Shown here piece after piece: positions 1 through 41,986 of a stretch of DNA of 41,986 nucleotides. Source of the DNA: Psychrobacter piechaudii. Lineage in GTDB: Bacteria > Pseudomonadota > Gammaproteobacteria > Pseudomonadales > Moraxellaceae. The notes under the pieces are model-generated. The model worked only from the letters and a program-made list of their open reading frames with translations. It searched no databases and was not told the origin of the DNA. Position numbers and translations under genes: made by a program. Each line of letters opens with the position of its first letter. The stretch's first letter is position 1. The stretch covers positions 1 through 41,986 of the forward strand of contig NZ_FUGE01000080.1 of NCBI RefSeq assembly GCF_900162825.1, read 5' to 3'.

Positions 1-129
1 CTCTGGTACACTTATCTTGCATGCTCTTAATCGCTTTGTCCCATTTTCGATCAGCTGACGTTCAAATTGTGGTTTGAATGCTTGGTAAAAGTCGTCAATA
101 TGGCAGTATAATTCGGTTAGGTTGTCCAT
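1..129 (-). CDS. IS982 family transposase, N-terminal fragment
   Basis: Forty-three codons from an ATG at 129 to the window edge read MDNLTELYCHIDDF at the start and continue through a KRLRAC-type motif. This is the typical N-terminus of IS982-family DDE transposases, in which a Leu/Asp-rich helix precedes a basic RAC stretch. The catalytic DDE core lies beyond the window, so intactness cannot be judged. A promoter inside the 100-bp leader would drive it leftwards. Family assignment rests on the N-terminal motif only. Confidence 0.8.
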   Translation of the reverse strand, partial: MDNLTELYCHIDDFYQAFKPQFERQLIENGTKRLRACKISVPE

Positions 130-231
130 GTAAGAAGTCCTTTTTGTTGAGTTTTTGTTGGTACCTTAACTTTAACAATTTTGGACTTCTTTTTTTTGCT
201 TTTTTTTGACCTGCTTATCCCGAACTCAGGT
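1..231 (-). mobile_element. 5' end of an IS982-family insertion sequence (cut by window edge)
   Basis: The element holds the first 43 codons of a transposase reading leftwards, a T-rich leader of about 100 bp, and a probable terminal inverted repeat ending at 231. Read inwards on the minus strand the end begins ACCTGAGTTCGGGATAAGC, the kind of sequence seen at IS982-type ends. The boundary at 231 is inferred, because the other inverted repeat and the target duplication lie outside the window. Confidence 0.7.
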
Positions 232-366
232 TATATAGCTACTATAGTGACCCACGTATTTAGTGAATTAGCGGGTTCTTTATTGACTGATTAACAACTA
301 TCAGCCATCTAGTGAGTCACCTATTAACAATCGATAGCAGTCGTATCCATCATTAGGAGAAAGGGC

Positions 367-690
367 GTGCAAACCCATACTGAAATATTAAAGCGCATCG
401 AAGCACTTAACCCTACTCACAGCGAGTTGGTTAATGAGTCTATGAATCATGCCGGTTATTTTGAAGGTAAAGAAAGTCATTTTAAGCTAACTGTGGTCAG
501 CCCTGAATTTGAGGGCAAAAGACGCGTTGCCAGACACCAGTTTATCTATGGACTAATGAATGAGTTAATGACCAGTCAAGGCGGTAGCATTCATGCTTTG
601 GCTATCCACGCTTACAGTCCAGACGAGTGGCAACAACAGAACCAGACGGTACCTGCCAGCCCTCTTTGTGCCGGTCAGAATAAAAACTAA
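367..690 (+). CDS. bolA: BolA family protein
   Basis: A 107-residue BolA-fold protein. The core shows the family hallmarks in order: ESHFKLTVVS (about residues 36-45), a basic segment with RHQFIYGLMNEL (56-67) and the C-terminal HALAIHAYSPDEW (77-89) with the conserved His. BolA proteins pair with monothiol glutaredoxins and take part in Fe-S handling and in envelope and growth-phase responses. The start is GTG at 367, six bases after an AGGAGA ribosome binding site at 355-360; no upstream ATG fits. It begins the rightward group of genes after the IS end. Paralogues of the IbaG type are usually shorter, so BolA proper is more likely. Confidence 0.85.
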   Translation: MQTHTEILKRIEALNPTHSELVNESMNHAGYFEGKESHFKLTVVSPEFEGKRRVARHQFIYGLMNELMTSQGGSIHALAIHAYSPDEWQQQNQTVPASPLCAGQNKN

Positions 691-757
691 CTTTTGAATA
701 AAGCCTAATTTTTGAAATCACTTATTTAACTTTCTAGGCAACTGGCCAGAGGAATCT

Positions 758-1117
758 ATGAAACACTTACATATGTTAATGGCGGTAATCACTGTGGTGC
801 TTTTTTTATGGCAAAGCTACTTGGTGATGGCCAAAGGCACCCGCTTTGATAAAAAAGGGAAAATTGCTAGCCATGTGGTTTATGCCCTGTTAATTATCTC
901 AGGAATATTGAACGTCATGCCGCTACTGTCAGCCAATGCCCCACTACAATGGGTGGCTGCCAAAATTATATTACTCATAGCGGCAATAAGTGCTAGTATT
1001 AAAGCCTTTAGAGCGACGGCCACACCGGCACAGAGCAAGTCTGGTATTTTTATCGCTTTCATTGCTTACGTGGCTATTTTCATCTTAGCTTTCGTAAAGC
1101 CTGGCAACTTTATGTAG
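758..1117 (+). CDS. SirB2-like integral membrane protein
   Basis: A 119-residue hydrophobic protein with about four transmembrane segments (roughly residues 2-22, 36-56, 64-84 and 95-115), beginning with the MKHLHM motif and carrying GTRFDKK after the first helix. This matches the SirB2 family (invasion gene expression up-regulator), small inner-membrane proteins of unproven biochemical role. An AGAGGA site lies just upstream of the ATG. It stands 67 bp after bolA on the same strand and may be cotranscribed. The name reflects family history in Salmonella and says nothing about virulence here. Confidence 0.75.
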   Translation: MKHLHMLMAVITVVLFLWQSYLVMAKGTRFDKKGKIASHVVYALLIISGILNVMPLLSANAPLQWVAAKIILLIAAISASIKAFRATATPAQSKSGIFIAFIAYVAIFILAFVKPGNFM

Positions 1118-1241
1118 TCCAGCAGCTATTAACAGCTACTAGTGGCACTTGGCAGTCAAAACCGCTAGTAATTCTATTATAAGTAAGGCGTCTATTCCCT
1201 GTATAATCTGAATTAAAGCAATTATAAACTTAGGAGCTCCT

Positions 1242-1658
1242 ATGCCAAAACTTAGCGTAAAATCTTTGATGACTTCTGCTGCAGTGGTTGGCAGCATCCT
1301 AGTTATCAGTGGCTGTGCCAGCACGGGTAATGTTACCCCGCAGTACATTCCGCCAAGCACTTATCAAAATTATGACTGTTCGACGCTGTCTCAAGAATAT
1401 CAGCGCATTCAATCCTATATTAATACCGAAAGTAGAAACTACTCAGGATTGACCACAACAGGTATTGGGGTTGGTGTCTCTGCTGGACGCTGGGGCATCT
1501 CTCCTAACATCAACATTGGTGTTGGCAAAAGCACCAACAATAACGCACGCGATGCCAAACTTTCACGCTTATTTGGTGAGCGCGATGCAGTGGTACAGTC
1601 AGCGCGTATGAAGCAATGTGCATTTGCCGCTAAACTAAAAGTTCATGGCGAATCTTAG
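1242..1658 (+). CDS. Small predicted lipoprotein of unknown function
   Basis: 138 residues with a type II signal peptide: a basic N-terminus (MPKLSVKS), a hydrophobic core, and a lipobox VISGC with the lipidated Cys at residue 25. The mature part has a short Cys-containing segment (YDCSTLSQEYQRI), a Gly-rich stretch around GIGVGVSAGRWG that resembles glycine-zipper or beta-rich outer-membrane-associated lipoproteins, and a C-terminal helix with a second Cys (KQCAF), so the mature protein could form a disulfide. A TAGGAG site precedes the ATG. I do not recognise a named family. Export and lipidation are well supported, the role is not. Confidence 0.75.
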   Translation: MPKLSVKSLMTSAAVVGSILVISGCASTGNVTPQYIPPSTYQNYDCSTLSQEYQRIQSYINTESRNYSGLTTTGIGVGVSAGRWGISPNINIGVGKSTNNNARDAKLSRLFGERDAVVQSARMKQCAFAAKLKVHGES

Positions 1659-1738
1659 TGAGTATAATTAGCAGCTTGATGACCCTTTCAAGTCTCGCTT
1701 AGCAACAAGGACCGGCTAAGGAATAAGGCAATAATATC

Positions 1739-3091
1739 ATGAGTCAGCCCACAACAAATACACCCCAAACTTTAAATAGCGCCACAGCTGGCAGTAAGCC
1801 GGCTCATTTTAATCGGGCTGACCATCAGCGCGTAGTGGTTACCGGTATGGGCGCAATTACCCCGCTCGGCTTAGACGTGGACAGCACTTGGCAACGCTTA
1901 ATCCAGGGCGAAAGTGGTATTAAGCCGATTACCCACTTTGATGCCTCCACCTACCGGGCACAGTTTGCAGGCACCGTAGAAGGCTTTGATGCCAGTCAAT
2001 TTATGGCCGCCAAAGAAGCCCGTCGATATGATGCCTTTATTCATTATGGCGTAGCTGCTGCCAGCATGGCGCTAAAGCAAGCCGGCTTTATTGAGCAAGT
2101 ATCAGCTGAATCGGCTCCGGTGCAAAACGTGGATTCGGACCGCTTTGGTGTCATCATTGGGGCAGGTATTGGCGGGCTACAAACTTTAGAAGACAACCGC
2201 GATGCCCTAGCCAATCAAGGAACACGCCGCGTCTCTCCTTTTTCACTGCCTGGCTCAATTATTAATATGGCCGCAGGTATGGTGGCCATTAAGCATAACT
2301 TGCGTGGTCCGAATCTAGCGACCGCAACAGCCTGTACTTCGGCTGCCCATGCCATTGGATTGGCCGCTCGCTTAATTGCCTATGGCGACTGTGATGTTAT
2401 GTTGGCTGGCGGCAGTGAAAAAGGCTCTAGCCCTCTGGGTATGGCAGGCTTTGCCGCCATGGGCGCTTTATCTACTCGCAATGACGACCCAACCCGTGCT
2501 AGCCGCCCCTTTGATAAAGATCGTGATGGCTTTGTATTGGGAGACGGTTCGGGAGTGTTGGTGCTAGAGAGTCTGGCGCATGCCAAAGCACGCGGTGCCA
2601 CTATCTTAGCAGAGCTAGCAGGCTTTGGTATGAGCGACGATGCACATCATATTACTGCGCCGCCAGCGGATGGTGATGGAGCCGCTAGAGCCATGGTTAT
2701 GGCCATTAACGATGCGGGGATTGACCCGTGTGAAATTGGTTATATCAACGCCCATGGTACCAGTACCCCAGCTGGAGATGTGGCTGAATCCAAGGCTATT
2801 GAAGGTATATTTGAAGCGTGCAAAGACCGTTTACTGGTGAGCTCAACTAAATCTATGACTGGTCATTTATTAGGCGCCGCCGGGGCTATCGAAGCTATCT
2901 TTAGTATCCATGCTTTGTTAGATCAGACGGTACCGCCTACCATCAATCTAGAAAATGTTGATGAAGAGTGCCACCTAGACTATGTGGCCAATGCAGCGCG
3001 CTGTGTGACCAACCTTAACTATACGATGTCTAATAGCTTTGGTTTTGGTGGTACCAATGGCTCTTTGATTTTCGCGCGTTGGTCGGATTAA
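1739..3091 (+). CDS. fabF: Beta-ketoacyl-ACP synthase II (FabF-type)
   Basis: Condensing enzyme of fatty acid elongation, joining malonyl-ACP to acyl-ACP in the cytosol. The thiolase-fold Cys-His-His triad is visible: Cys199 in TACTSAAHA, His339 in NAHGTST and His376 in GHLLGAAGA, and the C-terminal SNSFGFGGTNGSL loop is typical. At 450 residues it is about 35-40 longer than E. coli FabF because of a roughly 28-residue polar N-terminal extension before RVVVTGMGAITPLG; no start codon with a better binding site lies inside the extension. No acpP or fabG is adjacent, so it may be a second FabF paralogue outside the fab cluster. Confidence 0.88.
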   Translation: MSQPTTNTPQTLNSATAGSKPAHFNRADHQRVVVTGMGAITPLGLDVDSTWQRLIQGESGIKPITHFDASTYRAQFAGTVEGFDASQFMAAKEARRYDAFIHYGVAAASMALKQAGFIEQVSAESAPVQNVDSDRFGVIIGAGIGGLQTLEDNRDALANQGTRRVSPFSLPGSIINMAAGMVAIKHNLRGPNLATATACTSAAHAIGLAARLIAYGDCDVMLAGGSEKGSSPLGMAGFAAMGALSTRNDDPTRASRPFDKDRDGFVLGDGSGVLVLESLAHAKARGATILAELAGFGMSDDAHHITAPPADGDGAARAMVMAINDAGIDPCEIGYINAHGTSTPAGDVAESKAIEGIFEACKDRLLVSSTKSMTGHLLGAAGAIEAIFSIHALLDQTVPPTINLENVDEECHLDYVANAARCVTNLNYTMSNSFGFGGTNGSLIFARWSD

Positions 3092-3181
3092 TTCAGTCTA
3101 CCGCTTAAGCTTTACCACATAAGTTCTATCGCATAATCCCTCTTATTTCCCCTTATCAAACTCTGATGGAGACACATTAAT

Positions 3182-3940
3182 ATGGCACAAGTTGCGTTCT
3201 CACACCAATTCTCTCATCGCTGGAGCAATGCCCCACAAGCGGTTAAAGACGCCTTGCTACAAGAGTTTGAAGATATTATGCAGCTGCTTGACGCGGAGAC
3301 GGACTTAGAGAACTTCGAATTTACAGTACCCGATTTGCATGCTCATATCGACGCTATTAATGCTGAGGTGGCTGCGGAAAAAGAAGTAGCTCGCTTAGAA
3401 GCAGAAAGATTAGAGGCGGAGCGCTTAGAGGCAGAAAGAGCCGAGCTTGAGGCTTTGGAAGCGGAGCGCTTATTAAATGAAGAGCAGCAGGCAGAGCAAG
3501 ATGCTTTAGTGCAGTCTGAATTAGAAACAGATGAAACTCTGGTTCAAAATCCACAGGCGATGCAGGTAGCGGATACTGAACTGGTAGAAGGCAGTATAGA
3601 TGCCGGAGCGGACACTGAGAGCGCTATGGATACTGATGCGCTTGTAGAGACCGAAGACCTTGATACAGCTGAAGGCTCTAATACAGAAGTTTCTGACACC
3701 CCTGTCGAACCCTCAGAGTCGCAACCTACTGCTGAGGTTAATGAGACTGAAGCAGAGATCTCTGCTCCAGCATCATTTGCCTTCGACACGACCGCTCCAA
3801 AAGCTGAGCTTGATGCTGACTTTATTAAAGAGTTAGAGAGTCGAATCGATGATTATCTCAGCGAGCAGTTGGCCAATATGTCAGAAGACTTAAAGTCTTG
3901 GTTGCGTGAACAAGTGGCCAACCGTTTTGATGACAAGTAG
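3182..3940 (+). CDS. Glu-rich coiled-coil protein of unknown function
   Basis: 252 residues, strongly acidic. Three parts can be seen. The N-terminal 60 residues look globular (HQFSHRWSNAPQAVKDAL). Residues about 62-105 form a repetitive coiled coil built from LEAER and related units. Residues about 105-205 are a disordered Glu/Asp/Thr/Ser linker. A compact C-terminal domain follows (ELESRIDDYLSEQLANMSEDLKSWLREQVANRFDDK). There is no signal peptide or membrane segment. It follows fabF by 90 bp on the same strand and ends 36 bp before the convergent uvrC. I do not recognise a family; the C-terminal amphipathic helices suggest protein-protein contact. Confidence 0.8.
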   Translation: MAQVAFSHQFSHRWSNAPQAVKDALLQEFEDIMQLLDAETDLENFEFTVPDLHAHIDAINAEVAAEKEVARLEAERLEAERLEAERAELEALEAERLLNEEQQAEQDALVQSELETDETLVQNPQAMQVADTELVEGSIDAGADTESAMDTDALVETEDLDTAEGSNTEVSDTPVEPSESQPTAEVNETEAEISAPASFAFDTTAPKAELDADFIKELESRIDDYLSEQLANMSEDLKSWLREQVANRFDDK

Positions 3941-3976
3941 CTATTTTTAATAGGCAAAGCAGCAAACCGTTAAAAA

Positions 3977-5821
3977 TTACTCATGCAACACTTTATAAAT
4001 GGTATTGGCCATCACTTTACCAATGCCATTTACCCCCTCCAGCTCTTGCTGAGAGGCACCTAACAACTGCTGTAAGCCACCAAAGTGGTTTAATAAATCA
4101 CGACGACGCTTCTCTCCGAGTCCCGGAATCGCTTCTAGCACTGAAGAAGAGCGACGTTTATCGCGCTTTTTACGGTGCGCGGTAATAGCAAAACGGTGTG
4201 CCTCGTCGCGGATATTCATAATTAGATGCAGCGCTTTTGAGTCCATAGGCAAGTCTAACGGCTCATGATCAATAAAGTGCAACACTTCAAGACCCGCCTT
4301 ACGTCCCTCCCCTTTCGCTACCCCAATCAGCAAGGTGTCGTTTAGGATGCCCAACTCAGTTAGCACATTTTTGGCCATATTAAGCTGACCTTTACCGCCA
4401 TCAATCAATAGAATGTCGGGCAAGGGATGTTTCTTGTAGCGACGGGTCAAAGCCTGAGCCATGGCTGCATAATCATCACCGTCTTGTACCCCATGAATGG
4501 CATACTGACGATAGTCCCGTTTACGCGCTCCACCCTGATCAAATACCACACAGCTGGCGATGGTTGCCTCACCCATGGTATGCGAAATATCAAAACACTC
4601 AATTCTATCAATGTTAGCTTCAGTGACCGGCTGTAGCACTTCTTTTAGCGCGCCAAAGCGGGCATGCAACTCTAGGTAGTCACCAAGTTTGGTTTTCAAG
4701 GCATTATGGGCATTCAATTTCGCCAAATCTAACCACTCGGCTCGGTGTTCACGCACATTGGTCTTAATGACCGTTCTACTCTCAAAATGAGTGCTTAGTG
4801 CCTCCTGCAAAGCCTGCTGATCCGGCAACTCGTGACTGATGATAATCTCTGGCGGTAAGTCGTCGGTGACCTGGAAATAAAAGGAGGTAATGAACGCCGA
4901 TAAGTTACTGTTAATAGGTTCACTACTGTCGACGTCAGGGAAATAATTTTTACCGCCCAATACGCGCCCGCCACGCACGGTGAGCACATTAACACAGGTC
5001 ATCCCTGCCTGACTGGCAATAGATATAACATCTGCCTCACCCTTCACGGTATAGACCGCTTGACGAGATTGTACCTCACGTAGCATAGACAGTTGATCAC
5101 GGTAGAAAGCCGCTTTTTCAAACTCCAGCTCTTCAGCGGCGTCTTCCATTTTATCGATTAAAGCAGAATGGATATCACTGGAGTCGCCTTTTAAAAAGCG
5201 GATGGTATTTTGCACATCCTCGGCATACTCTTCCGGCGATACCAAACCCACACAGGGTGCTCGGCAACGCTTAATCTGATATTCCAGACACGGACGCTTG
5301 CGCTGACGAAAAAAGGTATTGGTGCACTGGCGCATCTGAAACATCTTTTGCATTAAGGTTAAGGTTTCTTTGGCCGCATGCGCTGAAGGAAAGGGACCAA
5401 AGAATTTGCCTTTTTGATGCTTGGCCTTGCCGCGCCCATACGCCAATCTAGGGTAAGGCTGATCGGCTGAGATGAAAACATACAAATACGACTTATCATC
5501 GCGTAGTAGAACGTTATAAGGCGGACGATGCTCTTTAATTAGGTTTTGTTCTAGTAGCAGTGCTTCGGTCTCACTGCGGGTAATAATGGTCTCAATATTG
5601 TGAATACGTGAAACCAAAGCGCGAGTTTTAGGGTGATCGATGGTTTTGGCAAAATAGCTATTGACTCTATTTTTTAGCGATTTTGCTTTACCCACGTATA
5701 AGATATCGCCATTTTTACCCAGCATTTTATACACGCCTGGTAAATTAGGCATACGTTTAATCAAATGCTTGAGCCGGGCTTGTTTATCATCCGCGGCTAT
5801 CGTTGTCGACTTATTCACCAT
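3977..5821 (-). CDS. uvrC: Excinuclease ABC subunit C
   Basis: Dual-incision nuclease of nucleotide excision repair, cutting both sides of a lesion presented by UvrAB. The 614 residues show an N-terminal GIY-YIG nuclease ([27 protein letters not shown], about 27-53), a central UVR motif that contacts UvrB (about 205-240), the RNase H-like C-terminal nuclease with [20 protein letters not shown], and a tandem helix-hairpin-helix end ([19 protein letters not shown] and [16 protein letters not shown]). Full length. The start at 5821 has only a weak GTGAG site. It converges on the Glu-rich gene and shares no operon with its neighbours here. Confidence 0.97.
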
Positions 5822-6002
5822 AACTCACAAAACCAAAAAATATTTAAGATATCTTTATCTATGGGGCTTTGAACCCCTTATTGCAAGCCTATTACGGGCT
5901 AAGTCATACTACTAGCCTTTAGTACCATACCCTTTATAAACCCTGTCTCTACCCTTCTTAAATCTTCTCTAATTTTCTTAAAACCATCTTATCAAATGCT
6001 TA

Positions 6003-6152
6003 TTAAGACAATTTCTGAGTCATTGGCAGCACTGTATGTGGATAAGCAACGGACGCAGTATCGTCACCTTTTAAACCAAACAGCATAATGACGCCGCCAA
6101 TAATGGCCACCAACCCGAATACAATTAATGCGATCGCTATTGCTTTTTTCAT
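6003..6152 (-). CDS. Small single-span membrane protein
   Basis: A 49-residue reading frame beginning MKKAIAIALIVFGLVAIIGG: two Lys, then one long hydrophobic helix with a GxxxxGG pattern, then a short polar tail (KGDDTASVAYPH). The start at 6152 is chosen because an AGGAGA site lies at the right distance; the longer frame to 6218 would read through the inverted repeat at 6189-6213. It may belong to one of the small DUF membrane families, but the sequence is too short to decide. Could act as a small regulatory membrane peptide. Confidence 0.55.
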   Translation of the reverse strand: MKKAIAIALIVFGLVAIIGGVIMLFGLKGDDTASVAYPHTVLPMTQKLS

Positions 6153-6188
6153 AAAATTCTCCTGCTGTTTTAAACAGCAATTGTCTAA

Positions 6189-6213
6189 ATCAATAATTGT
6201 TTCAATTATTGAT
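6189..6213. repeat. 11-bp perfect inverted repeat upstream of the small membrane protein gene
   Basis: ATCAATAATTG and CAATTATTGAT are separated by TTT. The dyad lies 37 bp before the start codon of the small gene at 6003-6152 and is a candidate operator or leader hairpin. A second shorter palindrome, TGCTGTTTTAAACAGCA, overlaps 6163-6179 between it and the ribosome binding site. Confidence 0.6.
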
Positions 6214-6271
6214 ACCAAAAAAACGAGACCTATTGTACAGACTACTCACGGCTATGAATATTAGCGATAAA

Positions 6272-6438
6272 AAAAGCCGGCTCTAGGCCTAATGCCAGTC
6301 AGTTAAGCAAGAGACTTAGCGGAAATATGGTTTTTTAAAACCAGAGGCCTCCATAAATAGGGGCTCTAGAAAAACAAATTTCACGATTCCGCTATAAAAT
6401 CTCTTAACTGACAGGCATTAGGCTCTAGGCCGACTTTT
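6272..6438. repeat. Long imperfect inverted-repeat element (about 167 bp)
   Basis: Arms of about 50 bp (6272-6322 and 6389-6438) are largely complementary, including a perfect 10-bp block GCCTAATGCC / GGCATTAGGC at 6287-6296 and 6414-6423 and GTCAGTTAAG paired with CTTAACTGAC. The arms end internally in TAGCGG and CCGCTA. The 66-bp centre carries its own small hairpin (GGTTTTTTAAAACC) and an AGAGGCCTCC palindrome. The element fills the spacer between the DUF3360-like gene and the small membrane protein gene. It could be a MITE, an intergenic palindromic repeat or a very large terminator; the sequence alone does not decide. Confidence 0.65.
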
Positions 6439-6485
6439 CAATGGTTAACTCAGATCTTATTTTAGACACTGTTTCACAGCAGAGA

Positions 6486-7997
6486 TTAGTGTCTAAAGCT
6501 TGGCATCAAGGCTGGAATACCTGGTAGCATACCCACCATCGCCATCACCACGGTCAATAGCACAAACATACCGGCTGGAATGATCCAGCGACTCATTTTG
6601 CTAAGACCCGCACTACGCTCTTTAGAGCCAATCAGACCCATGTTATCTAATAGCATGGTTAATGACCAACCAAAGGCTGGGTTCACAAGCGCTGAAGCGA
6701 ATACCACGATGGCCGCTGACTGCGTGGTTTTACCTTCACGAGTCATCTCCATACCCGCTTCAAGTAGAGGAATAAATACCCCCACAATAAGCGCCACACA
6801 CATCACAGGTTCCCAAATGGCTAAGTCCATAGGATAACCCCAGATAGCCGCAACCACACACAGTAGGGCAGTTAAGATAGCACCTGCAGGGATAGGACGT
6901 TTGGCAATCGCTGCTGGAACGATATAGGTACCCCAAGATGAGGTGAAGTTTGCGCCGCCCAGTACAGAGCCCACAACCTGACGAATTGAGGCACTGGTCA
7001 TGGTATCGTCGATATCCATAATTACTTTTTCAGTACGCTTTGGATAACTGATCTTCTGGAAAACCTGATGCCCTAAGAAGTCTGGTGACCACATAGCCAC
7101 AGCCAACACTGCGAAAGGCAACACCACCATAAAGCTTTCTAAGTTGGGTAGACCTAACATCCAACCGGTGTTCTCACCCCACCAATACATAGGGCTCATG
7201 TGCGGCATACCAGGGGCGGTCTCAAAAGCAAAAGGTGCACCTAACAAGAAGGCCGTTGCCCCACCTAAGAAGCAGCTCAATGGTACCGCCAACCAGCGCT
7301 TATTGTAGTTCTCTAAAATGGCGTATAACACAATAGTACCTAAAATCACAATGAAAGCGATGTGGGGCATATTGATGTCTTTCGACCAGTTAAGCAGCTT
7401 GGTCACCTGAGAGGTGGTCCCAATAAAGCCCAGATAGAGCAGCAGACCGCCACACACCCCTTTACTGGTCAACTCTGCTAGCAAGCTCCCCCCTTTACTA
7501 ATGGCTAGAAGCATCCCGAACAGACCAATTAATAAACCAAAGGCCATAGGGTGACCACCCGCCAAGACTACGATAGGAATCAGCGGAATTAAGGGGCCAT
7601 GGGTACCCGCTAAGTTGGCGGTAGGTAGTAGGAAACCGGAGAATAAAATAACGAAGAATGAGACGATCAATAGCTCATAACGGACGTTTTCTAGAATAAA
7701 GGCATCGCCTAAGTTTAAGGCACCAGCGAAAGTCGCTGCAATAGCACCCACCATAACTACTTTACCAATGGTGGCGGCTAAAGCTGGGATGGCATCTTCA
7801 TATTCAAAACGATAGTCACGGAATGGGAGGTTAGGCTTCCAGCGCTTGGGCTGCATGATTTGTAATTCATGATTCAGGTAAGCATCACGATTGGGAAAAC
7901 TAGAGCTGGGTTTATGCAGCTGTTCATAGCTCCCTGATAAAGCAATGTCTTCCTCTAGAGTTGCCCCGCCAGAATTAGGTAATGAGTCATTACTCAT
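6486..7997 (-). CDS. DUF3360-like multi-pass membrane transporter
   Basis: 503 residues with a polar N-terminal tail of about 65 residues (ending FRDYRFEYEDAIPALAATIGK) and then about 12-13 hydrophobic segments. The arrangement, with GTHGPLIPLIPIVVLAGG in an early broken helix and FTSSWGTYIVPAAIAKRPIP in the second half, resembles the inverted-repeat SulP/NCS2 fold, and I believe it belongs to the DUF3360 family, which has no assigned substrate. There is no C-terminal STAS domain. An AGGAGAT site precedes the ATG. It is alone on its strand, with a terminator upstream (8175-8207) and the long inverted repeat downstream, so it is probably monocistronic. Confidence 0.6.
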   Translation of the reverse strand: MSNDSLPNSGGATLEEDIALSGSYEQLHKPSSSFPNRDAYLNHELQIMQPKRWKPNLPFRDYRFEYEDAIPALAATIGKVVMVGAIAATFAGALNLGDAFILENVRYELLIVSFFVILFSGFLLPTANLAGTHGPLIPLIPIVVLAGGHPMAFGLLIGLFGMLLAISKGGSLLAELTSKGVCGGLLLYLGFIGTTSQVTKLLNWSKDINMPHIAFIVILGTIVLYAILENYNKRWLAVPLSCFLGGATAFLLGAPFAFETAPGMPHMSPMYWWGENTGWMLGLPNLESFMVVLPFAVLAVAMWSPDFLGHQVFQKISYPKRTEKVIMDIDDTMTSASIRQVVGSVLGGANFTSSWGTYIVPAAIAKRPIPAGAILTALLCVVAAIWGYPMDLAIWEPVMCVALIVGVFIPLLEAGMEMTREGKTTQSAAIVVFASALVNPAFGWSLTMLLDNMGLIGSKERSAGLSKMSRWIIPAGMFVLLTVVMAMVGMLPGIPALMPSFRH

Positions 7998-8174
7998 AGT
8001 ATCTCCTTATACAATAAATACTTCCTTGGTGACAGGATTGTTTAGTAAAACCACACGGTTTATAGGGGTTGTATCGAATATGACTGAGTATTGTAGTCTA
8101 ACTGGATAAAGAATACGAGCACATTTTACGGCTAACCCTCTGATTTATCTGGACATAATTTATTATAGAAATCT

Positions 8175-8207
8175 AAAAACCCCCAATCTCTTCAGATTGA
8201 GGGTTTT
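8175..8207 (-). terminator. Rho-independent terminator of the rpsP-rplS operon
   Basis: The stem of ACCCCCAATCT paired with AGATTGAGGGT has one mismatch and a four- to five-base loop and is flanked by A5 and T5. It lies 76 bp beyond the rplS stop on the minus strand and separates the operon from the DUF3360-like gene. Confidence 0.88.
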
Positions 8208-8282
8208 TCCTGATAATGGTTAGATTACCAGCTCTTTTTGGTATACAACTAATTAATGCTTTAACCTAGTATTAGGATCAGC

Positions 8283-8708
8283 TTAGATGCCTGGTGCAGT
8301 TTCAACTGCTTCTGGAACGCCAGCGTCAGTTTTGCTCTGAACACCTTCACGGCGTAAAGATAACTTTTCGCGAATACGTGCAGATTTACCAGAACGCTCA
8401 CGTAAGTAGTATAGTTTCGCACGACGTACAGCACCACGACGTTTCACTTCGATGCTATGAATAATTGGTGAGTGTAACTGGAAAGCACGCTCAACACCGA
8501 TACCGCTTGAGATTTTACGAACGGTAAAGGCAGAGTTAAGACCACGGTTACGCTTAGCGATTACCACGCCTTCAAAAGCCTGTAAACGCTCACGCTCACC
8601 TTCACGTACTTTTACTTGAACTACTACAGTATCACCAGCAGAGAAGTTAGGACGCTCAAGTAGTTGTGAATTTTCAACTGCTTGTACTAATGGATGTACA
8701 TTACTCAT
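8283..8708 (-). CDS. rplS: 50S ribosomal protein L19
   Basis: L19 sits at the 30S-50S interface. The 141-residue protein shows the family signature from [34 protein letters not shown] through [21 protein letters not shown] to [25 protein letters not shown]. The start at 8708 ([12 protein letters not shown]) is preceded by TGAGGAGC; the longer frame to 8786 is not expected for the family. The tail [21 protein letters not shown] is about 20 residues longer than in E. coli. It is the last gene of the rpsP-rimM-trmD-rplS operon but is 263 bp from trmD. Confidence 0.96.
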
Positions 8709-8971
8709 GAGATTGCTCCTCACATGGGACGGCATAGGCTGAAAGTCGCATACCACCCGTTTATAATAATAACCCCTTGCACTCAATAACGAGCTTAAAG
8801 GAGAAACAGGAATAAGAAATCGGTTTTGACTGCTATCGATATTGAACCAATAGCACTAATGCTCTTAAGGTGACTTAGGGTCACTGCAATAAAGACCATC
8901 AGTTTGAATCTGAATATAAATAAAATAATAAAGTTAACCGCAAATAAAGCGCTGTCAGGTCTATCCCCTGT
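8709..8971 (-). promoter_or_regulatory. Extended trmD-rplS spacer, possible internal promoter or leader
   Basis: This 263-bp gap inside the operon has no gene. On the minus strand TTATTG, 18 bases and TATAAA stand shortly upstream of the rplS start region (about 8762-8791) and could be a promoter giving extra L19. A weak GTGAC/GTCAC hairpin lies at 8870-8884. Both are suggestive only. Confidence 0.3.
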
Positions 8972-9733
8972 CTACTTTATTTCGTCCTTAACTTTTTTGA
9001 GCAAGCGGGCCTGCTCTGCGTTCGGGGTAAATTGCTGCCACAAGTCAGGGCGTCTTTGCTTGGTGCGCTTAACTTGCTCAACAAAACGCCACTTTGCGAT
9101 ATTGGCATGGTGACCAGAAAGTAGCACTTCTGGCACAGTCAAACCTTCAAATTCATGAGGCTTGGTGTAGTGTGGACAATCCAGCAACCCTTCAACAAAG
9201 GAGTCTTGCTCAGCGGATTTGGCATCCCCCATCACATCGGGTAGTCTGCGAATCACGCTGTCCATCAATACCATCGCGGGTAGCTCACCGCCGGTTAATA
9301 CAAAGTCTCCTATTGAGATCTCCATATCAACGTAACGCTGCAATAGTCGCTCATCAATGCCTTCATAACGACCACATAGCAAAATCATTGCGTCATATTG
9401 ACGTAATGCCATTACCTTTGTTTCATTTAAGGTGCCGCCTTGCGGAGACAAATAAATAACGGGGCAATGCGCTGCATCTGTGGCACAGCCATGTTGACTG
9501 GCTTGCGACTTGGCATACTCAATGGCTTTGGCCAAAGGTTCTGCCATCATCACCATACCGGGACCGCCACCAAAGGGACGTTCATCTATACGGCGATAAT
9601 TGTCTGTCGTAAAATCTCGAGGATTTATGCACTCGATAGTAACTTGCTTATTTTGAACGGCCCTACCAGTAATGCCAAACTCGCTAACAGCGGTAAACAT
9701 TTCAGGCAGAATGGTGATGACTGCAAAATACAT
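8972..9733 (-). CDS. trmD: tRNA (guanine-N1-)-methyltransferase
   Basis: Methylates G37 of tRNAs next to the anticodon using SAM, preventing +1 frameshifting. The 253-residue SPOUT protein has the trefoil-knot motifs: [56 protein letters not shown] and the C-terminal [28 protein letters not shown]. The start at 9733 ([13 protein letters not shown]) has a strong GGAGGTGA site seven bases away and matches the family N-terminus; the frame continues to 9757 but that is unlikely. It lies between rimM (110-bp gap) and rplS. Confidence 0.97.
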
Positions 9734-9843
9734 TAGGTCACCTCCAAATAACGCCAAAATAGTGACAGTTGATTAAAAATAAAAAACGCTAAGTTTAATC
9801 GCAAACTTAAAAGCCTAAGGTATCTCACGCTTAAAGTGGCTAA

Positions 9844-10374
9844 TTAAAAATCACGCTCCCAATCTACAATCATCTGTCCAGCAGCCAAATCGACCACATC
9901 GACAGTTTGCTTGTGCCAAGGAATCATTCGAGGCTCATCATCAATACTGTCTTTACTAGGCACTACCTTCATGATCGGGTGTGCACCGGTTTCAAACAGC
10001 TCTTTGATAGTGCCCAAACATTCCTGTTGCTTATTAATAACACTTAAGCCAACCAAATCAGACCAGTAGTACTCGCCTTCTTCAGTCTCAGGTAAGCTAT
10101 CTTTATCAATCCAAATGCTAACGCCATTCATGGTTTCAGCAATGTTACGATCAGGTACCTGCTCAAATTGAGCCACAATACCAGACCCTTGCTTACGCCA
10201 GTCTGTAACGGTCAGTGGTTTGAACCCTGTCGCCGTCTTCATCCACCAAGGGGAGTAACTAAAGATAGCTTCTCGTTCCTCAGTTTCACTAAAAACCCAT
10301 AACCAGCCTTTAATGCCGTATGGTTTTTTTAGCTGTCCTATTTTCATAAGACTGTCAGCGTTTGGTGTTGTCAT
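9844..10374 (-). CDS. rimM: 16S rRNA processing protein RimM
   Basis: Assembly factor that binds S19 and helps mature the 30S head. The 176 residues show the RimM N-domain (IGQLKKPYGIKGWLWVFSETEE, about 12-33) and the PRC-barrel C-domain (YYWSDLVGLSVINKQQECLGTIKELFETGAHPIMKVV, then MIPWHKQTVDVVDLAAGQMIVDWERDF). Two Met codons, 10374 and 10347, are possible; neither has a clear Shine-Dalgarno. The first gives the usual length and was kept. It follows rpsP by 89 bp and is likely translated from the same mRNA. Confidence 0.94.
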   Translation of the reverse strand: MTTPNADSLMKIGQLKKPYGIKGWLWVFSETEEREAIFSYSPWWMKTATGFKPLTVTDWRKQGSGIVAQFEQVPDRNIAETMNGVSIWIDKDSLPETEEGEYYWSDLVGLSVINKQQECLGTIKELFETGAHPIMKVVPSKDSIDDEPRMIPWHKQTVDVVDLAAGQMIVDWERDF

Positions 10375-10463
10375 AAGACTTGCTCAGCCACAATTAATAA
10401 AAAAACAATTACTCAAAACTGCAGTGCAATGAGATACTATCCCATTACAAAAAAAATTATGTC

Positions 10464-10727
10464 TTAAGCAGTTACTTCTTCAGTTGCAGGCTTATAACCT
10501 TTAGCTAATGCTTTAACGCGCTCTGAAGGCTGTGCGCCTTTTTCGATCCAAGCATTATAAGCATCCATATCTAGACGTAGCTCAGTTTCCTGACCTTTGG
10601 CTAGTGGGTTATAAAAACCTAGATTTTCGATGTAACGGCCATCGCGTGAACGACGCTGATCTGCTACAACAACTTGATAGAATGGGCGTTTTTTGGCACC
10701 GCCCCGTGCTAAACGAATAACAACCAT
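10464..10727 (-). CDS. rpsP: 30S ribosomal protein S16
   Basis: S16 stabilises the 5' domain of 16S rRNA during 30S assembly. The 87 residues begin [25 protein letters not shown] and continue with [13 protein letters not shown], both diagnostic. Length is normal. It is the first gene of the operon rpsP-rimM-trmD-rplS, and its promoter lies in the 120-bp gap shared with the divergent EnvZ-like kinase gene. Confidence 0.97.
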
Positions 10728-10766
10728 TTGAGTTCTCTCTTCCGTAGGTATACCAAAAAGGGCATA

Positions 10767-10795
10767 ATTATATCAGAATACTAATGACTTGGAAA
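10767..10795 (-). promoter_or_regulatory. Sigma70-type promoter of the rpsP operon
   Basis: On the minus strand TTTCCA, 17 bases, then a perfect TATAAT (plus-strand positions 10790-10795 and 10767-10772). It lies 40 bp before the rpsP start. Prediction by eye. Confidence 0.6.
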
Positions 10796-10847
10796 CCTTT
10801 TACTTAATTAAAACTGTAACTCTCATTATATTATAAGCGATGTCCCA

Positions 10848-12299
10848 ATGAACAAAGCCTCTACTCGTTCTCTCTTCTCTCGGTTCGGTTCAAGACCGTA
10901 TTCAAACACTTGGCAGACGACGCTTGCCGTGATGCTGATGGTCGTGATTAGTGTCGTGGTATCGATCTGGTTTTTTTGGCGAAGTTTGTACTTGCCGGAG
11001 TTAAAAAACCATGCCCGCTACCTAACCACAGAGCTTAAGTTGGTCACTGCCACTCGAGAGCACTGGGGAGAAAACGAAGAGGTTAGACAATGGATTCTTG
11101 CTAATAATCATATTGAGGTCGTAGAAGATCCCAATCAGTTCCCTGATGTTTCAGATAAAGCTGTGGTCGGTTTCTTTACCGATGTTATTCAGCAAGAAAT
11201 CAGCCAACAGCTGGGCCGTGAAAGTGTGGTCTACTTTAAGTTCAAACCTACCCCACAGCTCTGGGTTCAGGATACAGCATCACCAGAGTTTTGGATACGT
11301 GAACCTGTTATATTTTATGCTCAGTATAGCCCAAGTTCACTTGTTTTTTTCTTATTGGGTATCCCGCTATTTACTTTACTAACTATTTTATTATTAGTGC
11401 GTCAGTTAAACCGTCCCCTACGTAAGCTGCAACAAGCCGCCACCAATTATATCCGTTTGGGTACCGCCACTACCCTGCCTACCAACTCAGGTACCACCGA
11501 AATTCGCCGCGTTAACATGGCTTTTAATCGCCTATTTAGTACCTTAAGTCAGGCGCAAAAAGAGCGGACTATTATGCTCGCTGGTATTTCACATGACCTA
11601 CGTACCCCGTTGACCCGTATGCGTTTAACTGCTGAAATGCTACCCGATGAGTTTTTCCGCGAAGGGCTTATCTATGATATTGAAGACATGGATGCCATAT
11701 TAGAGCAGTTTATCTCCTTTATGAAAGATGGCTCCGATGAGGCGGTGAGCTTAACTAATTTAGACAATATTTTTCGCGAAGTGATGGTGCAATTTGCACC
11801 GTTAGAGTTCATTTATCAAACCGATGGGCTACGAGAGGTTGCGGTGCGTCCTTTGTCTATTAAACGACTGATTATTAACCTAATCGTTAACGCTCAGCGT
11901 TACGGTAAACCGCCTATTTATCTCACTGCCACCATCATCCCGACTTTCAACTCACAGGAAGTGGATCCTGATGATGAAACTTCAGTTTCAACGCCAGGCA
12001 TGGTCCGCAAGGCTAAAGAGCAGCTTATCATTTGTGTTCGTGATTGTGGCCCAGGGGTAGCCAATGACCAGTTAGAACGCATTATGCAGCCTTTTGAGCG
12101 CGGAGAGTCGGCTCGCACTACCCAAGGTAGTGGGCTAGGTCTAGCCATCGTACAACGCATCACAGGGCTACACCATGGTACCGTTGAAGCCATTAACCAC
12201 CCTGAAGGCGGACTGCAGGTCTGTGTGCGAATTCCTTTAGTCTCTCAGTCTCAGCCTGACTTACAAGATGGGGACGCAGAGGGTAAAGATGAAGATTAA
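10848..12299 (+). CDS. envZ: EnvZ-like sensor histidine kinase
   Basis: 483-residue inner-membrane kinase. It has a first membrane segment (about 25-47), a periplasmic domain of about 115 residues, a second membrane segment (about 163-183), a HAMP linker (RQLNRPLRKLQQAA), and a dimerisation and phosphoacceptor box MLAGISHDLRTPLTRMRL with His249, nearly the EnvZ motif. The ATP-binding domain has N box LIVNAQRYG, G1 DCGPGV and G2 GSGLGLAIV. EnvZ normally pairs with OmpR in osmotic porin control, but no response regulator gene is next to it; it is divergent from rpsP and followed by a terminator. The EnvZ name is by motif similarity; another OmpR-class partner is possible. Confidence 0.75.
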   Translation: MNKASTRSLFSRFGSRPYSNTWQTTLAVMLMVVISVVVSIWFFWRSLYLPELKNHARYLTTELKLVTATREHWGENEEVRQWILANNHIEVVEDPNQFPDVSDKAVVGFFTDVIQQEISQQLGRESVVYFKFKPTPQLWVQDTASPEFWIREPVIFYAQYSPSSLVFFLLGIPLFTLLTILLLVRQLNRPLRKLQQAATNYIRLGTATTLPTNSGTTEIRRVNMAFNRLFSTLSQAQKERTIMLAGISHDLRTPLTRMRLTAEMLPDEFFREGLIYDIEDMDAILEQFISFMKDGSDEAVSLTNLDNIFREVMVQFAPLEFIYQTDGLREVAVRPLSIKRLIINLIVNAQRYGKPPIYLTATIIPTFNSQEVDPDDETSVSTPGMVRKAKEQLIICVRDCGPGVANDQLERIMQPFERGESARTTQGSGLGLAIVQRITGLHHGTVEAINHPEGGLQVCVRIPLVSQSQPDLQDGDAEGKDED

Positions 12300-12356
12300 T
12301 TTAAAGCGGTGAATACCCTATTTCACCCTTCAACGAGGCTCCGTTATCGCTGCTAT

Positions 12357-12391
12357 AAAAAAGCCCAAGGTAGATTGCCTTGGGCTTTTTC
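12357..12391. terminator. Bidirectional terminator between envZ-like and bfmS genes
   Basis: AAGCCCAAGG and CCTTGGGCTT pair across a seven- to eight-base loop, with A and T runs on both sides, so the hairpin can stop both convergent genes. Confidence 0.9.
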
Positions 12392-12484
12392 TATGCTATG
12401 TGTTTTATCATAAGCATTTTCATAATAACTGACGCTTTTAGAATCAGCAGCGCTTTTAGCATCCGTATCAACACCTAAGCGAAC

Positions 12485-14176
12485 CTAATCTTCGGTTTCA
12501 ATGATTTTGCGAGCGCTTTTTTCTTGAGTCAATTGGTCTGCCGAAATGGTTTGAGCCAAGGGCTTAATGGGCCAGCGCATGGTGAAGCGAGCCCCACCCA
12601 GTTTCGGACTTTCGTCAACTGACATCTTTCCGTTAAACCAGAAGGCAATTCTGGACACAATCGACAACCCTAGTCCATAGCCTCCCGAAGCACGAGTGCG
12701 GCTGTCATCAAGACGCGCGAAAGGCACGAACACCTTGTCTCTGTCTTCCTCAGGAATACCATGGCCATCATCCTCTACACTGACGTAAGCTTCGCCTTTG
12801 CGTACGCCGGCACTGATGATAATTTTCGACTCTGCATAGCGTAGGGCGTTACCGGCCAAGTTCTGCACCACGCGGTGTAAGTAACGTCTGTCGGCCACAG
12901 CGGTCACCTTCGCTGAAGGTGAAATACCAACGACTTCAATAGGCTTACCTAAAGCATTGGTTTCACGCACAATTTGATCCACCAGATCTTTTAAACTGAC
13001 CGGCTCAAGATCTAGTTTAGGGGACCCCTCTTCCAACTTAGCGTAAGTCAAAATTTCATCAATTAGACCATTTAAGGCCTCAATATCTTGGTCAATATAG
13101 TCACGCTGCATCTCACGCGACTCTTGATCATCGGTATCCGCCAACATGTCTACCGCGAATCGAATACGAGCCACCGGCGTCCGCAGTTCATGCGATACCG
13201 CACGGGTCAGCTCACGCTGAGACTCGATAAGGCGTTTGATGTGCTCGGTCATGGCGTTAAAAGTGGCTGCCAAACGGGCAATTTCATCTTGACCCACCAC
13301 TTGCACCCGAGTGTCTAAATTACCATCCCCAACCTCATTGACCCCAGATTGAATCAATTGCAGTTTACGCTCTAGTGGGAAAATTAAGGCATAAACCCCC
13401 AAACTAATGAGGAACATACTAATTAACACCACACTAATAATCAGGTTAAAGGGAAACCATTTAAACAAGCTAACCGGACCAATGACCACTGCCATATTCT
13501 CGAGCTCGGACGGTGCAATGATCTTAATAGACGAGTCATCGGAGCGGGTACTATCCCGAAACAGCATTACCACTTCATCTCTATCCAAACGGCGCAATTG
13601 ATCGTCATCTAATTCTAAATCAACAATGTTTTCAATGCTCAAAGGGAAAGCAAACTGCTTAGAGATTTCACTAAGACGCTGTCTTTTGCTTGATAAGTCC
13701 TTGTAGTAGGACAAGTCATTCAGCAGTAGCACTGCTATGGCTCGAACTTGCTGCTCAGTAACCTTGCTAATGCGTACCGTTATAACATTATCCTCTCCCT
13801 CAATCGGGTGAAAGATATCTGCATAAGCTTCCTGCGCTACATAACGAACAACGGTTTTATTTTCTTCTAATCGCTTTAGTTCACTGGCCTTAAAATCTAT
13901 TTTCTCTTCGGGCTGAATACTAAAACTATTACCAAATAACTGACTGATATCATTTAGCCAGTATTCACGCTGAGTTTCTGAAGATTGTTGTTGCAGCCCA
14001 GAACTCACTAGGTACAGAGCACCCGTAGCCACGTTTTCACGATAAGCCTGAACGCGCTCTTTATTGATCGTGTCTACCAATAATTGGGCAAAAAGTGCTA
14101 CAAACAGACAGACCAAAAGCAGTCCTGCATATATGCGCAGAAAAATACTGTGTTTTAAAGAAGAAAATATTGGCAT
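12485..14176 (-). CDS. bfmS: Sensor histidine kinase BfmS
   Basis: 563-residue kinase partner of BfmR, which in Acinetobacter controls envelope stress, capsule and biofilm. It has an N-terminal membrane segment (LRIYAGLLLVCLFVALFAQLLV), a periplasmic sensor of about 200 residues, a second membrane segment near 240-262, a HAMP domain (about 265-315), His329 in RAVSHELRTPVARIRF, N box NLAGNALRYAE, G1 VEDDGHGIPEED and G2 GGYGLGLSIVSR. The 'VSHELRTPVARIRF' H box is RstB-like, as in BfmS. It lies 295 bp behind bfmR on the same strand, and a terminator sits between the two genes. Confidence 0.88.
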   Translation of the reverse strand: MPIFSSLKHSIFLRIYAGLLLVCLFVALFAQLLVDTINKERVQAYRENVATGALYLVSSGLQQQSSETQREYWLNDISQLFGNSFSIQPEEKIDFKASELKRLEENKTVVRYVAQEAYADIFHPIEGEDNVITVRISKVTEQQVRAIAVLLLNDLSYYKDLSSKRQRLSEISKQFAFPLSIENIVDLELDDDQLRRLDRDEVVMLFRDSTRSDDSSIKIIAPSELENMAVVIGPVSLFKWFPFNLIISVVLISMFLISLGVYALIFPLERKLQLIQSGVNEVGDGNLDTRVQVVGQDEIARLAATFNAMTEHIKRLIESQRELTRAVSHELRTPVARIRFAVDMLADTDDQESREMQRDYIDQDIEALNGLIDEILTYAKLEEGSPKLDLEPVSLKDLVDQIVRETNALGKPIEVVGISPSAKVTAVADRRYLHRVVQNLAGNALRYAESKIIISAGVRKGEAYVSVEDDGHGIPEEDRDKVFVPFARLDDSRTRASGGYGLGLSIVSRIAFWFNGKMSVDESPKLGGARFTMRWPIKPLAQTISADQLTQEKSARKIIETED

Positions 14177-14374
14177 ACGAAGTCTAATAAAATAATTTCG
14201 CCCTAGTTTACCTTAAATTGGATTTTTAGCCTACAAGTGCAACTTCTGAGCTAGATCTAGATATTGATTATAAGCTCTAATCAATTCTGTATATTCTTAT
14301 GTTTTGTTGCTTTAGCAAAATATTTGTAAAAATAATAGCATGCAATGTAGTGGAAAGGGAAAAATCCAAATAAG

Positions 14375-14400
14375 AAAAAAGGCCAGCTAAATGCTGACCT
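14375..14400 (-). terminator. Terminator between bfmR and bfmS
   Basis: On the minus strand AGGTCAGC, loop ATTTA, GCTGGCCT and then six T form a full stem with one G-U pair, 70 bp behind the bfmR stop. A second perfect 8-bp inverted repeat, GTATGAGT / ACTCATAC, lies at 14404-14431 just before it. Confidence 0.8.
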
Positions 14401-14471
14401 CTTGTATGAGTAACTTATTAGCCACTCATACTATGGCTTACTAATCAAAGCTTTACGCCTAAAAAGACGGC

Positions 14472-15188
14472 TTAGTTGCCCTCTTTTACGAATAAGTAGC
14501 CCTTACTACGTACGGTTTTAATACGTTTTGGGTTTTCTGGATCATCGCCAATTTTTGGACGAATACGTGAAATACGCACGTCGATTGAACGGTCTTGACC
14601 ATCATACTCAATACCACGTAGACGCTCAAAGATGTCTTCACGAGACAAGATACGACCTGCGTTAGAAGCCAATAACCATAGAAGATCATATTCAGCACTG
14701 GTGAAGTCAACTAACTCACCGTTTAGAGTCACTGAGCGGCCACCATTATCGATAACCAACTCACCAAACTCTAAACGCTGTGGTACTTCTTCAGAAGGTA
14801 CATTTTCAGAACGACGTAATAAGGCACGGATACGAGCCAATAGAACGCGCGGCTGTGCAGGCTTAGCCACATAGTCATCCGCACCCATTTCTAGACCCAA
14901 TACTTGGTCCATGTCTTCTGTACGGGCAGTTAACATCAAGATAGGGCTATGATAGTGTGGGCGTACTTCACGACAAACCGTCAAACCATCGCTACCTGGC
15001 AACATCACATCTAGAACTACCAAATCAGGTTGTTCATTAATGATACGGCGAATCGCACGGTTACCATCGGTTTCGATAGCCACATCCATACCATTCTTAA
15101 CCAAATAATCTTGGGTTAACATGGCCAGACGCTCATCATCTTCAACGATTAAAATTCGTGGGGTTTGCTCTTCTTCACTTATAGACAT
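14472..15188 (-). CDS. bfmR: Response regulator BfmR
   Basis: 238-residue OmpR/PhoB-class regulator. The receiver domain has acidic pocket VEDDE, phosphoacceptor Asp60 in LVVLDVMLPG and Lys in DDYVAKPAQ. The winged-helix DNA-binding domain carries LNGELVDFTSAEYDLLWLLASNAGRILSREDIFERLRGIEYDGQDRSIDVRISRIRPKIG-type sequence, which I recall as nearly the same in Acinetobacter BfmR. That protein is a master regulator of envelope stress and biofilm genes. A TGAGGAAA site precedes the ATG. The gene is transcribed first, with bfmS behind it. Confidence 0.93.
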   Translation of the reverse strand: MSISEEEQTPRILIVEDDERLAMLTQDYLVKNGMDVAIETDGNRAIRRIINEQPDLVVLDVMLPGSDGLTVCREVRPHYHSPILMLTARTEDMDQVLGLEMGADDYVAKPAQPRVLLARIRALLRRSENVPSEEVPQRLEFGELVIDNGGRSVTLNGELVDFTSAEYDLLWLLASNAGRILSREDIFERLRGIEYDGQDRSIDVRISRIRPKIGDDPENPKRIKTVRSKGYLFVKEGN

Positions 15189-15330
15189 TATTATTTCCTC
15201 AAAAAAATGAAACCTTACTTAGGGTTTTCTTTAACGTATTCAAGTCGATATATTAATAAACCGTTACAAGTCTTAGTATATATACATTAATCCATAATGT
15301 AATTAGTAATATACTCAATATTAGCACATA

Positions 15331-15356
15331 AAAAAACAGCCTAGTATAGGCTGTTT
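15331..15356 (-). terminator. Terminator of the atp operon
   Basis: AAACAGCCTA and TAGGCTGTTT form a perfect 10-bp stem with loop GTA; on the minus strand it is followed by T6. It is 197 bp beyond the atpC stop because a MITE-like element (15369-15493) lies between. Confidence 0.85.
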
Positions 15357-15368
15357 GATTATTTTGTT

Positions 15369-15493
15369 CAGGGTAAACGCACACTTTTAGGAATTCTATT
15401 TAAAATCAGATAGTTATGAATTTAGATTTTTATTTTCTAAGTTTATAAGTTACTGAAAATATTAATGTTTTTTAAAAGTATGCGTTTGCCCTG
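15369..15493. mobile_element. MITE-like element, 125 bp, between atpC and its terminator
   Basis: Terminal inverted repeats of 20 bp (15369-15388 and 15474-15493) match at 18 of 20 positions, beginning CAGGGTAAACGC on one side and CAGGGCAAACGC on the other. The AT-rich interior has no reading frame. The flanks TTATTTTGTT (15359-15368) and TTATTTTGAT (15494-15503) match at 9 of 10, as a target site duplication would. No transposase with these ends is in the window, so the parent family is not known. Confidence 0.75.
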
Positions 15494-15552
15494 TTATTTT
15501 GATAAGCAGTTAACACTTACTCAACAGTTGACGCTGTTTGGTGTAGAGTACC

Positions 15553-15969
15553 TTACGCACGGTTACGATATTTTCTAATCGTTTGTAGCTGTGCAACAGA
15601 CTCTGCTAGTGAGGCTAATGCAGCGTTTGTCTGTAGAGTTTCTGACTGGTTGGCAAGCATCTGTTCTGCTTGTTTACGAGCTTCAATAATTTTCGCTTCG
15701 TCTAAGTCGTCTGCACGTACTGCAGTGTCTGCAAGTACGGTAACTAACTTAGGCTGAACTTCAAGAACCCCACCAGAAACATAAATCACTTCTTCGCTAC
15801 CATCAGGTAGTTGGATTCTCATTGAGCCCGGCTTTAATAGTGTAATAAGCGGGGTGTGACCAGCTAGGATACCCACTTCACCTTCACTACCCGTCGCAAT
15901 TAACATACTGATCTCACCAGCATATATCTCTTCACGAGCACTAACTACTCGGCACTGTAAGGTTGCCAT
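15553..15969 (-). CDS. atpC: ATP synthase epsilon subunit
   Basis: Rotor subunit of F1 that couples the gamma stalk to the c ring and can inhibit hydrolysis. The 138 residues show the N-terminal beta sandwich (MATLQCRVVSAREEIYAGEISMLIATGSEGEVGILAGHTPLITLLKPG) and a C-terminal helical hairpin (DLDEAKIIEARKQAEQML...). Normal length. It is the last gene of the atp operon, 151 bp behind atpD, with a strong hairpin in the spacer. Confidence 0.97.
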   Translation of the reverse strand: MATLQCRVVSAREEIYAGEISMLIATGSEGEVGILAGHTPLITLLKPGSMRIQLPDGSEEVIYVSGGVLEVQPKLVTVLADTAVRADDLDEAKIIEARKQAEQMLANQSETLQTNAALASLAESVAQLQTIRKYRNRA

Positions 15970-16050
15970 GCGACTCTCCGTTATAAACTCATTAACTTGC
16001 TAATTATTATTAACATCAGACTTTGATAGCTGATAATTTAATATCTCGGT

Positions 16051-16086
16051 AAGCAAGACATAACCCAACTTGGCTATGTCCTGCTT
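16051..16086 (-). other. Hairpin in the atpD-atpC spacer
   Basis: AAGCAAGACATA (16051-16062) pairs with TATGTCCTGCTT (16075-16086), 11 of 12 pairs, with a 12-base loop. No T run follows on the minus strand, so it is more likely an mRNA stability or translation-tuning structure than a terminator. Confidence 0.65.
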
Positions 16087-16120
16087 ATCTACGACTATAT
16101 AATTAAGCTCAGCTATTTAA

Positions 16121-17566
<1,446 letters not shown>

Positions 17567-17587
17567 CTAAAAATATAGGTATGTCAA

Positions 17588-18466
17588 TTAGGAAACAGCA
17601 GCAGCACCGCCGACAATTTCCGAAATTTCTCGGGTAATTGCCGCTTGACGCAGCTTGTTATAAACTAACTGTAAATCATTAATTAGGTCACCAGCATTAT
17701 CAGTAGCAGCTTTCATCGCTACCATACGTGCTGATTGCTCTGAAGCAATGTTTTCCATGACCGCTTGATATACGATAGACTCGATATAACGGCCAAGTAA
17801 ACCATCGACAAGTGTCTTGGCATCAGGCTCGTAGATATAGTCCCAGTTGATTTCCGCACGGATGCCTGAATCTTTATCAATAGCATCTGCAGGTAAGGGA
17901 ACCAGCTGACTAATCATTGGCTTTTGTGTCATTGCGTTTACAAACTTATTGTAAACCACATAAATGCGATCTAAGTGACCTTTGGCATAATCATCAAGCA
18001 TGGCTTGAACCGGAGCATTTAATTGCTCAAAGCTAGGATTATCACCATAATCAGTGACTGCTGAAGTTACTTTGCCGCCAAAACTCTTGAAAAAGCTAAC
18101 GCCTTTAGAGCCGATTACAGCAAACTCAGCTTGCACAGACTGGTCTTGAAATTCTTGAACATGATGCATCAATTGCTTGAACAAGTTGATGTTCAATCCA
18201 CCAGCCAAACCACGATCAGAAGTCACTAAGATATAGCCTACACGATTTACCTGACGGCTAGTCATATAAGGGTGCTTATAATCTGAAGAGGCGTTTACTA
18301 AGTGTGACACCACACGACGCATATTTTCAGAATAAGGACGACCCACTTCCATACGCTCTTGAGCACGGCGCATTTTACTGGCGGCTACCATCTGCATCGC
18401 ACGCGTAATTTTCTGCGTACTTTTAATGCTAGTAACCTTAGCACGAATTTCTTTTAAACTTGCCAT
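17588..18466 (-). CDS. atpG: ATP synthase gamma subunit
   Basis: Central rotating shaft of F1. The 292 residues begin [36 protein letters not shown] and end with [50 protein letters not shown], the two long coiled-coil helices that form the shaft. Full length. It is 94 bp behind atpA. Confidence 0.98.
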
Positions 18467-18525
18467 AACATTTCCAATTCGGCGGGGTTTAAATGAGGGT
18501 TAATCTATTACACACATTTCAAATA

Positions 18526-18550
18526 GTGCGATTAGCTTCACTAATCGCAC
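18526..18550 (-). other. Perfect hairpin in the atpA-atpG spacer
   Basis: GTGCGATTAG and CTAATCGCAC form a perfect 10-bp stem with a five-base loop, starting 10 bp after the atpA stop. On the minus strand only a short T-poor tail (TATTTG) follows, so it is probably not a full terminator. Confidence 0.75.
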
Positions 18551-18560
18551 CTTTGTTTAT

Positions 18561-20105
18561 TTAGAACGTGTGGTTTTGTAGGAACGTTTCAACTGAAGCT
18601 TTCAAACGGCCTGCAATATCATCATTGTAATTTGCAGTGTCGTTGATTTCTTTCATAAGATCAGCTTGTTCGTCATACATGTAACGTAGGTAAGCTTCTT
18701 CCCAGGCGCCGATTTTTTCAACTGGGATATCAGATAAATAACCTTCGTTAGAAGCATAGATAACTGCGGCTTGTTCAGCAACTGACATTGGAGCATACTG
18801 CTTCTGTTTCATCAGTTCAGTCACACGCTCACCGTGTTCTAACTGTTGCTTAGTAGCATCATCTAGGTCAGAGGCGAACTGAGCAAACGCTGCCAATTCA
18901 CGATACTGAGCCAATGCGGTACGAATACCACCTGATAGCTTTTTGATAATCTTAGTCTGAGCAGCACCACCAACACGTGATACTGAAATACCAGCGTTAA
19001 CTGCAGGACGAATACCTGAGTTAAATAAGCTTGATTCTAAGAAGATCTGACCATCAGTAATAGAAATTACGTTGGTTGGTACGAATGCAGATACGTCACC
19101 GGCTTGAGTTTCAATAATTGGTAGAGCGGTTAAAGAACCGGTTTTACCTTTTACTTCACCCTTGGTGAACTCTTCAACATACTCTGCGTTTACACGTGAG
19201 GCACGCTCTAGTAGACGTGAGTGAAGATAGAAAACGTCACCTGGATAAGCTTCACGACCTGGTGGACGACGTAATAGTAGTGAAATCTGACGATACGCTA
19301 CCGCTTGTTTTGATAGGTCATCATAAACGATTAACGCGTCTTCACCGCGGTCACGGAAGTATTCACCCATAGTACAACCAGAGTACGGAGCGATATACTG
19401 TAGTGCTGCTGGCTCAGAGGCTGAAGCAACCACAACTGTGGTGTAAGCTAAAGCGCCTGTTTCTTCCAGTTTACGTACTACGTTCGCGATGGTAGAGCGT
19501 TTCTGACCGATGGCTACGTACACACACTTAATACCAGAATCTTTCTGAGCAATAATAGCGTCAATAGCTAAAGCTGTTTTACCAGTCTGACGGTCACCAA
19601 TGATAAGCTCACGCTGACCACGACCGATTGGAATCATGGTATCAACCGCTTTATAACCAGTCATTACTGGCTCATCAACTGATTGACGGGCAATAACACC
19701 TGGAGCAATTTTTTCTACTTTATCAGTTAGCTGAGCGTTGATTGGGCCTTTACCATCGATAGGGTTACCCAAAGCGTCAACTACGCGACCTAATAACTCA
19801 GGACCTACTGGTACTTCTAAAATACGGCCTGTGCAGTAAGCTTTTTGACCTTCTTGAAGACCTAGGTAATCACCCAAAACAACCGCGCCTACGGAGTCTT
19901 GTTCAAGGTTCAATGCCATACCATAGACATCGCCTTCAAACTCAATCATCTCACCGTACATTGCATCTTCAAGACCATGAATCTGTACAATACCATCAGA
20001 TACTTTGACAATAGTGCCTTCATTCTTAGCGGTTGCACCTGTATCAAGGTCTTGAATTCGCTGCTTAATCAGTTGACTGATTTCTGCTGGATTCAATTGT
20101 TGCAT
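18561..20105 (-). CDS. atpA: ATP synthase alpha subunit
   Basis: Non-catalytic nucleotide-binding subunit of F1. The 514 residues have the P loop GDRQTGKT (about 170-177), the Walker [47 protein letters not shown] region and the arginine finger segment [17 protein letters not shown]. The N-terminus [17 protein letters not shown] is typical of gamma-proteobacteria. AAAGGAAA precedes the ATG. Spacers of 171 bp (to atpH) and 94 bp (to atpG) both hold hairpins. Confidence 0.98.
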
Positions 20106-20153
20106 TGCCTTGTTTCCTTTAATTTGTGATTGCCTGCTTACTCGCCGGATATA

Positions 20154-20205
20154 AAGCTTAAAATCTTCGTAAAATGTGTTGGAAGATAAAATATAAATTA
20201 AGCTT
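20154..20205 (-). other. Nested hairpin in the atpH-atpA spacer
   Basis: AAGCTTAA (20154-20161) pairs with TTAAGCTT (20198-20205), and inside it ATCTTC (20163-20168) pairs with GAAGAT (20182-20187). It ends about 50 bp before the atpA start codon. Confidence 0.6.
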
Positions 20206-20276
20206 TTAATGATAATTTATTTTGATTACAGGTTAACTAATAAGCAACATCAACTATCATTATTATTAATAATGCG

Positions 20277-20855
20277 TTAAGCAGTTAGCTGTGTTTTTAA
20301 CTGTTTTAATTTTCCACGCACCGAGTCATCAACAAGCTTGTCGCCAATTTTAATGGTGGCACCCGCTAATAAACTAGGATCTACATCTTCATGAAGAATC
20401 ACAGCTGCATTTAGTGATTGCTCTAATCGACTTTGAATCATAGTACGTTGTGCGTCGTCTAACGGATAGGCAGACGTTACGTATACGTTGACTTGCTTGA
20501 GTGCTTTAGCGCGATGTAAACGATATTGCTCTAATACCTGTGGTAATAGGCTCAAACGCTCTTGTTCGGCAAGTTGATGCACAAAGTTTTTGATGGGTGT
20601 TGTTGCTACTGGTAGTTGATTAGACGACTGCCCCTGGGTAGAGGTTGCGTGTTCATCATAAACGCTGATTAATGCTTCAGCTTTTTGGTCAGCAGTAACA
20701 GCGGGGTTATCTAGCATTTGCACAAAGGCAGAATCACCGACCACGCTACTTGCGATCAACAAGAAATCTTCCCACTCACCAATGACTGAGTTTTCATGCG
20801 CATAATCAAATGCTGCCTTGGCATAGGGTCTCGCTAGTGTAGATAATTCAGCCAT
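20277..20855 (-). CDS. atpH: ATP synthase delta subunit
   Basis: Peripheral-stalk subunit joining b to the alpha crown. The 192 residues start [19 protein letters not shown] and end with [31 protein letters not shown], both diagnostic. It is about 15 residues longer than the E. coli protein owing to a polar insertion near residues 70-90 ([18 protein letters not shown]). GAGGACAT precedes the ATG. Its spacers to atpF (204 bp) and atpA (171 bp) are the widest among the F1Fo genes proper. Confidence 0.95.
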
Positions 20856-20967
20856 TATGTCCTCTTAGCCACATATTTTATGAAAAACTTTATATAAAAC
20901 AAACCAGGTATAAGAAGTTGATTGGAGGTAAAGAGCCCTACTATCGCTGGTCTATAAAACCATAATT

Positions 20968-20981
20968 ACTGCTAAAGCAGT
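20968..20981 (-). other. Short palindrome in the atpF-atpH spacer
   Basis: ACTGCT and AGCAGT flank AA. It is a second, smaller inverted repeat in the same spacer as the 21001-21024 hairpin. Confidence 0.4.
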
Positions 20982-21000
20982 TCATTATAAGATTCTATAA

Positions 21001-21024
21001 AGCTGAAGCTGAGTCACTTCAGCT
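21001..21024 (-). other. Hairpin in the atpF-atpH spacer
   Basis: AGCTGAAG and CTTCAGCT form a perfect 8-bp stem with an eight-base loop, 36 bp behind the atpF stop. Confidence 0.65.
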
Positions 21025-21059
21025 CATCAACAATAGATATTAAGACTTAAATTTACCAA

Positions 21060-21530
21060 TTAAAGCTTAGCTGCCAACTCTTCTAACATCTTGGCATGCT
21101 GTTGCGCATCAACTTTGTCTTTTAGAATTTGTTCAGCACCTAGTACTGCAAGCTCAGACACTTGACTGCGTAAACCTTCACGTGCTTGATTGATCTCAAG
21201 ATCGATTGACTCACGGGCTTGCTGACGAATACGTTCGCCTTCAACTTCTGCCTGTGCTTTTGCTTCTTCGATAAGCTGGTTAGCGCTTTTATTTGCTTGT
21301 TCAATCAGCGCAGCAGCTTTAACTTTAGCTGTTGCAAGCTCTTGCTCAACTGATTGTTCAGCATTTGCTAAGTCCGACTTTGCCTTTTCAGCGGCATTAA
21401 GACCTTCAGCAATCTTCTGCTGACGCTCTTCAATGGCACCCATTAAAGCAGGCCAAATAAACTTCATGCAAAATAAAACAAATATTGCAAACGCTATGGA
21501 CTGACCGATTAGGGTTAGATTAATATTCAC
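21060..21530 (-). CDS. atpF: ATP synthase b subunit
   Basis: Peripheral-stalk subunit: one N-terminal membrane helix ([25 protein letters not shown]) and a long charged coiled-coil helix ending [22 protein letters not shown]. The 156 residues match E. coli AtpF in length and pattern. The start is GTG at 21530 behind AGGTGA, reading M-N-I-N-L, which aligns with the family N-terminus. It is 105 bp from atpE. Confidence 0.97.
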
Positions 21531-21564
21531 ACGATCACCTCTTTATTAATAAAAATCAGTATCA

Positions 21565-21614
21565 TTGACCATTCGATATCTGATATAGCATTCCAAATAA
21601 TTGCGAATGGTCAA
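21565..21614 (-). other. Hairpin in the atpE-atpF spacer
   Basis: TTGACCATTCG (21565-21575) and CGAATGGTCAA (21604-21614) form a perfect 11-bp stem around a 28-base loop, about 20 bp behind the atpE stop. A comparable position in E. coli has no such long stem as far as I recall. Confidence 0.7.
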
Positions 21615-21635
21615 CAGGGGTCACTGATGTTTAAA

Positions 21636-21899
<264 letters not shown>

Positions 21900-21926
21900 C
21901 TATTGATTGATGAAAAATCTAACTAA

Positions 21927-22796
<870 letters not shown>

Positions 22797-22898
22797 CTAA
22801 GCTTCTTATAAGTTTGTGTTAACCATTAATTTATTTAGCAAAACAAAAAATACATTTTTACTGAACACTTTACTATTTCTCTACTTATACTTTGCTAA

Positions 22899-23085
22899 TT
22901 GACCTCTTCTCCTCTTTAAAGCAAGGAGATTTCTTCTGCAAGACGTTCAAGCCCGAACGCAAACCTAAGATATGGCAATTGCCTGCACGACACACCGTAC
23001 ACCTTAGGCTCTTATTCTAATCTAGTCCTACCGTTAGGATTGTCAATGACGCGAACTAGATTAGGGGTGTGTTTGGATCGTCCTC
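22899..23085 (-). pseudogene. Fossil 3' end of an IS200/IS605-type tnpB
   Basis: Positions 22899-22960 align without gaps to the right end of the tnpB copy at 41747-41808 (48 of 62 identical by my count), including TTGA at the outer end and the stop codon at the same place. Reading leftwards the tail is AFGLERLAEEISLL then stop, against [16 protein letters not shown] in the other copy. Further in, traces remain of the zinc-ribbon region (CTVC, then DNPNGRTRLE before a stop), with the first Cys pair lost, in-frame stops and about 16 bp deleted. It lies inside the atpI-atpB spacer in the same direction as the operon. The inner limit is approximate. Confidence 0.75.
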
Positions 23086-23462
23086 CCAGCTAAATTATTG
23101 CGTACGCGCAACTTGGTCTTAATTTAACTGTTTATTGTACGACAATAAATTTTGTGCTCAATTATTTCTGCCCTTATATTAATGCAGTGAGATATAAGTG
23201 TAAAGAAAACGTTTATTCTTTTTAACACAACCTTTCTGCATTCTTACAAAATTAGAAATTTACTAAATTTTAGATAAATCTTGCCGCGTATCATACACTG
23301 ATTTACTAGCTTTGTAACAAAACTGATTACAATTCTCTGTTTCGATACTGCCACAATTTTTTAAAATCTTATTATTGCACTGATATGAAATCTAAAATAA
23401 CACGCCTAGATTTCATAGTAATTAAATAGTCGTTAGCTGCTGTGGTTACGTTGCAAGCTACT
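23086..23462 (-). other. AT-rich remainder of the atpI-atpB spacer with two inverted repeats
   Basis: There is no gene here. Two perfect dyads stand out: TTTATTGT acg ACAATAAA (23131-23149), operator-like, and an 11-bp stem TATGAAATCTA / TAGATTTCATA (23384-23417) 46 bp behind the atpI stop. The first is a candidate protein-binding site or leader hairpin, the second an intercistronic RNA hairpin. No convincing second promoter for atpB was found by eye. Confidence 0.5.
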
Positions 23463-23897
23463 TTAACTATTTTTTCGAATCTGCCAGAGGCTTATAAAGT
23501 GTCCTATTTGCATTGCAATAAATCCAAATATGACTGCGCCGGCAGAAATAGGGTGTATGATGATAAATACTAGGGCAAAGCCTAACATAACCACAAACCA
23601 CTTAATGATCTGACCCAGATAGAGCTGGCTTACGATGGCCTGTCTGGCTTGTGCTCCGGTATATCGGAAAGCGAACCAAGCAAAGATACTCTGAGCAAAC
23701 CAATTAATAAAAGCACCTAGTGCCACCCCTTTTGGGATGAGTAGGTTGCTTTTAAACAAAGTCATCTCTAATAGCCAGGCTATAACGATAATGATTAATA
23801 GACTACTCGACCTAAGCCGGGCTTGTCGTCTTAACTGAACTCGTTGTAGCTCTTTACGTTCTGACGCTCGTAGTGGCGTATTGGAATGAGTGGTCAT
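23463..23897 (-). CDS. atpI: ATP synthase subunit I (AtpI)
   Basis: Small membrane protein that assists c-ring assembly and possibly Mg2+ supply. The 144 residues have a basic N-terminal tail (LRASERKELQRVQLRRQARLR) and four membrane segments (about 32-50, 58-78, 90-108 and 110-130). The sequence LLIPKGVALGAFINWFAQSIFAWFAFRYTGAQARQ is the diagnostic part. ATG 23897 was preferred over an upstream TTG in frame. It is the first gene of the operon, 24 bp behind a good promoter, but 669 bp from atpB. Confidence 0.85.
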   Translation of the reverse strand: MTTHSNTPLRASERKELQRVQLRRQARLRSSSLLIIIVIAWLLEMTLFKSNLLIPKGVALGAFINWFAQSIFAWFAFRYTGAQARQAIVSQLYLGQIIKWFVVMLGFALVFIIIHPISAGAVIFGFIAMQIGHFISLWQIRKNS

Positions 23898-23925
23898 GAC
23901 TTTTCTATAACACAAAACGCCGACT

Positions 23926-23954
23926 ATTATAATGAGGGCTTATGGGTAAAGCAA
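23926..23954 (-). promoter_or_regulatory. Sigma70 promoter of the atp operon
   Basis: On the minus strand TTGCTT, exactly 17 bases, then TATAAT (plus-strand 23949-23954 and 23926-23931), about 30 bp before the atpI ATG. It gives a very short leader. Confidence 0.7.
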
Positions 23955-24223
23955 GAAAAAAACATTCTTTTGTCAAATACTTTTTTTATGCATGTCTGTA
24001 AGCAACGGTTATCAACTGTTTGAGATATATTTAATAAGTTAATAACACCCAAAAGCATACCCCTACCCTAGCTAACGAGTAGTATCAACTACGAACTAGA
24101 AGCTCAAGATAACAAGAGCTTGGCGCGTTGTCTACCTGATATGCACTCTTAACTAGGCAGGGAGATTGTAACTTAATTTTTAACGACCCGTGAGTCTATT
24201 TGACACTAGTTAGTCAGTTTTTT
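23955..24223. other. Gene-free spacer between atpI and znuA
   Basis: No gene is visible. A 6-bp hairpin AAGCTC / GAGCTT lies at 24100-24121 without a T run, so the znuA terminator is not evident. Otherwise nothing stands out. Confidence 0.4.
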
Positions 24224-25291
24224 TTAAATACAATTGTTAATATCTTTCGCCAAAGCTGTCCACCCTGAAATAAAATCTTTTGCATCACTCATGTCTTCTT
24301 GCTGTATCGTGCTATTCACCGGTTTTAATTTAGGCAATACCCCTTTATTGCTATCAGACTGAAGTACCATACACATAGTAGGTTGTGGACGGGTCTTATT
24401 TAACCAGTGAAACTGACTGGCCTTAGGGGGAAGATGATGGTCAATGGTCAACGCACCCGCCAGCTTTAAGTTCAAGGCAGACTCAATATAGCCAAAAGCG
24501 TCATGGTAGGCCCAGTAGGGTCGACTGGTTTGGCTATTTACCTGAACCTGAGCGACTGCCTCATCCATCTGTTTGGCAAATTTCTGCACATTAGCGGCAT
24601 AAACTGCCTTATATTGAGGGTTAGCTCGACTATAAAGAGAGCCTAGAGCACGGGTAATGGCTTTTGCATTATCTGGGTCTAGCCAAAGATGCGGATCTAA
24701 GGTGCCTTCAATAGCCTCTCCTTTTACATCACGTAGCGGCAAACGGTTGAACGCATTGAACCTAAATAGACTGATATTATTAGGGCTTTTGCCCACAGAA
24801 TTGGCTAAGTTTGATTCTAATTGACTGCCAAACCAAACCACATAACGACTGTCTTTGACTGTTTTCATATCACTTGGACTTAGGCTGCCATGATGCCCCA
24901 CATCCCCTGGCTGTAATAACAGCTTGCCCGAGGGCGCTCCTTTAGTCACAGCTTCACTGAGCAAAAATAGAGGATAATTACTAATCGCAATTTCTGTCTT
25001 GCTTTGAATGTGTTCGGGAATCACTGTCATTCTGGATCGTGACGTATCCGCATAGCCCTGAGTCTGGGCCTGGGTGTAATGGTGAGCATGATGATCTTCA
25101 TGAGCATGATGGCCGTCATGAGCATGACTGCCCTGATTGTGATGGGCATGATCATGATGAGCCTGTTTATGATGACGGTCTTCAGCACTGGCTAAAGCGG
25201 CAGCCATCATTAGGATAGAGGCCGCTATACCCCCTGAAAATAGACGTTTGAAAGACATAATATTAGAAGGGTTATGCTTAACTGTGGACAT
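24224..25291 (-). CDS. znuA: Zinc ABC transporter periplasmic binding protein
   Basis: High-affinity zinc-binding protein that delivers Zn2+ to ZnuB. The start at 25291 (MSTVKHN) is chosen because the longer frame would cross the Zur box; a GAGA site precedes it. A signal peptide follows (SFKRLFSGGIAASILMMAAALASA), then a His-rich stretch of about 50 residues (HHKQAHHDHAHH and on) at the mature N-terminus, then the cluster A-I solute-binding fold with GDVGHHGSLSPSDM, DPHLWLDPDNA and WAYHDAFGYIE holding the zinc-ligand His residues. In most ZnuA proteins the His-rich loop is internal; here it is N-terminal. The gene is divergent from zur. Confidence 0.9.
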   Translation of the reverse strand: MSTVKHNPSNIMSFKRLFSGGIAASILMMAAALASAEDRHHKQAHHDHAHHNQGSHAHDGHHAHEDHHAHHYTQAQTQGYADTSRSRMTVIPEHIQSKTEIAISNYPLFLLSEAVTKGAPSGKLLLQPGDVGHHGSLSPSDMKTVKDSRYVVWFGSQLESNLANSVGKSPNNISLFRFNAFNRLPLRDVKGEAIEGTLDPHLWLDPDNAKAITRALGSLYSRANPQYKAVYAANVQKFAKQMDEAVAQVQVNSQTSRPYWAYHDAFGYIESALNLKLAGALTIDHHLPPKASQFHWLNKTRPQPTMCMVLQSDSNKGVLPKLKPVNSTIQQEDMSDAKDFISGWTALAKDINNCI

Positions 25292-25360
25292 AGTATTCTC
25301 AGTTGATGAAATAAAACAAAACTTTCTTAAAGAAAGATACAAAAATATTGATAGTAGATA

Positions 25361-25375
25361 TGTTATACTATAACA
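25361..25375. promoter_or_regulatory. Zur box between znuA and zur
   Basis: TGTTATA c TATAACA is a perfect 15-bp palindrome that matches the core of the gamma-proteobacterial Zur operator. It lies midway between the divergent start codons (70 bp to znuA, 54 bp to zur), so zinc-bound Zur could repress both transcripts. Confidence 0.88.
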
Positions 25376-25428
25376 ATACAAATATTAAGACTTTTATAAA
25401 AAAATAACACCTAAGTTTGAGGCCATCT

Positions 25429-26007
25429 ATGATTGATGCTGCAAAATCCCCCACCACTTATCAGAGTCCGCCTTGTGAGCATCAGGGTGCCCACTCACAT
25501 GACGTCCATGATTTAAGCTCTGAAGATATTAGTCAGCGTCTACAGACTGCTGAGCAAATCTGTGCAGCCAAACAAGCGAGATTTACTCCTTTACGACGTA
25601 CGGTGTATCAGCTCATTTTAGAATCAGAGAAGCCCCTAGGCGCTTATGATTTAATTCAAAGTTTGCAGCAAGACCGCGAAAAGCAAGCCGGAGATAAGGC
25701 GAAAATGGTGGCTCCCCCAACCATCTATCGTACTTTAGAGTTTTTATTAGAATTTGGCTTTATCCATCAGCTAACATCAATTAATGCGTTTGTGCCTTGC
25801 TGTCACCCTCGCGATGAACACAATGCTGTTTTTTTATTGTGCAATGACTGTCAGCGAGTTCAGGAATTTAGTGGATTGCCAGTGCAAGAAATTGTCGGCT
25901 ATGTCAAAAATGAGGTGGGATTTAAAGTTGAGCAAAGCGTGATGGAGCTAAAAGGTCTATGCCAAACCTGCTCACCTGTTCCTTCTAATCTCTCAGAGGA
26001 CGCTTAA
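25429..26007 (+). CDS. zur: Zinc uptake regulator Zur (Fur family)
   Basis: 192-residue metalloregulator that binds the Zur box with Zn2+ and shuts off uptake. It shows the winged helix (ARFTPLRRTVYQLILESEKPLGAYDLIQSLQ and PPTIYRTLEFLLEFGFIHQL) and the zinc sites CCHPRDEHNAVFLLCNDCQRV and GLCQTCS, whose Cys pairs form the structural site. A polar N-terminal tail of about 45 residues with HQGAHSHDVHD is longer than in E. coli Zur. ATG 25429 with GAGG upstream is preferred to TTG 25417. It heads zur-znuC-znuB, so it is autoregulated. Confidence 0.93.
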   Translation: MIDAAKSPTTYQSPPCEHQGAHSHDVHDLSSEDISQRLQTAEQICAAKQARFTPLRRTVYQLILESEKPLGAYDLIQSLQQDREKQAGDKAKMVAPPTIYRTLEFLLEFGFIHQLTSINAFVPCCHPRDEHNAVFLLCNDCQRVQEFSGLPVQEIVGYVKNEVGFKVEQSVMELKGLCQTCSPVPSNLSEDA

Positions 26008-26010
26008 CTG

Positions 26011-26937
26011 ATGGCCTTACCCAATCAAACCTCCTCTAAGCAGACCACTGAAGTTGATACCCAATCAACACCGCTGATGACTCTGGATAATGTCGGCTTT
26101 GAAGTCAGCGCCCGTGGTCTAAGCAAGTCTGATCAGGCTAGCTTGGCAAATGAAAGCTTACCTGCCAAAAAGGAGCAATCAGGCTCTAAACTTAGCGGTT
26201 GGCTTAGTGGTGCTCGTTCGGCAAAGACTACTGACAAAAACTCAGCAGACTCTCAATCTAGAGTGCTATTAAGCGACATCAGCCTGCAGATTCTACCGCG
26301 TGAAAAAATCAGCGTTATCGGTCCCAATGGTGCGGGGAAATCGACATTGATGAAACTTATCTTAGGGTTGATCCAGCCCACCTCAGGTCAGATTCACCGT
26401 CATTCCAACCTGCAGCTAGGCTATGTCCCACAAAAGTTCAGTGTGCCAGCTATTTTACCGCTGCGGGTGCAAGATCTGTTGGCTCAAACTGAAAAAAGAC
26501 TGACCCCAAGTGAGCAAGAGTTTTTATATCAGCGCCTATCGGTCACTCCGTTATTAAAAAAGCAAGTTATTCATCTTTCAGGCGGTGAGACCCAGCGTAT
26601 TTTGTTGGCCCGTTCATTGCTATCAAAGCCTAATTTGCTGATTTTGGATGAGCCGATGCAAGGTTTAGATCCTGAGAGTGAGCGCTGGCTGTATGAGTTT
26701 ATTGACGATTTGCCAGAATTTTTGCAATGCGCCATGGTAGTTGTCTCTCATGATTTACACTGGGTGATGCGAGGCAGTCGCCGAGTCATTTGCTTAAACA
26801 AGCACATCTGCTGCGAAGGCCAACCAAGCGATCTTGGCGTATCACAAGAATTCAAAAAGCTTTTTGGTCATCAGTACGAGCAGCCTTATATTCATAAGCC
26901 GCACGACTGTCAGCACCATGGTCCGCATGCCCATTGA
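26011..26937 (+). CDS. znuC: Zinc ABC transporter ATPase
   Basis: Cytosolic ATPase of the ZnuABC importer. The 308 residues show Walker A GPNGAGKST, Q loop YVPQKF, signature LSGGETQR, Walker B LLILDEP and the switch His in VVSHDLHWVM. It is about 55 residues longer than E. coli ZnuC because of a Ser/Ala/Lys-rich insertion (about residues 35-85) inside the N-terminal beta subdomain before ILLSDISLQI-type sequence. The C-terminus is His-rich (HKPHDCQHHGPHAH), as is common for ZnuC. The start is three bases after the zur stop. Confidence 0.93.
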   Translation: MALPNQTSSKQTTEVDTQSTPLMTLDNVGFEVSARGLSKSDQASLANESLPAKKEQSGSKLSGWLSGARSAKTTDKNSADSQSRVLLSDISLQILPREKISVIGPNGAGKSTLMKLILGLIQPTSGQIHRHSNLQLGYVPQKFSVPAILPLRVQDLLAQTEKRLTPSEQEFLYQRLSVTPLLKKQVIHLSGGETQRILLARSLLSKPNLLILDEPMQGLDPESERWLYEFIDDLPEFLQCAMVVVSHDLHWVMRGSRRVICLNKHICCEGQPSDLGVSQEFKKLFGHQYEQPYIHKPHDCQHHGPHAH

Positions 26938-26963
26938 TAAGCTGGCCTATGAAACCAGCTTAT
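26937..26963 (+). other. Hairpin at the znuC stop codon
   Basis: ATAAGCTGG and CCAGCTTAT form a perfect 9-bp stem with a nine-base loop that begins at the last base of the znuC stop. No T run follows. It lies in the 81-bp znuC-znuB spacer and may set the ratio of the two subunits or stabilise the upstream message. Confidence 0.6.
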
Positions 26964-27018
26964 GCTTTGAAAGCTATAACCTTATTAAAATAACAAACTT
27001 TAGTGGAATACCGCTCGT

Positions 27019-27813
27019 ATGCTAGTTGAATGGCTCGATATTATAGCCCCCGCTTGGATTGCCGGCAGTTTGTTGGCCCTATTATCTGCCCCTTTAGGCT
27101 GTCTGGTCCTGTGGCGACGCATGTCCTTTTTTGCCGATGCTTTAGCCCATGGCACTTTATTTGGGGTGGCCCTAGCAGCTTTATTGCAACTGCCCTTCGG
27201 CGTAGGTATCGCTTTGGTGAGTGTCATGGTGGTCATCGGCCTGATGTGGTTAGAAGATGAGCGCCTGCCTAGCGATGCCATATTGGCTGTTGTTTCAGTG
27301 TCTATGCTGTGTTTGGGTCTATTAACTTTAACTCATTTGACTCAAATGCAGGCGAATGTCTTGGGCTATCTATTTGGTAATCTGTTGGAGGTCGGCTGGA
27401 GCGACCTGCCTATCTTGTCGGCTTGTGTCGCGCTTGGCATCGGTTTTTTAATTTATATTTGGCGTCAACAGGTCATTCTAGCAACGCACACTGATTTAGC
27501 TCAGGTCTCTGGAATAAATGCCACTCGCCAGCGGTTGTTTTTCATGGGGGTCTTAGCAGGATTTTGTGCTTTGGCCCTTCAGGCTGTCGGTAGCCTACTT
27601 ATTAGTGGTTTATTGATTTTGCCAGCACTGACCGCCAGACTTTGGGCTCACTCCCCGAAGCAAATGGTTATTTTTTCAGTTATTTTGGCACAGCTTGCGG
27701 TAACCGGTGGGGTTTGGGGCAGTGTTCTATTTGACATCCAAACCGGCTTGGCGATCGTCCTAGGCTTAGCCATAGCATTTTTTATGGCATTTATCGTGTC
27801 TCGAGCCAGCTAA
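27019..27813 (+). CDS. znuB: Zinc ABC transporter permease
   Basis: Membrane subunit of the importer, 264 residues with about eight helices. The first ones read AWIAGSLLALLSAPLGCLVLWRRMSFFADALAHGTLFGVALA, where SFFADALAHGTL is the conserved motif that contacts ZnuC in the ABC-3 family. The end TGLAIVLGLAIAFFMAFIVSRAS is typical. It follows znuC by 81 bp and is cotranscribed with zur-znuC. It is not followed by a clear terminator before the cpdA-like gene. Confidence 0.93.
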   Translation: MLVEWLDIIAPAWIAGSLLALLSAPLGCLVLWRRMSFFADALAHGTLFGVALAALLQLPFGVGIALVSVMVVIGLMWLEDERLPSDAILAVVSVSMLCLGLLTLTHLTQMQANVLGYLFGNLLEVGWSDLPILSACVALGIGFLIYIWRQQVILATHTDLAQVSGINATRQRLFFMGVLAGFCALALQAVGSLLISGLLILPALTARLWAHSPKQMVIFSVILAQLAVTGGVWGSVLFDIQTGLAIVLGLAIAFFMAFIVSRAS

Positions 27814-27881
27814 TAGTGCCTTGATAACCCAAAGCATCCCTACTAAAAGCACCCCTACTAATAGTGAAGGAAAGGTTTGTT

Positions 27882-28742
27882 ATGCCAGTTTCTGATAGCT
27901 CTGTCGAATTCGTAAACTATCCTCCGACTCAGATAACTACTGAAGATGGGGTGATTAATATACTACAGCTGACCGATCCACACTTATATCTAGATCCTGA
28001 TACTGAAACGGCTGGTATTAATAACTATCAGAGTTTTACTGCTTGTCTGCAGCAGGCACTAAATGAAAACATCCGTTGTGACTTGATTTTATTGAGCGGC
28101 GATTTGGTGAATGAAGTTAAGCCTGAGATTTACCAAAACATTTATCAGTTGCTTGAGAAAACCGGCATTCCGTTCGTTTGTATAGCCGGTAACCATGATG
28201 TCACCGATGAGCTAGACACTCATCTACCTTTCTCTGAGCGCCGTTTTGAGGCGCATAAACCCAACACTCTACTCCTCTCTCGTCACTGCCTTACTTTAAA
28301 TGACTGGCGCTTACTGCTAATTGACAGCAGTGTTCCTGGCGAAATTTATGGCACTGTGGGTAACAAAAACCTAAACTGGCTATCGCAAAAATTAGCAAAT
28401 AGTCATCATCCTGTCATAATTGCCATGCATCATCACGTGCTGCCCATGGATTCTGCTTGGATTGATCATCATATCACTAAAGATGCCGAAGAATTTTGGC
28501 AACAGGTTGAAGGTTATCCTGCAGTGAAAGCGATAGTGAGTGGTCATGTGCATCAAAATTTTGAATCTCAAAGAGCGGGAATCAAAGTATATGCTACCCC
28601 CTCTACTTGTTATCAATTTAAGCCAAAATCTGATAACTTTGCTATTGATGACCAAGCAGTTCCCGGCTACCGTTGGTTAAGCTTAACTAAACAAGGCATT
28701 ATAAAAAGCTGGATAACTAGTCTAGAAAATAAAAAGGCTTAA
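27882..28742 (+). CDS. cpdA: CpdA-like metallophosphoesterase (3',5'-cAMP phosphodiesterase)
   Basis: 286 residues with the calcineurin-like metallophosphoesterase motifs in order: LTDPHLYL, LLSGDLVNE, AGNHDV, AMHHHVLP and VSGHVHQNFE, which supply the two-metal site. The closest family is class III cyclic nucleotide phosphodiesterase CpdA, which lowers cAMP and so tunes CRP. ATG 27882 behind AAAGG is preferred to an upstream GTG (27864). It lies 68 bp behind znuB and may be read through from it. Cyclic nucleotide specificity is inferred from family only. Confidence 0.75.
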   Translation: MPVSDSSVEFVNYPPTQITTEDGVINILQLTDPHLYLDPDTETAGINNYQSFTACLQQALNENIRCDLILLSGDLVNEVKPEIYQNIYQLLEKTGIPFVCIAGNHDVTDELDTHLPFSERRFEAHKPNTLLLSRHCLTLNDWRLLLIDSSVPGEIYGTVGNKNLNWLSQKLANSHHPVIIAMHHHVLPMDSAWIDHHITKDAEEFWQQVEGYPAVKAIVSGHVHQNFESQRAGIKVYATPSTCYQFKPKSDNFAIDDQAVPGYRWLSLTKQGIIKSWITSLENKKA

Positions 28743-28803
28743 AGCAGATTTAATTGCCTGCAGGTTATTGATAAATCAGTAAGAAGGCCTTATATAATTC
28801 TTC

Positions 28804-28832
28804 TTGCAATAACAAAAAAAATATGATATAAG
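28804..28832 (+). promoter_or_regulatory. Promoter of dksA-gluQ
   Basis: TTGCAA, 17 bases, then TATAAG, 52 bp before the dksA ATG. AT-rich spacer. Predicted by eye. Confidence 0.55.
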
Positions 28833-28883
28833 AGTCAATTATTTAATTTGGCACCCCCTACTACATGGATATAGGAAATTGTC

Positions 28884-29321
28884 ATGAGTCAAAATGCTAT
28901 TGACGACCTAACAAATTTTAAGCCGTACGAAGTTGGTACAGATGAAGAATATATGTCTGATGCGCAACTTACCCATTTTGAGAACATTCTTAAGGCATGG
29001 AAGCAACAGTTAGCAGGTGATGCTGAAAGCACTAAGACCTACATTCAAGATGAGTCAGCTGCCCTATCAGACACTAATGATAGAGCCACTCAAGAAGAAG
29101 AGTTTGCTTTAGCGCTACGTACTCGTGATCGTGAGCGTAAGTTAATTCGCAAAATCGATAAGTCATTGGCAGAGATCAGCAATGGCGATTATGGTTTTTG
29201 TGAAACTTGTGGCGTTGAGATTGGCTTACGTCGTTTAGAAGCCCGTCCTACGGCGACTCAGTGTATCGACTGCAAAACACTAGCAGAAATCAAAGAGCGT
29301 CAAAACTGGGGTCACTCTTAA
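28884..29321 (+). CDS. dksA: RNA polymerase-binding transcription factor DksA
   Basis: Works with ppGpp in the RNA polymerase secondary channel to repress rRNA promoters and activate biosynthetic ones. The 145 residues show the coiled-coil with the tip motif DTNDRATQEEEF (Asp-x-x-Asp-x-Ala) and the four-Cys zinc finger CETCGVEIGLRRLEARPTATQCIDCKTLAE. AGGAAAT precedes the ATG. gluQ follows 43 bp later, the usual order in gamma-proteobacteria. Confidence 0.97.
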   Translation: MSQNAIDDLTNFKPYEVGTDEEYMSDAQLTHFENILKAWKQQLAGDAESTKTYIQDESAALSDTNDRATQEEEFALALRTRDRERKLIRKIDKSLAEISNGDYGFCETCGVEIGLRRLEARPTATQCIDCKTLAEIKERQNWGHS

Positions 29322-29364
29322 GTCACTATCAGTTATGCGTAACTGTTAGCGACTGCGCCTGTCT

Positions 29365-30324
29365 ATGACAATATCTAACGATAAACGGCTCACTGCCTGT
29401 CCTATTTATAGGCCAGCTGTGGGCCGTTTTGCTCCCTCTCCCACTGGGGCATTACATCTTGGCTCGCTGACCACAGCCATTGCCAGTTATTGTCACATCA
29501 AATCTCTCAATGGAGCCTGGTCACTGCGTATTGAAGATACCGACCTTCAACGCTGCAGTACCCAATTTAGCGACCAAATTTTAATCGACTTAGAGAATTT
29601 AGGTCTGTACTGGGATGGGGATATTTGGTATCAGTCTGAGCGTATAGCTATCTACAATGAGCTATTGTATGAACAGCTATTGCCTTACGTCTATGGCTGC
29701 CGCTGCTCGCGCAAAGCTTTGGCTGACTATGAAATCTACCCTAGATTTTGTCTGCCTGACCCTAAGACCGTAGCTTATGAATCCCATAAACTGAGCCCGC
29801 AACAAAGGCAGGAAGACCTAACAGATAAAAAGGTAAGAATTCAGTTGCCCAATCAAAGCATGGGATTTATAGATGGAATTCAGGGCATACAATGGTCTAA
29901 TCCGCAACAAAGCTTAGGAGATGTAGTGTTACGCCGGGCAGACGGTACCATTAATTACTTCTTGGCAGCCAGTATCGATGATGGTCTGCAAGGCATTACC
30001 CATGTCATGCGTGGGCTAGACATTTTGCCCTTAACCAGCGCACAAATCTCCATTATGCGTTATCTAGACTTGCCTGCCGTTGAGCACTGGTATCACTTGC
30101 CTTTGGTAGAAAACCACTGTGGTCAAAAGTTATCGAAACAAAACCTAGCCACTCCTATTGATACCGCTACCCTATCGAAGTGTCAAAACCTAATTCAAAA
30201 GGCACTGACCTTGCTCAAACAGCCGGCAGTAGACTTAGATAAGCCAGAGGTTATGTTACAGCAAGCCGTGGAACAGTGGCAGTTGGACTCCTTACAGCAT
30301 CAAAGTGTGCTGGGTAAAGTATAG
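29365..30324 (+). CDS. gluQ: Glutamyl-queuosine tRNA(Asp) synthetase
   Basis: Attaches Glu to queuosine 34 of tRNA(Asp), a paralogue of GluRS without the anticodon-binding domain. The 319 residues carry the class I HIGH-like motif ([13 protein letters not shown]), the zinc-binding [18 protein letters not shown] with three Cys and a Tyr, and the KMSKS-like GQKLSKQN. No clear Shine-Dalgarno precedes the ATG at 29365, so translational coupling to dksA or a slightly different start is possible. It ends at a strong palindromic terminator. Confidence 0.93.
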
Positions 30325-30355
30325 GCTTAGATAAGCCTGATTCAGTAAGTAAAAC

Positions 30356-30401
30356 AGAAACAAAAAGGCCGTATAGCATGCTATACGGCCTTTTTGTTTC
30401 T
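30356..30401. terminator. 46-bp perfect palindromic bidirectional terminator
   Basis: The sequence from 30356 to 30401 is perfectly self-complementary with no loop bases, centred at 30378/30379. The core GGCCGTATAGCATGC continues to its mirror, flanked by A5 and T5. It stands between convergent gluQ and ftsW and can terminate both. Confidence 0.93.
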
Positions 30402-30480
30402 AACTTCTCGGTTTAATTATACGAATTAACCACACTATCTATCCATTGCTAGATTTATCCCCTGGACTTAGTGGATAGCG

Positions 30481-31689
30481 TTAGTAATGGCGACACTGGG
30501 CGGCTGGTATTTTTGAGGTTTTCTTATGAATATTTAATAAGATACCCACCATCATTAAGCTAATCAACATAGAGGATCCTCCATAACTAAAGAAAGGTAA
30601 GGTCAGCCCCTTAGTAGGCATTAATCCCATGTTCATACCAGCATTAATAACGCCTTGGCCAATGAAAATTACCGCGAAACCAAAGGCGGTATAGCTCAAG
30701 CGCATTTGACGGTTTTTTAGCGCTATATAACTAATACGCATGGCGCTAGCAATCACCAAGGCTTCTAAAACCAATACCGTCATCACGCCTACGAAACCCA
30801 GCTCTTCAGCGGTAATGGCCAATAAGAAGTCAGTATGGGCTTCAGGTAAGTGAGCCAGCTTTTGCACGCTTTCGCCATAACCCACGCCCGTCACTTCACC
30901 GCGACCAAAAGCAATTAAGCTGCGCGCCAACTGATAGTCAGAACCTTGAATGTCATCAAAAGGATCTAAGAAGGAGCTAGCCCGAGTCATACGATATTCT
31001 TGGAACATTACCGCATAAGCCGCTCCCACTAAACCAAATAATAACAAGAGCCCAGACTGACTCCAAGGCGCACCGGCCACAAAGAATATGGCTAAAATGA
31101 CCCCAATAATGATAACTAATGACCCAAAGTCAGGCTGTGACAAAAACAGGCCAACCAATATCGTTACCACTGCACCCATTCGGAAGATACCCCCGTAACC
31201 ATGGCGCACCTCTGTCCCTCGACGCACCACAAAGTCAGCAGTAAACATCACCATTACAAGCTTAGCCAGTTCCGCCACTTGGAAGTTAAAGGGGCCAAGC
31301 TCAATCCAACGCTTCGAGCCGTTAATAGCATCTCCAAACATCAAAGTGGCTAACAATAATGCAATCACTATCAGCAGTGCTGAAACCAAAGTGAACATGT
31401 CATAGAGCCACAAAAGGCGTACTTTGTAGACCATAAGCCCGGCTACCAAACCCAAGCCCATGTACATTAATTGATGCTTAAAAAAGTAAAGCTGTTCAAT
31501 ATCATGCATATTGGCAAAAGGAATGGAGGCTGAGGCCACCATGATAAGGCTTAACACCATCAAGCAGCTGACGCTGGTGATTAACACACTTCCTGCTGAC
31601 GGCATTGAAAAAACGCCGGTACTTTTTTGCTTACGTTTGGACAGAGCATTTGACGTGTAGCCAGATGCATTAGCAGTATCTTTTGCCAT
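30481..31689 (-). CDS. ftsW: Cell division protein FtsW (SEDS peptidoglycan glycosyltransferase)
   Basis: Septal peptidoglycan polymerase of the SEDS family. The 402 residues have about ten membrane helices and the motifs GSKRWIELGPFNFQVAELAKL, SQPDFGSLVI, PEAHTDFLLAITAEELGFVG and GLMPTKGLTLPFFSYGGSSML, with the catalytic-loop Asp in LPEAHTDF. Context behind murD makes it FtsW and not RodA. The N-terminal 25 residues are polar and cytosolic. The 67-bp gap to murD suggests one operon; murG and murC are not in this window. Confidence 0.95.
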   Translation of the reverse strand: MAKDTANASGYTSNALSKRKQKSTGVFSMPSAGSVLITSVSCLMVLSLIMVASASIPFANMHDIEQLYFFKHQLMYMGLGLVAGLMVYKVRLLWLYDMFTLVSALLIVIALLLATLMFGDAINGSKRWIELGPFNFQVAELAKLVMVMFTADFVVRRGTEVRHGYGGIFRMGAVVTILVGLFLSQPDFGSLVIIIGVILAIFFVAGAPWSQSGLLLLFGLVGAAYAVMFQEYRMTRASSFLDPFDDIQGSDYQLARSLIAFGRGEVTGVGYGESVQKLAHLPEAHTDFLLAITAEELGFVGVMTVLVLEALVIASAMRISYIALKNRQMRLSYTAFGFAVIFIGQGVINAGMNMGLMPTKGLTLPFFSYGGSSMLISLMMVGILLNIHKKTSKIPAAQCRHY

Positions 31690-31756
31690 AGGGTATCAAC
31701 TGTACTTAAAACTATTTTTTAATAATTTTGGTTAATAAAATAAATAACAAATCAAA

Positions 31757-33355
31757 CTAGTACTTTAATGCCGTAACTAGCTGACAAAAATGGTCACCGC
31801 GCTCATTGTAGCTACTATACTGATCCAGACTCGCACAGGCAGGAGACAGTAAAACCGCTGCTACTTGTGACAAACTGCTGCTCAATAACTGCTGAGACTT
31901 GTCCATGGCTTGATCTAAGGTCTGGTAATGATGTAGCTGCACTTCATCAGATAAGTTCGCTTGCTGTAAATGTTCAGCAATCAGCTGACCATCTTCGCCA
32001 ATCAACAACACCTGAGTCACATATTTATTGATTAAAGGCGCCAGCTCAGCGAAGTTTTGACCTTTGCCTTGGCCACCTAATATCAGCATTAATTTGGTTT
32101 TACCATTAGATTGGCTACTATAAACAGACCCAAGGCCTAAGATAGCCGCCAGTGTTGACCCAACATTGGTTCCTTTGGAATCGTTAAAGTAATCTACACC
32201 TGCCACATTATCCACAAATTGACAGCGGTGTGGCAGTCCTGAAAACTCTTGTAACGTTTGCAGCATACTCTGCAGATCAATCCCTGCCAGCTCCCCTAAA
32301 GCGAGAGCCGCCAAAGCATTCACTAAGTTGTGTTTGCCTTTTATTTTTAGCTTATCGGCTGCAATTAACTTTTCGGTGCCTTTGGCCAAATAAATACCGC
32401 CATCTCCTTCGGTAATCAGCCCATATTCTCCCAAGTCCGGGGCATTTGAGCCAATGCTAAGTCGGGGCGTATTATCAGCAATTAATGGTCTGGATAACGC
32501 ATCATCACGGTTCACTACAATAGACTGGGCGCCTTGGAAGATACGGTGTTTGGCTTGATGGTAGCCGAGCATATCCCCATGACGGTCCAAATGATCGGGT
32601 GACATATTGAGCACTGTGGCTACTTTGGCCCCAAGATCAGTGACGGTTTCTAACTGAAAACTAGATAGCTCTAGAACAGCTAGCTCCATTTGGTCACCCA
32701 AGTTCTCATCTTCTAATAGAGTTAACGCGGGTACCCCGATATTACCACCAACGCCGACTTTGATACCGGCCTCTTTGGCCATCAGCCCTAATAAGGTAGT
32801 TACGGTACTTTTGGCGTTAGAGCCGGTTATGGCAACAATAGGCGCACTGCAAGCTTCTTTGAATAGTTGGATATCGCTGACAATAGCAATCCCGGCTTGT
32901 TTGGCCTTTGCCACAGCAGGAGTGGTTAGCGCCACCCCTGGGCTAATAATAATACGCTCAGCTTGTAATAACAGCTCGCCATCAATCTCACCAAAGGCTC
33001 GGATTTCAATAGCTGGATTTAATTGATCGGCCAATTTAGGGGCGGCATTGCCATCAGTAACCGCAACACTATAACCGCGCTTTGCTAGATAGTTGGCAGT
33101 CGCCAAGCCCGACTGTCCCATGCCAATGACCACCTGTAGCCCACTGCCCTTTTGGATAAGCGCTGAGGGCAGGCTGTCAGATTTGGCAGCGCCTTGGTAA
33201 TGGGAACTGGGCTGATACTGGCCCACACTTGAGGTCAGTTCAGGATCAAGGTTTGATGAGGTCTGAGAGTTATTAGGTGATGTGCTTTGTGACTTATAAG
33301 CTGTGTGATCTACCGAAGATCTATTGGCATCGGTTAGGGTTGGGTCAGTACTCAT
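31757..33355 (-). CDS. murD: UDP-N-acetylmuramoylalanine-D-glutamate ligase
   Basis: Adds D-Glu to UDP-MurNAc-L-Ala in the cytosol. The core shows the Rossmann start VVIGMGQSGLATANYLAKRG, the Mur ligase P loop AITGSNAKSTVTTLL, LNMSPDHLDRHG, KGKHNLVNALAALALG, FNDSKGTNVGSTLAA and LLSPACASLDQYSSYNERGDHF. In the P loop Ala replaces the usual Gly (GTNGKST). The protein has 532 residues, about 90 more than E. coli, with a polar Ser/Thr/Asn/Gln-rich N-terminal extension of about 70 residues. AAGGA precedes this ATG and no internal start fits, so the extension is probably real. Confidence 0.95.
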   Translation of the reverse strand: MSTDPTLTDANRSSVDHTAYKSQSTSPNNSQTSSNLDPELTSSVGQYQPSSHYQGAAKSDSLPSALIQKGSGLQVVIGMGQSGLATANYLAKRGYSVAVTDGNAAPKLADQLNPAIEIRAFGEIDGELLLQAERIIISPGVALTTPAVAKAKQAGIAIVSDIQLFKEACSAPIVAITGSNAKSTVTTLLGLMAKEAGIKVGVGGNIGVPALTLLEDENLGDQMELAVLELSSFQLETVTDLGAKVATVLNMSPDHLDRHGDMLGYHQAKHRIFQGAQSIVVNRDDALSRPLIADNTPRLSIGSNAPDLGEYGLITEGDGGIYLAKGTEKLIAADKLKIKGKHNLVNALAALALGELAGIDLQSMLQTLQEFSGLPHRCQFVDNVAGVDYFNDSKGTNVGSTLAAILGLGSVYSSQSNGKTKLMLILGGQGKGQNFAELAPLINKYVTQVLLIGEDGQLIAEHLQQANLSDEVQLHHYQTLDQAMDKSQQLLSSSLSQVAAVLLSPACASLDQYSSYNERGDHFCQLVTALKY

Positions 33356-33884
33356 GGTCTGTCCTTGTTTCTATATTGTGCTATGATGCACCCATTTTTG
33401 TAGATATGTAGCCCCTATTTATTTTTGCTTATTTTTGACACTAATGACTCGACCTGCATTAACTGCAGTGGGCAGTTATCGCCGCAGTATAAATTAATGT
33501 TAAAATTTAAATAGGAAGCTAGATCGTTGCTAGGGGTAGAGGGTGTTTATTCTACCATGAGCCCAGCCTCTATGAACTGAATTTCCTTGCCTTTCTATGG
33601 CTATTTTTGTGTGTTTTTAACCTCTTAAACACACCCCATTTAGAAGCGCCGTCTCATGCTGATATTTATCAATAAATATCTCTCCACTATAGCACCACTT
33701 TTGTAATGTAAATAATTGATGATTGTATTTTTGCAAAATTACATACACTTTATGGGCGGTATGGCCGATAGTCTACCCTAAATTTCAGTCACCTTGTTTG
33801 ACTGAGCGCTATCCCCATTTATACCTGTTTTTTCATGCCATATCCCTATAAAATACAACTTAACAAATAATCGACCCAAACACT
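33356..33884. promoter_or_regulatory. Divergent murD / sulP control region with several dyads
   Basis: 529 bp without a gene. It has GATATTTAT ca ATAAATATC (33661-33680, perfect), GTGTGTTT and AAACACAC (33609-33634) and CAGTCA / TGACTG (33786-33804). A possible rightward promoter TTGACT, 16 bases, TATACC lies at 33798-33825, 60 bp before the sulP start. The dyads are candidate operators; none matches a regulator I can name. Confidence 0.4.
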
Positions 33885-35405
33885 ATGCCAAAACCTATGT
33901 CTCTAACCTTCCCTTCCTTAAATACGCTAAAAGATGAGTGGTTTTCCAATGTGCGAGGTGACGTGCTCTCAGGATTAGTGGTCGCCTTAGCCCTTATTCC
34001 TGAAGCCATTGCATTTTCTATCATCGCCGGCGTTGATCCAAAAGTGGGGCTATATGCCTCATTTTGTATTGCCGTAGTCATCAGCTTCGTCGGTGGTCGC
34101 CCTGGTATGATTTCTGCTGCCACAGGAGCCATGGCTCTGGTCATGGTGACTTTAGTCGCCGACCATGGTCTGCAATACCTGCTCGCTGCTACCTTACTGT
34201 GCGGGGTACTCCAGTTCTTTATGGGCGTATTTAAGCTGGGTAACTTGATGCGCTTTGTGTCACGCTCAGTGGTCATCGGCTTCGTGAATGCCCTGGCCAT
34301 TTTAATTTTTATGGCCCAGCTGCCCGAGCTAAACCCAGCCATGGATCGTGTGGGCATGCCAGTTTATATCATGACCGCAGCGGGCTTGGCCATTATCTAC
34401 GGCTTTCCGCTGATTCCTAAGATTGGTAAAATCATCCCCTCTCCACTTATCTGTATTGTCGGCTTAACCGCAGTGGCCTTATATATGGGCTTGGACATTC
34501 GTAATGTGGGCGATATGGGTGAGTTGCCAGATACCCTACCCATGTTCTTACTGCCTGACGTTCCTCTAAACCTAGAGACCTTATTGATCATCGCGCCTTA
34601 CTCTATGGCCTTGGCGGTAGTAGGTCTGTTAGAGTCAATGATGACTGCTACCATTGTTGATGATTTGACCGATACCCCAAGTGACAAAAACCGCGAGTGT
34701 CGTGGTCAAGGTATTGCCAACGTAGCTTCAGGTTTCTTTGGCGGTATGGCCGGTTGTGCGATGATTGGTCAGTCAGTCATTAACGTTAAATCTGGCGGAC
34801 GTACTCGTCTGTCTACCTTTATCGCGGGTGCCGTTTTACTGATCATGGTGGTGTTCTTAAGTGACTGGGTAAGCCAAATCCCAATGGCTGCTCTGGTAGC
34901 GGTAATGATTATGGTCTCTATCGGTACCTTTAACTGGGAATCTCTGCGTGAGTTTAAGACCCATCCCATGTCATTTAACGTGGTGATGCTGGCCACGGTT
35001 ATTACCACCGTATTTACCCATAACTTAGCCTATGGTGTGTTGGCAGGTGTGCTGTTATCCTCCTTATTCTTCGCCAATAAGATTGGTCAGTTCCTCAGCA
35101 TCTTAAGCGAGCTGGATGATGAAAATAATACCCGTTACTACTACGTTCAAGGCCAGGTTTTCTTTAGCTCAACAACTCAGTTCCTAAACAGCTTTGATAC
35201 CAAAGAAGCCTTAAATCAAGTGGTTATTGATGTGAGCCAAGCTCACTTCTGGGATGTCACTGCCGTAGATACGCTAGATAAGTTAGTAATCCGTTTTCAA
35301 CGCGAAGGAATTGATGTTAAAGTAGTGGGTCTAAACAGCGCGAGTCGCACCATTATTGATAAGTTTTCAATTCATGACCGTCGTGATATCGGCTTACTAG
35401 ACTAG
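33885..35405 (+). CDS. SulP/SLC26-family anion transporter with STAS domain
   Basis: 506 residues. The SulP transmembrane domain (about 20-400) begins [37 protein letters not shown] with the family motif and has [17 protein letters not shown] in the substrate region. A C-terminal STAS domain (about 425-500) follows with [17 protein letters not shown] and [23 protein letters not shown]. Substrates in the family include sulfate, bicarbonate and dicarboxylates, and the sequence does not settle which. A universal stress protein gene follows 122 bp later. Both are likely cotranscribed, ending at the 36410 terminator. Confidence 0.88.
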
Positions 35406-35527
35406 AGCACTCTAAAGGTAATCTGTGGTCTAGCTTATAGCCAAGCACAATTAATCCTACTCTGGCATTGCTTGAGTGGGATTTTTAGTTTACGTTGAAG
35501 GGATATCTCCCTGTTTGAGTGATTTTT

Positions 35528-36388
35528 ATGAGTAATTTAAGAGCGGATAGCGTCATTGCTTGCTTGGATTGTCCTAACCATGTACAGGCTGTCCTTGAGG
35601 CCAGCATGTGGGCGGCCAAAAACCTACAGGCTCCCATAGGTCTATTGCACGCAGCCCCTACCGTACAGCATAAGGAAGCGTTGGATTATTCAGGATACTT
35701 AGTCGCCGATGATGGCACTCACCTCCTCAATCAATTAACTTTGGAAGAAAAAGACAGCAATGGCAAACTGCGTGACCAAGGTCGCTTATTGCTAAAGCAG
35801 GCACAAAGTTATTGTGAGCAGCATCAAGGCCGCTACAAGCATCAAATTTACCACTTGCATCGCCATGCCTCTATCGCTGAAAGCTTGGACTATGTCGATG
35901 AAAGCGCGCAGTTAGTCGTCCTTGGACATCAAGTGACTTGTAAAGATACCTTATCGCAGCTGATACGTGCCAGCCGCTGCCCCGCCTTAGTCACTCATGA
36001 GAGCTTTAAAATTCCAAAAACTGCACTGTTTGGCTTTGATAACCGCCCCACCTGTCACGCCCTATTAGAATGGCTGTGTAGTACTTCTTTGATTAGAAAT
36101 CTAAACCTACATGTGGTGATGGTCGGAGAAGAAAATGAGCGTAACAAAGAAGCCTTACGCGAAGCTTATGCCCGCTTAACCCAGTCAGGCATTAGCTGCA
36201 AAAAAGCGTTGATACAAGGCCATGATGTGACCTCAGCCCTCATGTATTACCAGCAAAAAAATGAGCTAGACCTTCTAATTACTGGGGCTTTTGGTGAATC
36301 ACGCTTGCATGAGTTCTTACATGGCAGTAATACCCGTAAACTGCTCAAAGCCAGTCAAACCCCTTACCTGCTGTATCCAAAAATGTAA
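35528..36388 (+). CDS. Tandem universal stress protein (UspA family)
   Basis: 286 residues with two Usp-like halves (about 7-150 and 155-286). The second half ends with LDLLITGAFGESRLHEFLHGSNTRKLLKASQTPYLLYP, containing the G-x-x-G-x-x-x-x-x-x-x-G-S nucleotide-binding pattern of ATP-type Usp proteins. The first half has a degenerate motif (LVVLGHQVTCKDTLSQLIRAS), so it may not bind ATP. ATG 35528 is preferred to GTG 35519. It is downstream of the SulP transporter and may sense or control it, an inference from the pairing. Confidence 0.85.
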   Translation: MSNLRADSVIACLDCPNHVQAVLEASMWAAKNLQAPIGLLHAAPTVQHKEALDYSGYLVADDGTHLLNQLTLEEKDSNGKLRDQGRLLLKQAQSYCEQHQGRYKHQIYHLHRHASIAESLDYVDESAQLVVLGHQVTCKDTLSQLIRASRCPALVTHESFKIPKTALFGFDNRPTCHALLEWLCSTSLIRNLNLHVVMVGEENERNKEALREAYARLTQSGISCKKALIQGHDVTSALMYYQQKNELDLLITGAFGESRLHEFLHGSNTRKLLKASQTPYLLYPKM

Positions 36389-36409
36389 TTAATACAAACC
36401 TAAAATCTA

Positions 36410-36446
36410 AAAAAGGTGAGCCCAGTTAGCTGAGCTCACCTTTTTT
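36410..36446 (+). terminator. Terminator of the sulP-usp unit
   Basis: AAAAAGGTGAGC pairs with GCTCACCTTTTTT around a 12-base loop, 22 bp behind the usp stop. A and T runs on both sides would also allow it to act leftwards. Confidence 0.9.
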
Positions 36447-36453
36447 CTTTTTG

Positions 36454-36529
36454 ATTGACCGGCTATTTATTAATTGATCGGTTGTTTGTTAATTGACCGG
36501 TTACTTATCCATTAGCTGGCTACTTGGTT
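36454..36529. repeat. 19-bp tandem repeat, four units
   Basis: Units begin at 36454, 36473, 36492 and 36511 with the pattern ATTGACCGG(T/C)TATTTATTA. The first three are close and the fourth (ATTAGCTGGCTACTTGG) is diverged and overlaps the stop codon of the cytosine deaminase remnant. Confidence 0.75.
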
Positions 36530-36684
36530 TTTCTAAACAAGTCCAACTCAATGTCATAGCTAGGCTCTGGCTTTTTGAATAAGTACTCACCATTTCGGAT
36601 AGATGCCAACACATCAGCCCGCTGACGTACCGCTTCAAAAGGAGTGTGAGCATCAAGCACTAAAAAGTTGGCCGGCTTTTTAAG
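36520..36684 (-). pseudogene. 3' remnant of a cytosine deaminase-like gene
   Basis: An open frame of about 54 codons, ending at TAG 36520-36522, reads LKKPANFLVLDAHTPFEAVRQRADVLASIRNGEYLF and then a Glu/Pro tail. This is the C-terminal end of CodA-type amidohydrolases (pattern (S/P)AN(L/F)(I/L)(I/V)L-A---F-A-R----V--S-R-G). An in-frame TAA precedes it at about 36688, and the catalytic part is absent. It lies 25 bp behind the MFS gene, so a deletion probably removed the rest of the gene. Confidence 0.7.
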
Positions 36685-36708
36685 GATAGGTTACTTTTAA
36701 TAAGCCCC

Positions 36709-37902
36709 TTATTTAGCCCCCAAAGTCCTGTTAGCAAACAGCGATAACAAGATGGCAGGAATAAAGCACAGTATCGACAAGTAAACGATACCCATGGCAC
36801 CAAATTGTGGCAGGTATACTAGGATTAATCCGGCAACCCAAGTGGCAATCATGATTGAGAAATTAAACACACTCGATTGCACCGAGGTAGCCACTGCTTT
36901 GGCCTCTGTTACCTGCTTACTAACCGCAGTTTGCCACATGGTCACTAAGGGACCAAACGCCAAACCCCATAACAAGAATGCCATGTGAGACCAACCATTA
37001 GCCCCGCCAAAGACCACAAACAGCATCATCGCTACCGCACCAGCTACCAACATGGCCACAATTAACCCTTGTAAGTGCGCGTCAATAATTCGGGCAGATA
37101 AAATGACCGAAATTACTGAGCCAATACCAAATATCAATAACGCTAGGCTAATACCACCTTGGAACCTTAAGGTTTCAACCAACAAGGTAATATAAGTATA
37201 AGTACTATAGTGGGCGACCACAGATAAGAAGGTTAATACCAGTACCCTCCACACTTGTGGGATTTTTAGCATGACCATTGGGGAGTTGCTTTGGGTCAAC
37301 TTCTCACCGGGTACTGCTGGCAAGAATTTGGCGGCCAATAAAGCAATGACTGCGCCCAACGCCCCTAGCAGGATAAACTCTGTTCTCCAGCCCAGATGAG
37401 TACCAATGTAAGTCATAAACGGCAGACCTAGACTTACGCCAAAGGTATTCCCCGCCATGATAATAGTAATGGCCCTGCCTTGTAGATCTTCTGTCACCAA
37501 AGCGGCACCATACGCGGCAATCATTGGCCACATGATACCGGCACAGAAACCACCAAGAATACGCATGGCCACAATAAGGTAATACGAAGAAGTCAGGCCG
37601 ACCACAATATTGGATAGCGCAAAACCGGCCAGTAGTACCAGTAATAAAGTTTTTCGGTTGATAGCCAAGGTCATGCTAATAAGAGGAATGGCAAAGATGG
37701 CCGAAGCTAAAGCATAAATACCGACTAAAAAACCAACTTGTGTCTCTTCAATACCAAGACCTTGGATCATTTGAGGCAAGATACCAGATGGCACCAACTC
37801 TGACAGAATACCGATAAAAGTCACACTGGCCATAAGGCCAAAGATAAACCATGAGATGTGGTCTTTTTTGACCACACCTTTCGCAGAATGAATAGGCAAC
37901 AC
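36709..37902 (-). CDS. MFS transporter, DHA1/AraJ-like
   Basis: 397 residues with 12 predicted membrane helices. The first half shows SELVPSGILPQMIQGLGIEETQVGFLVGIYALASAIFAIPL and RILGGFCAGIMWPMIAAYGAAL, which resembles AraJ/YdhP/PbuE-type drug:H+ antiporters (DHA1). The start is GTG at 37902 behind GGAGA. Its neighbour on the same strand is a cytosine deaminase remnant, so a nucleobase or nucleoside efflux role is conceivable but not shown. No regulator gene is adjacent. Confidence 0.85.
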   Translation of the reverse strand: MLPIHSAKGVVKKDHISWFIFGLMASVTFIGILSELVPSGILPQMIQGLGIEETQVGFLVGIYALASAIFAIPLISMTLAINRKTLLLVLLAGFALSNIVVGLTSSYYLIVAMRILGGFCAGIMWPMIAAYGAALVTEDLQGRAITIIMAGNTFGVSLGLPFMTYIGTHLGWRTEFILLGALGAVIALLAAKFLPAVPGEKLTQSNSPMVMLKIPQVWRVLVLTFLSVVAHYSTYTYITLLVETLRFQGGISLALLIFGIGSVISVILSARIIDAHLQGLIVAMLVAGAVAMMLFVVFGGANGWSHMAFLLWGLAFGPLVTMWQTAVSKQVTEAKAVATSVQSSVFNFSIMIATWVAGLILVYLPQFGAMGIVYLSILCFIPAILLSLFANRTLGAK

Positions 37903-38694
<792 letters not shown>

Positions 38695-38801
38695 GCTGTT
38701 ATCGATCACAGCGCTCATTTTGGCCTTTAAGATCAAGAACTTAAATCGCCACGACAAATGACATCCTGACAATCTCGATCGCATTCCAAGGGGGAATCTT
38801 C

Positions 38802-40055
38802 ATGCAAAACCAGATTTTTGAACTACAATACGCTCTCGACACTTTCTATTTCTTAATGTGCGGCGCCTTAGTCATGTGGATGGCGGCTGGCTTTGCCATG
38901 TTAGAAGCAGGCTTGGTTCGTGCCAAAAACACCACTGAAATTTTAACCAAAAACGTTGGCCTATTTGCCATCGCTTGTACCATGTATTTGATGTGTGGCT
39001 ACCACTTCATGTATGACGGCGGCTTCTTCTTAAGCGGTATCTCTGGGGGCGAAACCCTTGTGAAAGATGCTTTGGCCGCTTCAGCCACCAATGGTTTCGA
39101 TGGCGATGCGGTTTATTCACAAGCCTCTGACTTTTTCTTCCAAGTGGTATTCGTCGCCACCTGTATGTCTATTGTTTCTGGGGCGGTAGCGGAACGCATG
39201 AAGCTGTGGGTATTCTTCGCCTTTGCGGTAGTGATGACCGGCTTTATTTATCCTATGGAAGGTAGCTGGACTTGGGGCGGTAATCCCGTACCCTTCATTG
39301 GTGAGCTTAACTTTAGCGACTTTGCAGGCTCTGGCATTGTACATATGGCTGGTGCGTCAGCGGCGTTGGCCGGCGTGTTATTACTCGGGGCTCGTAAAGG
39401 TAAATATGGTAAAAATGGTGAAATTCGCGCCATCCCTGGTGCCAACCTGCCTCTAGCCACTCTGGGTACCTTTATCCTATGGATGGGTTGGTTTGGCTTC
39501 AACGGCGGTTCGGTGCTGAAGCTGGGCGATATTAACAGTGCCAACTCAGTGGCTATGGTGTTCTTAAATACCAATGCTTCAGCAGCAGGCGGTGCTATCG
39601 GTGCTCTACTGCTTGCCCGTATTATCTTTGGCAAAGCGGATTTAACCATGCTATTAAACGGGGCCTTGGCTGGTCTTGTGGCCATTACTGCAGAGCCATT
39701 AACCCCTACTCCGGTGCAAGCCACTTTATTTGGTTTAACCGCTGGTGTCTTGGTAGTGTGCTCAATCTTAGCTTTAGATAAAATGAAAATTGACGATCCT
39801 GTCGGTGCTATCTCTGTGCATGGTGTGGTCGGTCTATTTGGGGTATTAATCGTACCGGTCACCAATGCAGATGCCACTTTCTTAGGTCAGCTTGGCGGTG
39901 CAGCCGTTATCTTTGTTTGGGTATTTAGTGCAAGCTTAATCGTTTGGGGTATCTTAAAAGCTGTGGTGGGATTACGTATCTCTGAAGAAGAAGAGTATGA
40001 AGGCGCAGATTTATCAGAATGTGGCCAAGAAGCTTACCCTGAGTTTGTAAACTAG
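38802..40055 (+). CDS. amtB: Ammonium transporter AmtB
   Basis: Inner-membrane ammonium channel of the Amt/Rh family, 417 residues with 11 helices. The conserved DFAGSGIVHMAGASAALAG carries the Asp and first pore His, and SVHGVVGLFGVL carries the second pore His. GRxxN-like AEAGLVRAKNTTEIL in the N-terminal part is typical. No cleaved signal peptide is visible, unlike E. coli AmtB. It is 107 bp behind glnK with AAGGGGGA upstream and ends at a terminator. Confidence 0.95.
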   Translation: MQNQIFELQYALDTFYFLMCGALVMWMAAGFAMLEAGLVRAKNTTEILTKNVGLFAIACTMYLMCGYHFMYDGGFFLSGISGGETLVKDALAASATNGFDGDAVYSQASDFFFQVVFVATCMSIVSGAVAERMKLWVFFAFAVVMTGFIYPMEGSWTWGGNPVPFIGELNFSDFAGSGIVHMAGASAALAGVLLLGARKGKYGKNGEIRAIPGANLPLATLGTFILWMGWFGFNGGSVLKLGDINSANSVAMVFLNTNASAAGGAIGALLLARIIFGKADLTMLLNGALAGLVAITAEPLTPTPVQATLFGLTAGVLVVCSILALDKMKIDDPVGAISVHGVVGLFGVLIVPVTNADATFLGQLGGAAVIFVWVFSASLIVWGILKAVVGLRISEEEEYEGADLSECGQEAYPEFVN

Positions 40056-40097
40056 TCACTATTATTAATTAATCAGTAGTTAATATAGTAAAAAAAC

Positions 40098-40127
40098 AAA
40101 AAAGGAGCCTTAGCGCTCCTTTTTTTG
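40098..40127. terminator. Terminator behind amtB
   Basis: AAAAAAGGAGC pairs with GCTCCTTTTTT around a six-base loop, 43 bp behind the amtB stop. It serves amtB and possibly the convergent ycgN-like gene. Confidence 0.9.
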
Positions 40128-40143
40128 GTATTTAGCTTAGAGC

Positions 40144-40641
40144 CTACGCCTGTATCCAGCGCACAATACGCTCCTCAAGCTCCTCTTCACTGACCTGCCT
40201 CTCACTAATACAGCGCCCTGCCACACCCACCCCTGCCTCACGCATTCCTTGTTGGGTCAGCTCAATATCTTGGGTCAATAATAGGTGCCAGTCAGGTAAG
40301 CCTTCGCCCAAATATATCCTTTTATAGGCACAGTTGCTCGGCAGCCACATCATGTCTGGTAATTTATCCGCGGTTAAAGACACACATTCAGGCACAAACT
40401 GCTGACGATTCTCATAGTTTGAGCAATAGCCCGTGCTACAATCGAGCAGCTTACACGCCACATCCGTGTATTCCACTTCATAAGGCGAGTCAGGATCATC
40501 CAAAAATTTCTCCAGACAACAGCCGCCACAGCCATCACACAAAGCCTCCCATTCCGCTGTCGTCAGCTGCTCTAGGGGATATTTTTCCCAGAAATTTGCT
40601 CTTAACTGCTCATCACCCACAATAATTCCTCGATTTGTCAT
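40144..40641 (-). CDS. YcgN family cysteine-cluster protein
   Basis: 165 residues with the UPF0260/YcgN pattern: FWEKYPLEQLTTAEWEALCDGCGGCCLEKF with a CxxCxxCC cluster, then DVACKLLDCSTGYCSNYENRQQFVPECVSLT. The Cys set is like that of the CxxCxxCC family, which probably binds metal or an Fe-S cluster, but no reaction is established. It is monocistronic, convergent with amtB. Confidence 0.88.
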   Translation of the reverse strand: MTNRGIIVGDEQLRANFWEKYPLEQLTTAEWEALCDGCGGCCLEKFLDDPDSPYEVEYTDVACKLLDCSTGYCSNYENRQQFVPECVSLTADKLPDMMWLPSNCAYKRIYLGEGLPDWHLLLTQDIELTQQGMREAGVGVAGRCISERQVSEEELEERIVRWIQA

Positions 40642-40964
40642 TTAACCTGTAACTTAGCTATTTTCTTGTTAACTAATTCCTTTGCCTCAAGCTATCTCTG
40701 AGGCCGCTACCTAAGCAATAGACAGCAGACTAATAGATTAGGCTCTGGGAATCAACACAAACCGACAGCAAGCTGTAAAGCCTGTTCACATTTCTTAAAT
40801 CGAAACTGGCGGGTATCTTTGTTATGTTATTAGAAGTGAAATCCAAAGCCCTCATTATAAAGGGCTATGAATAACTATAAACGGCCATAAACGATCATGA
40901 GCCGGCTTTTATAAAGCTTATTCTATAAAAAAAACGAATCCATAAATCAATAAGGACATAACCG
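40642..40964. other. Gene-free spacer between ycgN-like and dienelactone hydrolase genes
   Basis: 323 bp with no gene. AGCCCT (40847-40852) and AGGGCT (40861-40866) form a small hairpin without T run. It must contain two divergent promoters, but none is clear by eye. Confidence 0.4.
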
Positions 40965-41702
40965 ATGACTATTAAAACATACGAAATCAAAACCACTGCT
41001 GACTATGGCATGGAGCTAATCAGCTATATTGCGCTTCCAGAGAATGCCAGTGATGAAAACTCAGTGCCAGGCATCTTAGTTGCCCCAGAATGGTGGGGCG
41101 TGGTTGAGCACCCCCGTAAAGTCACTGAACGCTTAGCTGAAGCTGGATTTGCTGCTATTGCCATGGATGTCTATGGTGAAGGCAAGCTGACCACAGATGC
41201 GGCCCAAGCCAATGAGTGGATGACGCAAATGCTAAATGACCAAGATAAATTAATGGGTCGTTGCCGTGCGATATTAGATGACTTTGCCGACCAGCTTCCC
41301 GTTGATGGCAATCGTTTGGGGATAGCTGGCTATTGCTTTGGCGGTAAAATTGGTTTAGATATGGCCCGTGAAGGCATGCCTCTTAAAGCTGTCGCCACCT
41401 TCCACGGTAATCTATCTCCGAAGCAGCCGGCTGAAAAGGGCAAATTCAATGCTAAAGTTTTGGTAGCTCATGGTCGTGATGACAGTATGGTTTCAATGGA
41501 GGATGTTGAGAGCTTCAAACAAGAAATGGACAATGCCGGCGTCGATTACACTGTGGATGTCTATGACAATGCTAAGCACGGCTTTACCAATCCAAATGCT
41601 GACAAACGTGCTGCGGATAATGGCGTGGACTTAGGTTATAACGAAGCTGCAGCCACTGAAAGCTGGGACAAAATGATTGCCTTTATGCGTGACACGCTGT
41701 AA
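40965..41702 (+). CDS. Dienelactone hydrolase family protein
   Basis: 245-residue alpha/beta hydrolase. The catalytic triad is visible: Cys124 in AGYCFGGKIG, Asp172 in HGRDDSM and His205 in AKHGFTNP. APEWWGVVEHPRKVTERLAEAGFAAIAMDVYGEGK holds the oxyanion and active-site Glu region typical of DLH. Family members hydrolyse dienelactones or related esters; the true substrate is not known and no chlorocatechol genes are nearby. AAGGACA precedes the ATG. Confidence 0.9.
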   Translation: MTIKTYEIKTTADYGMELISYIALPENASDENSVPGILVAPEWWGVVEHPRKVTERLAEAGFAAIAMDVYGEGKLTTDAAQANEWMTQMLNDQDKLMGRCRAILDDFADQLPVDGNRLGIAGYCFGGKIGLDMAREGMPLKAVATFHGNLSPKQPAEKGKFNAKVLVAHGRDDSMVSMEDVESFKQEMDNAGVDYTVDVYDNAKHGFTNPNADKRAADNGVDLGYNEAAATESWDKMIAFMRDTL

Positions 41703-41746
41703 TAGCTAAGTACTATCGATCAGCAGTAACCAATAACATTCTATCC

Positions 41747-41986
41747 TTGACTTCCTCCCCTCGCTAAACCGAGGGGATTCCTACAGCTAGACGGTCAAGC
41801 CCGACCGCGAGGATGTTCTTAGCGGCATTGATATCTCTATCATGCCATGTGCCACACTCAGCACAAGCCCATCCTCTTATTCGCAAACCTGCTCTACCCT
41901 CAAGCTACTGTCACTTATTTTAAGGCAGTACGAGCAGGTCTGGGTAGTGTAACTCTCATTTACGATCTCAAGCTGACAACCTGCAT
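41747..41986 (-). mobile_element. Right end of an IS200/IS605-type (tnpB) element
   Basis: The element runs off the window. Its right end has a subterminal hairpin CCCCTCG / CGAGGGG (41757-41763 and 41770-41776) and then TTGA at 41747-41750 (TCAA on the element strand), the usual right-end tetranucleotide of this group. Whether tnpA is present cannot be seen. Confidence 0.75.
41764..41986 (-). pseudogene. tnpB 3' part with a frameshift
   Basis: Reading leftwards, one frame gives [18 protein letters not shown] with the first Cys pair of the zinc ribbon. The next part, [31 protein letters not shown], has the second Cys pair and the catalytic HDRD-N motif. It lies in another frame and continues to [14 protein letters not shown] and a stop at 41764-41766. 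The shift is near 41903-41908 and looks like one missing base. The C-terminus is that of TnpB, an RNA-guided nuclease and ancestor of Cas12. The 5' part is outside the window. Confidence 0.8.

Follow-up and report, generated by a model that had tools for sequence, protein, structure and literature searches.

The window (the whole 41,986-base stretch of DNA analysed here) has an AT-rich segment with inverted ends between atpC and the terminator behind it. How did the segment come to lie there, and has it changed the end of the atp operon? It is very probably a non-autonomous MITE with ISAs1-type ends, which an ISAs1-family transposase acting in trans would have placed between atpC and its terminator.

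Structure of the element and its insertion site

The features of the locus are collected in Table 1. The preliminary description claimed an AT-rich element of 125 bp with 20-bp ends agreeing at 18/20 positions, surrounded by a 10-bp near-duplication (9/10). Both claims hold: the ends are complementary at 19/21 positions, extending the repeat to 21 bp (the first 20 at 18/20), and the flanks TTATTTTGTT and TTATTTTGAT are alike at 9/10 bases. The element has a GC content of 25.6% and a coding capacity of at most 41 codons; it lacks a transposase, as does a MITE. As single-stranded DNA it folds into a hairpin at -22.1 kcal/mol (z -6.9), and none of 200 shuffled sequences folded equally well.

Table 1. 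Features around the insertion behind atpC, in window positions
Feature	Position	Strand	Basis or remark
OmpR-type response regulator, next gene downstream	14472..15188	-	best NCBIfam match RstA, below curated cut-off
Stem resembling an intrinsic terminator, after the end of atpC; T run on minus strand	15334..15356	-	terminator scan
Target-site duplication, left copy, TTATTTTGTT	15359..15368	none	flank alignment
AT-rich MITE that forms a hairpin and has no room for a transposase	15369..15493	none	length 125 bp
Terminal inverted repeat CAGGGTAAACGCACACTTTTA	15369..15389	+	end comparison
Terminal inverted repeat CAGGGCAAACGCATACTTTTA	15473..15493	-	end comparison
Target-site duplication, right copy, TTATTTTGAT	15494..15503	none	flank alignment
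atpC, F1 ATP synthase epsilon subunit, gene before the insertion	15553..15969	-	NF001847, 5.5e-59

The element starts 59 nt beyond the atpC stop codon (15553-15555, minus strand). Because atpC and the response regulator gene are both on the minus strand, the element falls within the 3' UTR of the atp transcript and not between convergent genes. The terminator-like stem was detected on both strands (two sites, against 0.2 expected). It lies 196 nt from the atpC stop at present, and subtraction of the element and one flank (125 + 10) leaves 61 nt, in agreement with the roughly 60 bp claimed previously. The associated proposal that a MITE-like insertion split atpC from its terminator is likewise supported. 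The terminator was neither lost nor broken; it is intact and has merely moved 135 bp further from the stop codon.

Folding of the transcribed strand as RNA (232 nt, -56.2 kcal/mol, z -6.9) predicts that the element forms one long hairpin while the terminator stem is retained. No T run follows directly after the MITE hairpin in the direction of transcription, where the scan detects the old terminator only. The MITE itself was considered as a terminator; lacking an adjoining T run, this candidate is unsupported. In the predicted transcript structure, the unchanged terminator of atpC would be preceded by a 3' UTR hairpin of about 125 nt. Termination should then be as before, with a longer atpC 3' UTR, and the effect of the insertion on the host is most likely none, or slight, acting on mRNA 3'-end stability.

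The strength of the RNA hairpin predicted for the transcribed strand (with the same z), together with the preserved terminator stem, might also mean that the element has been retained for a benefit to the atpC transcript, acting as an additional terminator, protecting the 3' end or taking part in RNA processing. The last of these has been proposed for the Neisseria MITE. A survey (PMC9208149) finds ISAs1-family insertions over-represented between convergent genes and suggests a role of 3' regions; the atpC site is not convergent. We consider such a function improbable, since a T run is missing next to the hairpin and the atpC copy is seen in one genome only.

Copies, empty sites and a turned copy

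The element was sought in 105 Psychrobacter genomes, including that of the window (G000, a draft of 300 contigs). Matches were found in seven, and four of the 105 contain full-length or nearly full-length copies, 12 altogether: three in G000, four in G046, four in G073 (Psychrobacter sp. bin7) and one in G032. The G000 copies other than the window's own are at C185:28624-28748 (98% identical to it) and C140:2011-2135 (96%). Identity to the window element is 92-99% in G046, 90% in G073 and 74% in G032. The matches in the other three genomes (G025, G065 and G088) span 26-33 bp only, and an additional partial match of 33 bp in G000 is the end of an ISAs1-type copy on contig C102. On plasmids, blastn found no match to the MITE at E 0.01.

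All 12 copies are flanked by 10-bp target duplications. These are perfect for nine copies, whereas the window's own copy and a G046 copy show 9/10 and another G046 copy 8/10; the G032 element was taken one base beyond the match, its terminal base being changed there. The duplicated sequences vary between sites, save for one site common to a G000 and a G046 copy. Several copies at different sites with duplications, two of the 12 sharing a site, are what characterises a MITE.

A query consisting of atpC and the DNA downstream of it matched 102 of the 105 genomes. Eleven loci were inspected, that of the window and the ten best-matching loci besides it, and the remaining 91 were covered by the element search alone, which found no full-length copy in their genomes. 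In G038 (P. pasteurii, 97% identical to the query), G046 (92%), G039 (92%) and G073 (88%), GA and a single TTATTTT(G/T)AT come directly after the terminator stem, and there is no element. The empty site reads TTATTTTGAT in G046, G039 and G073, identical to the right duplication and one base off the left, and TTATTTTTAT in G038. At the six other inspected loci the element is absent from the 262 bases viewed, which have diverged too far for exact placement of the site. The copies in G046, G073 and G032 are located away from their atpC, and by these searches the atpC insertion is seen in G000 alone among the 102 genomes with an atpC match.

The presence of empty sites in the nearest sampled relatives shows that the insertion is later than the split from them, and the occurrence of the terminator stem in all four empty-site genomes shows that the terminator is older than the insertion. 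Judged from these alignments, the atpC insertion is recent; it would have occurred in the ancestor of this strain after the separation from P. pasteurii and the other close relatives. The age order, the multiple copies and the empty sites behind atpC envisaged in the preliminary description are thus all borne out, and the outcome that would have contradicted that description, one copy in every genome and a lack of empty sites, was not observed. At the site of the C140 copy, the element is absent in G046 and G039. For two G046 copies the flank matches of relatives, obtained by flank search only, stop short of the base adjoining the element.

Many weak inverted repeats are to be expected in AT-rich intergenic DNA, and the segment could in principle have arisen as a repeat by chance, or belong to the fixed structure of the atp operon end without ever having been mobile. 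The window contains six inverted pairs matching at 18/20 or better and bounding an element of 60-400 bases, the present one included, of which only the atpC element carries a 9/10 flanking repeat. Pairs of 10-mers 125 bases apart that match at nine or ten bases occur at five of 41,836 window positions, including that of the element. The copies at other loci and the duplications around every copy speak against chance or a fixed part, and the empty sites in four relatives refute it; there is practically no doubt on this point.

An IHF-like sequence, AATCAGATAGTTA, lies inside the element at window positions 15404-15416 (element position 36). It is found at the same place in 11 of the 12 aligned copies, as judged by eye, the aligned place in G032 being a misfit. 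A match exists somewhere in all 12 elements and nowhere in the 1218-bp insertion sequence (IS) of G038 described below. The call was made with what we take to be the IHF consensus, and since in addition the DNA is AT-rich and the element family has a single origin, this putative site is only a lead.

The site occupied in two genomes lies upstream of hpt, which encodes hypoxanthine-guanine phosphoribosyltransferase. The copy on C185 of G000 (L013:1501-1625) and that at 2,593,595 in G046 (L007:1501-1625) have an identical site and 10-bp duplication, and their flanks, 1.5 kb each, are 99.1% and 99.3% identical. The two elements have opposite orientations and, once one is turned, differ at one of 125 bases. 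Upon comparing C185 (L203) with G046 in 500-base bins, the identity was found never to fall below 98.6% between about 26.5 kb and about 37.8 kb, where the comparison ends, except in the bin holding the element, which is at 91.0%; the DNA to the left of about 26.5 kb is at 89-98%. The hpt locus has probably been exchanged recently between the lineages of G000 and G046. No element was seen at this position in G039.

Turning in place is the simplest reading of the opposite hpt-site copies, two independent insertions at the same base being unlikely. From these sequences we lean, by a small degree, towards the view that elements of this family can turn round while staying at their site, which might happen by exchange between the outer 13 identical end bases, or by excision and rejoining by the transposase. 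The main rival to turning is an assembly error, as G000 is a draft in 300 contigs. The ends differ at base 14, however, and since the longest exact inverted repeat is therefore 13 bp, assembly from k-mers with k of at least 21 should not turn the element. The turned copy offers a simple test case for in-place inversion of a MITE.

Insertion sequences with the same ends

Searching G000 with the 21-bp ends returned the six ends of its three copies and one more, at C102:1202-1222. The latter closes a 321-aa open frame that matches the ISAs1 family transposase NF033564 (8.3e-98). This copy is disrupted at its 5' side; its alignment with the G038 element starts at base 261 and shows 97% identity. 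It is the sole copy of an ISAs1-type transposase detected in G000, and a second mobile element has probably interrupted it. The stretch C102:1-255 is a different repeat, which has 14 further matches in G000, many of them at contig ends; five cover the whole stretch at 95-96% and nine are partial at 72-81%.

The G038 element of P. pasteurii is 1218 bp long, bears these ends at either side and lies between two copies of GCCTATCTAT, a perfect 10-bp repeat. An IS with ends starting CAGGGCAAACGCA, as sought by the preliminary description, was thereby found. The transposase frame of this element is interrupted. Eight further ends are present near contig edges in G073. Six of these were read (all except those on C209 and C224), and three each run into the two sides of an ISAs1-type IS, a pattern to be expected if a multicopy IS had interrupted the assembly.

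The MITE resembles these elements at its ends. Bases 1-22 match one end of the G038 IS at 21/22 and bases 100-125 the other end at 23/26, while the last 33 bp are 94% identical to the end of the C102 copy. The core of about 80 bp has no recognisable match in the G038 IS. Likeness to the IS at the ends only, around a core of no recognisable source, is the usual picture for MITEs. Members of the ISAs1 family typically duplicate 8-10 bp of their target, and the 10-bp duplications of the MITEs and of the 1218-bp element are within this range. The ends common to the MITE and an ISAs1-family element identify the former as a MITE of that family.

We infer that an ISAs1-type transposase, acting in trans, moved the element. 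In this reading the AT-rich core is enclosed by two terminal inverted repeats of ISAs1 type, and a transposase of the family, supplied from elsewhere, would recognise these ends and insert the element with a 10-bp duplication. No intact parent transposase was found, the G000 copy being cut into and the G038 copy disrupted in its frame. At E<=1e-60, a limit set by us that leaves out more distant relatives, transposase matches occur in two of the 105 genomes, G000 and G038. Plasmid records matching the transposase number 858, each with less than 60% identity.

As an intact ISAs1-type transposase was not found in G000, some other transposase, sharing these ends only by coincidence, might instead have mobilised the MITE. 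This is very unlikely, given that the ISAs1-type element of G038 has the same ends and the same length of duplication, and that a 1236-bp Flavobacteriales element with these ends and this duplication length holds a relative of the transposase. The latter (L128, from a Flavobacteriales MAG) came to light among the matches listed for the 20-bp pattern CAGGGYAAACGCAYACTTTT, which occurs in at least 116 stretches in genome_contigs against about two expected by chance, assuming equal base frequencies. Its transposase relative has 38% identity. Other transposase matches among the 80 loci listed are L160 (the G038 element), L091 and L109. By sequence comparison, these ends are common to two elements of ISAs1 type that have transposases of only 38% identity.

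These 80 loci, among the matches listed, were examined for paired ends with at most four mismatches per end. Within that set, 31 loci have 33 inverted pairs; the flanking repeat reaches 9/10 or better in 21 and falls short of this in 12. The 21 well-flanked pairs among the matches listed comprise four from Psychrobacter and 17 others, one of which is the L128 element. All but one of the 17 come from MAGs titled Bacteroidales, Flavobacteria/Flavobacteriales, Marinifilaceae or Lutibacter (ten of these 16 from just three MAGs), and a MAG titled Acetofilamentum supplies the remaining one. Of these 17 elements, again among the matches listed, 12 are shorter than 350 bp. As far as the names of the MAG contigs are trustworthy, short elements with these ends occur outside Psychrobacter, including in Bacteroidota MAGs. 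Elements of 144-212 bp with ISAs1-type ends and flanks matching at 9 or 10 of 10 bases are seen at L101, L105, L107, L111, L116, L129 (6000-6210), L130, L136 and L155, in MAGs titled Bacteroidales, Flavobacteriaceae or Lutibacter.

Comparison with known elements

The Psychrobacter MITE belongs to a well-known kind of element, and its insertion behind atpC is by itself ordinary. What the locus adds is an insertion at a core operon's 3' end, dated and proven by empty sites, a link between the MITE and its IS family, and the use of the same 20-bp ISAs1-type ends by short elements in MAGs assigned to a remote phylum. No published description of the Psychrobacter MITE, or of ends shared with a distant phylum, was identified in a search of mostly open literature that was based on keywords, not sequence, and did not include ISfinder.

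The Correia / NEMIS elements of Neisseria have ends different from those of the Psychrobacter MITE. They are likewise small intergenic MITEs, and their 155-bp form has an IHF site, with binding in vitro reported (PMC2229807); the Psychrobacter element has an IHF-like sequence. Three Aeromonas MITEs have been submitted, according to PMC5756416. MITEAba12 of Acinetobacter and Moraxella (PMC6382973) is also a Moraxellaceae MITE of similar size (113 bp, with an 81-bp central region), and its identity to the parent IS is confined to the ends. It differs in having ends GGCTTTGTTGCACAAA, a 9-bp duplication and a proposed parent, ISAba12, of a different family. The ISAs1-family IS (NF033564), represented by the 1218-bp element of P. 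pasteurii, resembles the MITE in its ends and its 10-bp duplication, whereas the MITE lacks a transposase, and its core of about 80 bp matches nothing recognisable in the IS.
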